Shown here: piece by piece, positions 1-64,000 of the stretch
How the letters are laid out: each line of letters starts with the position of its first letter
How positions within the stretch are numbered: position 1 is the first letter of the stretch
Assembly: GCF_012641395.1 (NCBI RefSeq)
Contig: NZ_JABAIH010000011.1
Location: 1 to 64,000 of the forward strand
DNA from: Rhizobium sp. P32RR-XVIII
Lineage (GTDB): Bacteria; Pseudomonadota; Alphaproteobacteria; Rhizobiales; Rhizobiaceae
Reading direction: 5' to 3'
DNA length: 64,000 nucleotides
Program-made: the position numbers and the translations under genes
Notes under the pieces: generated by a model
Told to the model about the DNA's origin: nothing
Databases searched by the model: none
Seen by the model: only the letters and a program-made list of their open reading frames with translations

Positions 1-472
1 CCTCAAACCATCAATCAGCAATCCAGCCAATCCGGAAACCCTAGAGCGAGAAACTTCGTCGCCAGCAGCGCCGCCGCCCTCGTTCAGTGACGCGGCTTAT
101 AAGTCCTTCCCTCAGACATAGTCAACACCGCTTTTCGGAAAAAAGTGAACTTTCTTACAACCGATTGATTTTTAACAATAATCCTCCTTGGGCAACTGGA
201 GGGCTCGGTCGTAGGGTCCAATGCCCCGCACCGGCAGGCCGTGTGCTGCTGCAAAACGGCTCAAAATCGCCTCCGCCACTATTCCGCCCTCACAAGATCA
301 CAATCGGATGGTCTCAAGGGCGCGTGGTTTCACGGGCGCACGATTCAGGCAGGGATAGGCGCATAGATTGCGCGCGTGGCGCGATTTGACTTCCATGCCC
401 GGAATATGCACATCTTTCGGCCCAGCCCGGGGCGGCGCCGATGAACCATGAAAGGACGCGGACAAAACTGCC
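1..472. other. Left-edge non-coding stretch, nothing recognised
   Basis: No gene is supported here. Reading frame 1 of the + strand is open from base 1 to a TGA at 88-90, so the tail of a gene cut by the window edge is possible, but the roughly 29 residues resemble nothing I know. Bases 110-190 are AT-rich and the rest should hold the promoter of the peptidase gene that follows. In related genomes I recall a clpB/M23 locus lying near an rRNA operon, so this could be rRNA-operon flank; that is memory, not something visible here. Confidence 0.4.
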
Positions 473-2410
473 ATGATGACGGAGAAGATGATGATACGCT
501 CGTTGGGCAACGAGCCTCCGCTTCTCGCCGATGGCAGACGGGCGCCAGACAGGCGCGAGGTTTCGCTGCGCTGGCTTTCGGGTACGTTCCTCACCGGCAT
601 CACCTCCAGCGTTCTGATGGGTGTGGCCCTCTTTGCGGCCCTCGACGGACGCCAGCAGCTTGCAATCCCGGCTGAAGCCTATGCCAGCGCCAATGCGGAT
701 GCTCTTGCTGATACCGGCGTCACCCGCGGGGACAGACTGATTGCACCCGCAATCGCCGCCAAGCCCTCTGACCGGGCAATCATGGAAGTCTCGACTGTGG
801 TTCACGACGGCGACAAGGAAGTCGTCCGCCGCCAGCCGTTCTCGCATGTGAAGATGCGGCTTGCCGCAAATCATGTCACGACAGAAGACTATCCGGATTT
901 CGACGCCCTCGCGATCTTTTCCGCCGACGAGGGGCAGCCTGCTCCGGCGGCGCGCACCGGCGCGATCTACGGTTCGGATGTCGAATCCGAAGTCAGCCTC
1001 AAGACCATTGCCTTCCCGACCGGGAAAAGCGAGTTTCAAACCCTGCCCGGCATGACCCTGGACGAAATCGAGGAGAATGTCCGCTCGAACGGTTCGGCGC
1101 TGACCGACGGCACAACGCAGGTCTCCGCGCTCTACTATGTCGACCCTCAACGTTTCTCGAACGAGGACAACGATATCGATCTGACCTCCGGCCTGTCGGC
1201 GCGTGTTCTCGAGCAGAACATGACGGTCTCCGCGCCGGAATCGATCACGCCGGAGACCGAGGAATTCGCAGACGACATCATTCCGGCTCGTCAGGACGTT
1301 ACGATTGCCAAGGCGCTGATCGATTCAGGCTATCCTGAACCGCAGGCAAAGATGCTGGCGGCCAACCTGTCTGCGCTGTTCGGCAGTGAAGAACTCTCCA
1401 AGGGCGATGTCCTGCGCATCGGCATCATCCAGAAGGGGGAACAGGCGAGGCTTATCCGCGCCAGTGTCTATCGCGGAACCCGTCATCTTGTCACGATCGC
1501 GCTTGACGACAAGAACCGCTTCGTCCAGGCGAGCGAGCCGCCCATGCTTGACGCGGTCGCCACCGCTTTCGACGACAATTCCCAATCGGTACCGGCCGGC
1601 CAGAACCTGCCGAGCGTCTACGACGGCATCTACCGGGCTTCTCTCTCCTATGGCATGACCAAGGAGATGACGGCGCTGATCATCAAGCTGCTTGCGGCAA
1701 ACGTCGACTTCCAGGCGCAGCTGAGGCCGACGGATTTCCTGGAGGCCTTTTTTTCGGTCGCCGATTCCAGCGGCCGCGCGACGGCGGATTCGGAGCTGCT
1801 CTACGTCAATGCCCGCTTCGGCGACACGGTGACGCGCTTCTACCGCTTTCAGGATCCAGACGGGAACGTCGACTATTTCGATCAGGACGGCAAGAGCATC
1901 CGCCAGTTTCTGCTTCGCAATCCGGTTCCGAACGGCATCTTCAAATCCGGCTTCGGCATGCGCCGCCACCCGATCCTGGGCTTTGCCCGCATGCATACCG
2001 GCGTAGACTGGGCAGCCCCGCGCGGCACGGCGATCATCGCGACCGGCAACGGCACCGTCGAAAAAGCAGGCTGGGACTCCGGCGGCTACGGCAACCAGAC
2101 CATTGTCCGTCACGCCAACGGCTACGAATCCTCCTACAATCACCAGAGCGCCATCGCCAAGGGCATCGTTCCCGGCGCCAAGGTGCGCCAGGGCCAGGTG
2201 ATCGGCTGGGTCGGCACGACAGGCGAATCCACCGGCCCGCACCTTCACTACGAGCTGATCGTCAACGGCACCAAGGTCGATCCGCTGCGCATCCGCCTGC
2301 CGGGCGGCAAGTCACTTGACGGCGATGCGCTGGCGAAGTTCGAGGACGAGCGCAAACGCATCGACACGCTTTTGAACAATCAGCCGGTCGATCAGGTCGC
2401 CAGCAAATAG
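473..2410 (+). CDS. M23 (LytM-type) cell-wall metallopeptidase
   Basis: Probable zinc endopeptidase of peptidoglycan, or a LytM-type amidase activator, acting in the periplasm. The 645-residue product has one hydrophobic segment near residues 42-62 that would anchor it in the inner membrane. Residues about 275-360 resemble the substrate-binding domain that precedes the catalytic part in MepM-like proteins. The C-terminal M23 domain (about 480-615) keeps all metal ligands: H508 and D512 in MHTGVD, and H590/H592 in GPHLHYE, so it should be catalytic. Several ATGs cluster at 473, 476, 488 and 491; GGAG at 481-484 would favour the one at 491. It is convergent with clpB across a shared hairpin terminator. 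Confidence 0.9.
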   Translation: MMTEKMMIRSLGNEPPLLADGRRAPDRREVSLRWLSGTFLTGITSSVLMGVALFAALDGRQQLAIPAEAYASANADALADTGVTRGDRLIAPAIAAKPSDRAIMEVSTVVHDGDKEVVRRQPFSHVKMRLAANHVTTEDYPDFDALAIFSADEGQPAPAARTGAIYGSDVESEVSLKTIAFPTGKSEFQTLPGMTLDEIEENVRSNGSALTDGTTQVSALYYVDPQRFSNEDNDIDLTSGLSARVLEQNMTVSAPESITPETEEFADDIIPARQDVTIAKALIDSGYPEPQAKMLAANLSALFGSEELSKGDVLRIGIIQKGEQARLIRASVYRGTRHLVTIALDDKNRFVQASEPPMLDAVATAFDDNSQSVPAGQNLPSVYDGIYRASLSYGMTKEMTALIIKLLAANVDFQAQLRPTDFLEAFFSVADSSGRATADSELLYVNARFGDTVTRFYRFQDPDGNVDYFDQDGKSIRQFLLRNPVPNGIFKSGFGMRRHPILGFARMHTGVDWAAPRGTAIIATGNGTVEKAGWDSGGYGNQTIVRHANGYESSYNHQSAIAKGIVPGAKVRQGQVIGWVGTTGESTGPHLHYELIVNGTKVDPLRIRLPGGKSLDGDALAKFEDERKRIDTLLNNQPVDQVASK

Positions 2411-2423
2411 TTCAGACAAAAAC

Positions 2424-2439
2424 GGCGGCCGAAGCCGCC
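2424..2439. terminator. Bidirectional terminator between the M23 gene and clpB
   Basis: A 6-bp GGCGGC/GCCGCC stem with a CGAA tetraloop is flanked by AAAAAC on one side and ATTTTCC on the other. It sits between two converging genes and could end both transcripts. Confidence 0.7.
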
Positions 2440-2464
2440 ATTTTCCTTCTCTGATCGCCGGTTC

Positions 2465-5068
2465 TCAGGCTGCTTCGTTGACAGCAGAGCTGCGCGTACG
2501 GAACAGCAAGCGGTCCGTGCCGCTGGTGACCTTCACCGTCGACCCGTCGGGCACCTGGCCGGAGAGTATCTGCTCGGCGAGCGGATCCTGGACGTACTTC
2601 TGGATCACCCGCTTCAGCGGCCGTGCGCCATAGACCGGATCATAACCCTTGTTGGCGAGCCAGTTTCGGGCATCCTCGTCGAGGTCGATCGTGATCTTGC
2701 GCTCGGCAAGGAGTGCGATCAGCCGCTTCAACTGGATATCGACGATCGCGCCCATTTCCTCACGCTTCAGGCGATGGAACAGGATGATTTCGTCGACACG
2801 GTTCAGGAACTCCGGCCGGAAGTGAGCGCGTACGACCTCCATCACCTGCGCACGAACGGTGTCGCTGTCGTCCCCTTCCTTGAGTTGGGTCAGGTACTCG
2901 GCGCCGAGGTTCGAGGTCATGATGATCATCGTGTTGCGGAAATCGACCGTCCGGCCCTGGCCATCCGTCAGGCGGCCATCGTCCAGAACCTGCAGCAGGA
3001 TGTTGAAGACATCGGGATGCGCCTTCTCGATCTCGTCGAACAACACGACCTGATACGGCCGGCGGCGAACAGCTTCGGTCAGTGCACCGCCTTCATCATA
3101 GCCGACATAGCCGGGAGGGGCGCCGATCAGCCGGGCCACGGAGTGCTTCTCCATGTATTCCGACATGTCCATGCGCACCATTGCCGTCTCGTCGTCGAAG
3201 AGGAAGCGGGCGAGCGCCTTGGTAAGCTCGGTTTTGCCAACGCCCGTCGGGCCTAGGAAGATGAATGAGCCGATCGGCCGGTTCGGATCCTGCAGGCCGG
3301 CGCGCGAACGCCTGACTGCGCGTGACACGGCCTGGACCGCATCCCCCTGGCCGATCACCCATTTGGCGAGCTCGTCTTCCATGCGAAGCAGCTTCTCGCG
3401 CTCGCCTTCCAGCATCCTGTCGACAGGAATGCCGGTCCAGCGGGAGACGACATGCGCAATGTTGTCAGGGGTCACCACCTCCTGCACCATGGCGCTGCGA
3501 TCACTGTCCTGCTGCTCGGCTTCCGTCAGCTTCTTTTCCAGTTCCGGAATGACGCCATAGGTCAACTCGCCGGCACGCTGAAACTCGCCCTTGCGCTGGG
3601 CGATCGCCAGTTCGTTGCGGGCTTCGTCGAGCTGCTTCTTCAGGTCGGCGGCAAGACCGAGCTTCTGCTTTTCCGCCTGCCAGCGGGCCGTCAGGGCATC
3701 GGCCTCTTCCTCAAGACCTGTCAGCTCGGTTTCAAGCCGCGTGAGGCGATCGGCAGATGCGGCATCCGTTTCCTTCTTCAGGGCCTCGCGTTCGATCTTT
3801 AGCTGGATAATGCGGCGGTCGAGTTCGTCGAGCTCCTCGGGCTTGGAATCGACCTGCATGCGCAGCCGGGCAGCCGCCTCGTCGACAAGGTCGATGGCCT
3901 TGTCCGGCAGGAAGCGGTCGGTGATGTAGCGGTTGGACAGCGTCGCGGCAGCCACCAGCGCGGAATCCGAGATACGCACCTTGTGATGCTGCTCGTATTT
4001 TTCCTTGAGGCCGCGCAGGATCGAGATCGTGTCCTCGACGGTCGGCTCCTCGACCAACACAGGCTGGAAGCGACGGGCAAGCGCCGGATCCTTTTCGACG
4101 TGCTTTCGGTATTCGTCGAGCGTGGTCGCGCCGACGCAATGCAGTTCACCGCGGGCAAGGGCAGGCTTCAGAAGGTTGGAGGCATCCATTGCCCCATCGG
4201 CCTTGCCGGCGCCAACCAGCGTGTGCATTTCGTCAATGAAGAGAATGATCTCGCCATTTGCCGACTGCACCTCGTTGAGCACGGCCTTCAGCCGCTCTTC
4301 GAACTCGCCGCGATATTTCGCGCCGGCAATCAGAGCGCCCATGTCGAGCGCCATCAGCTTCTTGTCCTTAAGCGATTCCGGCACGTCGCCATTGACGATG
4401 CGCAAGGCGAGACCCTCGACGATCGCCGTCTTGCCGACGCCGGGCTCGCCGATCAGCACCGGATTGTTCTTGGTGCGGCGCGAAAGGACCTGGATCGTAC
4501 GGCGGATTTCGTCGTCACGGCCAATAACCGGATCGAGCTTGCCCTCCCGGGCCTCACTGGTCAGATCGCGTGCGTATTTCTTCAGGGAATCGAACCCTTC
4601 CTCGGCGTTCGCGGAATCGGCCGTGCGCCCCTTTCGAATCTCGTTGATGACCTGATTGAGCGCCTGCGCGGTCACGCCGGCGTTTCTAAGGGTGGCAGAC
4701 GTCGAAGCCGAGCTTTCGATCGCCAAAGCTTGCAGCAGCCGCTCGACCGTGACGAAACTGTCGCCGGCTTTCTTCGCTGCCTCTTCCGCCGTCGACAGGA
4801 CCTTAGCAAGCGGCTGGGACAAATAAATGTTGCCGCCGCCGCCGGAAACCTTTGGCAGCTTGGCGAGCGCCGCATCGTTTGCAAGCCGGGCGGCCTTGGG
4901 ATCTCCGCCGGCGCGTTCGATCAGCGAAGCGGACATGCCCTGGTCGTCGTCGAGCAGGACCTTGAGGACATGCTCCGGTGTAAATTGCTGGTGCCCCTGC
5001 GCCAGAGCATAAGTCTGGGCGGACTGGATGAAACCCCGCACCCGCTCGGAGTACTTTTCAATATTCAT
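2465..5068 (-). CDS. clpB: ATP-dependent chaperone ClpB
   Basis: Hexameric AAA+ disaggregase that rescues heat-aggregated proteins together with DnaK. At 867 residues it has the full family length. The order is an N-terminal Clp repeat domain (to about 145), AAA-1 with Walker [10 protein letters not shown] (about 206-214), the long coiled-coil middle domain (about 405-530) that separates ClpB from ClpA and ClpC, and AAA-2 with Walker [10 protein letters not shown] (about 605). Arginine-finger and sensor regions look intact. The ATG at 5068 follows a strong GGAGG at a good distance. The gene is monocistronic as far as can be seen; a heat-shock type promoter is possible upstream. Confidence 0.97.
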
Positions 5069-5096
5069 GCTGTACCTCCATAAATCGCCCTGCCCT

Positions 5097-5126
5097 AATA
5101 TAAGGCGCAGGCCGATGACTGAGATT
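5097..5126 (-). promoter_or_regulatory. Candidate clpB promoter
   Basis: On the minus strand a CTTATATT box lies about 29 bases before the clpB start codon, with GCTCAAT roughly 18 bases further upstream. This is only loosely like the alphaproteobacterial RpoH pattern (CTTGAA, then a CTATAT-like box). It is the only AT-rich hexamer in the leader. Confidence 0.3.
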
Positions 5127-5292
5127 GAGCTCCCTCAAAAGGCGAGCCCTGTCCGCCGCATCTGGCATTTGCCGCGAACAAACCTGGTCAGGATATGGTG
5201 GAGAATCTGTAGAGTTTAAAGGGGCATGCGGCGGGAAAATCCGTCCGGCTTGAGCGCACCGGGCGGTGGCTCTTCGTTCTCAAATTGGTGCG

Positions 5293-5499
5293 TCATGCGC
5301 TGCGCCGGTTGCCGACATAGGGTAGGGCGAACAGATAGAGGCCGGTGAACAACAGCAGGAAGAGCGGCGGCAACGGCGAGTAAACCACCCAGGCGGGTGG
5401 CGTCCCCAACGCCATGGCGGCGAAGTTGGCAATGACCGTCACCGTAAAGACCATGGAAAGCCAACGATGGACCTGCCGGATATATTTATTCCAATTCAA
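5293..5499 (-). CDS. Small two-helix membrane protein
   Basis: Predicted 68-residue inner-membrane protein of unknown function. Two hydrophobic segments are visible, about residues 14-33 and 40-60, separated by a short loop GTPPAWVVYSP and followed by a basic tail. The family of short rhizobial proteins beginning with a (K)YIRQ(V/I)HRW stretch is known to me only as hypothetical. The start is TTG at 5499, chosen because a textbook AGGAGGAG lies 6 bases upstream; no ATG in frame fits. It is the last member of a minus-strand run with the ArsR and AHSA1 genes, after a decayed gene. Confidence 0.75.
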   Translation of the reverse strand: MNWNKYIRQVHRWLSMVFTVTVIANFAAMALGTPPAWVVYSPLPPLFLLLFTGLYLFALPYVGNRRSA

Positions 5500-5558
5500 T
5501 GATCGCTCCTCCTCAACGAAGCCGGATGCCGGCCGTCGGTCATAAATCCGTTTTTCAC

Positions 5559-5775
5559 TCAACTCGATGCTGTCTTCTTCGTTCGCGGCTTGGCGGCGAG
5601 CGACATGAGCGCCCTCAAGGCTTCCTTGTCGATTTCGCCTCCCGCGCATGGATGGCACGCCTGATATTGCCCTCGAGGCTGGAATGGCAGAGACGCGAGG
5701 GATCTGTCCGCCGGATAAGCGCCCTGATCCGGGCAAGAGTCTCGCTGCGCCAGTCGGCTTTATCCGTCGGGACTG
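5559..5775 (-). pseudogene. Remnant of a DUF1801-family gene
   Basis: Two reading frames on the minus strand together spell both ends of a DUF1801 protein. The first reads ADWRSETLARIRALIR and then, after a jump, SSLEGNIRRAIHAR. The second continues as EIDKEALRALMSLAAK to a TGA at 5559-5561. Compared with the family, about 45 residues of the middle are gone between the two parts, the start codon region is missing, and a one-base shift near 5640 breaks the frame before the last helix. ArsR-AHSA1-DUF1801 is a familiar operon order in rhizobia, so this was probably the third gene of the operon. Confidence 0.7.
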
Positions 5776-5778
5776 GCC

Positions 5779-6189
5779 TCAGTCCGCCCGCGCCAGAACC
5801 TGCTCCAGATTCGCAAAGAACTTCTGCCAGCCGAACCGGGCGCCGTTGTAGGCCTGCTGCTGATCCGGCCGGAAGCCAGATTGCTCCATGCGCAGGTGCG
5901 TTCCCGTGCTGGTCGGCGTCAGTGTCCAGATGACAACGCTCTCGAGTCCATGAGCTGCCCAGGTGTAGGAAAGCGTCCTGTTCGGCTCGACTTCCAGGAC
6001 TTTGCAATCGACGGCACCCCAGTCGGCGCTGAGTTTGAAGATGTGGTGCAAGACGGGCCTGAAGTCGTTCTTCATGAGCCACTCCTCGATCAGATGCGGC
6101 TGTGTCAGCGCCCGCCAGATCTTTTCCGGCGGAAAAGCAACGTGGCGTTCGACGACGACGGAGAGTGTTTCGGTCGAGGTCAGGGTCAT
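5779..6189 (-). CDS. AHSA1/SRPBCC domain protein
   Basis: A 136-residue single-domain protein of the START/Bet v1-like fold (AHSA1, activator-of-Hsp90 homologue family). Typical marks are VERHVAFPPEKIWRALT near residues 13-29, the W-E-W around residue 37, and the C-terminal helix GFRPDQQQAYNGARFGWQ...NLEQVLA. Such proteins bind a small hydrophobic ligand in a deep cavity; the ligand here is unknown. It overlaps the upstream ArsR gene by four bases (ATGA), so the two are translationally coupled, a very common pairing in which the regulator controls the operon. Confidence 0.88.
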   Translation of the reverse strand: MTLTSTETLSVVVERHVAFPPEKIWRALTQPHLIEEWLMKNDFRPVLHHIFKLSADWGAVDCKVLEVEPNRTLSYTWAAHGLESVVIWTLTPTSTGTHLRMEQSGFRPDQQQAYNGARFGWQKFFANLEQVLARAD

Positions 6190-6509
6190 TGGTCCATCCT
6201 TTTGAGCAAATCTTCGAGATCGTCGAACCGACTTTCCCAGAAGCCGGCCATCTGGCTCGTCCAGTCGACCAATGGGGCGAGCGCCTTACGCTGCGCGCTA
6301 TAGTGCGTCTGGCGGCCTTCGTGACGGTCGCGAACCAGGCCGGCGTCCTTCAGAACCTTGAGATGTTTCGAAACGACCGGCTGCGAAACGCCGGCCTGCG
6401 CCGTCAGGGCGCCGACCGTCTTCTCCCCCTCACGGCACAGCCGTTCGAAGATGGCCCGCCGGGTCGGGTCGGCAAGCGTCCTGAAAAGCGCATCATGGGT
6501 GTTCGTCAC
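6186..6509 (-). CDS. ArsR-family winged-helix regulator
   Basis: Small dimeric DNA-binding repressor. The product (about 107 residues) has the family opening LFRTLADPTRRAIFERL, the recognition helix region VSQPVVSKHLKVLKDAGLV and the wing DRHEGRQTHYSA. There is no metal-binding CxC in helix 3, so it belongs to the SRPBCC-linked branch rather than the metal sensors. I prefer the GTG start at 6509: the ATG at 6527 has no ribosome binding site, homologous proteins begin close to TNTHDALF, and the ATG version lies inside a large palindrome that looks like the operator. It is the first gene of the operon with the AHSA1 gene. Confidence 0.88.
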   Translation of the reverse strand: MTNTHDALFRTLADPTRRAIFERLCREGEKTVGALTAQAGVSQPVVSKHLKVLKDAGLVRDRHEGRQTHYSAQRKALAPLVDWTSQMAGFWESRFDDLEDLLKRMDQ

Positions 6510-6514
6510 CGGAA

Positions 6515-6564
6515 ATTCATACCTCATTGGCTATGGATTGACGTATAGCCGGCGAGGTATGAAT
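6515..6564. promoter_or_regulatory. 50-bp nested palindrome, probable ArsR operator
   Basis: Two inverted repeats share one centre. The outer arms are ATTCATACCTC (6515-6525) and GAGGTATGAAT (6554-6564), 11 of 11 complementary. The inner arms are GGCTAT (6529-6534) and ATAGCC (6545-6550), 6 of 6. It covers the region just upstream of the preferred ArsR start. Confidence 0.65.
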
Positions 6565-6603
6565 ATGTCAAGCGGCAATGCCGATAACCCGTCGCGCAAA
6601 AGA

Positions 6604-6628
6604 AAAGGCCGCTCGGGGAGCGGCCTTT
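6604..6628 (-). terminator. Terminator of the DUF4167 gene
   Basis: An 11-bp perfect stem, AAAGGCCGCTC against GAGCGGCCTTT, with a three-base loop, followed on the minus strand by TTCTTTT. It lies 26 bases after the stop codon of the DUF4167 gene and insulates the ArsR promoter. Confidence 0.8.
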
Positions 6629-6654
6629 GATCAAACCATCGTCTTGAAACGAAA

Positions 6655-7359
6655 TTACTCGGAAGCCGCTTCCGCCAGCGCCGGCGCAGGCGTCTCGTTT
6701 GAAGCGCCCTCACCGGCATCTTCACCCTCGGCGCCACGGCGCGGACGGCGCGGGCGACTGCCGGCATTGCGGCGGCGAGGCTGGCGCTCCCGCGGGGCGG
6801 CGGAGGTTTCTTCCTCCATGGCGACTTCGGCTGGAATTCCTTCGATTTCCGGCTGCGGACCGGTCCCGTCAATGGCTTCCTGCTCCGCAACTGGAGCCGG
6901 AGCCGGAGCCGGGGCTGCCGCTTCCGCGCGCTGCTCGCGGCGATGCTGCTCGCGCGGCGGCTGAACGACAACAACTTCGTCGCCGTCTACCGTATCCAGC
7001 TCGTCACCTTCGCGCTCGAGACCGTCGCGGTCCGTGTATTCGTTCCGATCATCGCGCTGGAAGCGTTCCTGCATCTGCGCCTGGGCGGCCGCAATGATCC
7101 GGTTGTAGTGCTCTGCATGCTGCAGGTAATTTTCAGCGATGACGCGGTCGCCGGAGCTTTGTGCATCACGGGCAAGCTGCGCGTATTTTTCAGCAATATG
7201 CTGAGCCGTACCGCGAATCTTCACGTCGGGGCCGGAGCTGTCGTAGCTCCGAGTCAGCGGATTGCCGCCCTTGCGGTTGAAATTGTTATTATTGTTATTT
7301 CCGCCGCCGTTGTTGTTACCACGCCCTCGACCGCGCTTGTTCTGCTGTCCTGGCCTCAT
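6655..7359 (-). CDS. DUF4167 domain protein
   Basis: A 234-residue protein typical of Rhizobiales and of unknown function. The N-terminus is very basic with RGRGRGNNNGGGNNNNNN, then a conserved DUF4167 core (about 30-105) with SGPDVKIRGTAQHI and the repeated helical segments ARDAQSSGDRVIAENYLQHAEHYNRI. The C-terminal half is low complexity, rich in Ala, Pro, Glu and Arg, and probably disordered. The RG and poly-Asn stretches suggest contact with RNA or condensate-like behaviour, but that is inference from composition. The gene has its own terminator and a long leader and stands alone between ArsR and prmC. Confidence 0.85.
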   Translation of the reverse strand: MRPGQQNKRGRGRGNNNGGGNNNNNNFNRKGGNPLTRSYDSSGPDVKIRGTAQHIAEKYAQLARDAQSSGDRVIAENYLQHAEHYNRIIAAAQAQMQERFQRDDRNEYTDRDGLEREGDELDTVDGDEVVVVQPPREQHRREQRAEAAAPAPAPAPVAEQEAIDGTGPQPEIEGIPAEVAMEEETSAAPRERQPRRRNAGSRPRRPRRGAEGEDAGEGASNETPAPALAEAASE

Positions 7360-7700
7360 AGATCGCTCACCTGAATTCTCTGTTTGTGTGGATTGATGGC
7401 ACCAACCGCCGTGGCCGGAAAACCGACTCAGAGCCTTCGTGCCGCAAGCATAATGCGCCTTCGCGCCGACCCGCCGCTTGTTCTCAAGTCATATTGACTG
7501 ATTCACGCATTGGGTCGTGTTCAACCTTTGAAACTCTCGTTTAAAAGAGTGGACCCCCGAGGCTGACCAAGTACCGAACGAATCTGTGTTCATTCCTGAC
7601 TGCCCAACACGTAGGGGCAACCTATATTGCTTCCCTCGGAAATCCAAGCCCTTTCTTCGCAATAGCAATATTGTTCTGTTCCCATGCTGCAATTTGTCGC
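7360..7700. other. Intergenic region with a low-GC half
   Basis: The part next to DUF4167 (7360-7480) should hold its promoter. The part next to prmC is clearly poorer in GC, about 47 percent by hand count over 7501-7680. A minus-strand frame of 71 codons spans 7489-7704, touching the prmC stop, but it starts with TTG, has no ribosome binding site of its own and resembles no family I know, so I do not call it a gene. Confidence 0.5.
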
Positions 7701-8573
7701 TCAAGCATTGAGTGCGAACACGAGCACCCGGTCATTTTGGCCATAGTCTTTTGCCGATCCGACACACTGGAAGCCCGCAGCCTCGAAGACCGCCGTCACA
7801 TCATTCCGCTGATCGTAGCCGATTTCTAATCCTATGACGCCATCTGGCCGCATAAACCTGGCCGCATCCTTGGCTATCGCTTTGTACGCGTCAAGCCCAT
7901 CAGGGCCACCGTCCAGTGCTGCCGCCGGATCAAATTTCGTCACTTCAGGAGCTAGGTTGGCAATGACATTGGAAGCAATATAGGGCGGATTTGAGACGAT
8001 CGCGTGAAACGTGCCACTGATGTTCTGAAACCAGCTCGACTGCACGACTTCGAAACGCTCCCCTAGTCCATTTCTTTCAGCGTTTGATTTTGCCGTGCTC
8101 AGGGCATCTGCCGATACATCGCTACCGATAGCCGATGCTTCCGGACATTCGCTCAACAGCGCGAGGCATATCGCCCCGGTTCCGGTTCCTACGTCAAGGA
8201 TATGGAGATGGCCTTCCGTTTTTGCAAGACCTCTCAAAAAAGGAAGTATCGTATCGACGAGGATTTCCGTATCGGGCCGGGGTTCCAGTGTTCCTTCGGA
8301 AAGCGAGAGCGGCAATCCGTAGAATTCCCGCTCGCCGAGGATGCGATGGACCGGTTCATGCGCCAGGCGTCTTTTCACCGCAACCTTGATCAGCGCTACC
8401 TTTTCTTCGGCGAGGCGCTCATCGCCGCGCGACAGCATTTCCGTCGATGAGAATTTCAGCAGTCCGGCAACGAGCAGTCTCGCGTCTGTCACGGGATCGG
8501 CGATACCGGCTTCGATGAAGCGGCGGCGGGCTTCGGCCAAAGTTTCGGAAACCGTCGGCCCTTCCCCCGTCAT
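7701..8573 (-). CDS. prmC: Release factor glutamine methyltransferase PrmC (HemK)
   Basis: Cytoplasmic SAM-dependent enzyme that N5-methylates the glutamine of the GGQ motif in release factors. The 290-residue product has an N-terminal helical domain that docks the release factor and a Rossmann methyltransferase domain: [13 protein letters not shown] is the SAM-binding loop and NPPY in [11 protein letters not shown] is the catalytic motif that holds the glutamine side chain. Its ATG overlaps the stop of prfA (ATGA at 8570-8573), so enzyme and substrate are translationally coupled, the usual arrangement in bacteria. Confidence 0.96.
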
Positions 8574-9649
8574 TGCTGCTCGCCAAGCTGCGCCAGCTGA
8601 CTTGCCTGATAGTCGGCAAGCAGTGCATCCACCACTTCATCGATCTCGCCTTCCATCATCCGGTCGAGCTTGTAGAGCGTCAGGTTGATCCGGTGATCGG
8701 TGATGCGTCCCTGCGGGAAATTGTAGGTCCGTATTCGCTCCGAGCGATCACCGGACCCCACCTGGCTCTTGCGATCGGCAGATCGTTCGCTGTCGGCCCT
8801 TTGCCGTTCTGCATCGAAGAGCCTCGAACGCAGAACTTGCATGGCCTTGGCGCGATTCTGGTGTTGCGACTTTTCCGAGCTGGTGACGACGATGCCGGTC
8901 GGCAGATGCGTGATGCGGACAGCCGAATCCGTGGTATTGACGTGCTGCCCCCCCGCGCCCGACGAACGCATTGTATCGATGCGAATGTCTTCCGGCCGGA
9001 TCTCGATATCGATTTCCTCAGCTTCCGGCAGCACGGCGACTGTCGCCGCCGACGTGTGGATGCGTCCGCCGGCTTCCGTTTCGGGCACGCGCTGCACCCG
9101 GTGCACGCCGGACTCGAACTTCAACTTGGCGAAAACGCCCTTGCCGGTAATCGTGGCGATAATTTCTTTATAACCGCCCGCTTCACCCTCGCTTGCGGAA
9201 AGGATTTCGACCTTCCAGCCATTCGCCGCGGCGAAGCGTTCGTACATCCGAAAAAGATCACCGGCGAAAAGTGCTGCTTCCGAACCGCCTGTGCCGGCGC
9301 GGATCTCGAGGATAGCGCTCTTTTCGTCGGCCGCGTCCTTCGGCAGCAGCAGAATCTGGATTTCCTGCTCCAGCGTGTCGATGCGCTCCTTGACTTCCGG
9401 CAGCTCCAATTCGGCGAGATCGCGCATCTCGCGATCGACGGACTTGTCCCCGAGCAATGCTTCGAGATCGGCGAGTTCCGCAACGGCCTTTTCATACGCG
9501 CGGATCTTGGCGACGACCGACTGCAACTCGGAATATTCGGATGCGAGCTTCACATAGACATCGGCGGACGGGCCAGCCGACATGCGCGCTTCGATTTCAC
9601 TGAAGCGGCGTTCCAGCTCGCGCATCTTTTCAACGGGAAGCTTCGCCAC
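8570..9649 (-). CDS. prfA: Peptide chain release factor 1
   Basis: Releases the finished peptide at UAA and UAG codons. The 359-residue product shows the helical domain 1, the codon-recognition domain, and the catalytic loop GAGGQHVN with the universally conserved GGQ, followed by [11 protein letters not shown] and the Q/R-rich C-terminal region. The start is GTG at 9649, preceded by GGAG seven bases upstream. It is followed immediately by prmC, which modifies this GGQ. Nothing is missing for a functional factor. Confidence 0.96.
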
Positions 9650-9677
9650 CCTTCACTCCGATTCTTTTTATGGTTTG

Positions 9678-11945
9678 CTAAAGGGGAATATTGTTACTCG
9701 CGGCGAAGCCGACAAGCACCTCGCGTACCGGCGTCGTAGACACGACATCGTCCAACGCCTGGTTCACGACTTTGGAAAGGGCTTCAACTTCGAGCGCAAG
9801 CAGCATCGCTTTCACCGGCCCGATTGAGGCCGGCGACATTGAGACCGAACGGAACCCGATACCGAGCAGCGCCATCGCCGAAATCGGCTTGCCTGCCAGC
9901 TCACCGCAAAGCGTGACAGGAGTGTTATTGCGCTCGCCGGCCCGCACGATCTCGCGAAGAATACGGAGGAACGGCTTGCCAAGCGGATCGAAGCGGTCCG
10001 AGACCCGTGCATTTCCGCGATCGACCGCCATCGAGAACTGGAAGAGGTCGTTGGACCCCACAGAGACGAAATCGACTGCCGCCATCAGTTCGTCAAGCTG
10101 CCAGAGCAGCGCCGGCACCTCCACCATCGCGCCGAATTGCAGCTTGCGAGGCAAACCGTGGCCGAAGCGGGAAAGATGCTGCACTTCTTTCTGCAGCAAT
10201 TCGCGCACCGCGGCGATTTCGGAGACCTCGGTCACCATCGGCACCATGAGCTTCAGCTCGATGCCCGCCGCAGCCCTCAGCATGGCACGAAGCTGCGTCC
10301 GCAGCAGTCCCGGCCGATCGAGTGCAAGGCGGATCGCACGCCAGCCCAGCGCCGGATTCTCTTCCTCATGGCCGCGGAAATAGGGCACTACTTTGTCGCC
10401 ACCAATATCGAGCGTGCGGAAGGTGACGACGCGGCCGGCCGCCTGCTTCACGACGTTGCGGTAGAAAAGCTCCTGCTCCTCCGCCTTCGGCATGGTCGAC
10501 GCGATCATGAACTGCAGTTCTGTGCGGAAAAGCCCGATTCCTTCAGCCCCCGATTCCGCGAGCTGCGGCAGATCGACCAGAAGGCCGGCATTCATCAGCA
10601 GAGAGATGCGCTGTCCGTCCTTGGTGAGCGGTTCGACGGAGCGCAGCGCCCGGAACTGTTCCTGCCGGCGGGCCCGGAAGCGCACCTTCTCCTCGTAGGA
10701 CCGCTGATGCTCCGGCAGGGGCCGCAAGTGCACATGGCCCTCATCGCCATCGATGATGATAGCGTCGCCGTTTTCGGCAAGCGCTACAACGCCGGCCGCC
10801 TGCCCGATCACCGGAATGCCCATGGCGCGCGCGACGATCACCACATGGCTGGTGACCGCGCCTTCTTCCAGCACAAGGCCACGCACATTGGCGCGCGGAT
10901 AATCGAGAAGCTCGGCCGCGCCCATGGCGCGCGCCAGAATGATCGCATCGTTCGGGAATCCATCGCCCGCTGTCCGGCCCGAATATCCGGTGAGCTGCCG
11001 CAGCAGCCGGTTCGCCAGATCCTCGAAATCATGCATGCGTTCGCGCAGATACGGATCTGTCAAGCGCATCATACGCGCCTTGGTATCGCTCTGCACCTTT
11101 TCGACCGCGGCCTCTGCCGTGAGCCCGTTTCGGATCGCTTCTTCGAGCTTCCTCACCCAGCCCTGGTCGTGAGCGAACATGCGATAGGTTTCGAGAACTT
11201 CGCGATGCTCACCCTCCATCGAGACGTCTCGCTGCGACAGCAGATCGTCAATCGAAATTCTGAGCGAGCCCAACGCCTCCGAAAGTCGGCGTATCTCCTT
11301 CTCCGAGTCCTCGTTCAGCAGGTTGGTGACGACGACGCGCGGCTCGTGCAGTACGACATAACCAAGCCCGATGCCCTCATTGTAGGTATCGCCGTCGATC
11401 GTCACCGAACGCGTCAGATCGAGTTCGAGACCCGGCTTGGTGATCTTCTTCAGCTCGCCGGTGGCGATCATTTCGGCGAGCACCATCGCCGTGGTTTCGA
11501 GTGCTTCCAGCTCTTCTTCGCGGTAGGTGCGGCTCGCCTTGTTCTGCACGACGAGAACGCCAAGCGAGCGCCCGGTGCGCAGGATCGGCACGCCAAGGAA
11601 CGAATGGTAGATTTCTTCGCCGGTCTCCGGAAGATAGCGGAAGGCTGGATGCGATTGCGCGTCGGAAAGGTTCAGCGGTTGCGCCGAAGCCGCGATCGTG
11701 CCGACAAGCCCCTGCCCCATCTTCAGCTGGGACAGGTGGACAGCCTCTTTCTTCAGGCCTTCTGTTGCATAGAGCTCGAGAACGCCGTCAGCGCGCAGCA
11801 CATAGACGGAGCAGACCTCCGCCACCATGTTGCTGGCGATCTGGCGAACGATCCGATCGAGACGCTCTTGTGGCTCCAGCGGCTCCGCCATCAACTCGCG
11901 CAGCCGCTTGAGCAACACGCGCGGACCGCCGGAAAGGTCTCTCAT
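9678..11945 (-). CDS. ptsP: PEP-protein phosphotransferase PtsP (enzyme I Ntr)
   Basis: First enzyme of the nitrogen phosphotransferase system; it moves phosphate from phosphoenolpyruvate to NPr and then EIIA-Ntr, a regulatory relay rather than a sugar transporter in rhizobia. The 755-residue protein begins with a GAF domain (about 15-160), which senses glutamine in related enzymes, then the swivelling phosphohistidine domain with GAVTSHVVIVARAMGIPV holding the active histidine, and the C-terminal PEP-binding barrel with the catalytic cysteine in TLCGELAGKP. It lies in the same direction as lysC upstream and prfA downstream. Confidence 0.95.
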   Translation of the reverse strand: MRDLSGGPRVLLKRLRELMAEPLEPQERLDRIVRQIASNMVAEVCSVYVLRADGVLELYATEGLKKEAVHLSQLKMGQGLVGTIAASAQPLNLSDAQSHPAFRYLPETGEEIYHSFLGVPILRTGRSLGVLVVQNKASRTYREEELEALETTAMVLAEMIATGELKKITKPGLELDLTRSVTIDGDTYNEGIGLGYVVLHEPRVVVTNLLNEDSEKEIRRLSEALGSLRISIDDLLSQRDVSMEGEHREVLETYRMFAHDQGWVRKLEEAIRNGLTAEAAVEKVQSDTKARMMRLTDPYLRERMHDFEDLANRLLRQLTGYSGRTAGDGFPNDAIILARAMGAAELLDYPRANVRGLVLEEGAVTSHVVIVARAMGIPVIGQAAGVVALAENGDAIIIDGDEGHVHLRPLPEHQRSYEEKVRFRARRQEQFRALRSVEPLTKDGQRISLLMNAGLLVDLPQLAESGAEGIGLFRTELQFMIASTMPKAEEQELFYRNVVKQAAGRVVTFRTLDIGGDKVVPYFRGHEEENPALGWRAIRLALDRPGLLRTQLRAMLRAAAGIELKLMVPMVTEVSEIAAVRELLQKEVQHLSRFGHGLPRKLQFGAMVEVPALLWQLDELMAAVDFVSVGSNDLFQFSMAVDRGNARVSDRFDPLGKPFLRILREIVRAGERNNTPVTLCGELAGKPISAMALLGIGFRSVSMSPASIGPVKAMLLALEVEALSKVVNQALDDVVSTTPVREVLVGFAASNNIPL

Positions 11946-12033
11946 TGCGTCTCAAGCTCCAAATCAAAAGCAGGATAACCCGGCAGGCCGCCACTTTCTA
12001 CTTAACTCGAACGTGCGGCACACCTGCTGGGAA

Positions 12034-13308
12034 TCAATTCTTATCCAGACCGTAGCAGGAATGCAAAGTCCTGACAGCGAGTTCAGCATAAGGACCGTCG
12101 ATCAGGATAGAAATCTTGATTTCCGAGGTCGTGATCGCCTTGATATTGATGCCCTTTTCGGCAAGAGCCTTAAAAGCGGTGGCAGCAACGCCTGCGTGCG
12201 AACGCATGCCGATGCCGATAACCGAAACCTTGACCAGCCCCGATTCGTTCTGGACGACGTCGTAGCCGATCTTTTCCTTGTTCTCGCCAAGCACCTTGAT
12301 TGCCTTCTCGACGTCGCCCGAAGGCACGGTGAAGGTCATATCCGTCTTGGAGCCGTCCTCGGAGATGTTCTGGACGATCATGTCGACATTGATATGGCTC
12401 TCGGCCAAAGGCCCGAAGATCGCTGCCGAGACGCCCGGCCGGTCTGCGAGACGGCGAAGCGAGATCTGAGCCTCATCCTTGGCGTAGGCGATGCCGGTGA
12501 CTACTTCCTGTTCCACGATTTCATCCTCGTCACAAATCAGCGTTCCGGGCGGGTTCAAGAAATCACCCATGCCCGGAGCATCGGGATCTTCGAAAGAGGA
12601 GCGCACGAAGGTACGAACCTTGTGCACCATAGCGAGTTCCACCGAGCGAACCTGCAGAACCTTGGCGCCGAGCGACGCCATTTCGAGCATTTCCTCGAAG
12701 GCGATCTTTTTCAAACGGCGCGCCTGCGGCACGATACGCGGATCGGTCGTGTAGACGCCGTCGACATCCGTATAGATATCGCAGCGATCGGCCTTGACCG
12801 CCGCCGCAATCGCAACCGCCGACGTATCCGAGCCGCCGCGGCCGAGCGTCGCGATGCGGTTGTCCGGTCCAAGACCCTGGAACCCGGCGATGACGGCAAC
12901 CTGCCCCTCGCCCATGCGCTTGACGATATCGGCACCGTCGATTTCGAGAATGCGCGCTGCGCCATGCGCATTGTCCGTGCGGATTGGGATCTGCCAGCCC
13001 TGCCAGGAGCGCGCGTTGATGTCCATCGCCTGCAATGCAATCGCCAGCAGCCCCGACGTCACCTGCTCGCCGGAGGCGACGACGGCATCATATTCGCGCG
13101 CATCGTAGAAAGGCGAATTGGCGCCGACGACCTTCGGCGTGCCCTGCACCCAGCCGACCAGTTCGTTGGTCTTGCCGGACATCGCGGACACGACGACGGC
13201 CACCTCATGGCCGGCATCGACTTCGCGTTTGACGTGGCGAGCAACGTTCTTGATGCGGTCCAGATCAGCGACGGACGTGCCGCCGAATTTCATTACGATG
13301 CGTGCCAT
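12034..13308 (-). CDS. lysC: Aspartate kinase
   Basis: Phosphorylates aspartate, the first step towards lysine, threonine, methionine and diaminopimelate. The 424-residue single-function enzyme has the kinase opening VMKFGGTSVAD, the GRGGSDTSAVA nucleotide and substrate motif, and two C-terminal ACT domains (from about 265) that bind amino acid effectors. No lysine riboswitch is visible upstream. lysA, the last enzyme of the lysine branch, occurs 41 kb away in the same window. Confidence 0.96.
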   Translation of the reverse strand: MARIVMKFGGTSVADLDRIKNVARHVKREVDAGHEVAVVVSAMSGKTNELVGWVQGTPKVVGANSPFYDAREYDAVVASGEQVTSGLLAIALQAMDINARSWQGWQIPIRTDNAHGAARILEIDGADIVKRMGEGQVAVIAGFQGLGPDNRIATLGRGGSDTSAVAIAAAVKADRCDIYTDVDGVYTTDPRIVPQARRLKKIAFEEMLEMASLGAKVLQVRSVELAMVHKVRTFVRSSFEDPDAPGMGDFLNPPGTLICDEDEIVEQEVVTGIAYAKDEAQISLRRLADRPGVSAAIFGPLAESHINVDMIVQNISEDGSKTDMTFTVPSGDVEKAIKVLGENKEKIGYDVVQNESGLVKVSVIGIGMRSHAGVAATAFKALAEKGINIKAITTSEIKISILIDGPYAELAVRTLHSCYGLDKN

Positions 13309-13652
13309 AAGCCTCTACCACAGCAAACCGCCGGGAGAGACGAAAGCCCGACCCGGCACCACAAAGCCTTGGAAAGCGGCATGGCCAAAGAGCCCGGGAA
13401 TTGGGAGTTCTGGAACCCTTCTTAGGCCTTGCGCCCAAGGGCCCAAGTTGCGGCGTCTCTTAGCGAGTTTGAAGTGGGGTGGCAAGGTGGACGCATTGAG
13501 ATTGGAATAGCAGGTTGGAGCGAAACCTCGTGCCGCAAGAAAATCAGTCCAAAGTCGGCGGTCAGGCCGAGCCCGATTTGCGGCTGGTGCAAACTGCACC
13601 CTCTTTGGAGAAATTCGCTGATCGCGCGTCCAATTCAGTGTAAGATGCATCC
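13309..13652. other. Divergent promoter region of lysC and the cyclase gene
   Basis: 344 bases separate two divergent genes. A minus-strand open frame (13315-13698) crosses it but overlaps the cyclase start and has no family resemblance. A perfect GGTGCA-AAC-TGCACC dyad is described separately. TAAGAT at about 13641 is a possible -10 box for the cyclase gene. No riboswitch or small RNA was recognised. Confidence 0.5.
13586..13600. promoter_or_regulatory. Perfect 15-bp dyad upstream of the cyclase gene
   Basis: GGTGCA and TGCACC are perfect inverted repeats around AAC, about 52 bases before the cyclase start codon. It could be an operator or a leader hairpin; the binding protein is unknown. 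Confidence 0.35.
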
Positions 13653-15062
13653 ATGAGTGAAGCTCAGACTTTATTCTCAGCTCTGCGCCAGTCGGCACAG
13701 CCGAAAGTCGTTGATGCTATCGAACGTCTGGTCCGTGAAGCGCCCGACCGCAAGCTTTGTCGTGTCAATCCACTTGCCTTCGCCGCCAGCGAGGGGCTCA
13801 ACGAAGAACAGGTGATCAACGCCTTTCTGCACGCGTCTCAGCTGGGCGTGTTCGACCTGTCATGGAACGTACTCTGCCCAGGCTGCGGCGGCGTGCTGGA
13901 TGCCAATACCTCCCTGAGGACCGTGCAGAGCGACGAGTATAGCTGCGCGCTTTGCGCGGCCGGTTATGAGCCGACACTGGACGAGATGGTCGAGGTGACC
14001 TTCACCATCAGTCCCCGCGTGCGCCACATTGAAGCCCACAATCCTCATGAATTGCCGCCGTTGGAGTATTACCGGCAAATCTACTGGAGTTCAGGGGTCG
14101 ATCTGCCCGAGGACGGGTTTGAGGAAAAGATCGACGAATTCATCGTTGAATGCTTGGAACTGCCGCCCGGCGAGAAGGCGGTCATCTCCTTGCAGTTGCC
14201 GGCAGAGTTCGTCATCGTCTTCGAGCCGGTCACCCACTCGGCGCAATTTCTCGATGTCAAAGGCGAGCCGACGAAAGAGCGGCAGAGTCTTTCGCTCGTA
14301 TTCGACCGAGCCCACCGGCACAGCGAGCCTCTCAAGCTGCGGCCCGGCCCGATGCGCATTTCGTTGGAAAACCACACCGATGTTCGCACGTTGCCATCGG
14401 TCGCCGTTGCAAACGACGCGCTGCACGAATTGCTTGGCCGCCGCCGTCCCTTCCTGACTGCCAAGCGCTTGCTCTCGAACCAGACATTCCGCGATATCTT
14501 TCGCACGGACACCATAGAAGTGGACCAGCGTCTGAAGATCACCAGCCTGACCTTCCTCTTCACCGACCTGCGCGGCTCCACCGAGCTTTATGAAAGGGTT
14601 GGTGACCTGGCGGCATTCGATCTGGTGAAAACGCATTTCGGTATCCTCAACGAAATCGTGGGAGCGGAGGCGGGCGCCGTCGTCAAGACGATCGGCGACG
14701 CGGTGATGGCCACGTTCCCGACTCCGGATCGCGCTGTCGTCGCAGCCATGCGGATGCGCGAGGCGATGCGCAAACTCAACGACGAGCGCGGCAGCGAGGA
14801 CCTGCTTTTAAAGATCGGCATCCATGAGGGCCCATGCATCGCCGTTAACCTCAACGAGCGGCAGGATTACTTCGGGCAAACGGTGAATATCGCCTCGCGC
14901 GTTCAGCACCTTGCCACCTCTCGTGAAATCTTCGCCACCGGCTCCGTGCTTGGCGACCCGAGCGCCTTCAACCTTCTGACGGATCGCGGTCTCAATCCCA
15001 TATCGCAAAAAGTCGCGCTTCGCGGCATCGCGAACGAAATCAGCATCTTTGCGATCCCGTGA
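13653..15062 (+). CDS. Class III adenylate cyclase with DUF5939 N-terminal region
   Basis: Makes cyclic AMP from ATP. The 469-residue soluble protein has an N-terminal DUF5939-type region with a four-cysteine zinc-ribbon-like element (CPGCGG and CALC, about 75-110) and a C-terminal class III catalytic domain (about 300-469). The metal-binding aspartates D305 in FTDLRGST and D349 in TIGDAVM are present, as is K345, the lysine that favours ATP over GTP, and the transition-state segment YFGQTVNIASR. There is no membrane segment, so the input is probably cytoplasmic and may be bound by the N-terminal region. Rhizobia carry many such cyclases; the signal for this one is unknown. Confidence 0.9.
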   Translation: MSEAQTLFSALRQSAQPKVVDAIERLVREAPDRKLCRVNPLAFAASEGLNEEQVINAFLHASQLGVFDLSWNVLCPGCGGVLDANTSLRTVQSDEYSCALCAAGYEPTLDEMVEVTFTISPRVRHIEAHNPHELPPLEYYRQIYWSSGVDLPEDGFEEKIDEFIVECLELPPGEKAVISLQLPAEFVIVFEPVTHSAQFLDVKGEPTKERQSLSLVFDRAHRHSEPLKLRPGPMRISLENHTDVRTLPSVAVANDALHELLGRRRPFLTAKRLLSNQTFRDIFRTDTIEVDQRLKITSLTFLFTDLRGSTELYERVGDLAAFDLVKTHFGILNEIVGAEAGAVVKTIGDAVMATFPTPDRAVVAAMRMREAMRKLNDERGSEDLLLKIGIHEGPCIAVNLNERQDYFGQTVNIASRVQHLATSREIFATGSVLGDPSAFNLLTDRGLNPISQKVALRGIANEISIFAIP

Positions 15063-15166
15063 GCCACTGCTGGTCCTCATTGATCCGCGGCGTACGCCAC
15101 TCCGTCCCAACGATATCCAAGGACCCCGACGACCCTCTGCCGAATTAGGGGACGGAGGAGTTTCCA

Positions 15167-15748
15167 TTGAACAAAAGCACGCTCGAAAACTGGCGCCATA
15201 TCTGTGTCGACATGCAACGTCTCTTTGCGGAAGACACGCCTTGGCATGTCGTGTGGATGGATCGCGTACTGCCGCAGGTCTTTGAGATCGCCTCGACCTA
15301 TCCCGAACGCACCATCTTTACGCGCTTCCTGACGCCGGAAACGAAGGACGCGGCAAAAGGCTCCTGGCGTGATTACTATGAAAAATGGTGGATGATGACC
15401 GGCGAACATCTACCTGCGGAGATAATGGAGCTTGTCCCCGCGCTGCAACGACTGGTGCCGCCGGCTTCCTTATTCGACAAGAAAATCTATTCCCCATGGC
15501 TCGACGGCAGGCTCGATATGGCTTTGCAAAGCCACGCAGTCGAAACGCTGGTGATCACCGGCGGCGAAACTGATGTCTGCGTCATGGCGACGTTGCTCGG
15601 GGCCGTCGACCTTGGGTACCGCATCATACTCATCGAGGATGCCCTCTGCAGCGGCGACGACCAAACGCATGAAGCCTCGCTGGAACTGCTGCGAAACCGC
15701 TTTTCCGTTCAACTCGAGCTGATGACCGCTGATGACTTCCTGCGGTAA
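15167..15748 (+). CDS. Cysteine hydrolase, isochorismatase-like
   Basis: A 193-residue cytoplasmic hydrolase of the isochorismatase/nicotinamidase superfamily. The triad is visible: D15 in CVDMQ, K106 in FDKKIYSP and C138 in GGETDVCV, so it should cleave an amide or carbamoyl-like bond through a cysteine thioester. The substrate cannot be read from the sequence. The start is TTG, preceded by GGAGGAG with a good spacing. It lies just upstream of an APC permease and near an amidase, which suggests use of an amide or amine nutrient. Confidence 0.85.
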   Translation: MNKSTLENWRHICVDMQRLFAEDTPWHVVWMDRVLPQVFEIASTYPERTIFTRFLTPETKDAAKGSWRDYYEKWWMMTGEHLPAEIMELVPALQRLVPPASLFDKKIYSPWLDGRLDMALQSHAVETLVITGGETDVCVMATLLGAVDLGYRIILIEDALCSGDDQTHEASLELLRNRFSVQLELMTADDFLR

Positions 15749-15775
15749 GCACACGGCTGAGTATCACCATCTCCA

Positions 15776-15795
15776 CATAACACCTTGGGGTTATG
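15776..15795. promoter_or_regulatory. 20-bp near-perfect dyad upstream of the permease gene
   Basis: CATAACACCTTGGGGTTATG is an inverted repeat with 8 of 9 arm positions paired around TT. It lies between the cysteine hydrolase stop and the permease start. The first eight bases, CATAACAC, recur exactly upstream of the LuxR regulator and amidase. Confidence 0.5.
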
Positions 15796-15930
15796 TTCGG
15801 CTGCCGCGCGCTCGTTCATCTTTTCTTCATAATAAGAAAATGCAGGCGAGACCTGCGCGGAACAGCTGGAATGACCTGCACCTGCGCAGTTTCAAAAAAC
15901 AAACAACAACTCTTCGCGGAGGCGGAACAT

Positions 15931-17262
15931 ATGACTGATGGAGTGAAACTCGACCGGGCGCTCGGACTTTGGTCCGTCGTGCTCTTCGGCTTGGCCTACA
16001 TGACGCCGATGATCGTCTTCGGCACCTTCGGCGCGCTCGCGACTGCAAGCCAGGGCACGACGGCAATGGCCTATCTTGTTGCGGCAGCAGCGATCCTGCT
16101 TACCGCCATCAGCTACGGCGTCATGGCCCGTGTCTATCCGGTGGCCGGATCGGCATATACCTATGCCCGCAAATCGATCAGCCCCAGCGTCGGCTTTCTC
16201 GTCGGCTGGGCGGTGCTGCTCGACTATTTCTTCCTGCCCATGGTCATCTGGCTGATCGGAGCCGCCTACCTGACTTCCGCTTTTCCGGCCATTCCGGCTT
16301 ACGCCTGGATCCTCGGCTTCATCGTGCTCACCACGCTTGTCAACGTCGTCGGCATCGCTTTCGCCAACCGTGTCAATTTTATTCTGATGCTGGTGCAGCT
16401 CGGCGTGCTTATCGCCTTCGTCTTCCTCGCCGCACGCTATGTGATCGCAGCAAGCGGCCCGGGCGGCTTGGTTTCCGCGACACCGTTCTTCAAGGCTGAC
16501 GTCCCGTTCTCGGCCTCCGTCGCCGGTGCGGCGATCGCCGCCTATTCCTTCCTTGGCTTCGACGCCGTTTCGACGTTAACTGAAGAAACCAAGGATGCGA
16601 GGCGCACCATGCCGAAAGCGATCCTGATTACGGCGCTTGCCGGCGGGCTGATATTCGTCGTCGCGGCTTACTTCACGCAGCTCGCTCATCCTGGCATGGA
16701 CTTCGTCTCTGTCGACGCCGCAGCAACTGAAATCGCCAAATCGATCGGCGGCGATCTCTTTGTCACGATCTTCCTTGCAACCCTTGTTGTTGCGCAATTC
16801 ACCTCGGGTCTTGCTGCGCAGGCGAGTGTCGGCCGCCTGCTTTACGCGATGGGCCGTGACAGAGTGCTGCCGTCTTCCTTTTTCGGCAACCTTCATCCCA
16901 AGTGGCATACGCCGATCTTGAACCTTGTCCTCGTTGGCATCGTCGGTCTATTGGCACTCACGATGGACGTCACGACCTCGACCTCCTTCATCAACTTCGG
17001 CGCCTTCCTCGCGTTCACCGCCGTCAACGTCTCGGTCGTTGCGCTCTACATGAAGGGTGATGCGCAGGTGAAACCGCTCGGCGCGCTGATCGGTCTGGTC
17101 ATTCCAGCTCTGGCTGCAGTCTGCGACCTCTTCCTGCTCTGGAAGCTTGACGTTCACGCCAAGATGCTCGGCCTCTTCTGGCTCCTCATAGGTATCGTCT
17201 ATCTCGCCTACCTGACGCGCTTGTTCCAGGCAGCTCCTCCCGAGATGGATTTCGCCGAATAA
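15931..17262 (+). CDS. APC-family amino acid or polyamine permease
   Basis: Proton-coupled uptake carrier of the inner membrane. The 443-residue protein has about 12 hydrophobic segments and the family's first-helix opening LGLWSVVLFGLAYMTP, the second-helix motif VYPVAGSAYTYARKSISPSVGF and the helix-6 region YSFLGFDAVSTLTEETKDARRTMPKA. Overall it is closest to putrescine importer (PuuP) type members as far as I can tell by eye. I start at the ATG at 15931 because GGAGG lies just upstream; a longer frame upstream lacks such a site. The neighbours (hydrolase, amidase, LuxR regulator) suggest its substrate is hydrolysed inside the cell. Confidence 0.88.
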   Translation: MTDGVKLDRALGLWSVVLFGLAYMTPMIVFGTFGALATASQGTTAMAYLVAAAAILLTAISYGVMARVYPVAGSAYTYARKSISPSVGFLVGWAVLLDYFFLPMVIWLIGAAYLTSAFPAIPAYAWILGFIVLTTLVNVVGIAFANRVNFILMLVQLGVLIAFVFLAARYVIAASGPGGLVSATPFFKADVPFSASVAGAAIAAYSFLGFDAVSTLTEETKDARRTMPKAILITALAGGLIFVVAAYFTQLAHPGMDFVSVDAAATEIAKSIGGDLFVTIFLATLVVAQFTSGLAAQASVGRLLYAMGRDRVLPSSFFGNLHPKWHTPILNLVLVGIVGLLALTMDVTTSTSFINFGAFLAFTAVNVSVVALYMKGDAQVKPLGALIGLVIPALAAVCDLFLLWKLDVHAKMLGLFWLLIGIVYLAYLTRLFQAAPPEMDFAE

Positions 17263-17271
17263 CATCGAAAC

Positions 17272-17297
17272 GAGGCCCGCCCGATCGGGCCGGCCTC
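17272..17297. terminator. Bidirectional terminator between permease and LuxR genes
   Basis: GAGGCC...GGCCTC with an inner CCCGATCGGG palindrome forms a stem-loop directly between the converging genes and touches the last bases of the regulator gene. There is no long T run on either side. Confidence 0.55.
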
Positions 17298-18078
17298 ACG
17301 CCAGAAAGAGCCGGAAGAGCTCGGCCTGGCTGGAAATATTGAGTTTCGCGTAAATCTGCCGGCGGTGAACCTTAACCGTGTTCAGAGACAGCTCGAGGAC
17401 CGCGGCAATGGAGAGGTTGGAATGCCCCTTGAGGACCAGCGTGACGATTTCCAGCTCGCGCTTCGTCAGAAGGGGATGCTCGATCCTCGCCGCAGGTGCT
17501 GCATTCTTGATCTCCAGCGAAAGGCCGGAAACATGAAACCAGTGCCGTTCACCGAAAGCGCAGACAACTGGAGCGGCGGATTTCAGTCGCTCCAGATCCT
17601 CCGTCGAAAAGAGCGGGGCCGATCCGATTCGCGACAGCGAAAGCACGGCGGTAAAGCCGTTCTCCAGCATCATGACGAAACCGATCTCGTCGACGATCTC
17701 GGTCGCCGCGTAATGCAGCCGGTAATATTCAGACTGCTGGAAATCGTCCGGTGCGACTTCACGCATCACGATCATCCGCTCGCGGCGGTGATTGCGGATT
17801 GCGTCGTAAAACGGATCGAGCACGAAGGCCCCGGCGAGATAGCGATCGACGATGATCGCGCGCGCGGCAATGATCTTCTCGTTGTAGAGATCGAAGGCAT
17901 GGCCATCAGGCGAATAGATGAAGCCATTCATCATCTGGAACGGCGCAAGGAGGCGGAGCGCCGAAGTCAACGCGTCTGGAAAGCTACGCGAACCGATAGC
18001 GTTCGCGGCATTGGCAAGGCTCGCATTCCAGACGTCGAAGGACGGCATCTGGGTGCTTGTTCTCGGAACGGAACTCAT
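17296..18078 (-). CDS. LuxR-family transcriptional regulator
   Basis: A 260-residue DNA-binding protein. The C-terminal 65 residues are a clear LuxR/GerE helix-turn-helix: LLTKRELEIVTLVLKGHSN, then SIAAVLELSLNTVKVHRRQI and KLNISSQAELFRLF. The N-terminal 190 residues have no receiver aspartate and do not show the conserved W/Y/D pattern of acyl-homoserine-lactone sensors, so the signal is unknown. It is divergent from the amidase gene and convergent with the permease gene, which makes these the likely targets. A CATAACAC half-site lies 27 bases upstream of its start. Confidence 0.87.
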   Translation of the reverse strand: MSSVPRTSTQMPSFDVWNASLANAANAIGSRSFPDALTSALRLLAPFQMMNGFIYSPDGHAFDLYNEKIIAARAIIVDRYLAGAFVLDPFYDAIRNHRRERMIVMREVAPDDFQQSEYYRLHYAATEIVDEIGFVMMLENGFTAVLSLSRIGSAPLFSTEDLERLKSAAPVVCAFGERHWFHVSGLSLEIKNAAPAARIEHPLLTKRELEIVTLVLKGHSNLSIAAVLELSLNTVKVHRRQIYAKLNISSQAELFRLFLA

Positions 18079-18104
18079 GAATGGCCCTGGCGATCAAAAA
18101 GCCG

Positions 18105-18118
18105 CATAACACGGTTTG
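18105..18118. promoter_or_regulatory. CATAACAC half-site between LuxR and amidase genes
   Basis: CATAACACGGTTTG has a weak dyad. Its first eight bases equal those of the 15776-15795 dyad. It lies in the divergent promoter region of the regulator and the amidase. Confidence 0.35.
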
Positions 18119-18178
18119 CGCAGCAAGCACGCTTTGGCACCGAAATGCAATGACCCGATGGAACTGGCAGAGGACACA

Positions 18179-19606
18179 ATGAACACGCCACTGGAAACCG
18201 CAACGCTACATCCGCTGGACCTTCCCGCAATGGAAATCGCAAGCGGAATCCGAAGGAGCTTGTTCACCTCCGAAAGCGTGGTGGCCGAATCGCTTCGGCG
18301 CGCGAAGGCCGTCTGCGAAACCCTGAACCCGTTCACCGTCATCCGCGAGGACCAGGCGCTCGAAGCTGCCCGCGCCGCAGACCGCGCCGTCGCCCGCGGC
18401 GAAGCGGTCGGCCCGCTGCACGGAGTGCCATTCGCTGCCAAGGATCTGACCCCGACTGCGGGCGATCTGACGACGCTGGGCTCCTGGACCAAGGGCGATT
18501 GGGTGCCCGGCGAAACGGCGCTCTGTATCCGGCGCTTGCAAGCCGCCGGTGCAATTCTAATGGGAAAGACGACGACGCCGGAATTCGCCTTTGCGAGCTT
18601 CACCAGCAGCCCTCGCTGGGGTGTAACCCGCAATCCATGGAATCCAGCGCGGACTTCCGGCGGCTCCTCCGGGGGCTCGGCTGTTGCGGTCGCCACCGGC
18701 GTCGTTCCTCTCGCGGAAGGCACGGATATGGGCGGCTCGGTGCGAATTCCCGCGGCATTCTGTGGCACGGTCGGCTTGAAGCCGAGTCTCGGACGGATTC
18801 CGATGACGATCCTGCCGAGTGTCTTCGACAACATCTCGCATTTCGGCCCACTGGCGCGCACGGTGGGCGACGCCATCGCCTTCATGGAAACGACATGCGG
18901 CCCGAGCGACGAGGATATTTCCTCGCTGCCGATCGGCTTTGTGTCGCAAGTGGCGCGAAACGGCAACCTGGAAGGCAAACGCTTCGCGTTGTCGATGGAC
19001 CTCGGCTACTACCGGATCCAGCCGGAAGTAGAGCAGGTCATACTGGCCGCCGCTGAGGAACTGCGCGGCGCGGGCGCCATCGTCGATGAAGTCCCGATGC
19101 ACTGGACGCGCTCGGTGAACGACGAATGGTTCGATCTCTGGTGCGTTTTCATGTCCGGTTTCTTTGGCGAAACAATCGCCGAGTACCGGGAAAAAATGGA
19201 TCCAGCCATCGTAGCTGCGATCGAACGCGGACTTTCGATGAATGCCACCGCCTACAAGCGCGTGGAACTGTTGCGCACCTCGATGTGGCGCAATATGGCA
19301 AAGCTTTTCGAATCCTACGACGCGCTGCTTTGCCCCACCTGTGCGATCACCGCGCCGCTCGCCAGCGAATGCGACGATGACTATGTCGGCACCGATGCGG
19401 ATGGCCGTTTCGTCGGGCTCGACATGACCTGCCCCTTCAACATGCTGCCGCAACTGCCGGCGCTTTCCCTACCGGTCGGGCTGGCCACGAATGGCCTGCC
19501 GGTCGGACTGCAGATCGTCGGGCGACGCTTTGCCGACGAGCATGTTCTTGCGATGGGCGCGGCCCTCGAGGCGCGTCTTGCCGTTCCCCGTCTGCCCGCC
19601 CCTTGA
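18179..19606 (+). CDS. Amidase (amidase-signature family)
   Basis: Hydrolyses a carboxamide to acid and ammonia or amine in the cytoplasm. The 475-residue protein carries the Ser-Ser-Lys triad of the family: the lysine in GVPFAAKDLTPTAG, then TSGGSSGGSAVAVATG with the cis-serine, and the nucleophile serine in GTDMGGSVRIPAAFCGTVGLKPS. I start at the ATG at 18179, preceded by CAGAGGA; longer starts exist at 18116 and 18158. The substrate is unknown; aryl or alkyl amides are typical. It is probably controlled by the divergent LuxR-type gene. Confidence 0.9.
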   Translation: MNTPLETATLHPLDLPAMEIASGIRRSLFTSESVVAESLRRAKAVCETLNPFTVIREDQALEAARAADRAVARGEAVGPLHGVPFAAKDLTPTAGDLTTLGSWTKGDWVPGETALCIRRLQAAGAILMGKTTTPEFAFASFTSSPRWGVTRNPWNPARTSGGSSGGSAVAVATGVVPLAEGTDMGGSVRIPAAFCGTVGLKPSLGRIPMTILPSVFDNISHFGPLARTVGDAIAFMETTCGPSDEDISSLPIGFVSQVARNGNLEGKRFALSMDLGYYRIQPEVEQVILAAAEELRGAGAIVDEVPMHWTRSVNDEWFDLWCVFMSGFFGETIAEYREKMDPAIVAAIERGLSMNATAYKRVELLRTSMWRNMAKLFESYDALLCPTCAITAPLASECDDDYVGTDADGRFVGLDMTCPFNMLPQLPALSLPVGLATNGLPVGLQIVGRRFADEHVLAMGAALEARLAVPRLPAP

Positions 19607-19660
19607 CTTATGCTGCCGATCGTCCGACTTCACTGGACAAGCAAGGCAAGGAGCAGGCGC

Positions 19661-20407
19661 ATGAGCGATGCGGCAAAGAGTACGATCGACCAGAGCGAGG
19701 TGGACCGCTTTTCCGCGATGGCGGCGGAATGGTGGAGTCCCACCGGGAAGTTCAAGCCGCTGCACAAGTTCAACCCGGTGCGCCTGACCTATATCCGCGA
19801 CAAGGCCGCCGAGAATTTCGGCCGTGACCCCAAGAACCCGCGGCCGCTGGAAGGCCTGCGCGTGCTCGACATCGGCTGCGGCGGGGGTCTGCTTTCGGAG
19901 CCCGTTGCCCGCATGGGTGCAACCGTGGTTGGCGCCGATCCTTCCGAAAAGAACATCGGCATCGCTTCGACGCACGCCAAGGCATCGGGTGTCTCGGTCG
20001 ATTATCGTGCGGTCACGGCCGAACAGCTCGCCGAAGCCGGCGAGACCTTCGACATCGTGCTGAACATGGAAGTGGTCGAACATGTCGCCGACGTCGATTT
20101 CTTCATGACGACCTGCGCGAAAATGGTTCGTCCCGGCGGGCTGATGTACGTTGCCACGATCAATCGCACGATGAAGGCCGCCGCTCTTGCGATTTTCGCC
20201 GCCGAGAACATCCTCCGCTGGCTTCCGCGCGGCACGCATCAGTATCAGAAGCTGGTCCGCCCCGAAGAGCTGGAAAAGCCGCTTGCGGCAAGCGGCATGA
20301 CGATAATCGAGCGCACCGGCGTCTTCTTCAATCCGCTGGCAAACCAGTGGAACCTGTCGAAGGATACGGACGTGAACTACATGCTGCTGGCGAAGCGGCC
20401 CGAATAA
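19661..20407 (+). CDS. ubiG: Ubiquinone biosynthesis O-methyltransferase UbiG
   Basis: Performs both O-methylation steps of ubiquinone synthesis using S-adenosylmethionine. The 248-residue protein matches the family length and shows the UbiG opening [22 protein letters not shown] motif [20 protein letters not shown], and the post-motif region [12 protein letters not shown] and FVATINRT-like strand ([12 protein letters not shown]). The ATG at 19661 was chosen over a longer frame because it matches the family N-terminus and follows GGAG. It is convergent with the DUF1178 gene five bases away. Confidence 0.95.
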
Positions 20408-20411
20408 ACGA

Positions 20412-20840
20412 TCAATTCACGTCGTCCGGCAGCACCGGAAGAGCCGCAATTTCAATGCCTTCCTCGACCAGTGCCCGAGCCTCGTCGATCGTCGCCTGTC
20501 CGATGATGCCGCGAGCATCCGCCTCGCCGTAGTGGATTTTGCGGGCTTCTTCGGGAAATTGTGTGCCTACATCCTCGGCATTGGCCTTGACGTGCGCGAT
20601 AGCTTTCTTGAGCTCTTCGAAGGCTTCCCGGCGCACCGTGTCCATCGCCAGCGTCTTCTTCTCCTCCTTCTTGCGGGCGGTCGAGACGGAAGGGGCCATC
20701 AGCTGCTTCGATATTGAGGTGGAGTTGCAAACCGGGCAGGTGAGGAAGCCTGACGCAAGCTGGCGTTCGAAATCGGCACCTTCGGAAAACCAGGCTTCGA
20801 ATTCGTGGGCGTTTTCGCAATTGAGGGAATAACGGATCAA
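20412..20840 (-). CDS. DUF1178 family protein
   Basis: A 142-residue protein of unknown function found across alpha- and betaproteobacteria. The N-terminus has the family pattern MIRYSLNCENAHEFEAWF with the first cysteine and a CPVC knuckle near residue 37, likely a small zinc-binding element. The C-terminal half is helical, with an acidic GEADARGIIGQATIDEARAL end. Its start overlaps the nitrilase stop (ATGA at 20837-20840), so it is the last gene of the comF-grxC-nitrilase operon. Confidence 0.88.
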   Translation of the reverse strand: MIRYSLNCENAHEFEAWFSEGADFERQLASGFLTCPVCNSTSISKQLMAPSVSTARKKEEKKTLAMDTVRREAFEELKKAIAHVKANAEDVGTQFPEEARKIHYGEADARGIIGQATIDEARALVEEGIEIAALPVLPDDVN

Positions 20841-21694
20841 GCGGCGACGCCTCCCACGACTGCCCCCGGGATCTTTTCGATCGAGAATTCCCGCCCATTC
20901 TTCAGATTCGGAATCTTGTCATGCGCCGCCTTGACGGCAGCTCGATCGATGTCCGCGACGATCACCACCTCGCCCGCACCGCCGGCGGAAGCCAGCACCT
21001 TCCCCCATGGGTCGATGATCATCGAATGGCCGTAGGTCTCACGGCCGTCCTCATGGAGACCAGCCTGGGCTGCGGCAATGACGAAAACGCCGTTTTCGAT
21101 GGCGCGGGCGCGAAGCAGAATTTCCCAATGTGCCTCGCCCGTCTGCCTGGTGAACGCGGCAGGTACCGTCATGACTTCCGCACCGGCAATCGCCTGAGCG
21201 CGAAAAAGCGCAGGGAACCGAACGTCGTAGCAAATGGTGAAACCCATTTCGGCGAAAGGCAGCGACAGGACGCGCGCTTCCGAGCCGGGACGGTAAGCGG
21301 CACTCTCCCGCCAGCTCTCGCCGTTGTCGAGATCGACATCGAACATATGAATCTTGTCATAACGATTGAGGATTCTGCCATCCGGGCCGAAGAGAAAACC
21401 GCGATTGGCGAGCTTGCCGTCCTCGAGCGCGATCGCAGTCGAACCGACATGCATGTAGATGCCAAGCTCAGCGGCAAGGGCAGATGCCGTTTTAACGATG
21501 ATGTCGTTGGTTTCGTCGCGAAGCACGGCCTTGGCCGCGGCCCGGTCGCGCTGCAGCATGCCGGTCATCTCCGGCGTCTGCACATAGATTGCGCCTTGGG
21601 CTGCTGCTTCACGCACCAAGTGCATCATCGAAGCGGCGTTCTTCACCGGATCGACGCCTGAACACATCTGAACGGCAGCAGCCTTGAACGTCAT
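20837..21694 (-). CDS. Carbon-nitrogen hydrolase (nitrilase superfamily, Nit-like)
   Basis: Cytoplasmic amidase of the nitrilase superfamily, 285 residues. The Glu-Lys-Cys triad is visible: E42 in TPEMTG, K114 in RYDKIHMFDVDL and C155 in GFTICYDVRFPALFR. The YDKIHMFDVDL and SYRPG-like segments match the Nit1/Nit2 branch, whose members repair deaminated glutathione or hydrolyse omega-amides. Location directly after glutaredoxin 3 fits a glutathione-repair role, though this is inference. It is cotranscribed with comF and grxC upstream and DUF1178 downstream. Confidence 0.9.
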   Translation of the reverse strand: MTFKAAAVQMCSGVDPVKNAASMMHLVREAAAQGAIYVQTPEMTGMLQRDRAAAKAVLRDETNDIIVKTASALAAELGIYMHVGSTAIALEDGKLANRGFLFGPDGRILNRYDKIHMFDVDLDNGESWRESAAYRPGSEARVLSLPFAEMGFTICYDVRFPALFRAQAIAGAEVMTVPAAFTRQTGEAHWEILLRARAIENGVFVIAAAQAGLHEDGRETYGHSMIIDPWGKVLASAGGAGEVVIVADIDRAAVKAAHDKIPNLKNGREFSIEKIPGAVVGGVAA

Positions 21695-21703
21695 CGGTCT
21701 TCC

Positions 21704-21961
21704 TCAGCCTACCAGCATGGGGTCGAGCTTGCCGGCCCGATCGAGTGCGTAGAGATCGTCGCAGCCGCCGACATGCTGCGCGCCAATGAATATCTGCGGA
21801 AAGGTCGTCCGACCGTTCGCCTTGCCAATCATCTCCTGGCGAAGGTCCGGCGAAAAGGTCGCGTCATGTTCGACATAGTCGACGCCCTTCTCCGTAAGGA
21901 GGGACTTGGCGCGGGCGCAATAGCCGCAGAACTGCCGCGTATAGATGGTGACGGGTGCCAT
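21704..21961 (-). CDS. grxC: Glutaredoxin 3
   Basis: Small glutathione-dependent thiol-disulfide oxidoreductase. The 85-residue protein has the dithiol active site C12-G-Y-C15 in YTRQFCGYCARAK, the cis-proline TTFPQIFI and the glutathione-binding HVGGCDDL. The ATG at 21961 gives the normal family length; a longer frame reading back to 22075 adds residues not found in glutaredoxins. It is the second gene of the comF operon, nine bases before the nitrilase gene. Confidence 0.94.
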   Translation of the reverse strand: MAPVTIYTRQFCGYCARAKSLLTEKGVDYVEHDATFSPDLRQEMIGKANGRTTFPQIFIGAQHVGGCDDLYALDRAGKLDPMLVG

Positions 21962-21996
21962 GCTTGGTCTCCGGATGGATGCCGTTTTTGTTTTTG

Positions 21997-22773
21997 TCAT
22001 ATAGGTTCTGAAAGAGCCCTTGCAAAGGTCAAAACCGTTATGTCCGCGGCACCCGCCTTGCGAAGCACGCGGCACGCGGCACCGACGGTCGCGCCGGTCG
22101 TATAGACGTCGTCGACAAGAACGATCCGCTTGCCGAAGACATCGTTTTCGCGGCCCTTGGCGATCCCAAAAGCGCCGCGCACATTGTCCTCGCGCGCCTT
22201 TGCGCCAAGTCCGACCTGCTGGGTGGTGCGCTTGACGCGCAGCAGGGTGGCAGGAAACAGCGGCTTGCCGGACAGATAAGCGATATGCCGGGCAAGCTCT
22301 GCGGCCTGATTGAACTTGCGTGACAGCATTCTTCCGCGGTGAAGCGGGACCGGGACCAGTGCATCGCAGGCCTCGACCATACCGTCGCTTGCACGAAGCA
22401 TCCAGCCTGCCATCATCGGCGCCAGATCGGTGCGGTCGCGATATTTAAGGCCGTGGACGAGATCGCGGACGGCATGATCATGCGTTGCGACCGAGCGAAG
22501 GCGATCGAACACTGGCGGATTGGCAATCGCCTCGGCGCACAGGATGCCCGAGCCGAGATCATGCGAGAACGGCAGCCCCAGCACCTCGCAATAGGGCCGT
22601 TCGATGAAGCGCACGCCGGACCAGCATTTCGGGCAAAGCCCGCGGTGATCCGCAGTCATGACACCACACGCGGCGCAGGCCGGTGGATAGAGCAGGTCGG
22701 CAAGCACGGAAAACGGCCGCAGGAAATGCGTCCATCGTACCGCCCTCGGCCGTTCGAAATTGATGAGCCCCAT
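21997..22773 (-). CDS. ComF family phosphoribosyltransferase-like protein
   Basis: ComF-type protein linked to DNA uptake in naturally competent bacteria; its role in rhizobia is unclear. About 258 residues with an N-terminal four-cysteine zinc element (LYPPACAACG and LCPKCW), and a C-terminal phosphoribosyltransferase fold with the PRPP loop RIVLVDDVYTTGATVGAA. I prefer the ATG at 22773 (MGLINFERPR); a TTG at 22800 would add nine residues. It starts the comF-grxC-nitrilase-DUF1178 operon and is divergent from a methyltransferase gene. Confidence 0.9.
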   Translation of the reverse strand: MGLINFERPRAVRWTHFLRPFSVLADLLYPPACAACGVMTADHRGLCPKCWSGVRFIERPYCEVLGLPFSHDLGSGILCAEAIANPPVFDRLRSVATHDHAVRDLVHGLKYRDRTDLAPMMAGWMLRASDGMVEACDALVPVPLHRGRMLSRKFNQAAELARHIAYLSGKPLFPATLLRVKRTTQQVGLGAKAREDNVRGAFGIAKGRENDVFGKRIVLVDDVYTTGATVGAACRVLRKAGAADITVLTFARALSEPI

Positions 22774-22849
22774 CAGCGGAGAGTAGCGGTTTCCCGGCAA
22801 AAGGAAAATCCGCCTTGCCGCCTTTCGCCTGCAGGACTATGGACATCAC

Positions 22850-23734
22850 ATGGACATGATCTTCGACCGGGCCGTGATCGCAGCAAACCGCCGTCGTGCG
22901 CGGAAAAATGCCGATCCGAAAGCCGCCTTCCTCCTGGATATCGCCGCCGAGGAACTTGCCGACCGGCTGGCTGTCGTCGAGCGCCATTTCGAAACCGCGG
23001 TGGAACTGCATGGCATGACCGGCGCAGTGGCGCGGGCGGCGATTGCCACCGGCAAGATCGGCGCAATGAAGCGAATAGAGACGGAGCAGGAATTTGCCGC
23101 GCCGGGCGAAGCTTTGGTCACGGCGCCGCTCGAGGATGTGCCGCTCGAACCACAATCGGCCAATCTGGTTCTCGCGCCGCTCAACCTGCATCTCACCAAC
23201 GACACGCCGGGCGTGTTCATCCAGATTCGTCGCGCGCTGAAGCCGGATGGCCTGTTTCTCGCCGCGATCCCCGGCGCCGGGACCCTTCAGGAGCTCCGGG
23301 ATGTCCTGCTAGCAACGGAAGCGGAAATGACCGGAGGCGCGAGCCCGCGTATAATCCCCTTCCCGGACGTGCGCGACGTTGGCGGTCTCCTCCAACGCGC
23401 CGGTTTCGCGCTGCCGGTGGTCGATGCCGAGACCTATACCGTGCGCTATGATTCCATCTTTCCGCTGATGAAGGATTTGCGAGCCATGGGCATGGCCAAT
23501 CCGCTCGCCGCGCGCAGCCGAAAGCCGCTCACCCGCGCATTCTTTCTGCGCGCAGCCGAAATCTACGCGGAGCGCTATTCCGATCCGGACGGCAGGATAA
23601 GGGCGACATTCTCGATCATCTATGCATCGGGGTGGGCGCCGCATGAGAGCCAGCAGAAGCCTTTGCAGCCCGGCTCGGCGAAAGCGCGGCTTGCCGACGC
23701 CCTGCGCGTGGACGAGCACAAGCTGAAGCCGTAA
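22850..23734 (+). CDS. BioC/NDUFAF5-like methyltransferase
   Basis: A 294-residue SAM-dependent enzyme. It starts MIFDRAVIAANRRRA, the signature of the alphaproteobacterial and mitochondrial NDUFAF5 group, and shows the methyltransferase strand-loop elements at LVLAPLNLHLTND and ALKPDGLFLAAIPGAGTLQELR. The classical glycine-rich motif I is poorly conserved (residues about 50-70), so catalysis is not certain. NDUFAF5 hydroxylates an arginine of complex I; the bacterial role is not settled. The start could be ATG 22850 or 22856. Head-to-head with comF, a common rhizobial arrangement. Confidence 0.85.
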   Translation: MDMIFDRAVIAANRRRARKNADPKAAFLLDIAAEELADRLAVVERHFETAVELHGMTGAVARAAIATGKIGAMKRIETEQEFAAPGEALVTAPLEDVPLEPQSANLVLAPLNLHLTNDTPGVFIQIRRALKPDGLFLAAIPGAGTLQELRDVLLATEAEMTGGASPRIIPFPDVRDVGGLLQRAGFALPVVDAETYTVRYDSIFPLMKDLRAMGMANPLAARSRKPLTRAFFLRAAEIYAERYSDPDGRIRATFSIIYASGWAPHESQQKPLQPGSAKARLADALRVDEHKLKP

Positions 23735-23742
23735 TCAGAGTC

Positions 23743-23922
23743 TCAGTTCAGCGTCGCGTGATTGGCGAGGTTGTTGGACACCGTGTCGAAGGTATCTTGC
23801 AGGCTGTTGCCGAAGGTCGTCAGTCCACCGATAAGGGCCGCTGAAATCAGGGCTGCCAAGAGACCGTACTCGACAGCCGTCGCGCCACGCGCGTCTGCAA
23901 CAAAAGCCCTCAGCCTACGCAT
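23743..23922 (-). CDS. Flp/Fap-type IVb pilin
   Basis: Short pilin subunit, 59 residues. The hydrophobic N-terminal half carries the class IVb processing site, with cleavage expected after the glycine in ADARGATAVEYGLLAALISAA and glutamate-5 of the mature pilin in place. The C-terminus TVSNNLANHATLN is short and polar. The start MRRLRAFV at 23922 gives the usual basic leader. No tad/cpa assembly genes are near, so this would be an orphan pilin gene or would use an assembly system elsewhere. Confidence 0.88.
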   Translation of the reverse strand: MRRLRAFVADARGATAVEYGLLAALISAALIGGLTTFGNSLQDTFDTVSNNLANHATLN

Positions 23923-23960
23923 GCCCAACCTTCCCCGCCATCGGCGGATATCCAATTTCG

Positions 23961-24278
23961 TCAACAGCCCGCGCCTGAGCCGTACCCCTGGACCACACAG
24001 ACGGAGCCAGGCGTCTCCTGCAGGACGCTGCGGCGGATCGTATATCGTTTGCCGTTTTCCTCTTTCGGAATCGATCCCGTCGTGATTGTATCGAACTCAG
24101 CCGGCGCACTGGCAAAAACGCTCGACCTGGACTTGTCGGCGAGCATCGGCGTGAGGATAAGCGTCAAGGCGACGACAGCCGTCCCGAAGAGCAAGGCAAG
24201 GTTGAGCGCGCCCGTCCTGCGCGAGGCATTCGAGCTCTGTTCTTTCTCCCGGACAGCTTTCCAGAAATCGTCGTCCAT
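23961..24278 (-). CDS. Small single-pass membrane protein
   Basis: A 105-residue protein of unknown function. A basic, polar N-terminus (MDDDFWKAVREKEQSS) precedes one membrane segment (about 25-45, ALNLALLFGTAVVALTLIL), then a periplasmic-looking tail with DTITTGSIP and two cysteines near the end. TTGSIP-type motifs are frequent in rhizobial envelope proteins. It is 38 bases upstream of the pilin gene on the same strand and may be cotranscribed with it. Confidence 0.75.
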   Translation of the reverse strand: MDDDFWKAVREKEQSSNASRRTGALNLALLFGTAVVALTLILTPMLADKSRSSVFASAPAEFDTITTGSIPKEENGKRYTIRRSVLQETPGSVCVVQGYGSGAGC

Positions 24279-24402
24279 GCGTCAAGCCCTTTACAGATAC
24301 GCGAGTTGCTTGATTGAGGCCGATACTTGGCAGAAGGTGATAAATGATCGATTAACGGGCACTGCCGAAATCAACATTTTGCCCTAAGAAAGTAACAATT
24401 CG

Positions 24403-24816
24403 CTAAAGGAGATCCTGCAGCATCGGGATCAACGGCTCATCGGCGGGCGGCATCGGATAGTCCCTGAGAGCCATGGGTTTTACCCATTTCAGAGCCTGGC
24501 CTTCCCTGCCCTGCGGAATGCCCTCATAACGCCGGCAGACATAGAGCGGCATCAGCAGATGGAATGTGTCATAGCTGTGGCTGGCGAATGTCAGCGGCGC
24601 GAGACAGGCAACCTTGGTCTTGATGCCCAGCTCTTCCTCGAGTTCGCGTACCAAGGTCTCCTCCGGCGTCTCGCCCGGTTCGACCTTCCCGCCAGGAAAC
24701 TCCCACAGACCGGCAAGCGACTTTCCTTCCGGCCGCTGCGCAAGAAGAATACGGCCGTCGGAATCGATCAGCGCGCAGGCGGCAACCAGGACGATCTTCT
24801 TGCCGGTATCGCTCAT
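24403..24816 (-). CDS. mutT: MutT-type (deoxy)nucleoside triphosphate pyrophosphohydrolase
   Basis: Nudix hydrolase that removes oxidised guanine nucleotides such as 8-oxo-dGTP. The 137-residue protein has the complete Nudix box GGKVEPGETPEETLVRELEEELGI read as G-x5-E-x7-REUxEE, preceded by LAQRPEGKSLAGLWEFP, the MutT-specific stretch. The ATG at 24816 overlaps the stop of the upstream acetyltransferase gene (ATGA), and longer frames add non-family residues. It is the last gene of the run with the acetyltransferase and argJ. Confidence 0.92.
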   Translation of the reverse strand: MSDTGKKIVLVAACALIDSDGRILLAQRPEGKSLAGLWEFPGGKVEPGETPEETLVRELEEELGIKTKVACLAPLTFASHSYDTFHLLMPLYVCRRYEGIPQGREGQALKWVKPMALRDYPMPPADEPLIPMLQDLL

Positions 24817-25595
24817 TGCGCCTGATCCTGCCGCCAGTAGCTGTAGCGATAGGCCTCGCGGAAACCGAGGCGTTCGTAGAGCGCCAGCGCCGGCGCGTTC
24901 GTTGCCTTTACCTGCAGCCACGCGGAGCGGGCGCTTCGCATGCGCGCCCAACGGAGGGCAGAGGTCAGTATTTCAAGGCCTAATCCTTCGCGGCGCCGCT
25001 CTTTTGCAACCGAAAGCGACATGATGCCGGCGAGATCATTGTCCTGGACGCAAAGCACGGTCGCAAGCGGCCCGGTTGCCGGATCTTCGATCATGAAGAG
25101 ACCGCACGGCGGCTTGATCGCGTTGATGATCTCCGCAAGTGCGGGCTTCAGCTTCACCGGCGCCTGATCCGTCGCCAGATTGGCATCGACGAAGCGGCCG
25201 ACGTCGTGGGTCGGGAGATGATCGAGCGTGTCCGGCAGCTCGGCATGCGCCAGCTCGCAGGTCATGACGACCGTCTCGTCGAAATGTGTCCATTGCTGCT
25301 CTTTGACGAAATCAATCAGCACCGGCGAGGCAAGCGGCGTTTGGCGCAGAACGGCGGCACGACCATAGGCTTCAAACTTGCGGCTTGCCTTCTCCAGCCG
25401 GACCACGGCATCGCGATAATCGGACGGATCGAGCGGCACGATCGAATTCAGACGGTTTGACGGATGGCCAGCCGTCAGCCTTATCTGCCAGCTGCCATCA
25501 TATTGCACGGTCGAGGCCGGCCACGCCCGGAAACCGACAGCTTCCAGTCTGCGTACGAGTGGCAGATTTGCTTTCTGTGACAGTGGTTCAGACAA
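24813..25595 (-). CDS. GNAT-family N-acetyltransferase
   Basis: Probable acetyl-CoA dependent N-acetyltransferase, 260 residues, with the GNAT fold in the C-terminal half: the acetyl-CoA loop AKERRREGLGLEILTSAL (R/Q-x-x-G-x-G/A) and the terminal ALYERLGFREAYRYSYW. The N-terminal 100 residues are probably a degenerate first GNAT repeat. It starts with TTG at 25595, eight bases after the argJ stop, with GGAG upstream. Coupling to argJ and mutT is conserved in rhizobia as I recall, but the substrate is unknown. Confidence 0.88.
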   Translation of the reverse strand: MSEPLSQKANLPLVRRLEAVGFRAWPASTVQYDGSWQIRLTAGHPSNRLNSIVPLDPSDYRDAVVRLEKASRKFEAYGRAAVLRQTPLASPVLIDFVKEQQWTHFDETVVMTCELAHAELPDTLDHLPTHDVGRFVDANLATDQAPVKLKPALAEIINAIKPPCGLFMIEDPATGPLATVLCVQDNDLAGIMSLSVAKERRREGLGLEILTSALRWARMRSARSAWLQVKATNAPALALYERLGFREAYRYSYWRQDQAQ

Positions 25596-25601
25596 TGACG
25601 A

Positions 25602-26843
25602 TCAGCTCCGGTAGTCGCCGTTGATCGCCACATACTCTTTTGTGAGGTCGCAGGTCCAGACCGTGGCCTCGCCCTTACCGAGACCGAGATCGACTTTGAC
25701 CGGAATGTCCTGCTTCTTCATCACGTTCGAGGCTGCTTCCTCCGAATAATCGGGGTCGCGTTCGCCGTTGACCGCAACCCGGATATCACCGAACCAGATG
25801 GCAAGCCGGTCGCGGTCGGCCATCTCGCCAGCCTTCCCGACGGCCATGACGACGCGGCCCCAATTGGCATCTTCGCCTGCAGCGGCGGTCTTCACGAGGG
25901 GCGAATTGGCAATCGAGAGCGCGATACGCTTGGCAGCCGCATCGCTCTCGGCGCCCGTCACGGTGATTTCGAGCATCTTTGTTGCGCCCTCGCCGTCGCG
26001 GCAGACCTGCAGCGACAGGTCCTTCAACACTTCGTTGAGCGCCTTGCGGAAGCCGGCAAGCCGCGGGTCGTCGGCATGCTCGACGCGAACCTGACCGTCA
26101 TCAGCAGCGGCAGCTGTGGCGAACAGCATCAGAGTATCGGAGGTGGACGTATCGCTATCGACCGTCATCGAATTGAAGGTCGGCCCGACGCCGTCGGAAA
26201 GCAGGGACTGCAGGGCGGCCGGAGCAATATCGGCATCGGTGACGACAAAGGAAAGCATGGTCGCCATGTCGGGCGCGATCATCCCGGCGCCCTTGGAGAT
26301 TCCATTGATCGTCACCTTCACGCCGCCGATGTCGGCAGTTCTCGTGGCGACCTTCGGATAGGTGTCCGTGGTCATGATCGCCTTGGCGGCTTCGAACCAG
26401 AACTCCCCGGTCGCCTCCGCGTGCATCTTGTCGAGAACGCCAGCGAATTTGGATGCGTCCAGCGGCTCGCCGATCACGCCGGTCGAAGCCAGATAGACTT
26501 CGTTCTCTGCGCAGCCCACGGCGGCGGCAGCCGACTTCGCCGTCAGCGCCGTTGCCTGGCGTCCCTTCATGCCCGTGAAGGCATTGGCATTGCCGGAATT
26601 GACGACAACGGCGCGCGCCACGCCATGGGGCAGGTTGGCCCGGCAGAAATCAACCGGCGCGGACGGGCACTTCGAACGCGTGAAGACACCCGCAACGGCC
26701 GCCGGCTTGTCGAAGACCATCATCAAGACGTCCGTCCGGTTCTTGTATTTGATCCCGGCGGAGGCGGTCGCCATGCGCACGCCCCGGAGAGCCGGCATCG
26801 TGGCAAAGGTTTTCGGAGCGAGTGGAGACACGGTAGCGGACAT
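25602..26843 (-). CDS. argJ: Bifunctional ornithine acetyltransferase / N-acetylglutamate synthase
   Basis: Recycles the acetyl group in arginine synthesis: moves it from N-acetylornithine to glutamate, and can make acetylglutamate from acetyl-CoA. The 413-residue precursor self-cleaves before the threonine of the PDMATMLSF motif, which also becomes the nucleophile; the flanking KGAGMIAP is intact. Three ATG codons stand in a row at 26849-26841; I take the third because CAGG is spaced properly from it and homologues start MSATVSPL. argH, the last arginine enzyme, lies 26 kb downstream. Confidence 0.95.
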
Positions 26844-26927
26844 CATCATACCTGCTTAAGAGCATTTTGCCGGTGGCGTAAAACCGCCTCACCATCCGGA
26901 AATGCGACAACAAACGATAATAGTGAA

Positions 26928-26948
26928 GGGCCCGGAAAAACCGGGCCC
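26928..26948 (-). terminator. Terminator after the peptidyl-prolyl isomerase gene
   Basis: An 8-bp perfect stem GGGCCCGG/CCGGGCCC around a five-base A/T loop lies 11 bases past the isomerase stop on the minus strand. The T-run after it is short, so some read-through into argJ is possible. Confidence 0.65.
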
Positions 26949-26958
26949 TGAATGGAGA

Positions 26959-27864
26959 TTACTGCTGCGGCTGAGCCGCCGGCTGGTCGCCCGGTGCCGC
27001 CTGGTCGCCCGGTGCCGGCTGCTTGTTCGCATCGTCGTAACCCTTTTGAAGGGTCGCATCCATGATATCGACCTTGGTCGTTTCCTTCGCCTTGGCAAGG
27101 AGCGCAAGATACTTGTCGCGCATGACGAGCTGGCGTACCTGGTCCTTCACCTGGTCGAACGGCGGTGGCGGAGCATCGCGCTTATCTTCGACCTTGATGA
27201 CATGGTAGCCGAAATCGGTCTTCACCGGTGTCTTCGAATAGGTGCCCTTATCGAGGGCGAAGGCCGCGTCCTCGAATTCCTTGACCATCCGGCCCTTGGT
27301 GAAATAGCCGAGGTCGCCGCCGTCAGCCTTGTTCGGATCGGTGGACTTTTCCTTGGCAAGCTCGGCGAAGTCCTTGCCGGAATCGAGCTGCTTGATGACC
27401 TCCTTGGCCTCGTCCTCGGTCTTCACGAGGATGTGGCGGGCGTGAACCTCTTCCTGCTTCGGAAGGCCAGCGACTTCCTTGTCGTAGCGCGCCTTCACCT
27501 CATCGTCGGTAACGGTATCGACGACATGCTTCTTGAAATACGCATTATGCAGCTCGCGGTCGGAGAGATACTGAATGCGCTTCTTGAACTCATCGGTTTG
27601 ATCAAGCTTCTCGGCTGCGGCATCCGCGGCAAGCAGCTTGACATCGATCGCGGCCGAAAGAGCGGCAACCTTCTTCTGATCGTCCGGAAGCTGCGCCAGC
27701 TGGGGATCGAGATTGGCGACGGCCAGGTCGAGTTCCGACTGATGGATCTCCAGATCGCCGACCTTGGCGATGACTGCATCCGGCTTGTCTTCCGCGTAAG
27801 CCGGTGCCTGTAGCGCAACAAAAGTTGCAAGCGCCACCACGGCAAGTTTGTTGTAGCTCAACAT
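26959..27864 (-). CDS. Periplasmic peptidyl-prolyl isomerase (parvulin/SurA-like)
   Basis: Folding helper for exported proteins. The 301-residue product has a signal peptide (cleavage likely after AYA at 24), an N-terminal SurA-like helical region and a parvulin PPIase domain (about 135-235) with VHARHILVKTEDEAKEVI, STDPNKADGGDLGYFTKG and TDFGYHVIKVEDKR. The C-terminus ends in a Pro/Ala/Gln-rich tail. The ATG at 27864 follows AAAGG and gives a normal signal peptide; the longer frame upstream does not. It is divergent from secA, which fits a shared export role. Confidence 0.93.
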   Translation of the reverse strand: MLSYNKLAVVALATFVALQAPAYAEDKPDAVIAKVGDLEIHQSELDLAVANLDPQLAQLPDDQKKVAALSAAIDVKLLAADAAAEKLDQTDEFKKRIQYLSDRELHNAYFKKHVVDTVTDDEVKARYDKEVAGLPKQEEVHARHILVKTEDEAKEVIKQLDSGKDFAELAKEKSTDPNKADGGDLGYFTKGRMVKEFEDAAFALDKGTYSKTPVKTDFGYHVIKVEDKRDAPPPPFDQVKDQVRQLVMRDKYLALLAKAKETTKVDIMDATLQKGYDDANKQPAPGDQAAPGDQPAAQPQQ

Positions 27865-28110
27865 CAAATAACCTTTCAGAGTTACACCACCGGCTTCAGC
27901 ATTCGTGAATCCAGCCCCCAGACAGCCATCAACACTGGAATGTGGCCTTTCTATATCAGCCAAATCCGTTGACATCATTCGACCCCCCTCTTATCTCTCA
28001 CGCAACCTCGCGTCCAGAAAAGTTTCCTGGCGTTTCGAGACGTATGCCTGATTTTCGGCTGGGTGTATGGATAAGAAGAGCCGGGGAAGAATTAAGAAAG
28101 GGCCAGTAAT

Positions 28111-30825
<2,715 letters not shown>

Positions 30826-30842
30826 GCAATGGCATGAAGCAT

Positions 30843-30868
30843 AAAATGCCGCCTCCGGGCGGCATTTT
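30843..30868 (+). terminator. Rho-independent terminator of secA
   Basis: AAAATGCCGCC pairs perfectly with GGCGGCATTTT around a four-base loop and is followed by CTTTTG. It begins 18 bases after the secA stop. Confidence 0.88.
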
Positions 30869-30979
30869 CTTTTGCGTGATTTATCACCGGTGGTTAAGGA
30901 TTTCGTGTTCGCCACAACCGTTTCTTAACGCTGAACTGGCAAGACTTCCGGGACGATTTGCCTGAGTTCAGAGTGTTGC

Positions 30980-32401
30980 GTGTTCGTAATGGCGGTCATT
31001 GAAACGGCGGAGAGAATGCTGCCTGCTAGCCTGCGCCCTGCGGGAAGCGGTCTGCTGCGCATGCTTGCCGGCCTCCTGACGGGGCGCGGCGACAGGGCTA
31101 CCGCGCAGCGGATGGCGCTTACGGCTTTCTCGATCCGCATTTTTAGCGCCGCGCTCGCCTTCATTTCCCAGATCGTTCTCGCGCGTCTCATGGGCGAATA
31201 TGAGTACGGCATCTTCGTGTTTGTCTGGGTTCTGATCGTCGTCTTCGGCGATCTCTCCTGCCTCGGCTTCCATACTGCCATCGTTCGCTTCCTGCCGCAG
31301 TACAAGGCTGCAGGCGCTTTTGAAGAAATTCGCGGCCTGACCGGAACGGCCCGCATCTTCGCCATGCTTTCGGGAACGCTAGTGATGGCAGTTGGCATGG
31401 CTGGGCTTCACTTTTTTGGCGACAGGGTTGAGCCCTACTATCTCCTTCCCGTCTTCCTTGGACTTCTCGCCATGCCGATGATCGCCCTCGGCGACATCCT
31501 GGAAGGCACCTCGCGCGCCAATCACTGGCCGGTCATGGCGCTAAGCCCGGTCTATGTCATCCGGCCGGTCCTCATCATTGTCTTCATGCTGGCGGCGATC
31601 CGAGCTGGTGCCGAGCATTCCGCAGTCACCGCAATGAAGGCGGCACTCGCCGCGACCTATGTCACCGCCGTCGGTCAGTACGTCGCAACCCTCCTCCGCC
31701 TGCGCCGCCACTATAGCGGAGGGCCGCGCAAGGTTGATTTCCTCGCCTGGCTGAATGTGGCGTTCCCGATCTTTCTGATCGAAGGTGTGAGCTTCCTGCT
31801 GACCAATTCGGATGTCGTCGTCGTCGGCATTTTCCTCGAGCCGCATGACGTCGCCATCTATTTTGCCGCTGCAAAGACGATGGCATTGGTGCATTTCATC
31901 ATGTTCTCGGTAAAGGCGGCATCGGGCCCACGCTTCTCCAGCCTCATCGCCGAGGGCACGCGTGAGCAGCTTGCTACAGCCGCGATCGACGCTGCGCGCT
32001 GGACCTTCTGGCCAGCTCTCGCGCTCGGGCTTGCCGTCGTTGCAGCCGGCCACTTTTTGCTGTCGCTTTTCGGCGCGGCTTTCACGGCTGGCTATGCGCT
32101 GATGGGGATCCTGCTTGCGGGAATCCTTGCCAAGGCCCTGGTCGGGCCGGCCGAAACGCTGCTGATGATGGCAGGAAAGCAGAACCTCTGCGTCGGGCTT
32201 TATGCCGTCGCGCTCACGGCAAATATCTCTTTGAATATCGCTTTGATCCCGCATTACGGCACCGTTGGAACCGCGATCGCCACAGCTTGCGCCATGGGTG
32301 TCGAAGCCGTCCTGCTGCACCTCGCCGTTCGGCAGGCTCTTGGCATTGTCCTTTTTGCATTTAGCCGTCTGCCGGCAATAGAAGAAACGAGAGTCTCATA
32401 A
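30980..32401 (+). CDS. Polysaccharide flippase-like membrane protein (MATE/MVF fold)
   Basis: Likely lipid-linked oligosaccharide flippase or exporter of the Wzx/MviN fold. About 473 residues with some 12-14 hydrophobic segments; the opening after a 45-residue cytoplasmic lead, RMALTAFSIRIFSAALAFISQIVLARLMGEYEYGIF in parts, is typical of polysaccharide biosynthesis transporters. The GTG at 30980 and the ATG at 30989 are both possible starts. Its stop and the next start share bases (TAATG), so it is tightly coupled to the acyltransferase gene. No glycosyltransferase is nearby, so the cargo is unknown. Confidence 0.85.
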   Translation: MFVMAVIETAERMLPASLRPAGSGLLRMLAGLLTGRGDRATAQRMALTAFSIRIFSAALAFISQIVLARLMGEYEYGIFVFVWVLIVVFGDLSCLGFHTAIVRFLPQYKAAGAFEEIRGLTGTARIFAMLSGTLVMAVGMAGLHFFGDRVEPYYLLPVFLGLLAMPMIALGDILEGTSRANHWPVMALSPVYVIRPVLIIVFMLAAIRAGAEHSAVTAMKAALAATYVTAVGQYVATLLRLRRHYSGGPRKVDFLAWLNVAFPIFLIEGVSFLLTNSDVVVVGIFLEPHDVAIYFAAAKTMALVHFIMFSVKAASGPRFSSLIAEGTREQLATAAIDAARWTFWPALALGLAVVAAGHFLLSLFGAAFTAGYALMGILLAGILAKALVGPAETLLMMAGKQNLCVGLYAVALTANISLNIALIPHYGTVGTAIATACAMGVEAVLLHLAVRQALGIVLFAFSRLPAIEETRVS

Positions 32402-33678
32402 TGGTGCGTGTTCCCCCGATAACCGAGAGCACGGATACCAATGCAAACCGCATGGTCCACGAACTCGCCGCAATACGCTTCGACTTGCCTCAGGCGGAAG
32501 CGCGCGTCGAGATCGGGCGCCCCGGACGCGAACTCTGCGTCTATCCCGGCAGGCTCGGCTATGAATTGCAGGACGAACTGGATTTCCTTTCGAACCGGGC
32601 AATCGAACCCAATGTCTTCTTCACCGGCCGCTTCCTGGCGCCGGCGATGCCGCGGCTTGAGGACCGTCGGGTGAATTTCGCGCTTATGCGTGATGAGAAC
32701 GGCCAGCGCAGCCGGCTGCGCTTCCTGATGCCGTTTTCCGTCGAGCGGCCCGGTTTTGGCGTGGGGCCATCGATCATCCGCGCATGGTCGAACAGCTTCG
32801 CTCCGCTTGGCACCCCGCTGGTCGATGCCGAGGATGCGGCCGAGACGCTGGACAACCTTTTTGAAGGCCTGACGGCCCCGGACCTGAACCTTCCCGCGAC
32901 GCTCGTACTGCCGGATATCCGGTTGAACGGCATCTTCGCCCGAATGGCAAAGGCGGTCGCGCTGGGCCGCAATCTACCTGTCGCAGTCGCCAATCCGCTC
33001 CTGCGGCCGATGCTGCAGAGCGAGGAGGACGCCGCCGCCTATCTTGGCCGTACCGTTTCTTCCTCGCATATGCGCGAGATGCGGCGGCAGTGGCGGCAAC
33101 TGGAAGAGCTGGGTACGGCTGTTTACGCCGTGGCACGTCAACCCGGCGAGATCCATGCACGCTTCGAGGAATTCCTGGCAATGGAAGCTGGCGGCTGGAA
33201 GGGCAAGAGGCGAAGCGCGCTGGTGACGGACCGATATCATACAGCCTTTGCCCGTGAGGCCGTCTCGAACCTCGCGGCGATCGACGCAGTGCGTATTCAC
33301 ACCATCGACCTGAACGGCAAAGCGATCGCCGCAACCGTCGTGCTGATGATGGGCGGTGAAGCCTATACTTGGAAGACAGCCTATGACGAGGCCTATGCCC
33401 GCTATTCGCCCGGCAAGCTGCTGATGGCCGAACTGACGGAATGGCATCTCGACGACGCCAATATCGTGCGCTCCGATTCTTGCGCCGTTCCGGATCACCC
33501 GATCATGAGCCGCTTCTGGCAGGAGCGCGAGGATATGGGAACTCTCGTGATCGGCCTGACGCAGAATGGCGACCGCGACGTCCGTCAGGCTGCCGCCCAG
33601 TTGCATATGTATCGCAGCACCCGCAATATGGCGAAGATGCTCCGCGAGAAGATCATGTCCCTGGCAGGACGCGGCTAG
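32401..33678 (+). CDS. CelD/FemAB-like GNAT acyltransferase
   Basis: A 425-residue protein with the bipartite acetyltransferase fold found in exopolysaccharide-associated CelD-like proteins. The C-terminal part shows GEIHARFEEFLAMEAGGWKGKRRSAL, a stretch recurring in this family, and HTIDLNGKAIAATVVLMMGGEAYTWKTAYDEAY with the terminal FSPGKLL-like (YSPGKLLMAE) element. There is no membrane segment. Coupling by TAATG to the flippase gene suggests it acylates the flipped glycan or its lipid carrier; this is inference. Its stop overlaps the stop of the converging ligase gene within CTAG. Confidence 0.82.
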   Translation: MVRVPPITESTDTNANRMVHELAAIRFDLPQAEARVEIGRPGRELCVYPGRLGYELQDELDFLSNRAIEPNVFFTGRFLAPAMPRLEDRRVNFALMRDENGQRSRLRFLMPFSVERPGFGVGPSIIRAWSNSFAPLGTPLVDAEDAAETLDNLFEGLTAPDLNLPATLVLPDIRLNGIFARMAKAVALGRNLPVAVANPLLRPMLQSEEDAAAYLGRTVSSSHMREMRRQWRQLEELGTAVYAVARQPGEIHARFEEFLAMEAGGWKGKRRSALVTDRYHTAFAREAVSNLAAIDAVRIHTIDLNGKAIAATVVLMMGGEAYTWKTAYDEAYARYSPGKLLMAELTEWHLDDANIVRSDSCAVPDHPIMSRFWQEREDMGTLVIGLTQNGDRDVRQAAAQLHMYRSTRNMAKMLREKIMSLAGRG

Positions 33679-35303
33679 GCGGCCTCCGCCGCAGCCCTTT
33701 CCCGCAAGAGCCGCCGGATGACCTTGCCGGTTGTCGTCAGCGGCAGCGCATCCACGAACTCCACCTCCCGCGGATATTCGTGCATCGAAAGCCGCATCTT
33801 GACCCATTCGCGGATTTCAGCGCCGAGCGCCTCGCTCGCCGTGTAGCCGGGTGACAGTACGACATAGGCTTTGACGATCTCGGTACGCAGCGGGTCCGGC
33901 TTGCCGATGGCGGCGGCAAGCTGCACGGCGGGGTGGCCCACGAGGCAATCCTCGATTTCGGCCGGTCCGATCCGATAACCGGACGACGTGATGACGTCAT
34001 CGTCCCGGCCATGAAACGTGATGTAGCCTTCTTCATCCTGGTGGCCGATATCGCCGGTCATCAGCCAGCCTCCGGCGTACTTCTTGCGGGTTGCCTCCTC
34101 GTCGTTCCAGTAGCCGAGAAACATAACCGGATCGGGCGCCTTGATGCCGATCTGGCCTGTCTCTCCGGCAGGCATCTCCTCTCCGCTTGCATTGACGATC
34201 GCGACGCGATGGCCGGGCGCGGCCCGCCCTATCGCTCCGGCCTTCGTTACGCCATAGGCAGCGCTTGAAGAGATGACGAAATTGCACTCCGTCTGGCCGT
34301 AAAATTCATTGACGGTGACGCCGAGTGTCTGGCGCGCCCATTCATAGGTTTCGCGGCCGAGCGATTCACCGGCGGAGCCGATGGTCCGCAGGTTGAGATC
34401 GTATTTCGTGCGCGGGTCGCTGACCGATTTCAGCAGGCGGAGCGCCGTCGGCGGAATGAAGGCGTTTTGCACCTTCATCTCGGCCATGATGCGATAGGCC
34501 ATATCGGCGTCGAATTTCTGCGCCGGCGAGGAAACGACGGGCGCACCCAGCAGAAGGCTGGGCAACAGCGCATTCAACAGGCCGCCCGCCCAGGCCCAGT
34601 CGGATGGCGTCCAGACCTTGTCGCCGGGCTGCGGAAAGCCTTCATGGGCGAATTGCATGCCGGGAATGTGACCGGCCAGAACGCGATGTCCATGCAAGGC
34701 ACCCTTGGGCGGCCCGGTCGTACCGGAGGTGAAAATCATAAGTGCCGGAGCATCCGGGCCAGTCTCTGCGACTTCAAAAAGCGGCGGATGCGCCTCAACA
34801 AGCGCTCCGAAGGCAAGCGCCTCGCCGCCATCGATGCTGATGACTGTCTTGAGCTCTGACAGGCTCTCGCGAATCTGCTTCACGCGCTCCAGGCCGAACG
34901 AGTTGGTGACGATCGCGGCCGCGCCCGACGTTTTCAGCCGGTACTCCAGCGCCTCGACGCCGAAGAGCAGTGCGAGCGGCACCGCAATGGCGCCGAGCTT
35001 GTAGATCGCCACATGGGCGATTACCGTTTCGAAACATTGCGGCAGGAGCAGCGCCACGCGATCGCCGCAGCGAATACCGAGCGACGTCAAAGCATTGGCG
35101 AAAGATGAAGACCGTTCCGAGAGCATGCGATACGTCATCGATAGATGGCGGCCGTCCGGGCTGAAATGCTCGAGGCAAATGCGGTCCGGCGCACGCTCCG
35201 CCCATTCGTCGCTGACGGCACGCCCGATGTTGAAATCTTCCGGAATCTCCCATGAAAAATCGCGATAAAGATCGTCGTAGCGATCGCGGGTGGGCAATTT
35301 CAT
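33675..35303 (-). CDS. AMP-forming acyl-CoA synthetase
   Basis: Activates a carboxylic acid to its CoA thioester through an acyl-adenylate. The 542-residue protein carries the P-loop-like motif MIFTSGTTGPPKGALHGHR, the adenylate motif YGQTECN, GWLMTGDIGHQDEEGYITFHGR and the C-terminal lysine in TTGKVIRR. It resembles medium-chain (ACSM-type) acyl-CoA synthetases more than acetyl-CoA synthetase, judging by length and the motif spelling; the actual acid is unknown. It is transcribed alone, divergent from the aldo/keto reductase. Confidence 0.9.
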   Translation of the reverse strand: MKLPTRDRYDDLYRDFSWEIPEDFNIGRAVSDEWAERAPDRICLEHFSPDGRHLSMTYRMLSERSSSFANALTSLGIRCGDRVALLLPQCFETVIAHVAIYKLGAIAVPLALLFGVEALEYRLKTSGAAAIVTNSFGLERVKQIRESLSELKTVISIDGGEALAFGALVEAHPPLFEVAETGPDAPALMIFTSGTTGPPKGALHGHRVLAGHIPGMQFAHEGFPQPGDKVWTPSDWAWAGGLLNALLPSLLLGAPVVSSPAQKFDADMAYRIMAEMKVQNAFIPPTALRLLKSVSDPRTKYDLNLRTIGSAGESLGRETYEWARQTLGVTVNEFYGQTECNFVISSSAAYGVTKAGAIGRAAPGHRVAIVNASGEEMPAGETGQIGIKAPDPVMFLGYWNDEEATRKKYAGGWLMTGDIGHQDEEGYITFHGRDDDVITSSGYRIGPAEIEDCLVGHPAVQLAAAIGKPDPLRTEIVKAYVVLSPGYTASEALGAEIREWVKMRLSMHEYPREVEFVDALPLTTTGKVIRRLLRERAAAEAA

Positions 35304-35521
35304 ATTCGAATTCCGTTCAATGCTGCAGTAGCTAACACCTTGCGGTGATCGAGTGCAAGTTTAGCGGATCAAGGTGTGTCGCTGGCGCTTCAAAGCTCGT
35401 TTCACACTATCGTGCTCATCCCGCAAAACATTCTCGGCGAAGTCGCTGACATTTATGATGATTGGGCGTTAGATAACTCTGGGGCGCCTCGGGTATTCAA
35501 ATCTAGTGACGGAGTCATCTC

Positions 35522-36502
35522 ATGGAGTATGTCAAATTCGGAGGTACCGGCCTCGAAGTTTCGAAGATTTGTCTCGGCTGCATGACCTTTGGCGACCCGG
35601 GCCGAGGCAGTCACGCCTGGACGCTCGGCGAGGAAGAGAGCCGGACGATCATCAAGCAGGCGCTCGACCTAGGCGTCAATTTCCTCGACACCGCCAACAC
35701 CTATTCGGACGGCTCCTCCGAGGAGCTCGTCGGCCGCGCCATCAAGGATTTCGCCCGGCGCGAGGATATCGTGCTCGCCACCAAGGTCTTCAACCGCATG
35801 CGGCCGGGACCGAACGGCGCAGGCCTTTCGCGCAAGGCTATCTTCGACGAGATCGACAACAGTCTTCGCCGTCTCGGCACCGATTACGTCGACCTCTACC
35901 AGATTCACCGCTTCGACTATGCGACACCGATCGAAGAGACACTCGAGGCCCTGCATGATGTCGTCAAGGCGGGCAAGGCGCGCTATATCGGAGCCTCATC
36001 GATGTATGCGTGGCAATTCGCGAAGATGCTCTACACATCGCGGCTGAACGGCTGGACGCAGTTCGTGAGCATGCAGGACCACCTTAACCTGCTCTATCGC
36101 GAGGAAGAGCGCGAGATGCTGCCCTTCTGCGAAGATCAGAAGATCGCCGTGATCCCATGGAGCCCGCTCGCCCGCGGCCGGCTGACGCGTGACTGGGACG
36201 AAAAGACCGCCCGCAGCGAGACGGATGAGTTCGGCAAGACCCTCTACAAGCAGGCCGAGGATGCCGACCGCAAGATCATCGATACGGTCGGCCAGCTGGC
36301 GAAAGCGCATGGTGTCTCCCGCGCCCAGATCGGTACTGCCTGGGTCTTGCAGAAAAGCGCAGTGACCGCGCCGATCATTGGTGCATCAAAGCCGCACCAC
36401 CTGTCGGATGCGGTCGGCGCATTGACGGTCAAACTCAGCGCCGAGGACGTCGCCGCCCTTGAAGAGCCGTATGTTCCGCATCACGTGGAAGGCTTCAAGT
36501 AA
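35522..36502 (+). CDS. Aldo/keto reductase
   Basis: NADPH-dependent oxidoreductase on a TIM-barrel fold, 326 residues. The catalytic tetrad is visible as D56 and Y61 in FLDTANTYSDGSSEE, the lysine in VLATKVF and the histidine in YQIHRFD. The C-terminal cofactor region has TAPIIGASKPHHL. It is of the YajO/Tas-like branch; the substrate is not predictable. The ATG at 35522 follows GGAG with a spacing of seven bases. A hairpin terminator follows. Confidence 0.9.
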   Translation: MEYVKFGGTGLEVSKICLGCMTFGDPGRGSHAWTLGEEESRTIIKQALDLGVNFLDTANTYSDGSSEELVGRAIKDFARREDIVLATKVFNRMRPGPNGAGLSRKAIFDEIDNSLRRLGTDYVDLYQIHRFDYATPIEETLEALHDVVKAGKARYIGASSMYAWQFAKMLYTSRLNGWTQFVSMQDHLNLLYREEEREMLPFCEDQKIAVIPWSPLARGRLTRDWDEKTARSETDEFGKTLYKQAEDADRKIIDTVGQLAKAHGVSRAQIGTAWVLQKSAVTAPIIGASKPHHLSDAVGALTVKLSAEDVAALEEPYVPHHVEGFK

Positions 36503-36511
36503 CCTGGATGC

Positions 36512-36529
36512 GGGCGGCAATCGCCGCCC
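36512..36529. terminator. Hairpin after the aldo/keto reductase gene
   Basis: A 7-bp perfect GGGCGGC/GCCGCCC stem with an AATC loop lies ten bases past the reductase stop and before the end of the converging TetR gene. A T-run is absent. Confidence 0.5.
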
Positions 36530-36551
36530 ATGAGCTTCAAAAGCGGCGCCT

Positions 36552-37136
36552 TCAGGCATCGGCAGATTTTGCCGGTGCCAGCTTCTCCCTCATCGTCGAC
36601 AGGAACTGGCCGGCAAGCTCGCGATTTTCGACGGCGCGCGCCAGGCTGACGGCCCCCATCATTGACGAGAGCGTCGTGAATCCGTTCTTGCGGCGCTCCT
36701 CGGGCGTATCGCCGGGCACGATCTCGGCGAGGATCGAGACGAGGGCCGAAAGCCCGTCGTTGAAGATTTCCCGCACGGCACCGGTGCTGCGGCTGACCTC
36801 GTCCATCAGCGAAACAAAAACGCAGCTGTTACCGGGATCATCCACCGCACACCAGGACACGTAATGCTCCAGGAGCGCCTCAAGCGGCCGTTCCGGAGAC
36901 TTGGCGATCAATTCCTTCCACCGGATCTCCACCCTCGCGATCAGGGCACGGCTTACCTCCAGCTGCAGCTCTTCCTTCGATTGAAAGTGCCCGTAAAAAC
37001 CGCCATGCGTCAGCCCGCAGGCTTTCATGATGTCGGCGACGCCGACGCCGTTGAACCCGTTTTCGCGGAACATGACACCCGCCGTCTCCAGGATCTTCTG
37101 GCGATTTTCTGCAAATTTCTCGCGGCTGACGCGCAT
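36552..37136 (-). CDS. TetR/AcrR-family repressor
   Basis: A dimeric repressor of 194 residues. The N-terminal helix-turn-helix reads ILETAGVMFRENGFNGVGVADIMKACGLTHGGFYGHFQSK in parts and is very close to the family consensus; the C-terminal ligand domain has the TetR_C pattern SCVFVSLMDEVSRS. I start at the ATG at 37136 (MRVSREKF) as the family begins there; an in-frame start 30 bases upstream is possible. It is divergent from an MFS transporter, and two matching palindromes lie in between, so it very likely represses itself and the transporter. Confidence 0.92.
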   Translation of the reverse strand: MRVSREKFAENRQKILETAGVMFRENGFNGVGVADIMKACGLTHGGFYGHFQSKEELQLEVSRALIARVEIRWKELIAKSPERPLEALLEHYVSWCAVDDPGNSCVFVSLMDEVSRSTGAVREIFNDGLSALVSILAEIVPGDTPEERRKNGFTTLSSMMGAVSLARAVENRELAGQFLSTMREKLAPAKSADA

Positions 37137-37171
37137 GTACCGGCTCCGGAAATAGTCGCTTGACAATTTAT

Positions 37172-37185
37172 ATGACGTCCATCAT
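37172..37185. promoter_or_regulatory. TetR operator 1
   Basis: ATGACGTCCATCAT: an inverted repeat with 5 of 6 arm pairs and a two-base spacer. It has the same layout as operator 2 and lies beside the TTGACA-like -35 box of the divergent promoter. Confidence 0.65.
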
Positions 37186-37200
37186 CAATACGCAAGAAAT

Positions 37201-37214
37201 ATGATGACCATCAT
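37201..37214. promoter_or_regulatory. TetR operator 2
   Basis: ATGATGACCATCAT: a perfect 6-bp inverted repeat with a two-base spacer, centred 29 bases from operator 1 and 46 bases before the transporter start. Confidence 0.75.
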
Positions 37215-37259
37215 CTAAATCTGTGATCCATCCATCATTCCCACGAATGGAATTTGCCC

Positions 37260-38555
37260 ATGGTCTCCGCTGCGCTTGCATCCACCCTTGCCCGTCGCAA
37301 CATCCATTATGGATGGGTCGTTGTCGCTGCCACCTTCCTGACCATGCTGGTCACCGCCGGTGCCATGGGCGCACCGGGCGTCCTCATTAAGCCGCTCCAG
37401 GACGAGTTCGGTTGGGAAACCTCTCAGATTTCCTCCGCGCTCGCGATTCGCCTGCTTCTCTTCGGCCTGATGGGTCCCTTCGCAGCGGCCTTCATGAACT
37501 ATTTCGGCGTGCGCAAGGTCATCGTTTTCGCGCTGGCGCTGATCGGTGCCGGTTTCATCGGCTCGCTGTTCATGACGTCGCTTTGGCAACTTCTGCTGCT
37601 CTGGGGCATCGTCGTCGGTTTCGGCACGGGCCTGACGGCCATGGTGCTTGCTGCGACCATATCGACACGCTGGTTCACCAGGCATCGGGGCCTCGTTGTC
37701 GGGATGCTTTCCGCAAGCTCGGCCACCGGCCAGCTCGTCTTCCTGCCGCTGATGGCTGAGCTGACCGAACGCTACGGCTGGCGCTCCACGGTCTTCTTTG
37801 TCTGCGCCATGATCATGGTTGCAGCTCTTGTCGTCCTAGCCTTCATGCGCGACCGTCCCTCGGACGTTAATCTGCCCTCGGTTGGCGAGACCCATATTAC
37901 GCCACCGCCTGCGCGCGGCACATTGACCGGCGCCTTGAAGACGCCGATCACGATTCTGCTTGAAATCTCGAGAACCTCGACCTTCTGGATCCTGTTCGCG
38001 ACCTTCTTCATCTGCGGTCTCAGCACGAACGGCCTGATCCAGACGCATTTCGTCACGCTCTGCGGTGATTTCGGCATCATGCCGGTCGCCGCCGCCAGCG
38101 TCCTTGCCGTGATGGGCATCTTCGACTTCTTCGGCACGATCGGCTCCGGCTGGCTGTCGGATCGCTTCGACAATCGCTGGCTGCTCTTCTGGTACTACGG
38201 TCTGCGGGGCCTCTCGCTGCTTTTCCTGCCCTTCAGCGATTTCAGCTTCTACGGTCTTTCGATCTTCGCGGTCTTCTACGGTCTCGACTGGATCGCCACC
38301 GTTCCACCGACCGTCAAGATCGCCGCCGACCGCTTCGGGCGGGAAAAGGCGGGCCTGGTCTTCGGTTGGGTTTTTGCAGGCCACCAGCTCGGCGCGGCGA
38401 CCGCTGCCTATGGCGCGGGGCTCTCGCGCACCGAGCTCTCGAGCTACCTGCCGGCTTTCTTCACCGCCGGCGCCTTCTGCTTGCTCGCCTCAATCCTCGC
38501 GATCACGCTGAAGAAATCCAGCCTGACGGCCCCGGCGCCCGCCGCCGCTCACTGA
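37260..38555 (+). CDS. MFS transporter
   Basis: Inner-membrane carrier of the major facilitator superfamily, 431 residues with 12 predicted helices. It has the loop-2 type element FMNYFGVRKVIVFAL and the second-half equivalent SGWLSDRFDNRWLLFWYYGL. The opening RRNIHYGWVVVAATFLTM and general layout resemble the oxalate/formate and monocarboxylate group. The ATG at 37260 was chosen; a TTG six bases upstream is an alternative. Regulated by the adjacent TetR protein, so an efflux role or uptake of an inducer ligand is equally possible. Confidence 0.88.
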   Translation: MVSAALASTLARRNIHYGWVVVAATFLTMLVTAGAMGAPGVLIKPLQDEFGWETSQISSALAIRLLLFGLMGPFAAAFMNYFGVRKVIVFALALIGAGFIGSLFMTSLWQLLLLWGIVVGFGTGLTAMVLAATISTRWFTRHRGLVVGMLSASSATGQLVFLPLMAELTERYGWRSTVFFVCAMIMVAALVVLAFMRDRPSDVNLPSVGETHITPPPARGTLTGALKTPITILLEISRTSTFWILFATFFICGLSTNGLIQTHFVTLCGDFGIMPVAAASVLAVMGIFDFFGTIGSGWLSDRFDNRWLLFWYYGLRGLSLLFLPFSDFSFYGLSIFAVFYGLDWIATVPPTVKIAADRFGREKAGLVFGWVFAGHQLGAATAAYGAGLSRTELSSYLPAFFTAGAFCLLASILAITLKKSSLTAPAPAAAH

Positions 38556-38611
38556 TGCAATAGGCTTCCAGTATGCAACGCCCGGATGTTGCATCAAATC
38601 AACCCGATAAG

Positions 38612-38641
38612 CCCGCCTGCCGTCTTGCGCGCGCAGGCGGG
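38612..38641 (+). terminator. Terminator after the MFS gene
   Basis: CCCGCCTGC pairs perfectly with GCAGGCGGG over a 12-base loop, 57 bases after the transporter stop and ahead of the tRNA gene. Confidence 0.6.
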
Positions 38642-38675
38642 AGCGTGTTAGACACCCGGCTCGTCGGTATCCGTT

Positions 38676-38760
38676 GCCCCATTGGCGGAATTGGTAGACG
38701 CGCTCGACTCAAAATCGAGTTTCGAAAGAAGTGCTGGTTCGACCCCGGCATGGGGCACCA
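38676..38760 (+). tRNA. tRNA-Leu (CAA)
   Basis: An 85-base class II tRNA. The acceptor stem GCCCCAT pairs with ATGGGGC; the D-arm has GGAATTGGTAGACGC; the anticodon stem CTCGA/TCGAG frames the loop CTCAAAA with anticodon CAA, reading UUG; a long variable arm follows and the T-arm has GGTTCGACCCC. The CCA end is encoded. Confidence 0.97.
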
Positions 38761-38790
38761 CCGACTTCCAAAAAAGCAACCGCGCGGCCT

Positions 38791-38997
38791 CTAGTGGATC
38801 GTCTGAATCCTGATCTCCTCCTTTGCAGCGAACGATTGGCATTCCTCCGGATCGTCGCCGACAAAGATGACGTCGCCTTCAGAGTCAAAAAGACCCCAGC
38901 AAGCTTCGTCCTCGAGAAAGACTTTCCGAACATATCCAAATTCTACGGCTTCGAAATAACGGTTGGATGTGAGATCAACAGCTTTTAGTTCTCGCAT
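38791..38997 (-). CDS. Small orphan protein beside tRNA-Leu
   Basis: A 68-residue acidic protein of unknown function (MRELKAVDLTSNRYFEAV...). No membrane segment or known motif is visible; the pattern suggests a small beta-rich fold with a FLEDEACWGLFDSEGDVIFVG core. GGAGAG stands six bases before the ATG, a good ribosome binding site, which is why I accept it. It lies 30 bases from the 3' end of the tRNA gene, has an AT-rich upstream region with direct repeats and differs from its neighbours in base composition. Confidence 0.7.
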   Translation of the reverse strand: MRELKAVDLTSNRYFEAVEFGYVRKVFLEDEACWGLFDSEGDVIFVGDDPEECQSFAAKEEIRIQTIH

Positions 38998-39016
38998 GGA
39001 ACTCTCCAGTGAGACT

Positions 39017-39043
39017 CAATATTATGTTTTAGTGCAATATTAT
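39017..39043. repeat. CAATATTAT direct repeats upstream of the small orphan gene
   Basis: Two exact 9-base copies of CAATATTAT start 18 bases apart (39017 and 39035) in a stretch of about one-third GC. They lie 20-46 bases before the start of the orphan gene on the minus strand and could bind a regulator or be part of its promoter. Confidence 0.55.
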
Positions 39044-39177
39044 ACTTCGCTTTGAACCTAGCGCCAAGCTGGTGTCTTCTAAGCGACGGGCCTGAATCGC
39101 GCGATTTCAAATCAAGTGTTTAATTTCCCCGATACTTCGTTAAAAGTGGCCGCCTCGAACCAACGTCAGGGGCGGAT

Positions 39178-40944
39178 GTGCATCAGGAAGCAACCCTTTT
39201 CGCGACGATTGCCATAGGTTTCGTCTTTGCGGCGGGGCTCGGATACCTCGCCGACAGACTCCGGCTGCCGCCGCTTGTCGGCTATCTCGTGGCCGGCATT
39301 CTTATGGGACCGTATACCCCCGGTTTCGTTGCGGATACGGCGCTTGCCAGCCAACTGGCGGAAATGGGCGTCGTCCTGCTGATGTTCGGCGTCGGCCTGC
39401 ATTTTTCCACCGCCGATTTGCTGGCCGTGCGCGGCGTCGCGGTACCGGGCGCGATCGCGCGGATCGTGATCGTTACGCTTCTCGGCATTGGGCTCGTGAA
39501 ATGGTGGGGCTGGGGTCTTGGTGCGGGGGTTGTCTTCGGTCTCGCCCTGTCGGTCGCAAGCACGGTCGTGCTGTTGAAGGCCCTGGAGGAGCGAAACCTT
39601 CTCAATTCGGCCAGCGGCCGCGTCGCCGTCGGCTGGTTGATCGTCGAAGACCTGGCCATGGTTCTGGCGCTGGTGCTGCTGCCCGCTCTCGCCGAATTCC
39701 TCGGCGGCCACGCCGCCAACGGTGCCGCGCATGATCCAGGATTGCCGCTTTGGCTGACGATTGCGTTGACGCTGCTGAAAGTCGGCGGCTTTGCGATCCT
39801 GGCGATCTTGCTCGGACCGAAGATCGTCCCCTGGCTCCTCATGCGAGTAGCCCGGACAGGTTCACGCGAGCTGTTCACGCTCACGGTGCTCGCCGTCGCG
39901 CTCGGCATCGCTTTCGGCTCCGCTGCAGTCTTCGGCGTCTCGTTCGCGCTCGGCGCTTTCTTCGCCGGCGTCGTGATGAGCGAGTCCAATCTCAGTCACA
40001 GGGCCGCTGCCGACTCCCTGCCGCTTCAGAACGCCTTTTCGGTGCTGTTCTTCGTCTCGGTCGGCATGCTGTTTGATCCGTCGATCCTGGTGCGCCAGCC
40101 GATGGCCGTGGTCGGTGCGCTGGCATTGATCATCGTCGGCAAGGCGATCATTTCCTTCCTGATTGTGATCATGCTTCGCTATCCGATCGGAATGGCCCTG
40201 ACCGTGTCGGGCGGGCTGGCGCAGATCGGCGAATTTTCCTTCATCCTGGCAGGCCTCGGGGTCTCGCTCGGCCTGTTGCCGCAGGAGGGACAGGACCTGA
40301 TCCTCGCCACCGCGATCCTGTCGATCACGTTCAATCCGGCCGTCTGCTACGGTGCCGAAGTGCTTCACAAGCGCGCCCATAGGAAATGGCCGCATCTTTA
40401 CGACAATTATGGCCGCCGGCGGCTCGATATCCTGGGCCGCGAACTCGAGAAAAACCGCCTGCTCGGTGAAAAACGCGCGCGCGAGCATAAGCTGGAGATA
40501 GAAAAGCTCATCGAGACCTTTCCGCTGTTTTCGGAGGTCGACGAGTATTCTCAGGAGGAGCTGCTGCTGCTTTTCCGGCCGAAATCGGCGCTTCCCGGCG
40601 AAAGGGTGGTGCGCAAGGGCGACCGGGGCGATGGCATGTATTTCATTTCCTCGGGCGCGGTGGAGGTGCGCGTCGATGGTGATCCAGTTCGCCTGGAGGC
40701 CGGTGCCTTTTTCGGCGAAATAGCGCTATTGACGGGTGGGCGCCGAACGGCCGATGTCATCGCTGTCGATTTCTGCCAGTTCCTGGTGCTGGACCGCCGT
40801 GACTTCAACATGTTCACGGCGCACCACCCGGCATTAAGGGCCGCCGTCAGCGAGATGGCGCGCGAACGGGCGGAAATGAATGTCATGCGGGCGAAGCGCC
40901 AGGCGCAGCCGGATCAGCGCGAACGCTCCACCGAAGGCCAATAG
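39178..40944 (+). CDS. CPA2-family cation:proton antiporter with cyclic-nucleotide-binding domain
   Basis: Monovalent cation/proton antiporter of the inner membrane. The 588-residue protein has about 12 helices (to about residue 400) of the KefB/YbaL type, starting FAAGLGYLADRLRLPPLVGYLVAGILMGP. After a charged linker, residues about 450-560 form a cyclic-nucleotide-binding fold: GDRGDGMYFISSGAVEV, then AGAFFGEIALLTGGRRTADV. The arginine and glutamate-alanine pattern GEIALL is retained, so nucleotide binding is plausible. KefB and YbaL have a TrkA-N/RCK domain here instead. The start is GTG at 39178 with AGGGGCG upstream. Confidence 0.88.
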   Translation: MHQEATLFATIAIGFVFAAGLGYLADRLRLPPLVGYLVAGILMGPYTPGFVADTALASQLAEMGVVLLMFGVGLHFSTADLLAVRGVAVPGAIARIVIVTLLGIGLVKWWGWGLGAGVVFGLALSVASTVVLLKALEERNLLNSASGRVAVGWLIVEDLAMVLALVLLPALAEFLGGHAANGAAHDPGLPLWLTIALTLLKVGGFAILAILLGPKIVPWLLMRVARTGSRELFTLTVLAVALGIAFGSAAVFGVSFALGAFFAGVVMSESNLSHRAAADSLPLQNAFSVLFFVSVGMLFDPSILVRQPMAVVGALALIIVGKAIISFLIVIMLRYPIGMALTVSGGLAQIGEFSFILAGLGVSLGLLPQEGQDLILATAILSITFNPAVCYGAEVLHKRAHRKWPHLYDNYGRRRLDILGRELEKNRLLGEKRAREHKLEIEKLIETFPLFSEVDEYSQEELLLLFRPKSALPGERVVRKGDRGDGMYFISSGAVEVRVDGDPVRLEAGAFFGEIALLTGGRRTADVIAVDFCQFLVLDRRDFNMFTAHHPALRAAVSEMARERAEMNVMRAKRQAQPDQRERSTEGQ

Positions 40945-41210
40945 GCATCGGCGTGGAAATCCTCGGGAATCGGATTGAGCCGAGAGAGCGTTTGGGCCGC
41001 AAAATCGAGCTGCATCTTCAAATATCTCAGTGCTTCGGGCTGTGGAGCCCCTGTCGCAAGCTGTCGCACGTAGGACGTATGATAACCGCTTTCACGAAGA
41101 CGCCGGACCGCTTCCCGCCGCACATCTTCGCTGCTTGGCTGCCTTTGGGCTGCGGCTCCCACCTCATCGGCCGCTTTGCCCAGGCCGCCTTCAATCACCC
41201 TAAATTTCAT
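40914..41210 (-). CDS. Conserved rhizobial hypothetical protein
   Basis: A 98-residue protein of unknown function, mostly helical, with RREAVRRLRESGYHTSYVRQLATGAPQPEALRYLKMQLDFAAQ in parts. No membrane segment or catalytic motif is visible. I start at MKFRVIEGG (41210); a longer frame begins at 41276. Its 3' end overlaps the end of the antiporter gene by 31 bases on the opposite strand. I recall similar proteins of this length in other rhizobia, which is the main reason for calling it. Confidence 0.65.
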   Translation of the reverse strand: MKFRVIEGGLGKAADEVGAAAQRQPSSEDVRREAVRRLRESGYHTSYVRQLATGAPQPEALRYLKMQLDFAAQTLSRLNPIPEDFHADAYWPSVERSR

Positions 41211-41409
41211 TCGTCGCACCTGTAAATTAGACCCGAAAGCAGCTTGCAGCCGGCTGACCGATTTGCAATCTGCCAAAATGCCGCGAGCGGCGCTGACATT
41301 CGGATCACGAAAATTTTCGCCAACAGCCTGGCGTTATCGCGACGTTAAAGGATTTACAGGCCCGGACCGGTTCCCTAAAGCTTTTGCACCGCAGCACGAA
41401 AGGAATGGA

Positions 41410-42000
41410 ATGCTCCGCAGACTTTACGACTGGACCATGTCTCTCGCCGCCCGCAAATCGGCCGAAGTCTGGCTCGCCGTTATCGCCTTCGTCGAAAGCT
41501 CCGTCTTTCTCGTTCCGGCCGATGTCCTCTTCCTTCCGATGGCACTGGCCAAACCTGAGCGCTCTTATCGATATGCAATCGTCGCGACGATCGCCTCGGT
41601 TCTCGGCGGCATTGCCGGCTGGGCGCTTGGTTTCTACGCCTACGAGACGGTGGCGAAGCCGGTACTGGAATTTTATGGGAAGCTCGATGCCTTCGAGCAG
41701 ATGAAGTCCTACGTCACCTACGAAACGATACTGCTTCTGCTGGTGACCTCGGGGCTGGCGCACCTGCCACCGATCAAGATCGTAACGATCCTTTCCGGCG
41801 TCATTCACGTCAATATCTGGCTGTTCATCGTCTCTGCGATCGTTGCACGTGGCGCACGCTTCCTGTTCCTGGCTTGGCTGCTTCGGCGGTATGGCGAATC
41901 GATCCGCCATTTCATCGAGAAGCGCCTCGGACATATCGTCAGCATCGGTGCCGTGGTCGCGATGGTGCTCTATATTGCATACCGCTACCTTGCACACTGA
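41410..42000 (+). CDS. YqaA/DedA-family membrane protein
   Basis: A 196-residue membrane protein of the SNARE-associated/VTT (DedA-like) family. Hydrophobic helices lie at about 20-45, 60-80, 105-130, 140-165 and 175-195, and the family segment FVESSVFLVPADVLFLPMALAKP is clear near the N-terminus. Members act as lipid flippases or support membrane potential. AAGGA stands ten bases before the ATG at 41410. It lies 22 bases upstream of dsbB and is probably cotranscribed with it. Confidence 0.9.
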   Translation: MLRRLYDWTMSLAARKSAEVWLAVIAFVESSVFLVPADVLFLPMALAKPERSYRYAIVATIASVLGGIAGWALGFYAYETVAKPVLEFYGKLDAFEQMKSYVTYETILLLLVTSGLAHLPPIKIVTILSGVIHVNIWLFIVSAIVARGARFLFLAWLLRRYGESIRHFIEKRLGHIVSIGAVVAMVLYIAYRYLAH

Positions 42001-42022
42001 GCCAACCTCCCGGAGTTCCTCC

Positions 42023-42538
42023 ATGACTGCCATTGCCTCGCCATTTTCCCGCCCGGTCGTTCTCTATTCGCTGCTCCTGGCTCTTGGCATGGCAGTCGTG
42101 GTTGGGACAGCGCTCGGTTTCCAGTATATCGGCGGCTATATTCCCTGTGCGCTCTGCCTGCTGCAGCGCCAGCCTTATTACTACGCCATCCCGATCGCGA
42201 TCCTGGGAGCGCTTGCATCCTTTTTCGGTCTACCGAACTGGATCGGCCGCGCGCTGCTTTTGGCGGCTGGGATGCTGATGGTGGTCGGAGCCGGAATGGG
42301 GGTCTATCACGCAGGTGTCGAATGGCACTTCTGGGCGGGACCTGCGACCTGCTCGACGAGCGCAAGCAGCATGACGCAGAACGCCGGCGACCTGCTGACG
42401 GAACTCAATACGATCACCGGCCCTTCGTGCACCGACGCAGCGCTCCGCGTGCTCGGCCTGTCCTTCGCGGGCTGGAATGTGATTGCAAGCCTCGTTCTTG
42501 CGGCCTTCGCCTTCGTCGGCGTCCGCAAGTCGGCCTGA
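42023..42538 (+). CDS. dsbB: Disulfide bond formation protein B
   Basis: Inner-membrane quinone-linked enzyme that re-oxidises DsbA. The 171-residue protein has four helices and both redox pairs: C42 and C45 in YIPCALCLLQR, and C110 with C136 in GPATCSTSA and TGPSCTDAA. The arginine after the first pair, needed for quinone contact, is present. GGAG precedes the ATG. It follows the YqaA-like gene closely. The match to the DsbB family is good although the alphaproteobacterial branch is divergent. Confidence 0.92.
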   Translation: MTAIASPFSRPVVLYSLLLALGMAVVVGTALGFQYIGGYIPCALCLLQRQPYYYAIPIAILGALASFFGLPNWIGRALLLAAGMLMVVGAGMGVYHAGVEWHFWAGPATCSTSASSMTQNAGDLLTELNTITGPSCTDAALRVLGLSFAGWNVIASLVLAAFAFVGVRKSA

Positions 42539-42553
42539 AAGAGACTGCTGCCG

Positions 42554-43111
42554 TTACGGCTGCAGTTCGGTATCCCAGTAGAGATAATCGAGCCAGCTGT
42601 CGTGCAGATAGTTCGGCGGGAAGAGCCGGCCATTGTTGTGCAGATCCTGCACGGTCGGCTGATACGGCTTCTGCGTGGGGAACATCCCTGCCTGCTTCGG
42701 CAGCTTGCTGCCCTTCCTGAGATTGCAGGGAGAACAGGCCGCCACGACATTTTGCCAGGTTGTCTCGCCGCCATGGGCGCGTGGGATGACGTGATCAAAG
42801 GTTAGATCATCATGCTCGCCGCAATACTGGCATTCGAACTTGTCCCGGAGAAACACGTTGAATCGCGTGAAGGCCGGGTTCCGTGAAGGCTGAACGTATG
42901 TCTTGAGGCAAACGACACTCGGAAGCCGCATCGAGAAGCTCGGCGACGAAACCGAATGTTCGTATTCTGCGATGATATTCACACGGTCAAGGAAAACCGC
43001 CTTGATCGCGTCCTGCCAGGACCAAAGCGACAAGGGATAATAACTCAAAGGCCTGTAGTCAGCGTTCAGGACGAGCGCCGGCAGGGCCTGGGGGGAGACT
43101 GCAATCGTCAA
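42554..43111 (-). CDS. HNH endonuclease domain protein
   Basis: A 185-residue protein with a clear HNH nuclease: CQYCGEHDDLTFDHVIPRAHGGETTWQNVVAACSPCNLRKG in parts, in which four cysteines bind zinc and DH starts the beta-beta-alpha metal site. The N-terminal half (PALVLNADYRPLSYYPLSLWSWQDAIKAV) is typical of the stand-alone chromosomal HNH proteins of unknown function in alphaproteobacteria. The start is TTG at 43111 with AGGAGAG upstream; TAATAT at 43147-43152 on the minus strand looks like its -10 box. Confidence 0.9.
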   Translation of the reverse strand: MTIAVSPQALPALVLNADYRPLSYYPLSLWSWQDAIKAVFLDRVNIIAEYEHSVSSPSFSMRLPSVVCLKTYVQPSRNPAFTRFNVFLRDKFECQYCGEHDDLTFDHVIPRAHGGETTWQNVVAACSPCNLRKGSKLPKQAGMFPTQKPYQPTVQDLHNNGRLFPPNYLHDSWLDYLYWDTELQP

Positions 43112-43222
43112 AGGACTCTCCTGAGCGATTCGGCATCTGCATCCTTATATTAGGCCGGTTGTGACAGCCTTGTGAAGTCCAATAAATTCAGCGAATAAAG
43201 GCTAATTCATGAGCGTTGCCGA

Positions 43223-43909
43223 TCAGCCGACCGGCAGCAGTCCACGACCCAGTTTCTGCGCGTAGTAGGCCCAGAACAGCCTTGCCGCGACAGATCGCCA
43301 GGGAGACCAGATCGCGGCAAGCGAGGCGAGCGCTTTTGCCTGTGGGCGTTTTTCGAGACCAAGAGCCGCAGCAACTGCATTCTGCAGCGCGACGTCTCCG
43401 GATGGGAAGACGTCGGCATGCCCACCGCAAAACATCAGATAGACTTCTGCCGTCCAGGGACCGACGCCCTTCAAGGATGTCAACTCGGCAAGCGCTTCGG
43501 CAGGCGGCTTCACGGAAAGTGCCGCGAGATCCAGATCGCCTGATGCCACCGCGTCGGCGATACCCGACAGCGTCGTCGCTTTCGCGCGCGACAAGCCGAA
43601 CTGCCGCCAGGCTTCCGGATGAAGCGCGACATAGCCTTCGGCCGTCAGCAGTCCATCTGGGGGAAGCATGCGCCGCCAGATGGCTTCGGCGCTTGCGCGC
43701 GAAACCATCTGCGAGACGATGATATGCGCAAGCCCCGCAAACCCGGGTTCGCGAAGGCGGAGCGGAATCGGGCCTGCCTCCTCGGCAATCACTGCGAGCC
43801 GCGGGTCGAGGCGCAGCAGATGCTCCATTCCCTCGCGGATATCCTCTTCGCCTCGAATGATCTGCACAGTGCCTCGCGATGGTTTCGAATCCGTGGCAGA
43901 AGAAAGCAT
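43223..43909 (-). CDS. DNA-3-methyladenine glycosylase II-like (AlkA)
   Basis: Base-excision repair enzyme that removes alkylated purines. About 228 residues with the helix-hairpin-helix LTSLKGVGPWTAEVYLMFCGGHADVFPSGDVALQ, where the catalytic aspartate lies in PSGDVALQ. Two starts are possible: the ATG at 43909, which shares a CATG with the gluQ start on the other strand, or a GTG at 43867 (MQIIRGEEDI) that follows GAGG and matches the usual beginning of homologues. The GTG start is probably correct. It is divergent from gluQ. Confidence 0.88.
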   Translation of the reverse strand: MLSSATDSKPSRGTVQIIRGEEDIREGMEHLLRLDPRLAVIAEEAGPIPLRLREPGFAGLAHIIVSQMVSRASAEAIWRRMLPPDGLLTAEGYVALHPEAWRQFGLSRAKATTLSGIADAVASGDLDLAALSVKPPAEALAELTSLKGVGPWTAEVYLMFCGGHADVFPSGDVALQNAVAAALGLEKRPQAKALASLAAIWSPWRSVAARLFWAYYAQKLGRGLLPVG

Positions 43910-44789
43910 GACCACGACTCAGCGTCAAAAGCCTGTTTTTCGTTTTGCACCCAGCCCCAACGGCCCGCTGCATCTTGGCCACGCGCTTTCGGCTTTCCTC
44001 AATCAGGACATGGCAGCGGCGGCGAACGGACGTCTTTTGCTGCGCATCGAAGACATCGACCAGACGCGTTGTACACCCGATTTCGAAGCAGGCATCTACA
44101 TCGATCTCGAATGGCTGGGGATCGGCTGGGAAAAACCCGTTCGGCGGCAGTCCGCGCATTTCACGGAATATCAGGCGGCGCTGCGCACGCTGATCGAGCG
44201 CGGACTGGTCTATCCTTCGTTTCTGACGCGCGGCGAGGTCAAGGCCAGAGTGACCGCCTCCGAAGCCGGCGGCAATCCCTGGCCGCGCGATCCGGACGGT
44301 TCGCCGCACTATCCAGCCGACGATCGCGACCGCAGCGAGGGTGAGCGGCAAAAGATGCTCGCATCGGGACTGAAGCACGCTTGGCGTCTCGATATGCGGC
44401 GCGCGCTGCAATCCCTCGGCTGCACCTTGCGCTGGAGCGAAACCGGCGACGCACAAACCGGCGAGATTGCAGCCGATCCATCGATTTGGGGAGATGTCGT
44501 TCTCTCACGCTCCGATGCACCATCAAGCTACCACCTTTCGGTCGTCATCGACGACGCGCTGCAGGGCGTCACGCATGTGGTGCGCGGGCTCGACCTCTTT
44601 CATGCGACGTCCGTCCACCGGCTGCTGCAGGCCCTGCTCGGTCTGCCGGAACCCATTTATCACCACCATCGGCTGGTGACGGACGCGGCGGGACGCAAAC
44701 TCTCCAAAAGCGAAGGCCATACCGGCCTTGCCGAATTGAGAGCCAAGGGCTTGTCAGCGGCCGATATCCGGCACCTTGTCGGCCTTTGA
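43908..44789 (+). CDS. gluQ: Glutamyl-Q tRNA(Asp) synthetase
   Basis: Attaches glutamate to the queuosine base in the anticodon of tRNA-Asp. The 293-residue protein is a truncated glutamyl-tRNA synthetase with only the catalytic core: the HIGH-type motif in RFAPSPNGPLHLGHA, the class I pocket IEDIDQTRCTPDFE, and the KMSKS-type motif in GRKLSKSEGH. The anticodon-binding domain is absent, which is normal for this family. The ATG at 43908 fits the family start; its ribosome binding site is weak (GAAGA). The 3' end overlaps the converging YihY gene by 36 bases. Confidence 0.94.
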   Translation: MTTTQRQKPVFRFAPSPNGPLHLGHALSAFLNQDMAAAANGRLLLRIEDIDQTRCTPDFEAGIYIDLEWLGIGWEKPVRRQSAHFTEYQAALRTLIERGLVYPSFLTRGEVKARVTASEAGGNPWPRDPDGSPHYPADDRDRSEGERQKMLASGLKHAWRLDMRRALQSLGCTLRWSETGDAQTGEIAADPSIWGDVVLSRSDAPSSYHLSVVIDDALQGVTHVVRGLDLFHATSVHRLLQALLGLPEPIYHHHRLVTDAAGRKLSKSEGHTGLAELRAKGLSAADIRHLVGL

Positions 44790-45719
44790 GGACTTGCTGG
44801 CCTGTCCGCCCAGGAAGTTGCGGGAAAAAATGGCGCGTACGCGAAATTTCATCAGCGCCGCGTTGACCTCTGCGCCGATGATGAAGATCACGCCAACCAT
44901 GTAGAGGAAAATCAGCACGACCATCACCGATGCCAGACCGGCATAGGTGGCCGTGTAGTTGGCAAAGGTCGCAAGGTAGTAGGCGAAGATCACGGCTCCG
45001 GCGAGCCAGAAAAGCAGTGTCAGCAGGACGCCGGGTATGACGTCATAAACGTGCCGCCGGCCGGCCGGCAGCCAGAGGTGAACGACGAGCAGGCCGACTG
45101 TCAGCACGAAGAGCGTTCCGTAGATTCGCCAGCTGAAGACGATCTCAAGTGCGTCGACAATGAGCGGCAGCCGTTCGCGGATGACGTCGGGGAGCCATTC
45201 GAGGGTGTCGTTGTTCAACAGCCATTCGCGCGCATAGTTGAGCCCCACCGGCACGGCGACGAGCAGGATGCTGATGGCGGCAAAAATGATGACAGCAACG
45301 AGGACATAACCGAGGCTGGCAAGGCGCGTTAAATACCATGGCCGCGTTTCCTGCACGCGGTAGGCACGATTGAGCGAAATGCGCAGCGCTTCGACGCCGT
45401 TCGAGGCGAAGTAGGCGGCAGCCAGTACCGAGACCGTCAGCAGCCCGCCACGCGGGATAGTCAGGACTTGAAGCACTTGATCGGCAACGGGCTTGGCGAT
45501 CGCCTCCGGCCATGTATCGAAAATGAGATGGACGGCCGTCGCGGAAAACTGATCGGCGCCAAGGAAGTTCGCAAGCGCCGTGCCGAAGATCAGGAAGGGA
45601 AAAACCGCAAGCAGAATCGACAATGCAACATGGCTTGCCATGGCGAAACCGTCATCCTCGATGAGATGGCAAATTGCGTCGTATGCCACGTCGTAGAACG
45701 TCCGCACTATCTTCGGCAT
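44754..45719 (-). CDS. YihY/BrkB-family inner-membrane protein
   Basis: A 321-residue membrane protein of the former ribonuclease BN family, now considered an unrelated transporter-like protein of unknown function. Six hydrophobic segments are visible, with the family marks AMASHVALSILLAVFPFLIF near the start and TYAGLASVMVVLIFLYMVGVIFIIGAEVNA near the end. The C-terminus is basic and cytoplasmic. It is convergent with gluQ and divergent from the SDR gene. Confidence 0.9.
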   Translation of the reverse strand: MPKIVRTFYDVAYDAICHLIEDDGFAMASHVALSILLAVFPFLIFGTALANFLGADQFSATAVHLIFDTWPEAIAKPVADQVLQVLTIPRGGLLTVSVLAAAYFASNGVEALRISLNRAYRVQETRPWYLTRLASLGYVLVAVIIFAAISILLVAVPVGLNYAREWLLNNDTLEWLPDVIRERLPLIVDALEIVFSWRIYGTLFVLTVGLLVVHLWLPAGRRHVYDVIPGVLLTLLFWLAGAVIFAYYLATFANYTATYAGLASVMVVLIFLYMVGVIFIIGAEVNAALMKFRVRAIFSRNFLGGQASKSSKADKVPDIGR

Positions 45720-45816
45720 TCCGTCCCCATCTTCGGCCTTTCGTCAGCCGGCTTTCGTCGTTGTATCCTCCCGTCGAATATGGGAAACCAGTCGCATTTT
45801 GTACAGGAATCAATCC

Positions 45817-46650
45817 ATGGCGGAGCAGCGCACCATCATCGTGACCGGATGCTCGTCCGGCATCGGTGCTTATTGCGCGCGAGCTCTGAAGGATGACGGC
45901 TGGCGCGTCTTTGCAACAGCGCGGAAACACGACGACGTGGCATCGCTGCGTGCCGACGGACTCGAAGCTTTCCTGATGGATTATACGCGGCCGGATTTGA
46001 TCTCTGGCTTCGTTCGGGATGTGACCGAGGCGAGCGGCGGGCGCATCGACGCGCTTTTCAACAACGGTGGTTACGGCCAGCCCGGCGCGGTCGAGGATCT
46101 GACGACCGATGTGCTGCGCGCGCAGTTCGAAACGAATTTCTTCGGCTGGCACGAACTGGCACGCCAGGTGCTGCCCTTGATGCGAAAGCGCGGTTCGGGC
46201 CGCATCGTGCAATGCTCGTCCATTTTAGGGTTGGTACCCTATCGCTTTCGCGGCGCCTACATTGCATCGAAATTCGCGCTCGAGGGCCTGAGCATTACAT
46301 TGCGTATGGAGCTTCAAGGCAGCGGCATCCATGTAAGCTTGATCGAGCCGGGACCGATCGCCTCCCGCTTTACCGTCAATGCGCTCGCCAAGTTCAAAGA
46401 GCATGTCGATATCGGTAATTCGGTACATGCGGCAGACTACCGACGGCAGCTCGCGCGGCTTGAGGGGACAGGCACGAAGAATCGACATAAGCTTCAGCCG
46501 GATGCCGTCTATACCGTGCTGAAACACGCATTGAACTCGGACGCTCCGAGGCCACATTATCCTGTAACAACTCCGGCAAAACAGGGCATGCTCCTGAAGA
46601 GGCTGCTTCCGGCGGATCTCTTCTACCGTTTGATGCGCCGGACCGACTGA
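45817..46650 (+). CDS. Short-chain dehydrogenase/reductase
   Basis: NAD(P)-dependent oxidoreductase, 277 residues. The classical SDR motifs are present: TGCSSGIGAYCA (10-21) for the cofactor, NNGGYGQPG in place of the usual NNAG, the catalytic serine in VQCSSILGLVP and Y-x-x-x-K in GAYIASKFALEG. The following VSLIEPGPIASRF marks it as a classical-type SDR. The substrate is unknown; similar proteins are annotated only by family. AGGAA precedes the ATG at 45817. It is the first gene of a run with the small membrane protein and the adenosyltransferase. Confidence 0.9.
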   Translation: MAEQRTIIVTGCSSGIGAYCARALKDDGWRVFATARKHDDVASLRADGLEAFLMDYTRPDLISGFVRDVTEASGGRIDALFNNGGYGQPGAVEDLTTDVLRAQFETNFFGWHELARQVLPLMRKRGSGRIVQCSSILGLVPYRFRGAYIASKFALEGLSITLRMELQGSGIHVSLIEPGPIASRFTVNALAKFKEHVDIGNSVHAADYRRQLARLEGTGTKNRHKLQPDAVYTVLKHALNSDAPRPHYPVTTPAKQGMLLKRLLPADLFYRLMRRTD

Positions 46651-46668
46651 ACAAGAAAGCCGAACGCC

Positions 46669-46872
46669 ATGTCCACGGTCACCTACATTCTCGCAATCAT
46701 CGTCATGGGCCTTGTGGCGCTCGTGTTGATCCGCGGCCTCTTCAATATGATGAAGGGCGGCAATCCGAACCTTTCCAACAAGCTGATGCAGTTGCGCATA
46801 TTGCTGCAGGCGATCGCGGTGATTCTCATCATGCTGACGCTGTGGCTGACGGGCGGCGGGCGGCCGACCTGA
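46669..46872 (+). CDS. Small twin-transmembrane protein (HIG1-like)
   Basis: A 67-residue membrane protein with two helices (about 3-22 and 40-60) linked by a basic loop MMKGGNPNLSNKLMQLRI. The loop and length are those of the alphaproteobacterial HIG1-type twin-transmembrane proteins, relatives of mitochondrial respiratory supercomplex factors; a role with cytochrome oxidase is possible but unproven. It sits 18 bases after the SDR gene and 21 bases before the adenosyltransferase gene. Confidence 0.88.
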   Translation: MSTVTYILAIIVMGLVALVLIRGLFNMMKGGNPNLSNKLMQLRILLQAIAVILIMLTLWLTGGGRPT

Positions 46873-46893
46873 CGATTTTGCCAAGGAGGATGC

Positions 46894-47472
46894 ATGGTCA
46901 AGCTCAACAAGATCTATACCAGGACGGGCGACGACGGCACGACGGCGCTCGTTTCCGGACCGCGGCGGCTGAAGCATGATCTGCGCGTCGAAGCCTATGG
47001 CACGATCGACGAGACGAACTCGGCGATCGGCATCGCCCGGCTGCACACGGCAGGCATGCCCGATCTCGACCAGATGCTGATCCGCATCCAGAACGATCTC
47101 TTCGATCTTGGCGCCGATCTGGCGACGCCCGAGACGGGAGAGACGCCGGAATACGAACCGCTCCGCATCGTCGACACGCAGGTAACGCGGGTTGAACACG
47201 ACATTGACGCGCTGAATGCCGCCTTGCAGCCGTTGAAATCCTTCGTCCTGCCGGGCGGCTCAGCGGCAGCCGCACATTTGCATCTCGCCCGCACCATTTC
47301 GCGCCGCGCCGAGCGCTTGATGGTGGCGCTGTCGCGCACCCCAGATGAAATCGTCAGCGAGGCGGCGCTGAAATATGTCAATCGGGTTTCCGATTTCCTC
47401 TTTGTTGCCGCGCGATACGCGAATGATCGCGGCAATGCGGACGTGCTTTGGGTTCCGGGTAAAAACAGGTAG
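46894..47472 (+). CDS. PduO-type cob(I)alamin adenosyltransferase
   Basis: Transfers the 5'-deoxyadenosyl group from ATP to cob(I)alamin or cobyrinate diamide, making the adenosyl cofactor. The 192-residue protein shows the ATP-binding opening IYTRTGDDGTTALVSGPRR, the VEAYGTIDETNSAIG loop and the late ARTISRRAERLMVALS helix with the catalytic arginines. AAGGAGG lies eight bases before the ATG. There is no room for a cobalamin riboswitch between it and the preceding gene; expression would be with the upstream genes. Confidence 0.94.
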   Translation: MVKLNKIYTRTGDDGTTALVSGPRRLKHDLRVEAYGTIDETNSAIGIARLHTAGMPDLDQMLIRIQNDLFDLGADLATPETGETPEYEPLRIVDTQVTRVEHDIDALNAALQPLKSFVLPGGSAAAAHLHLARTISRRAERLMVALSRTPDEIVSEAALKYVNRVSDFLFVAARYANDRGNADVLWVPGKNR

Positions 47473-47509
47473 GCTCCCACCGGTTAGGATTTGCCGGGGG
47501 CAGGCTTTC

Positions 47510-48244
47510 ATGTTCATTCCGCTGCACGATGCCAATACGCTGAAGCACATCAAAGTGCAGTGGGTGACGCTGAGCTTGATCGGCGTGAATATCGCAGTCT
47601 GGCTTTTCACCGATTTCTTCGTTCCAGAGCAGGTGGCTCAGGCAGCGGCAGTCGGCCTCGGCTACATACCGGCTGTCGCTTTTCACCACGCAGTGCTTGC
47701 TCCCGGACTCGCGATCGCGCCCGACCCGCTAACCTACGTCACCTATGCCTTCGTCCATGCCGGCTTCTGGCATCTCGCTTCCAACATGCTGTTCCTATGG
47801 GTGTTCGGCGACAATGTCGAAGATGCGATGGGGCATTTTCGCTTTCTGCTGTTCTATCTCATCTGCGCCGCCTTCGGCGCGCTCTGCCATGGTCTGCTTG
47901 CGTCCGACTCGCAGGCACCGCTGATAGGCGCCTCAGGTGCGATTTCCGGCGTGGTCGCGGCCTATGTCATCCTTCACCCGCGCGTGAGGGTCTGGGTGCT
48001 GGTCTTCGCGCGCATTCCTTTGCCACTTCCCGCCTTCGTGCCGCTGCTGCTCTGGATCGGGCAGCAGTTCTTCATGCTGATTGTCGATCCGGGCGGCAGT
48101 GTTTCCTGGAGTGACCATGCCGGCGGAATCATCGCCGGCGCCTTTCTGGTCTTCTTCATGCGCCGCAGAGGCGTACCTCTGTTCGATCGCGAGATCGTTA
48201 CGCCCCGGGCCGTCCGAAGCACGCCGGCTATGAGGCGGACATGA
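47510..48244 (+). CDS. Rhomboid-family intramembrane serine protease
   Basis: Cleaves transmembrane segments of other proteins inside the lipid bilayer. The 244-residue protein has six helices; S142 in the GASGAISG motif and H203 in SDHAGG form the catalytic dyad, and the conserved HAGFWHLASNMLFLWVFGDNVED stretch of the L1/TM2 region is complete. The ATG at 47510 fits the start of homologues. It closely follows the adenosyltransferase gene and precedes the etf operon. Confidence 0.92.
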   Translation: MFIPLHDANTLKHIKVQWVTLSLIGVNIAVWLFTDFFVPEQVAQAAAVGLGYIPAVAFHHAVLAPGLAIAPDPLTYVTYAFVHAGFWHLASNMLFLWVFGDNVEDAMGHFRFLLFYLICAAFGALCHGLLASDSQAPLIGASGAISGVVAAYVILHPRVRVWVLVFARIPLPLPAFVPLLLWIGQQFFMLIVDPGGSVSWSDHAGGIIAGAFLVFFMRRRGVPLFDREIVTPRAVRSTPAMRRT

Positions 48245-48262
48245 GCAGCCGGACCTCAAATG

Positions 48263-48278
48263 TTGACGTGAACGTAAG
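48263..48278. promoter_or_regulatory. LiuR-like palindromic operator over the etfB promoter
   Basis: TTGACGTGAACGTAAG is a near-perfect palindrome (6 of 7 arm pairs around GA). Its TTGACG also serves as a possible -35 box, with TATATT at 48284 as -10, so a bound protein would block transcription. It resembles, from memory, the ACGT-NN-ACGT type sites of MerR-family LiuR regulators of branched-chain amino acid and fatty acid breakdown. Confidence 0.5.
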
Positions 48279-48294
48279 CGGCATATATTTGCCG
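48279..48294. promoter_or_regulatory. CGGCA-N6-TGCCG dyad at the etfB promoter
   Basis: A perfect 5-bp inverted repeat around TATATT, directly adjoining the LiuR-like palindrome. It covers the presumed -10 box and may be a second operator or a start-proximal hairpin. Confidence 0.35.
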
Positions 48295-48425
48295 GAGCAA
48301 TTTGTCTGTCTGCGACCGGCGAGCGTTGTATTTGGAGGAAAAACGCGTATCCATGTCGCCATTCGACAATCGGACCGGCGCCGAAGGGCGCATTTTCTTG
48401 GCGAAAGAGTTGAAGGAAGGACCCC

Positions 48426-49175
48426 ATGAAAATTCTCGTCCCCGTGAAGCGGGTGGTTGATTACAACGTGAAGATCCGCGTCAAGCCGGATGGCACGGGT
48501 GTCGAGCTTGCGAATGTGAAGATGTCGATGAACCCGTTCGACGAGATCTCGGTCGAGGAAGCGCTGCGGCTGAGGGAGGCCGGCAAGGCCGATGAGGTCG
48601 TCGCCGTGTCGATCGGTCCGGCCAAGGCCGAGGAGACGCTGCGCACCGCGCTTGCAATGGGCGCCGACCGGGCGATCCTGGTCGAGACCGACGATCAGGT
48701 CGAGCCGCTCGCCGTCGCCAAAATCCTCAAGGGCGTCGTCGAAGCCGAGCAGCCGGGGCTGATCATCGTCGGCAAGCAGGCGATCGATGACGACTCCAAC
48801 CAGACCGGCCAGATGCTGGCGGCACTGCTGCGCATTTCGCAGGCGACCTTCGCCTCGAAGATCGAGATCGGTGAGGGCAAGGCGACCGTGACCCGCGAAG
48901 TCGATGGCGGCCTGCAGACGATCGAAGTCAAGCTGCCGGCCGTCGTCACCACGGACCTGCGCCTCAACGAACCGCGCTACGCCTCGCTGCCGAACATCAT
49001 GAAGGCCAAGAAGAAGCCGCTCGACAAGAAGGTTCCTGCCGATTTCGGCGTCTCCACCGAGCCGCGCCTCAAGGTCCTGAAGACCGAAGAGCCGTCGGGC
49101 CGCAAGGCCGGCGTCAAGGTGAAGTCGGTCGCCGAGCTCGTCGAGAAGCTCAAGACCGAAGCCGGCGTCCTCTAA
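48426..49175 (+). CDS. etfB: Electron transfer flavoprotein beta subunit
   Basis: Forms the soluble FAD- and AMP-containing heterodimer with EtfA that collects electrons from acyl-CoA and related dehydrogenases and passes them to ubiquinone through ETF-QO. The 249-residue protein opens [19 protein letters not shown] and keeps the AMP-binding segment [13 protein letters not shown]...[31 protein letters not shown] stands eight bases before the ATG. It is followed 23 bases later by etfA, and its promoter carries a LiuR-like operator. Confidence 0.97.
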
Positions 49176-49198
49176 GGTTCGAGAAAGGAATTACGACC

Positions 49199-50128
49199 AT
49201 GGCCATTCTTCTTCTGGCTGACCACGACAATCAAAGCCTTTCCGACCAGACCGCCAAGGCGTTGACCGCCGCTACCCAAATCGGCGGCGATGTTACCATC
49301 CTCGTCGCCGGCAAGGGCGCCAAGCCTGCCGCCGACGCGGCTGCCAAACTCTCAGGTGTTTCCAGGGTATTGCTCGCCGAAAGCGATGCGCTCGCCAACA
49401 ACCTTGGCGAACCGCTCGCCGACCTGATCGTTTCTCTGGCCGCCAGCTACGACACGATCGTCGCGGCCGCCACCTCGACCGGCAAGAACGTCATGCCGCG
49501 CGTGGCCGCCCTGCTCGACGTCGCGCAGGTCTCGGAAATCATCGAGGTCGTCTCCGCCGACACCTTCAAGCGGCCGATCTATGCCGGTAATGCCATCCAG
49601 ACGGTGCAGTCGACCGATGCCAGGAAGGTCATCACCGTGCGCACCGCTTCCTTCGCCGCTGCCGCCGAGGGCGGTTCCGCAGCGGTCGAGGCGATCCCGG
49701 CCGTTTCCGATCCCGGCCTTTCGACCTTCGTCAAGGACGCATTGTCGGCTTCCGACCGGCCGGAACTGACCTCGGCCCGGGTGATCATCTCCGGCGGTCG
49801 CGCCCTCGGCTCGGCCGAGAAGTTCAAGGAAGTCATCCTGCCCGTCGCCGACAAGCTGGGTGCAGCCGTCGGCGCTTCGCGCGCGGCGGTCGACGCCGGC
49901 TATGCGCCGAACGACTGGCAGGTCGGTCAGACCGGCAAGGTCGTCGCCCCGGATCTATACATCGCCTGCGGCATCTCGGGTGCCATCCAGCACCTCGCCG
50001 GCATGAAGGACTCGAAGGTCATCGTCGCCATCAACAAGGACGAGGAGGCGCCGATCTTCCAGGTGGCCGACTACGGGCTGGTCGCCGACCTGTTCGAAGC
50101 CCTGCCGGAACTGCAGAAGGCTCTCTGA
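49199..50128 (+). CDS. etfA: Electron transfer flavoprotein alpha subunit
   Basis: FAD-binding partner of EtfB, 309 residues. The C-terminal domain holds the ETF signature: [55 protein letters not shown] in parts, then [28 protein letters not shown], all of which contact FAD. The start ATG follows GAAAGGAA. It is cotranscribed with etfB, and a hairpin terminator follows before the dehydrogenase gene. Confidence 0.97.
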
Positions 50129-50197
50129 ACGAGCAGATTGCCCACTTTTCGCATCTGCGAAAGACTGGAAAATTATCATTTATAGCGCTACTACTGC

Positions 50198-50223
50198 TGC
50201 CGGGCGATACTTTGCCCGGCAGT
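50198..50223 (+). terminator. Terminator or attenuator between etfA and the dehydrogenase gene
   Basis: A 9-bp perfect stem CTGCCGGGC/GCCCGGCAG with an 8-base loop is followed by TTTCATTT. It lies 70 bases after etfA and would make the downstream gene partly independent. Confidence 0.75.
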
Positions 50224-50273
50224 TTCATTTAGAGAAGCACGGCAGAGCAAGACGACTGCCGCGGGGGTTGGCG

Positions 50274-51155
50274 ATGAATGCGGTGTTGAAAATGATCGGG
50301 ATTGTCGGCGCGGGTCAGATGGGCTGCGGCATCGCCCAGGTCTCAGCAACTGCGGGCTACAAAGTCCAACTCTATGATCTGTCCCAGGAGCGCATCGAAT
50401 CAGGCCTGGCGACCATCAACGGCAATCTCGCCCGGCACGTCACGAGCGGCAAGATGACGGATGAAGAGCGCAAGGCGACGCTTTCCCTTATCTCCGGATC
50501 GGCCAACCTGAACGACCTCGCTCCGTCCGATCTGGTTATTGAAGCGGCGACCGAGGAGGAAGCTGTTAAGCGCAAGATCTACGCGCAGGTCTGTCCGGTC
50601 CTGAAGCCGGAAGCAATTCTCGCCACCAATACATCCTCGCTTTCGATCACGCGGCTAGCTTCGGCGACGGACCGGCCCGAGCACTTCATGGGCATTCATT
50701 TCATGAATCCCGTCCCGGTGATGAAACTGGTCGAACTGGTGCGCGGCATCGCCACCGACGAAACAACGTTTGCGACCGCGAAGAATTTCGTCGCGTCGCT
50801 CGAAAAGACCGTCACGGTTGCTGAAGACTTTCCGGCTTTCATCGTCAACCGCATCCTGCTGCCGATGATCAATGAGGCGATCTACACGCTCTATGAAGGC
50901 GTCGGCACCGTCGATGCCATCGACACGGCCATGAAGCTCGGCGCCAACCACCCGATGGGACCGCTGCAGCTTGCCGACTTCATCGGCCTCGACACCTGTC
51001 TCTCGATCATGCAGGTGCTGCATGATGGCCTGGCGGATTCGAAATACCGTCCCTGCCCGCTGCTGGTCAAATATGTTGAAGCCGGCTGGCTGGGCCGCAA
51101 GTCCGGCCGCGGTTTCTACGACTATCGCGGCGAGACGCCGGTCCCGACGCGCTGA
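50274..51155 (+). CDS. hbdA: 3-hydroxybutyryl-CoA dehydrogenase
   Basis: NAD(P)-dependent oxidation of 3-hydroxybutyryl-CoA to acetoacetyl-CoA, or the reverse. The 293-residue enzyme has the Rossmann opening IGIVGAGQMGCGIAQVSATAG, the hydroxyacyl-CoA dehydrogenase signature HFMGIHFMNPVPVMKLVELVRG with the catalytic histidine, and the C-terminal dimer domain ending in GRKSGRGFYDYRG. The ATG at 50274 was chosen over a TTG six bases upstream. Position next to etfBA fits breakdown of fatty or branched-chain acids. Confidence 0.93.
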   Translation: MNAVLKMIGIVGAGQMGCGIAQVSATAGYKVQLYDLSQERIESGLATINGNLARHVTSGKMTDEERKATLSLISGSANLNDLAPSDLVIEAATEEEAVKRKIYAQVCPVLKPEAILATNTSSLSITRLASATDRPEHFMGIHFMNPVPVMKLVELVRGIATDETTFATAKNFVASLEKTVTVAEDFPAFIVNRILLPMINEAIYTLYEGVGTVDAIDTAMKLGANHPMGPLQLADFIGLDTCLSIMQVLHDGLADSKYRPCPLLVKYVEAGWLGRKSGRGFYDYRGETPVPTR

Positions 51156-51243
51156 GGCGCCAGATGATCTCGCGGATCCGCGAGATGTCGGTTTCCATTC
51201 CTGCTATTTGAGGCTTCGCGGCTCACCAAAACGCCATCGAGGC

Positions 51244-51774
51244 CTATGCCCCGCGAGCGTCGCGCTTTGCCTGTGAAACAGCGCCAGCCTTCCGCAATCT
51301 GCCTCGCTCCATAGGACGGATGAGATTTTTGGGCTTTGAACTTTCGATCGAGTGCATGCCTGCATGGGCCTGGCGTGCGTTAAATGACTCGTCGTTCTCG
51401 CCTTTCGCTTCTTTCTTTCGCGCCAACGCGGCTCGCATGTTCTCGACCATCTGAACTTTAGCAAGCATTCTACGCCGACGAGCTTGTTCGGCGTTCACAC
51501 TACGCACGCCCATTGCCAGAACTTCAAGTTTGGCTCTCGTGCCCGTATCCTTGCGTGCTGGCGTCGCCCCTTTGGGTTGCGCCTTGCCTCTGATTTCCCT
51601 GCGCTGCCTGTTCGCCTCGCTTTGTGCGCGATCGCGCCTTTCACGTATTCTCTTGGCGAGGTCCGAGAGATCAGCATCCGACAGGTCCTGCATTGCCGGG
51701 TGGTGGGTTTTTTGAACGAGTTGCCATTCGTCCGCCGTTAGCAAACGCTCTGCCTGCTTGCGCGAAATTGCCAT
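51244..51774 (-). CDS. Basic hypothetical protein
   Basis: A 176-residue, strongly basic, Arg/Ala-rich and mostly helical protein of unknown function. The first 70 residues have a recurrent rhizobial opening (ISRKQAERLLTADEWQLVQK...) and an RRDRAQSEANRQRREIRGKA helix; the C-terminal third looks disordered. The composition would fit nucleic-acid binding, but no known domain is visible. GGAGG lies seven bases before the ATG at 51774, a good ribosome binding site. It stands alone, transcribed against its left neighbours. Confidence 0.7.
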   Translation of the reverse strand: MAISRKQAERLLTADEWQLVQKTHHPAMQDLSDADLSDLAKRIRERRDRAQSEANRQRREIRGKAQPKGATPARKDTGTRAKLEVLAMGVRSVNAEQARRRRMLAKVQMVENMRAALARKKEAKGENDESFNARQAHAGMHSIESSKPKNLIRPMERGRLRKAGAVSQAKRDARGA

Positions 51775-51865
51775 CTACGCCTCCACCAGTAAACTGACCT
51801 GCGTTCGATAGGGCTACGTCGCCTGCCACCTGAGCGAAGCGAGTTAAAGCTTCAAAAGCTTGAGA

Positions 51866-51886
51866 GACGCCGTCTCCTTCGGCGTC
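51866..51886. repeat. Intergenic hairpin
   Basis: GACGCCG and CGGCGTC form a perfect 7-bp stem around TCTCCTT in the 256-base gap between the basic orphan and tlpA. It could be the terminator of the TlpA transcript, although it lies about 145 bases past that stop. Confidence 0.4.
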
Positions 51887-52030
51887 AATTTGGTCGCGGG
51901 CTCGACTTATGCGTTAAGCACGCAACTTAGGCTCGTTCATAATGTAGCGCCGCACGGCAAGGTCCGCAATGTGCCTCCAATATCGATGGTCGCGCGATCT
52001 CTTTGAGGTACGATTCTAGGTTGTCGATGT

Positions 52031-52693
52031 TCACGTCCCCACCGCGCCCTTGATCAGTGCCTTCGCATCGCCGCTATCCCATGCGGCGGGGCCGTTCATG
52101 GCCGAAACCAGGCAGCCCTTGTCGTCGATCAGCAAAGTGACAGGCAGGCCGAAGGCAAGCCCTTCTTTCTTCAGGCTGTTGAAGACGCCGATCGTATTGT
52201 CGCGGTAGAGCTGCAAGGAATCGACGCCAGTTTCGCTCAGGAAGGCCTTCGGCTTTTCGTCATCGCCGGTATCGATATTGACCGCGACGACCTGGAACTT
52301 GTCGTTGCCCATCTCCTTCGCCAGCGCGTTCAGCGCCGGCATTTCCTCGCGGCAGGGCACGCACCACGTCGCCCAGAGATTGAGAAGCACGGTTTTGCCT
52401 GCGAAATTCTCGAGCGTCAGCGGCTTGCCGTCCGGACCGTTGAAGGCAACCGATGTAAGTTTGCGCGGCTCATCGACGGCAACCATCGCCGCAACCTCGC
52501 CCCTGGCGAGCGGCCCTATCTTCCCCGCGAGATGCTTGGCGGCACTACATTCGCCCGATGCGGTTTGCGCGCCGCCATTGCCATACCCGGTCTCCTTAAT
52601 GTAAACCGCTGCCGCACCGGCAATGATGCCCGCGACGGCGGCTATCCCGATCAACTTCAGAGATGGCAGTCCGAACGGCTTTCTTGTCGTCAT
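52031..52693 (-). CDS. tlpA: TlpA-family thiol:disulfide interchange protein
   Basis: Membrane-anchored periplasmic thioredoxin that reduces disulfides, in Bradyrhizobium serving cytochrome oxidase maturation. The 220-residue protein has a signal anchor (about 12-31), two extra cysteines near residues 49 and 184, and the thioredoxin fold with the active site W110-C111-V-P-C114 in [18 protein letters not shown] and the cis-proline GLPVTLLID. The start at 52693 (MTTRKPF) follows GGGGA; a longer start at 52714 is weaker. It is divergent from argH with about 40 bases between. Confidence 0.9.
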
Positions 52694-52734
52694 TTCATTC
52701 CCCAGAGCATGCATTCTTCAAGGCAGGCAGCTTC

Positions 52735-54135
52735 ATGGCCGACACCACGGACACCAAATCCTCCAACCAGATGTGGGGCGGGCGTTTCGCTTCCGGTCCC
52801 GACGCCATCATGGAGGAGATAAATGCATCGATCGGTTTCGACAAGAAGCTGTTTGCCCAGGATATCCGTGGATCGATCGCCCATGCGACGATGCTTGCCC
52901 ATCAGGGCATCATTTCCACAGACGATAAGGACAAGATCGTTCACGGGCTAAACACGATCCTGTCAGAAATCGAGAGCGGCAATTTCGAGTTCTCCCGCCA
53001 ACTCGAAGACATTCACATGAATGTCGAGGCTCGGCTTGCGACGCTGATCGGTCCCGCCGCCGGACGCCTGCACACAGCCCGCTCACGCAACGACCAAGTG
53101 GCGCTCGACTTCCGGCTCTGGGTGAAGGAGGAACTGCAGAAAACCGAGGCGATGCTGACGAACCTCATCGCGGCCTTCCTCGACCGCGCCGAAGAGCACG
53201 CCGAAAGCGTCATGCCGGGCTTCACCCATCTGCAGACGGCACAGCCCGTCACCTTCGGCCATCACTGCATGGCCTATGTGGAAATGTTCGGCCGCGACCG
53301 TTCGCGTGTGCGTCACGCCATCGAACATCTCGACGAAAGCCCGATCGGCGCTGCGGCACTTGCCGGCACCGGATACCCTATCGACCGCCACATGACGGCC
53401 AAGGCGCTCGGCTTCCGTGAACCGACCCGCAATTCGATCGACACGGTCTCCGATCGCGACTTCGCCATCGAGTTCCTGTCGATCGCCGCAATCTGCGGCA
53501 TGCATCTGTCACGGCTTGCCGAAGAGATCGTCATCTGGTCGACGCCGCAGTTCGGCTTCGTGCGCCTGTCGGATGCCTTCTCCACCGGCTCCTCGATCAT
53601 GCCGCAGAAGAAGAACCCCGACGCGGCCGAGCTGGTGCGCGCCAAGACCGGCCGCATCAACGGCTCGCTGGTCGCGCTGCTGACGATCATGAAGGGCCTG
53701 CCGCTCGCCTATTCCAAGGATATGCAGGAAGACAAGGAACAGGTTTTCGACGCCGCCGAGAGCCTGGAGCTGGCAATCGCAGCCATGACCGGCATGGTGC
53801 GCGACATGACGATCAACACCGCCCGGATGAAGGCGGCGGCCGGCTCGGGCTATTCAACCGCCACGGACCTTGCCGACTGGCTGGTGCGCGAGGCAGGCCT
53901 TCCGTTCCGGGATGCCCATCATGTGACTGGCCGCGCCGTCGCACTTGCCGAAAGCAAGGGCTGCGACCTCGCCGAACTGCCGATTGCCGATCTGCAGGCG
54001 ATCAACCCTGGTATCACCGACAAGGTCTATGACGTGTTGACGGTCGAGGCATCGGTCGCAAGCCGCAAGAGCTTCGGCGGCACCGCACCCTCCGAAGTCA
54101 GAAAGCAGATCGCCTACTGGCGCGGCCGCAACTGA
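52735..54135 (+). CDS. argH: Argininosuccinate lyase
   Basis: Splits argininosuccinate to arginine and fumarate, the last step of arginine synthesis. The 466-residue protein belongs to the fumarase/aspartase superfamily: the early [11 protein letters not shown], the [17 protein letters not shown] segment, [16 protein letters not shown] and the signature [12 protein letters not shown] with the catalytic serine are all present. The ATG at 52735 was chosen since the family starts close to MWGGRF; an in-frame start 72 bases upstream reads over the divergent tlpA promoter. It heads the argH-lptM-lysA run. Confidence 0.97.
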
Positions 54136-54214
54136 CAAAATAATCAGGGTGCACAAGGCTGAGAAACTTCGCTATGAAGATGTCCAAACTTCTGCCCTTC
54201 GATACGAGGCCCCT

Positions 54215-54409
54215 ATGCAGACCAGCTTGCCGTACCTCATCCGCCTGACGGTTGTTTTTGCCGTCGTCGGCCTTGCCGTTGCCGGATGCGGACGCAAAGG
54301 CGACCTCGATCCGCCGAGCGCGATGGCCACGAAGGAAGGCGACGTGTCGAAGCCGACCAAACAGCCGGGCACCGTCGACAGGCCGTTCCTCCTCGATCCC
54401 CTGCTCTAA
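54215..54409 (+). CDS. LptM-type small lipoprotein
   Basis: A 64-residue outer-membrane lipoprotein. A hydrophobic signal (about 8-24) ends in the lipobox AVAGC with the modified cysteine at residue 25, immediately followed by the family signature GRKGDLDPP. LptM (YifL) helps LptD oxidative maturation in enterobacteria; the rhizobial protein shares the signature and the conserved gene place upstream of lysA. Start ATG at 54215 follows ACGAGG. It is 11 bases from lysA, so the two should be cotranscribed. Confidence 0.88.
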   Translation: MQTSLPYLIRLTVVFAVVGLAVAGCGRKGDLDPPSAMATKEGDVSKPTKQPGTVDRPFLLDPLL

Positions 54410-54420
54410 GGCATATTCCC

Positions 54421-55689
54421 GTGAACCACTTTGAATACCGCGACGGCATCCTTTACGCCGAGAACGTCCCCGTTCCGGAAATCGCCAAGGCCGTCGGCAC
54501 GCCTTTCTATTGCTATTCGACCGCAACGCTTGAGCGCCACTACCGGGTCTTCACCGAAGCCTTCAGCGATATCGATGCCATGGTCTGCTATGCCATGAAG
54601 GCGAATTCGAACCAAGCGGTGTTGAAGACGCTGGGCAAGCTCGGCGCCGGCATCGATGTCGTTTCCGAAGGTGAGCTGCGCCGCGCGCTCGCGGCCGGCA
54701 TTCCGGCAAGCCGCATCATGTTTTCCGGCGTCGGCAAGACGCCGCGCGAGATGGATTTTGCGCTCGAAGCCGGAATTTATTGCTTTAACGTCGAATCGGA
54801 ACCGGAACTGGAAATCCTGAACCAGCGCGCCATCAAGGCGGGCAAGAAGGCCCCGGTCTCCTTCCGCATCAACCCGGACGTGGATGCGAGGACGCATGCG
54901 AAGATCTCGACCGGCAAGAAGGAAAACAAGTTCGGCATTTCCTGGGAGCGCGCCCGCGCCGTCTATGCTCAGGCGGCGAAAATGCCCGGCATCGAAGTCA
55001 CGGGCATCGACATGCATATCGGCAGCCAGATCACCGAACTGCAGCCGTTCGAAGACGCCTTCAAGCTGCTGCGCGAGCTGGTGAGCACGCTTCGCGCCGA
55101 CGGTCACGATATCCACCACGTCGACGTCGGCGGCGGCCTTGGCATCCCCTACAAGGACGACAACAACCCGCCGCCACCTCCGGAGGCCTATGCCGCGGTC
55201 GTCAAGAACCAGCTGCGCGGGCTTGATTGCAGGATCGTCACCGAACCGGGCCGCCTCATCGTCGGCAATGCCGGCATTCTCGTCACCGAAGTCATCTATG
55301 TGAAGGACGGCGGCGAAAAGACCTTCGTTATCGTGGACGGCGCGATGAACGACCTCATCCGCCCAACGCTTTATGACGCCTATCACGAAATCCGCCCGGT
55401 GGTGATCTCGGCGGCCAACGCGCCGCGGATCAAGGCCGATATCGTCGGTCCGGTTTGCGAGACCGGTGACTATCTGGCACTCGATCGTGAAATGGCGATG
55501 CCGAAGCCGGGCGATCTTTTCGCCGTCAGTTCCGCGGGTGCTTATGGCGCCGTGCAAGCCGGCACTTACAACAGCCGCCTGCTGATACCGGAAGTTCTGG
55601 TCAAGGGGGCCGATTTCCACGTGGTTCGTCCTCGCGGAACCTATGAGGAACTGATAGGTCTCGACTCCGTCCCCGCCTGGCTCGGCTGA
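54421..55689 (+). CDS. lysA: Diaminopimelate decarboxylase
   Basis: PLP enzyme that turns meso-diaminopimelate into lysine. The 422-residue protein has a TIM-barrel with the PLP lysine K60 in CYAMKANSNQAVLKTL, the glycine-rich phosphate loop HHVDVGGGLGIPY, and the active-site cysteine and tyrosine in GPVCETGDYLA and SSAGAYGAVQ of the C-terminal domain. The start is GTG at 54421. It follows lptM directly; the arrangement argH-lptM-lysA is widespread in alphaproteobacteria. Confidence 0.97.
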   Translation: MNHFEYRDGILYAENVPVPEIAKAVGTPFYCYSTATLERHYRVFTEAFSDIDAMVCYAMKANSNQAVLKTLGKLGAGIDVVSEGELRRALAAGIPASRIMFSGVGKTPREMDFALEAGIYCFNVESEPELEILNQRAIKAGKKAPVSFRINPDVDARTHAKISTGKKENKFGISWERARAVYAQAAKMPGIEVTGIDMHIGSQITELQPFEDAFKLLRELVSTLRADGHDIHHVDVGGGLGIPYKDDNNPPPPPEAYAAVVKNQLRGLDCRIVTEPGRLIVGNAGILVTEVIYVKDGGEKTFVIVDGAMNDLIRPTLYDAYHEIRPVVISAANAPRIKADIVGPVCETGDYLALDREMAMPKPGDLFAVSSAGAYGAVQAGTYNSRLLIPEVLVKGADFHVVRPRGTYEELIGLDSVPAWLG

Positions 55690-55853
55690 GAAACCCATCA
55701 CTTTTTCTCGAATAGACATGAAAAACCGGCTTTGCTGGCCCTTCGCCCTCGTCTTCGCCACAAAGAGTGTTATCTTTTTGTGATGCGAGCGTATTGCCCA
55801 GCAATCGCCGGAAGCGCCATCTGTTACTCTAACACCAAACGGCGGAGACCGGA

Positions 55854-58511
55854 TTGACGAAGAGCCCCCGCAGGCAAAGACAAGGTGCATTTGCCCTTCG
55901 GCCCTCTCTTGCGAGGCTTGTGGCGGTAAAGCGGTTCTTTGCGCGCCTGGTGCTCGTTTCCGAGCAGATCCTGCCGTCCCTGGTCGCTGTTCTCTCGGTC
56001 GTCGCTCTTTATCTTGCCGCTTCGTGGTTCGGCATTTTCCGTTTCATTCCCGATTTCGCGCGCGTCGGTCTGCTGATTGCTTTCGGTATTGCCCTGCTTG
56101 TTTCGCTCGCTCCGTTTCGCAAGCTTCGCTGGCCGAATACTGCCGCCGCCGACCGTCTGCTGGAGGAGCGCAATGGCCTGCCGCACCAGCCGGTGACGGT
56201 GCAGGAGGACCGGCCGGCTTTCGATACGCCGGTCGCACAGGCACTCTGGCGCGAGCACCAGACGCGCATGGCGGAGAAAATTGCAGCCCTTGATGCAGGC
56301 CTTCCCCGTCCGGACATCGCAGCGCACGACCGTTTCGCGCTTCGCGCCATCCCGGCCCTTCTTGTCGTTACCGCCTTCGGTTACTCGCTTTCAACCGGTG
56401 GCGGCTCGCTCACCGACGCGCTGCAGCCGCCCGCCACGCCGGCGGCAAGCAACCCGGCGGTGCGCATCGATGCATGGGTCACGCCGCCATCCTATACCGG
56501 CCGCGCGCCGGTCTATCTGACGGCAACCGGCTCCGAGCAGGGCGCTATCAACGTTCCGCAGTCCTCGAACCTGACGGTCCGTGTCAGCGGTGGACAGGTG
56601 GCCGAGAAGGTTCTCTTCAAGAAGGCGTCCGGCGAGGCACAGGAAATTTCTACGGACGCAAAGCAACAGCCCGCCGCACCGCAGGGCCAGCCGCCGGCTA
56701 CCGGCACGCCCGCCACGCCGGTGCTTGCTGCACAGACGCATGTGATGAAACTTGAGGAGAACGGCGCGCTGCTCGTCAACGGCCGCACGTGGACCTTCAA
56801 GGTCATTCCAGACAAGGCGCCCGAGATTGCTTTTGACGGATTGCCCAAACGCAGCGTCAATGGCGCACTGGAGATCGGCTTTAGGGTTAAGGACGACTAC
56901 GGGGTGCAGGAGGCGCGTGCTGAGATCGTGCCGGTCGAATCCGACCCGGAGGCAAAGGCACTTTATCCGCTGCCCGATTTCCGGCTGGACATTCCGCGCC
57001 GCAACGCGCGGGACGCCAAGGCCGTCACCAGCAAGAACCTGACGGAACACCCGCTTGCCGGCAAGCGGGTGCGCGTGACGCTTGTTGCGAAGGACGCAGC
57101 GGGCCAGACCGGCCGAAGCCCACCGCATGAAATGACGCTGCCGTCGCGTCCGTTCTTTGAGCCACTGGCCGCCGCGGTTGCGGAGGAGCGTCAGGTCTTT
57201 GCCCTCGACACCCGCAAGATGCCGGAGGCAATCGCGCTCAACGAGGCGCTGACGATTCGGCCCGAGGAGACCATTCCCAAACTGACCAACTACCTGCTGC
57301 TGGAATCCGCCCGCATCCGAATGAAGCTTGCTCGCAACGAAGAGCAGCTCAAGGATACGGCGGATTACCTCTGGGATATCGCGCTCGGTATGGAGGACGG
57401 CGACCTTTCGCTCGCCGAGCGCAACCTGCGCAATGCCCAGCAGAACCTCGCCGATGCGCTGCAGCGCAATGCCCCGGACGCGGAAATCAAGAAGCTCATG
57501 GATGAGCTCCGCAAGGCGATGAATGAGTATATGAAGGAACTGGCCCAGCGCATGCAGAATGCGCCGATGCAGCCGAACCAGAACGCGCAGAACTTCATCC
57601 GCCAGCAGGATCTGGAGCGCATGATGGACCAGATCGAGAATCTGGCACGCTCCGGAAACCGCGACGCCGCTCAGCAGCTGCTGTCCGAACTGCAGCGTAT
57701 GATGAACAACCTGCAGGCCGGCAGGCCCCAGCAAGGCCAGCAGGGCGACAATAGCCAGATGCGCCAGCAGATGGACAAGCTTGGCCAGATCCTCCGCGAC
57801 CAACAGCAACTGATGGAGCAGACGTTCAAGCTTGACCAGCAATTGAAGGACCGGATGCAGCGGGGCGACCCGAACATGGGCATGAACGATCCGCTGCTGG
57901 ACGAAATGATGCCGGGCCAGGAGGGCCAGCCGCAGGACCAGCCGCAGGACCAGCAGCAGGGCCAGAACGGACAGCAGGGCGATCAGCCATCGGACCAGAT
58001 GACTGAAGAGCAGCTCCGCGAAGCGCTGAAGCAATTGCGCGCCCAGCAGGATGCACTCGGCAAGCAGCTTGGGGAACTGCAGAAGGGCCTCGGCGAGATG
58101 GGCATGAAGCCCGGTCCGGGCTTCGGTCAGGCGCAGCGCGAAATGGAGGGCGCCGGCCGCGAACTCGGCCAAGGCCGCGGCGACACGGCTGTGCAGGGCC
58201 AGGGCCGCGCGCTCGAAGCGCTCCGCCAGGGCGCCCGCGACATGATGAACCAGATGATGCAGGCACAGCAAGGCCAGCAGGGCCAGGGACCGCAAGGGCA
58301 GGTCGGACAGGGCAACCAGAACGGCCGCGATCCGTTGGGCCGCCCGCGCCGCGCCAACGGTCCGGACTTCGGCAATGACGTCAAGGTTCCTGACGAAATC
58401 GATGTCCAGCGCGCCCGCGAGATCCTCGATGCCATCCGCGAAAAGCTGGGGAACAACCCACCGCAGGAGATGGAGCGGCGTTACCTCGAGCGGCTGCTGG
58501 ATATTCAGTGA
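55854..58511 (+). CDS. TIGR02302/DUF4175 family large membrane protein
   Basis: An 885-residue alphaproteobacterial protein of unknown function. Two membrane helices lie at about 42-62 and 66-84 and a third near 162-178; after that a large periplasmic-looking region follows. Residues about 560-840 are extremely rich in Gln, Met, Gly, Asn and Pro, in repeats such as QQGQNGQQGDQP, with coiled-coil character. The final 35 residues (DEIDVQRAREILDAIREKLGN) are conserved and structured. The start is TTG at 55854, not well supported by a ribosome binding site. Linkage to lysA and to cell-envelope genes suggests an envelope role. Confidence 0.88.
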   Translation: MTKSPRRQRQGAFALRPSLARLVAVKRFFARLVLVSEQILPSLVAVLSVVALYLAASWFGIFRFIPDFARVGLLIAFGIALLVSLAPFRKLRWPNTAAADRLLEERNGLPHQPVTVQEDRPAFDTPVAQALWREHQTRMAEKIAALDAGLPRPDIAAHDRFALRAIPALLVVTAFGYSLSTGGGSLTDALQPPATPAASNPAVRIDAWVTPPSYTGRAPVYLTATGSEQGAINVPQSSNLTVRVSGGQVAEKVLFKKASGEAQEISTDAKQQPAAPQGQPPATGTPATPVLAAQTHVMKLEENGALLVNGRTWTFKVIPDKAPEIAFDGLPKRSVNGALEIGFRVKDDYGVQEARAEIVPVESDPEAKALYPLPDFRLDIPRRNARDAKAVTSKNLTEHPLAGKRVRVTLVAKDAAGQTGRSPPHEMTLPSRPFFEPLAAAVAEERQVFALDTRKMPEAIALNEALTIRPEETIPKLTNYLLLESARIRMKLARNEEQLKDTADYLWDIALGMEDGDLSLAERNLRNAQQNLADALQRNAPDAEIKKLMDELRKAMNEYMKELAQRMQNAPMQPNQNAQNFIRQQDLERMMDQIENLARSGNRDAAQQLLSELQRMMNNLQAGRPQQGQQGDNSQMRQQMDKLGQILRDQQQLMEQTFKLDQQLKDRMQRGDPNMGMNDPLLDEMMPGQEGQPQDQPQDQQQGQNGQQGDQPSDQMTEEQLREALKQLRAQQDALGKQLGELQKGLGEMGMKPGPGFGQAQREMEGAGRELGQGRGDTAVQGQGRALEALRQGARDMMNQMMQAQQGQQGQGPQGQVGQGNQNGRDPLGRPRRANGPDFGNDVKVPDEIDVQRAREILDAIREKLGNNPPQEMERRYLERLLDIQ

Positions 58512-58553
58512 CCGGACAAGATAAGCCGTTTCCGTTCAGCGAAGAGCTTCGTA

Positions 58554-59039
58554 ATGTCGTCCGCGGAATTGACGGACGATAACGATTCGATGGCCATTCT
58601 CTTCAAGACTGTAATTAGCGAAAACACCGCGTTTGAGATGATCGAACAGGCGCTCTCTGGCGCCTCTCGATATGACGGCTATCTCAACGTCGTCAGCGAT
58701 ACCGGCGAGACGGCGCTGTCCTGGGGACCGGCGATGCATGCCGAGGAGTTCAAGGCCGAGATCAGCGAGGTCCTCAGGAAGACATGGGATGCCGCCCGCT
58801 TCTGGGTCATCTACGAACGCCGCGACGATCGCAAGGATCCGGAAGCGACGGACATCCGCAATGCGGCTTTCCGGCTGACGCGCGGCTACAGCGGCGTCTC
58901 CGTCATCACGCTAAGCCTTCTCGGAAAACGTGACAGTGACAACGATATCGAACTGGTCTTTGTCTGCTTCGAGCAGGACTTTCATAGACGGAATTTCCGG
59001 GTGCGCTACGAAGGTAAGTTCATCCCGGACGAGAAGTGA
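58554..59039 (+). CDS. Conserved rhizobial hypothetical protein
   Basis: A 161-residue cytoplasmic-looking protein of unknown function without membrane segments or known motifs. It has alternating strand and helix character (LNVVSDTGETALSWGPAM, ARFWVIYERRDDRKDPE, YSGVSVITLSLLGKRD). GAAGAG stands close before the ATG at 58554; a second possible start is the ATG at 58590 (MAILFKTV), which fits the more conserved part. It follows the TIGR02302 gene by 42 bases and may share its transcript. Confidence 0.72.
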   Translation: MSSAELTDDNDSMAILFKTVISENTAFEMIEQALSGASRYDGYLNVVSDTGETALSWGPAMHAEEFKAEISEVLRKTWDAARFWVIYERRDDRKDPEATDIRNAAFRLTRGYSGVSVITLSLLGKRDSDNDIELVFVCFEQDFHRRNFRVRYEGKFIPDEK

Positions 59040-59051
59040 GGCTGCCCAGGA

Positions 59052-59411
59052 TCAGGCAGCCAGAGCGCGTGCAACCGCCTTGCGGATATCCGGCAGCGCA
59101 AAAGGCTTCGACACGACATCGACGATCTTTTCCGCAAGATCATCAGCGCGTTCGCGCTGCTCGGCATAGCCGGTCATCAGCAGGATTTTGAGCGCCGGAA
59201 AGGCTGATTTCGCCTGATGCGCAAGCTCGATGCCGTCCATCACCGGCATGCGGATATCCGAAAGCAGCAGGTCATAGACCCCGTCCTTCAGCTTCTCCAG
59301 CCCCTCGGCGCCATCGGCTGCTTCGTCGGTCTCATGACCGTCAAGGCGCAAGGCCCGGGCTACGAAAGAGCGAAGCGAATCCTCGTCTTCCGTGATCAGA
59401 ATTTTTGCCAT
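59052..59411 (-). CDS. Single-domain CheY-like response regulator (CpdR type)
   Basis: A 119-residue receiver domain without output domain. Phospho-acceptor D52 lies in LLLSDIRMPVMDG, acidic residues D9/E10 and the switch threonine and lysine (LLMTGYAEQ, VSKPFALPDI) are present. Stand-alone regulators of this kind in alphaproteobacteria, such as CpdR and DivK, act through protein contacts; CpdR primes ClpXP for cell-cycle proteolysis. I cannot decide whether this is the CpdR ortholog. The ATG at 59411 gives the family start; a longer frame begins at 59510. Confidence 0.88.
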   Translation of the reverse strand: MAKILITEDEDSLRSFVARALRLDGHETDEAADGAEGLEKLKDGVYDLLLSDIRMPVMDGIELAHQAKSAFPALKILLMTGYAEQRERADDLAEKIVDVVSKPFALPDIRKAVARALAA

Positions 59412-59531
59412 GATGTGCATCGCTCCGTCTTCATGCCCCGAAGCGGAAATTGCACGGCGGTCCTTTTCGATCGGTAAACGGAAGCAAGCGATGGACGGGA
59501 TGGTTAACAACCCGTCTTGAAGCCGATGAGC

Positions 59532-60074
59532 TCAGGCGTCGCCGGTAACCACGCCGACGAACGGCAGTTCGCGAAAGGCATAGGCGACATCCATGCCGTA
59601 GCCGACGACGAAATAGTCGGGGCATTCGAAGCCGACGTAATCCGCCTCGAGCTTTTCCTTGCGCTTGACGCTCTTATCGAGCAGCACGGCGATGCTGACG
59701 TGCCGCGCGCCGCGCGCGTAAAGCAGTTCCTTGGCGAAAAGCAGGGTACGGCCGGATTCAAGGATGTCGTCGATCAGCAGTACGTCGCGATCCTTAACGT
59801 CGCTGTCGATATCCTTGACGATGCGCACACCCTGCGAAACAGTTCCTGTTCCGTAACTCGAAAGCGTAATGAACTCGACTTCGGGCGCGAGCCCGCTGTC
59901 GTGCAGTGCACGGATCAGGTCGGCGGCGAAAATGAACGAGCCCTTCAACACGGCGATGACGAGCAGGTCCTTTGTCGGACCTGCGGCAATCCGTCTTGCC
60001 ATCTCGTGATTGCGCTCGGCAATCTGTTCGGCGGTGAAAAGAGGCTCGATATTTTTTCCGCGCACGACAGGCAT
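59532..60074 (-). CDS. hpt: Hypoxanthine phosphoribosyltransferase
   Basis: Purine salvage enzyme making IMP or GMP from hypoxanthine or guanine and PRPP. The 180-residue protein shows the base-binding stretch VIAVLKGSFIFAADLIRAL and the PRPP-binding loop DVLLIDDILESGRTL. Flexible-loop residues SSYGTGTVSQG are present. It is a monocistronic-looking gene upstream of the response regulator on the same strand; about 120 bases separate them. Confidence 0.94.
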   Translation of the reverse strand: MPVVRGKNIEPLFTAEQIAERNHEMARRIAAGPTKDLLVIAVLKGSFIFAADLIRALHDSGLAPEVEFITLSSYGTGTVSQGVRIVKDIDSDVKDRDVLLIDDILESGRTLLFAKELLYARGARHVSIAVLLDKSVKRKEKLEADYVGFECPDYFVVGYGMDVAYAFRELPFVGVVTGDA

Positions 60075-60132
60075 ACGGCTTCTCCATGAAAACGAAGGGT
60101 AGCCGTTAGCACATTAGCAGCGCGGAAACACC

Positions 60133-60786
60133 CTAGGGCATGAACGAAAGGCGGACTTCCGGCATTTTTCCGCCCGAGTGCTGCACGCGCGCCGAGAAGC
60201 CGCGGCTCTCGCCGCCATAGATCACATCTGTTGGCGGATTGATGACGATGCTGGCCGCCAGCCGGTCATCGGTCATCAAATCGGCGCGGATCGGGCGAAT
60301 GGACTGCGTCGTACCGCTCTCGTTCTCGATAATGCCGTTGATCACCAGAATTCGCATGCCGTTGGCATCACGCGGCGTCATCGTGACATGCGTGAAGTGA
60401 AGCGGCGAGGCTGACGCGGCGGCGTCATTCGGTGACAGGCCGGAAAAGCCGCCGGCCAGGCCAAAGACAAGGACGAAGAGCATGAAGACAAGGGCTGTGA
60501 AGCTTTTGAATGAAGCCTGCTGCAACCATTCTTCGGCCCCCTTGAGGAACACGGCAGCCTTCGAAACCGCCGCGGGTGGCGTGGGTGACTTGCCTGGAGC
60601 GGCGGGCTTGCGAGCGTCGTTGAAACTTCTGGCGTTGAAGCTCTGGCCCCGCTTGCCTAGGACGACGAATTCGGCGTCGGCCACATCGGCGGGGCGGTGG
60701 GGGCGAACCCGACGCGCTGCAGGCTCCGGCGGCAGAAAATCGTAGGCATAACCCGGCGCATGACGCCCAAAGGATGATGCTTCCAT
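60133..60786 (-). CDS. DUF3426-like single-pass membrane protein
   Basis: About 217 residues. A proline-rich, basic cytoplasmic N-terminus (1-95), one membrane helix (about 105-125, FTALVFMLFVLVFGLAGGF) and a periplasmic domain resembling DUF3426, with INGIIENESGTTQSIRPIRADLM and the terminal SARVQHSGGKMPEVRLSF. The MJ0042 zinc ribbon that usually precedes DUF3426 is absent. I prefer the ATG at 60786 (MEASSFG), which follows GGAAAGG; in-frame ATGs also lie at 60804 and 60810. It is divergent from ftsE. Confidence 0.72.
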   Translation of the reverse strand: MEASSFGRHAPGYAYDFLPPEPAARRVRPHRPADVADAEFVVLGKRGQSFNARSFNDARKPAAPGKSPTPPAAVSKAAVFLKGAEEWLQQASFKSFTALVFMLFVLVFGLAGGFSGLSPNDAAASASPLHFTHVTMTPRDANGMRILVINGIIENESGTTQSIRPIRADLMTDDRLAASIVINPPTDVIYGGESRGFSARVQHSGGKMPEVRLSFMP

Positions 60787-60877
60787 GTTGACGGCCTTTC
60801 CCATCTGCACATGGTTTCAGTGCACGGCCGAAAACCGGGCATTGAAACGAATCCTGCCCAGTCGTAAATTTTAATGG

Positions 60878-60893
60878 TTAATCCTTCGCTAAC
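60878..60893 (+). promoter_or_regulatory. CtrA-like site upstream of ftsE
   Basis: TTAATCCTTCGCTAAC differs from the alphaproteobacterial CtrA box TTAA-N7-TTAAC at one position. It lies 100 bases before the ftsE start, with GANTC methylation sites at 60849 (GAATC) and 60995 (GATTC). Confidence 0.45.
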
Positions 60894-60932
60894 TGGCCTT
60901 AAGAGGGGCGTCTTTCTGGCGAAATTTACCAG

Positions 60933-60955
60933 TTGTTAACGGCGTTGGTTAACAA
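60933..60955. promoter_or_regulatory. TTGTTAAC-N7-GTTAACAA dyad upstream of ftsE
   Basis: A perfect 8-bp inverted repeat with a seven-base spacer, ending 38 bases before the ftsE start codon. It could be an operator or a leader hairpin; each arm contains TTAAC. Confidence 0.5.
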
Positions 60956-60992
60956 GTCGATGGGGTGAAACCGTGAAAGACTGGGCTGCCTG

Positions 60993-61652
60993 TTGATTCA
61001 CTTTGAAAATGTCGGATTGCGCTATGGCATGGGCCCGGAGATTCTCCGGGACCTGACCTTCGACATTCCGAAGAAGTCTTTCCAGTTTCTGACCGGTCCC
61101 TCAGGGGCCGGAAAGACGACGCTTCTGCGCTTGCTTTTCATGTCGTTGCAGCCAACGCGTGGCCTGATCCGCATGTTCGGACGGGATATCTCCGACATCC
61201 CGCGACCGGAGCTGCCGCTGCTTCGCCGCCGCGTCGGCATCGTCTTCCAGGATTTCCGCCTCCTCGATCATCTGACGACCTATGAGAATGTGGCCTTGCC
61301 ACTCCGTGTGCGAGGGAAAGACGAGAGTTCCTACAAAACCGATGTGCTGGAGCTATTGAAATGGGTCGGGCTTGGCGAACGCATCAACGTGCTTCCCCCC
61401 GTGCTTTCCGGCGGTGAAAAGCAGCGCGCCGCGATTGCCCGTGCGCTGATCGACCGGCCGGAGGTTCTGCTGGCCGACGAACCCACCGGCAACGTCGATC
61501 CGCCGATGGCGCGCCGCCTATTGAACCTCTTTCTCGAACTCAACCGTCTTGGAACGGCTGTCGTCATCGCGACGCACGATCTCACATTGATGGATCAGGT
61601 GGAGGCCCGCCGCATGATCCTTTCGGAAGGGCATCTTGACGTCTATGACTGA
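60993..61652 (+). CDS. ftsE: Cell division ATP-binding protein FtsE
   Basis: ABC-type ATPase that with FtsX couples cytoplasmic division signals to peptidoglycan hydrolysis outside. The 219-residue protein carries Walker A GPSGAGKTT (35-43), the signature LSGGEKQRAAIARAL, Walker B LLADEPTGNVDP and the switch histidine ATHD. The start is TTG at 60993, matching the family N-terminus (IHFENVGLRYG). Its stop lies inside the start region of ftsX, overlapping by eight bases. The promoter region has CtrA-like features. Confidence 0.96.
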   Translation: MIHFENVGLRYGMGPEILRDLTFDIPKKSFQFLTGPSGAGKTTLLRLLFMSLQPTRGLIRMFGRDISDIPRPELPLLRRRVGIVFQDFRLLDHLTTYENVALPLRVRGKDESSYKTDVLELLKWVGLGERINVLPPVLSGGEKQRAAIARALIDRPEVLLADEPTGNVDPPMARRLLNLFLELNRLGTAVVIATHDLTLMDQVEARRMILSEGHLDVYD

Positions 61653-62658
61653 GCCCGTATCGACCGACCGCGCGCAAGGCGCCGCCCGAGCCCAGCAGAA
61701 GCGGGCCGAGATGCGCGTGCGGCCAACGGGGCCGATCCTGCCGCCCTCCAACATTCAGGGCAATGCCTTGACGGTGGTCATCAGCATTATGGCCTTCCTC
61801 GCCTGCCTGACGCTTGGCGGCGTCAGCATGGTCCGCTCGACGGCGGCCAGCTGGGAGAGCCAGATTTCTCGCGAGATCACCATCCAGATCAAGCCGGATG
61901 ACGGTCTGGACATGGAAAAAGCGCTGACGCAGGCGCGCGACATCGCCATGACCTTCGTCGGCACAAAGGGCAGCCAGATCGTCGACGAGGCCGCAACGGC
62001 GCGCCTCCTGGAGCCATGGCTCGGCAGCGGCCTTGATATCAAGGAGCTTCCTGTCCCCCGTCTCGTGATCATCACGATCGACGAGGCGAACCCGCCAGAC
62101 TTCGAGGCAATGCGCTCGCTCTTGAAGGAGAGCATTCCCCAGGCCTCACTGGACGATCACCGCACATGGGTCGATCGTCTCGTATCAATGGCCCATACAA
62201 CGGTCATGATCGGCACCGGCATCCTGCTCCTTGTCTTCACCGCGATGGTGCTGACGGTGGTTTTTGCGACGCGCGGGGCGCTCTCCGGCAACCGGCATAT
62301 CGTCGAGGTCCTGCATTTCGTGGGTGCCGAAAGTTCTTTCGTCGCCACCGAATTTCAGAAGCATTTCCTGAAAATCAGCCTCAAAGGCTCGGCAATCGGC
62401 AGCGCCTTGGCGGCGCTCTTCTTCTTTGCCGCGGGCTTCCTGCAAAGCCGCACGCTCGCAACGCCGCAAACCGACCAGGCAACTGCCCTTTTCGGTACCT
62501 TCTCGGTCGGAGCCCTCGGCTATGTCTGCATTTTTGCCACGATGATCGTCATTGCATTGCTGACGACACTTACAGCGCGGCTCACGGTTATGCGCACGAT
62601 CTATGAAATCGATACGCTACGTTCCGACCCGACGCGAACTGATGGCATCGCGAATTGA
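61645..62658 (+). CDS. ftsX: Cell division protein FtsX
   Basis: Membrane partner of FtsE. The 337-residue protein has a long basic cytoplasmic N-terminus, a first membrane helix near 45-65, a periplasmic loop of about 110 residues that in other bacteria binds hydrolase activators such as EnvC, then three helices in the FtsX/MacB permease arrangement (about 175-315). The ATG at 61645 overlaps the ftsE stop. The downstream ydcF-like gene starts about 65 bases later on the same strand. Confidence 0.93.
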   Translation: MTEPVSTDRAQGAARAQQKRAEMRVRPTGPILPPSNIQGNALTVVISIMAFLACLTLGGVSMVRSTAASWESQISREITIQIKPDDGLDMEKALTQARDIAMTFVGTKGSQIVDEAATARLLEPWLGSGLDIKELPVPRLVIITIDEANPPDFEAMRSLLKESIPQASLDDHRTWVDRLVSMAHTTVMIGTGILLLVFTAMVLTVVFATRGALSGNRHIVEVLHFVGAESSFVATEFQKHFLKISLKGSAIGSALAALFFFAAGFLQSRTLATPQTDQATALFGTFSVGALGYVCIFATMIVIALLTTLTARLTVMRTIYEIDTLRSDPTRTDGIAN

Positions 62659-62722
62659 ACGACTTCGCCTTTTTTGCACGAAAGTGTCTGTTACCTGCCG
62701 CAATCTGCGTATATCACGACTC

Positions 62723-63439
62723 ATGACCATGGGCCAAACCAGACGCAATCCGATTCGTCCTGACCCGGCGCTTGCGAGCTACCGTGTCGAGGCCCCGCGT
62801 CGTGGTCCCATCCGCCGGATGTTGAGGTGGGGCGGGTTCACCTGCGTGCTCGCAACTGCGCTTCTCTTCGTCGGTTTTCTACGATTTGCCGACTCCGTGA
62901 CAACCTTGAAGCCTCCGGCGGAACCGAAAGCCGATGCCATCGTCGTTCTGACAGGGGGCTATCAACGCATCGATCAAGCCGTCGCGCTGCTCGAGAAAGG
63001 CGCAGGCAAACGCCTGCTCATATCGGGCGTTCATCCATCCACGACGCCGGGGCAGATTCGCAAGACCACATCCGCTTCGGCCGAGCTTTTCAATTGCTGT
63101 GTCGACATCGGTTACGACGCAATCGACACGATCGGCAACGCGCAGGAAGCATCGAACTGGATCCATGCCAAAGGTTACAAGAGCGTTCTGGTCGTCACCA
63201 ACAACTACCACATGCCGCGCAGCCTGGCCGAACTTGCCTATGTCGATGCCGATACGCAATTCATCCCCTACCCGGTCGTCAACTCCGACCTGAAGACCCG
63301 CGCCTGGTTCACCGATCCGAATGCGCTTCGTGTCATGCTTGCCGAGTACGTCAAGGTGCTTCTGGCAGCTGCGCGCAACATGACCGGCTTTGGACGCCAT
63401 GCCGGCCTTCGCTCCGCTGGTAATACCGCCCAGAACTGA
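62723..63439 (+). CDS. YdcF/SanA-like DUF218 protein
   Basis: A 238-residue membrane-anchored protein of the DUF218 family, linked to envelope homeostasis in E. coli (ElyC, SanA). One membrane helix (about 36-58, WGGFTCVLATALLFVGFLRFA) precedes the domain, with the family marks DAIVVLTGGYQRIDQAVALLEKGAGKRLLISG, the GNAQEAS stretch and LVVTNNYHMPRSLAEL. ATGs lie at 62723 and 62729. It is placed between ftsX and plsC in the same direction; in alphaproteobacteria this order is common. Confidence 0.9.
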   Translation: MTMGQTRRNPIRPDPALASYRVEAPRRGPIRRMLRWGGFTCVLATALLFVGFLRFADSVTTLKPPAEPKADAIVVLTGGYQRIDQAVALLEKGAGKRLLISGVHPSTTPGQIRKTTSASAELFNCCVDIGYDAIDTIGNAQEASNWIHAKGYKSVLVVTNNYHMPRSLAELAYVDADTQFIPYPVVNSDLKTRAWFTDPNALRVMLAEYVKVLLAAARNMTGFGRHAGLRSAGNTAQN

Positions 63440-63525
63440 TTTTCATCGGGCGCTTTTTATGACGGCCATTATCGTGTAGGCAGTGCCAGCAGCCTCTGGC
63501 GCCGATACTGGCTTTGGAAAATTTC

Positions 63526-64000
63526 ATGATCGCCCTGCGTTCCGTTCTCTTCAACACGATCTTCTACTCCAATCTCATCCTCCGGATGATCGTGCTTTCG
63601 CCCTATTATTTCATCGTTCCGCGCAAGACGGCCTATGCGATCCCGAAGAACTGGGCGCTCTCGAACCACTGGCTGATGGAAAAGATCGTCGGGACGACTT
63701 TCGAGATCGAGGGTATGGAAAACCTGCCGGACGGCAGCTTTATTCTGGCACCAAAACACCAGTCCTTCTGGGATACTTACGCTCTGCTGCCGTGGCTGAG
63801 AGACCCGGTTTACATCCTCAAGCGCGAACTGATGTGGATCCCGCTTTTCGGCTGGTACGCCAAGAAGCAACGCATGATCCCGGTTGATCGCGGCGCACGC
63901 GGCAAGGTCATGGTGGAAGTGCTGAAGCGCACCAAGGAGGAGCTGGCGACCGGCCGTCAGCTGATCATCTACCCGGAAGGAACACGCCGTCCGCCCGGTG
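63526..64000 (+). CDS. plsC: 1-acyl-sn-glycerol-3-phosphate acyltransferase (partial, runs off the window)
   Basis: Transfers a fatty acyl group to lysophosphatidic acid, giving phosphatidic acid for membrane lipids. The visible 158 residues include a hydrophobic N-terminus, the catalytic H-x4-D in APKHQSFWDTYALLP, the PVYILKRELMWIPLFGWY region, MIPVDRGARG and the substrate motif YPEGTRRPPG at the window edge. The C-terminal part, about 100 residues in the usual family length, lies beyond base 64000. It may be cotranscribed with the ydcF-like gene. Confidence 0.92.
   Translation, partial: MIALRSVLFNTIFYSNLILRMIVLSPYYFIVPRKTAYAIPKNWALSNHWLMEKIVGTTFEIEGMENLPDGSFILAPKHQSFWDTYALLPWLRDPVYILKRELMWIPLFGWYAKKQRMIPVDRGARGKVMVEVLKRTKEELATGRQLIIYPEGTRRPPG

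Follow-up and report, generated by a model that had tools for sequence, protein, structure and literature searches.

A nested palindrome ahead of a rhizobial arsR-AHSA1 operon: a putative double operator with covarying arms

The 50-bp dyad ahead of the arsR-family gene is, with high probability, the autoregulatory operator of an arsR-AHSA1 operon. Its layout points to two tandem, almost abutting sites, each predicted to bind one ArsR dimer. A putative operator is thus supplied for the ArsR-AHSA1 pair of alphaproteobacteria, which is widespread and, in the literature searched, apparently uncharacterised. The dyad lies in a window of 64,000 nucleotides, the whole stretch of DNA analysed here, and the features that concern us are listed in Table 1. 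On the minus strand the order is the terminator of the upstream gene, CTTGAC (6572-6567), the dyad (6564-6515), GTG 6509 and the arsR-family gene.

Table 1. Features of the arsR-AHSA1 regulatory region, in window coordinates
Feature	Position	Strand	Remarks
Whole 50-bp dyad	6515..6564	.	Centre 6539.5; kept in 252/261 orthologous loci
Site A, upstream ArsR dimer site (predicted), ATTCATACCTCGCCGGCTATACGT	6541..6564	-	Core ATACC-N6-GCTAT, 6545-6560; occupancy predicted
Site B, downstream ArsR dimer site (predicted), ATCCATAGCCAATGAGGTATGAAT	6515..6538	-	Core ATAGC-N6-GGTAT, 6519-6534; occupancy predicted
-35-like box CTTGAC	6567..6572	-	TTGA 24 nt before site-A TAT in 230/252 loci, 22-23 nt in the remaining 22
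-10-like box CTATAC	6543..6548	-	Right half of site A; 18 bp from the -35-like box
Putative transcript start zone	6534..6538	-	Deduced from the -10-like box
Intrinsic terminator of upstream gene	6604..6628	-	1 found against a shuffle mean of 0.3; separates upstream gene from operon
arsR-family gene, 107 aa, start GTG 6509	6186..6509	-	Pfam HTH_5, E 3.5e-13; start by comparison
Codon of recognition-helix Val45 (Val51 from ATG 6527)	6375..6377	-	Residue tracking half-site base
AHSA1/SRPBCC gene	5779..6189	-	Pfam AHSA1, E 1.4e-21; ATGA overlap with arsR stop

The dyad was initially described as two perfect inverted repeats with a common centre, and this is correct. The outer arms, of 11 bp, are ATTCATACCTC (6515-6525) and GAGGTATGAAT (6554-6564). 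The inner arms, of 6 bp, are GGCTAT (6529-6534) and ATAGCC (6545-6550). Both pairs are centred on 6539.5. An inverted-repeat search reports the same DNA as a single repeat, with 20-nt arms (6515-6534 and 6545-6564) that are 85% complementary and separated by a 10-nt spacer. Each of the two predicted sites is ATAnC-N6-GnTAT with AT-n-C on the outside, giving 24 bp with flanks. The 24-bp units are 2 bp apart and their centres are separated by 26 bp. The preliminary description considered the element far larger than usual ArsR operators; it is rather two adjacent sites of ordinary size. In the 7.19-Mb genome the double site is unique. A genome-wide search at zero mismatches found no other single CATANCYNNNNRGNTATG site and no second double site.

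The first gene of the operon encodes a protein with an ArsR-type winged-helix HTH (HTH_5, 49.6 bits against a cut-off of 22; HTH_20, E 1.4e-14). The AHSA1 gene was found downstream in 245 of the 260 orthologous loci with enough sequence, and 199 of those 245 have the ATGA overlap. The longest possible ArsR reading frame begins at ATG 6527 and overlaps the dyad, as had been claimed. As was also proposed there, the start codon is most likely GTG 6509 rather than ATG 6527. In 174 of 252 loci the first start codon aligns with GTG 6509, against 7 of 252 with an ATG at the position of 6527, and in 216 of 252 loci there is no further start within twelve codons upstream. These counts take the first candidate codon at each locus, so some of the 37 TTG codons counted may be spurious. 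A hydrophobic 68-aa reading frame with a TTG start and GAGGAG upstream follows the AHSA1 gene (5293-5499, minus strand); it could belong to the operon as a third gene or stand apart from it.

A promoter appears to overlap site A. The S. meliloti promoter consensus is CTTGAC-N17-CTATAT (PMC2873474), and the spacing here is 1 bp longer. Since CTATAC lies 18 bp from CTTGAC, the right half of site A could act as a -10 box. Across 252 loci the -10-like box is CTATAC in 67 and TTATAC in 45. The -35-like box is 11 bp ahead of site A in 49 of 50 aligned loci. Because placement of the sites required TTGA within 22-26 nt of the site-A TAT, all 252 loci necessarily have it; this does not hold for the near-fixed distance of TTGA or for its occurrence in the 50-locus alignment. 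A generic sigma-70 scan of 6400-6700 returned no promoter. Transcription would start between sites A and B, at about 6534-6538.

The mechanism that we infer from the sequence, for repression, dimer binding, dimer number, transcript start and signal alike, would be as follows. A dimer of ArsR bound at site A would lie over the spacer and the -10 box, and block recognition of the -35 and -10 elements. A second dimer, on site B, would extend over the putative transcript start and leader and across the ribosome-binding region as far as GTG 6509. Together, the two dimers would block the promoter until a signal releases the repressor. That signal may be a small molecule with some connection to the AHSA1/SRPBCC product. 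An arsenic/metal site of the Cys-Val-Cys-Asp-Leu-Cys type, as in R773/E. coli ArsR (PMC6555750), was not found in the regulator sequence. The protein's single cysteine lies in ERLCREG; the classical arsenic site is therefore missing.

Among studied systems, Rv2034-Rv2035 of Mycobacterium tuberculosis comes closest in kind. There too an ArsR-like regulator comes first in the operon, is paired with a Polyketide_cyc2/SRPBCC protein and represses its own expression (PMC3338718). Rv2034 binds a palindromic site of ~20 bp over the promoter, and the metals tested did not release the repressor (PMC3338718). The systems differ in that a single palindrome, CCGTAAGT-N4-ACTTACGG, was footprinted for Rv2034 (PMC3338718), whereas here there are two tandem predicted sites of another sequence. 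For the ArsR-AHSA1 family, the mostly open-access literature searched contained no described operator. The available part of a Rhizobium etli/S. meliloti network study names ArsR genes and gives no operator (PMC11387232).

Orthologous loci were collected by searching with the protein at three taxonomic levels and in named genomes. Matches were found in 89 of 199 genomes from the family (E 1e-20), 69 of 100 from the genus (E 1e-30) and 77 of 397 from the order (E 1e-35); from the named genomes the best 80 of a longer match list were taken. The set comprised 288 loci; 282 could be used, and 261 of these were at least 60% identical. The six excluded loci were one that runs off its contig (L018) and five distant ArsR loci of the same genome as the query, with no match at E 1e-10. 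The sample is non-random, being the best 80 named matches and a part of the matches at E 1e-20 to 1e-35. Moreover, some species or genomes are represented more than once among the 261 loci, having come from more than one collection; L011 and L116, for example, are the same contig.

A looser procedure that demanded TTGA located both sites in 252 of the 261 loci, and a stricter pattern did so in 232. In an alignment of 50 loci the half-sites ATAnC and GnTAT are almost invariant. The distance between site starts in these first 50 aligned loci is 26 bp in 29, 27 bp in 11, 28 bp in five and 25 bp in five. In 251 of the 252 placed loci, 9-12 bp separate the TAT of site A from the ATA of site B. The arms are thus conserved in orthologous loci, contrary to the outcome that the preliminary description had named as refuting it. 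This comparison supports the suggestion of an operator-like element, and anatomy and conservation favour its occupation by two dimers. The sites could not be placed in nine of 261 loci, four of which also fail a looser form of the pattern search. In two Mesorhizobium loci (L107 and L140) the ArsR gene is retained but the promoter and site A have been lost, and the upstream sequence differs. Another locus (L192) retains only part of the promoter/site A region. The query has an ortholog of 85% identity, with a degenerate site A, on a betaproteobacterial contig, of Cupriavidus lacunae (L151); this ortholog was probably acquired by horizontal transfer.

The regulator coevolves with this DNA, through a tie between residue 45 and one half-site base. 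Residue 45 is the X of SQP-X-VSKHL, and the base is the n of ATAnC, read on that strand. Removal of identical arm pairs reduced the 252 loci to 237 rows, in which residue X is Ala (120), Val (101), Gly (nine) or another residue (seven). Of the 101 Val rows, 90 have C in the outer half-site of B and 99 have G in the inner half-site of A; of the 120 Ala rows, 116 and 105, respectively, have A at these positions. The remaining half-sites follow residue 45 weakly. The inner half-site of B has G in all 101 Val rows, and G (80), A (38) or T (two) in Ala rows; the outer half-site of A has C (55), G (37) or T (nine) in Val rows, and T (53), A (40), G (22) or C (five) in Ala rows.

These associations were also followed on a gene tree. 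The tree was built from arsR itself, of which residue 45 is one codon. Residue X changes on 15 branches, and nine of these changes are exchanges of Ala and Val. The outer B base switches between C and A on the same branch in nine of nine Val/Ala switches, and changes on 14 of 457 other branches. The inner A base changes on seven of the nine Val/Ala branches, against 14 of 457 others. Of the 15 branches on which the residue changes, five also show a change of the outer A base and three a change of the inner B base; on the 457 others the corresponding counts are 65 and 16. Among sister pairs, the outer B base differs in five of five Val/Ala pairs (as A/T in one) and in 12 of 103 pairs of the same class (Fisher 5.6e-5). 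We consider this a candidate one-residue recognition rule, with the nine paired switches as a natural experiment in repressor-operator co-change. Correlations between protein and DNA have been studied in other families (PMC5045206, PMC8222616). In a structure model of the regulator, helix 43-55 would bear residue 45; the model is weak (mean pLDDT 72.4, pTM 0.46; the other four models 47-51) and was not used as evidence.

Other helices accompany other sites. In five loci with an AQPT helix (L277, L280, L281, L284 and L287), ATGAA replaces GnTAT in the outer half of B. Two of these (L284 and L287) also have an altered outer half of A (ATTCAC), and their arms stay complementary. Fifteen distant relatives (~49-57% identity; L060-L069, L071 and L074-L077) have the helix TQ[GS]A-SQHL and carry ATTAG-N6-CTAAT instead, with the same 5-6-5 geometry. 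Exact copies number at least one in nine of the 15, and two, in tandem, in five of the 15. The other six of the 21 distant loci examined have other helices, and ATTAG-N6-CTAAT was found in none of them. The operator of NolR, a winged-helix ArsR family regulator of the rhizobium Sinorhizobium fredii, is of the ATTAG type; it resembles the sites of the TQ[GS]A-SQHL relatives and not the dyad. NolR is among the solved relatives of the present regulator (E 1.2e-8 with the profile), and its DNA-bound structure is 4omy (cited in PMC8879271).

We also measured covariation between the arms. For a sign test, 118 edge-disjoint sister pairs were used; at positions 4-22, cases where both arms had changed were scored for mirror complementarity. 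Positions 1-3 cannot vary, being fixed by the way the sites were placed. Across the dyad, 58 changes were concordant and 24 discordant (p 1.1e-4), so the covariation in relatives that the preliminary description had proposed looking for is present. Controls gave 13:18 within A, 4:7 within B and 20:19 for a direct comparison of A and B. In the registers slid from -3 to +3 the ratios were 9:8, 8:13, 19:17, 13:10, 6:7 and 14:17. Hence, the arms covary only in the true inverted register. A permutation test gave 58 against 29.8 expected. This figure may be inflated by deeper shared ancestry at positions with more than two bases, which is why the sign test was made and is preferred. The recognition code accounts for part of the covariation. 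When its two positions are left out, the ratio is 40:20 (p 0.007) in same-class pairs and 9:3 in different-class pairs.

This result bears on the common centre, which the preliminary description had treated as special. Two tandem palindromic sites produce a nested palindrome with a common centre automatically, and to that extent the centre is unremarkable; the covariation of the arms does need explaining. Consequently, we keep only in part the notion of two independent palindromes whose shared centre is a mere by-product. It explains the centre and fails on the covariation.

A bolder proposal, to which we give slightly less than an even chance, is that the operator is a single mirror-symmetric 50-bp DNA unit. 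Its arms would co-change beyond the half-sites, through either dimer symmetry with outer and inner half-sites read differently or template switching, and Val or Ala would set C or A, with at least nine joint switches. The first of these routes refines the double-operator reading and does not replace it. Two dimers would assemble symmetrically about 6539.5, with outer and inner subunits reading their half-sites differently, and the arms would coevolve as mirror images. Contact between the two dimers would account for a symmetry that spans the dyad. We regard this as possible, if on the doubtful side. It would account for the sign test across the dyad, with nothing comparable in the within-site, direct and slid controls, and for the persistence of the signal in same-class pairs without the code positions. 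It also fits an excess of well-matched arms: perfect 19/19 arms occur in four of 237 rows, and 14 rows have at least 17 matches against 1.4 expected from shuffled arms. Conversely, the variable gap of 9-12 bp corresponds to ~100 degrees of helical turn, and the covarying positions 7-10 are barely conserved, which is odd for protein contacts. Moreover, one-sided changes that restore pairing are near the expectation from composition (331 of 614, against ~321 from summed composition values). Position 13 alone exceeds expectation, with 21 restoring changes against 10.7.

In the second route, replication would switch template from one arm to the other (quasi-palindrome correction) and so homogenise the inverted repeat of the operator. 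The mechanism has been described for inverted repeats and RNA stems (PMC8794818, PMC8604942). Covariation confined to the inverted register, and the tail of perfect arms, are what it would leave behind, and on one suggestive branch (L171) five of five left-arm changes restore pairing. Even so, we think it rather unlikely. Restoring changes do not come in bursts and are not overdispersed among branches (likelihood ratio 0.00). Multi-base conversion of one arm to match the other was not detected among the 38 arm-branches with at least three changes: all-restoring groups of at least three numbered four, against 5.4 expected. The covariation poses a question that can be tested directly, whether operator symmetry is maintained by protein assembly or by mutation.

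Double operators are already known from the smt operator-promoter, where two inverted repeats bind one dimer each (PMC6555750). The dyad likewise has two inverted repeats in one operator-promoter; their occupancy by dimers is here only predicted. The smt system differs in that its regulators sense metals and its half-site is another one. The available part of the account of the smt operator says nothing of arms that covary in mirror fashion (PMC6555750). The present case shows an unusually clear recognition switch and a mirror covariation still in need of explanation.

Covarying arms could also be expected of RNA, and the dyad had been suggested to fold as a leader hairpin that controls the operon post-transcriptionally. 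A 61-nt stretch does fold as RNA at -22.6 kcal/mol (z -5.76). Nevertheless, the -35-like box sets the putative start between the sites, and thereby between the arms, so the left arm would be outside the message. The leader predicted from that start folds no better than shuffled sequences (z +0.72). Pairs of G·T number 375 against 459 expected, a ratio of 0.82, compared with 0.90 for A·C and 0.91 for other mismatches. Depletion of G·T like that of other mismatches indicates no wobble tolerance, and the constraint looks to be at the level of DNA, not RNA. An Rfam search gave three sub-threshold matches only, and no family at gathering score. The hairpin was, therefore, rejected as the main reading, and control of the operon by such a structure is unsupported and, in our judgement, highly improbable.

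On the repeat statistics alone, a chance origin of the dyad is unlikely but not impossible. With at least 17 of 20 matches and a gap of 0-14 nt, the 64-kb window has two inverted repeats, the dyad and one at 11869. Simulated order-1 sequence has a mean of 0.15 per 64 kb, and three of 40 simulations contained any. A functionless chance palindrome, to which a second repeat of like quality inside a coding frame might lend some colour, is already contradicted by placement of both sites in 252 of 261 orthologous loci and by the coevolution with the regulator, and we dismiss it as having a negligible probability. The other repeat (11869-11917), the only one of equal quality in the window, is within the ptsP reading frame and looks coincidental.
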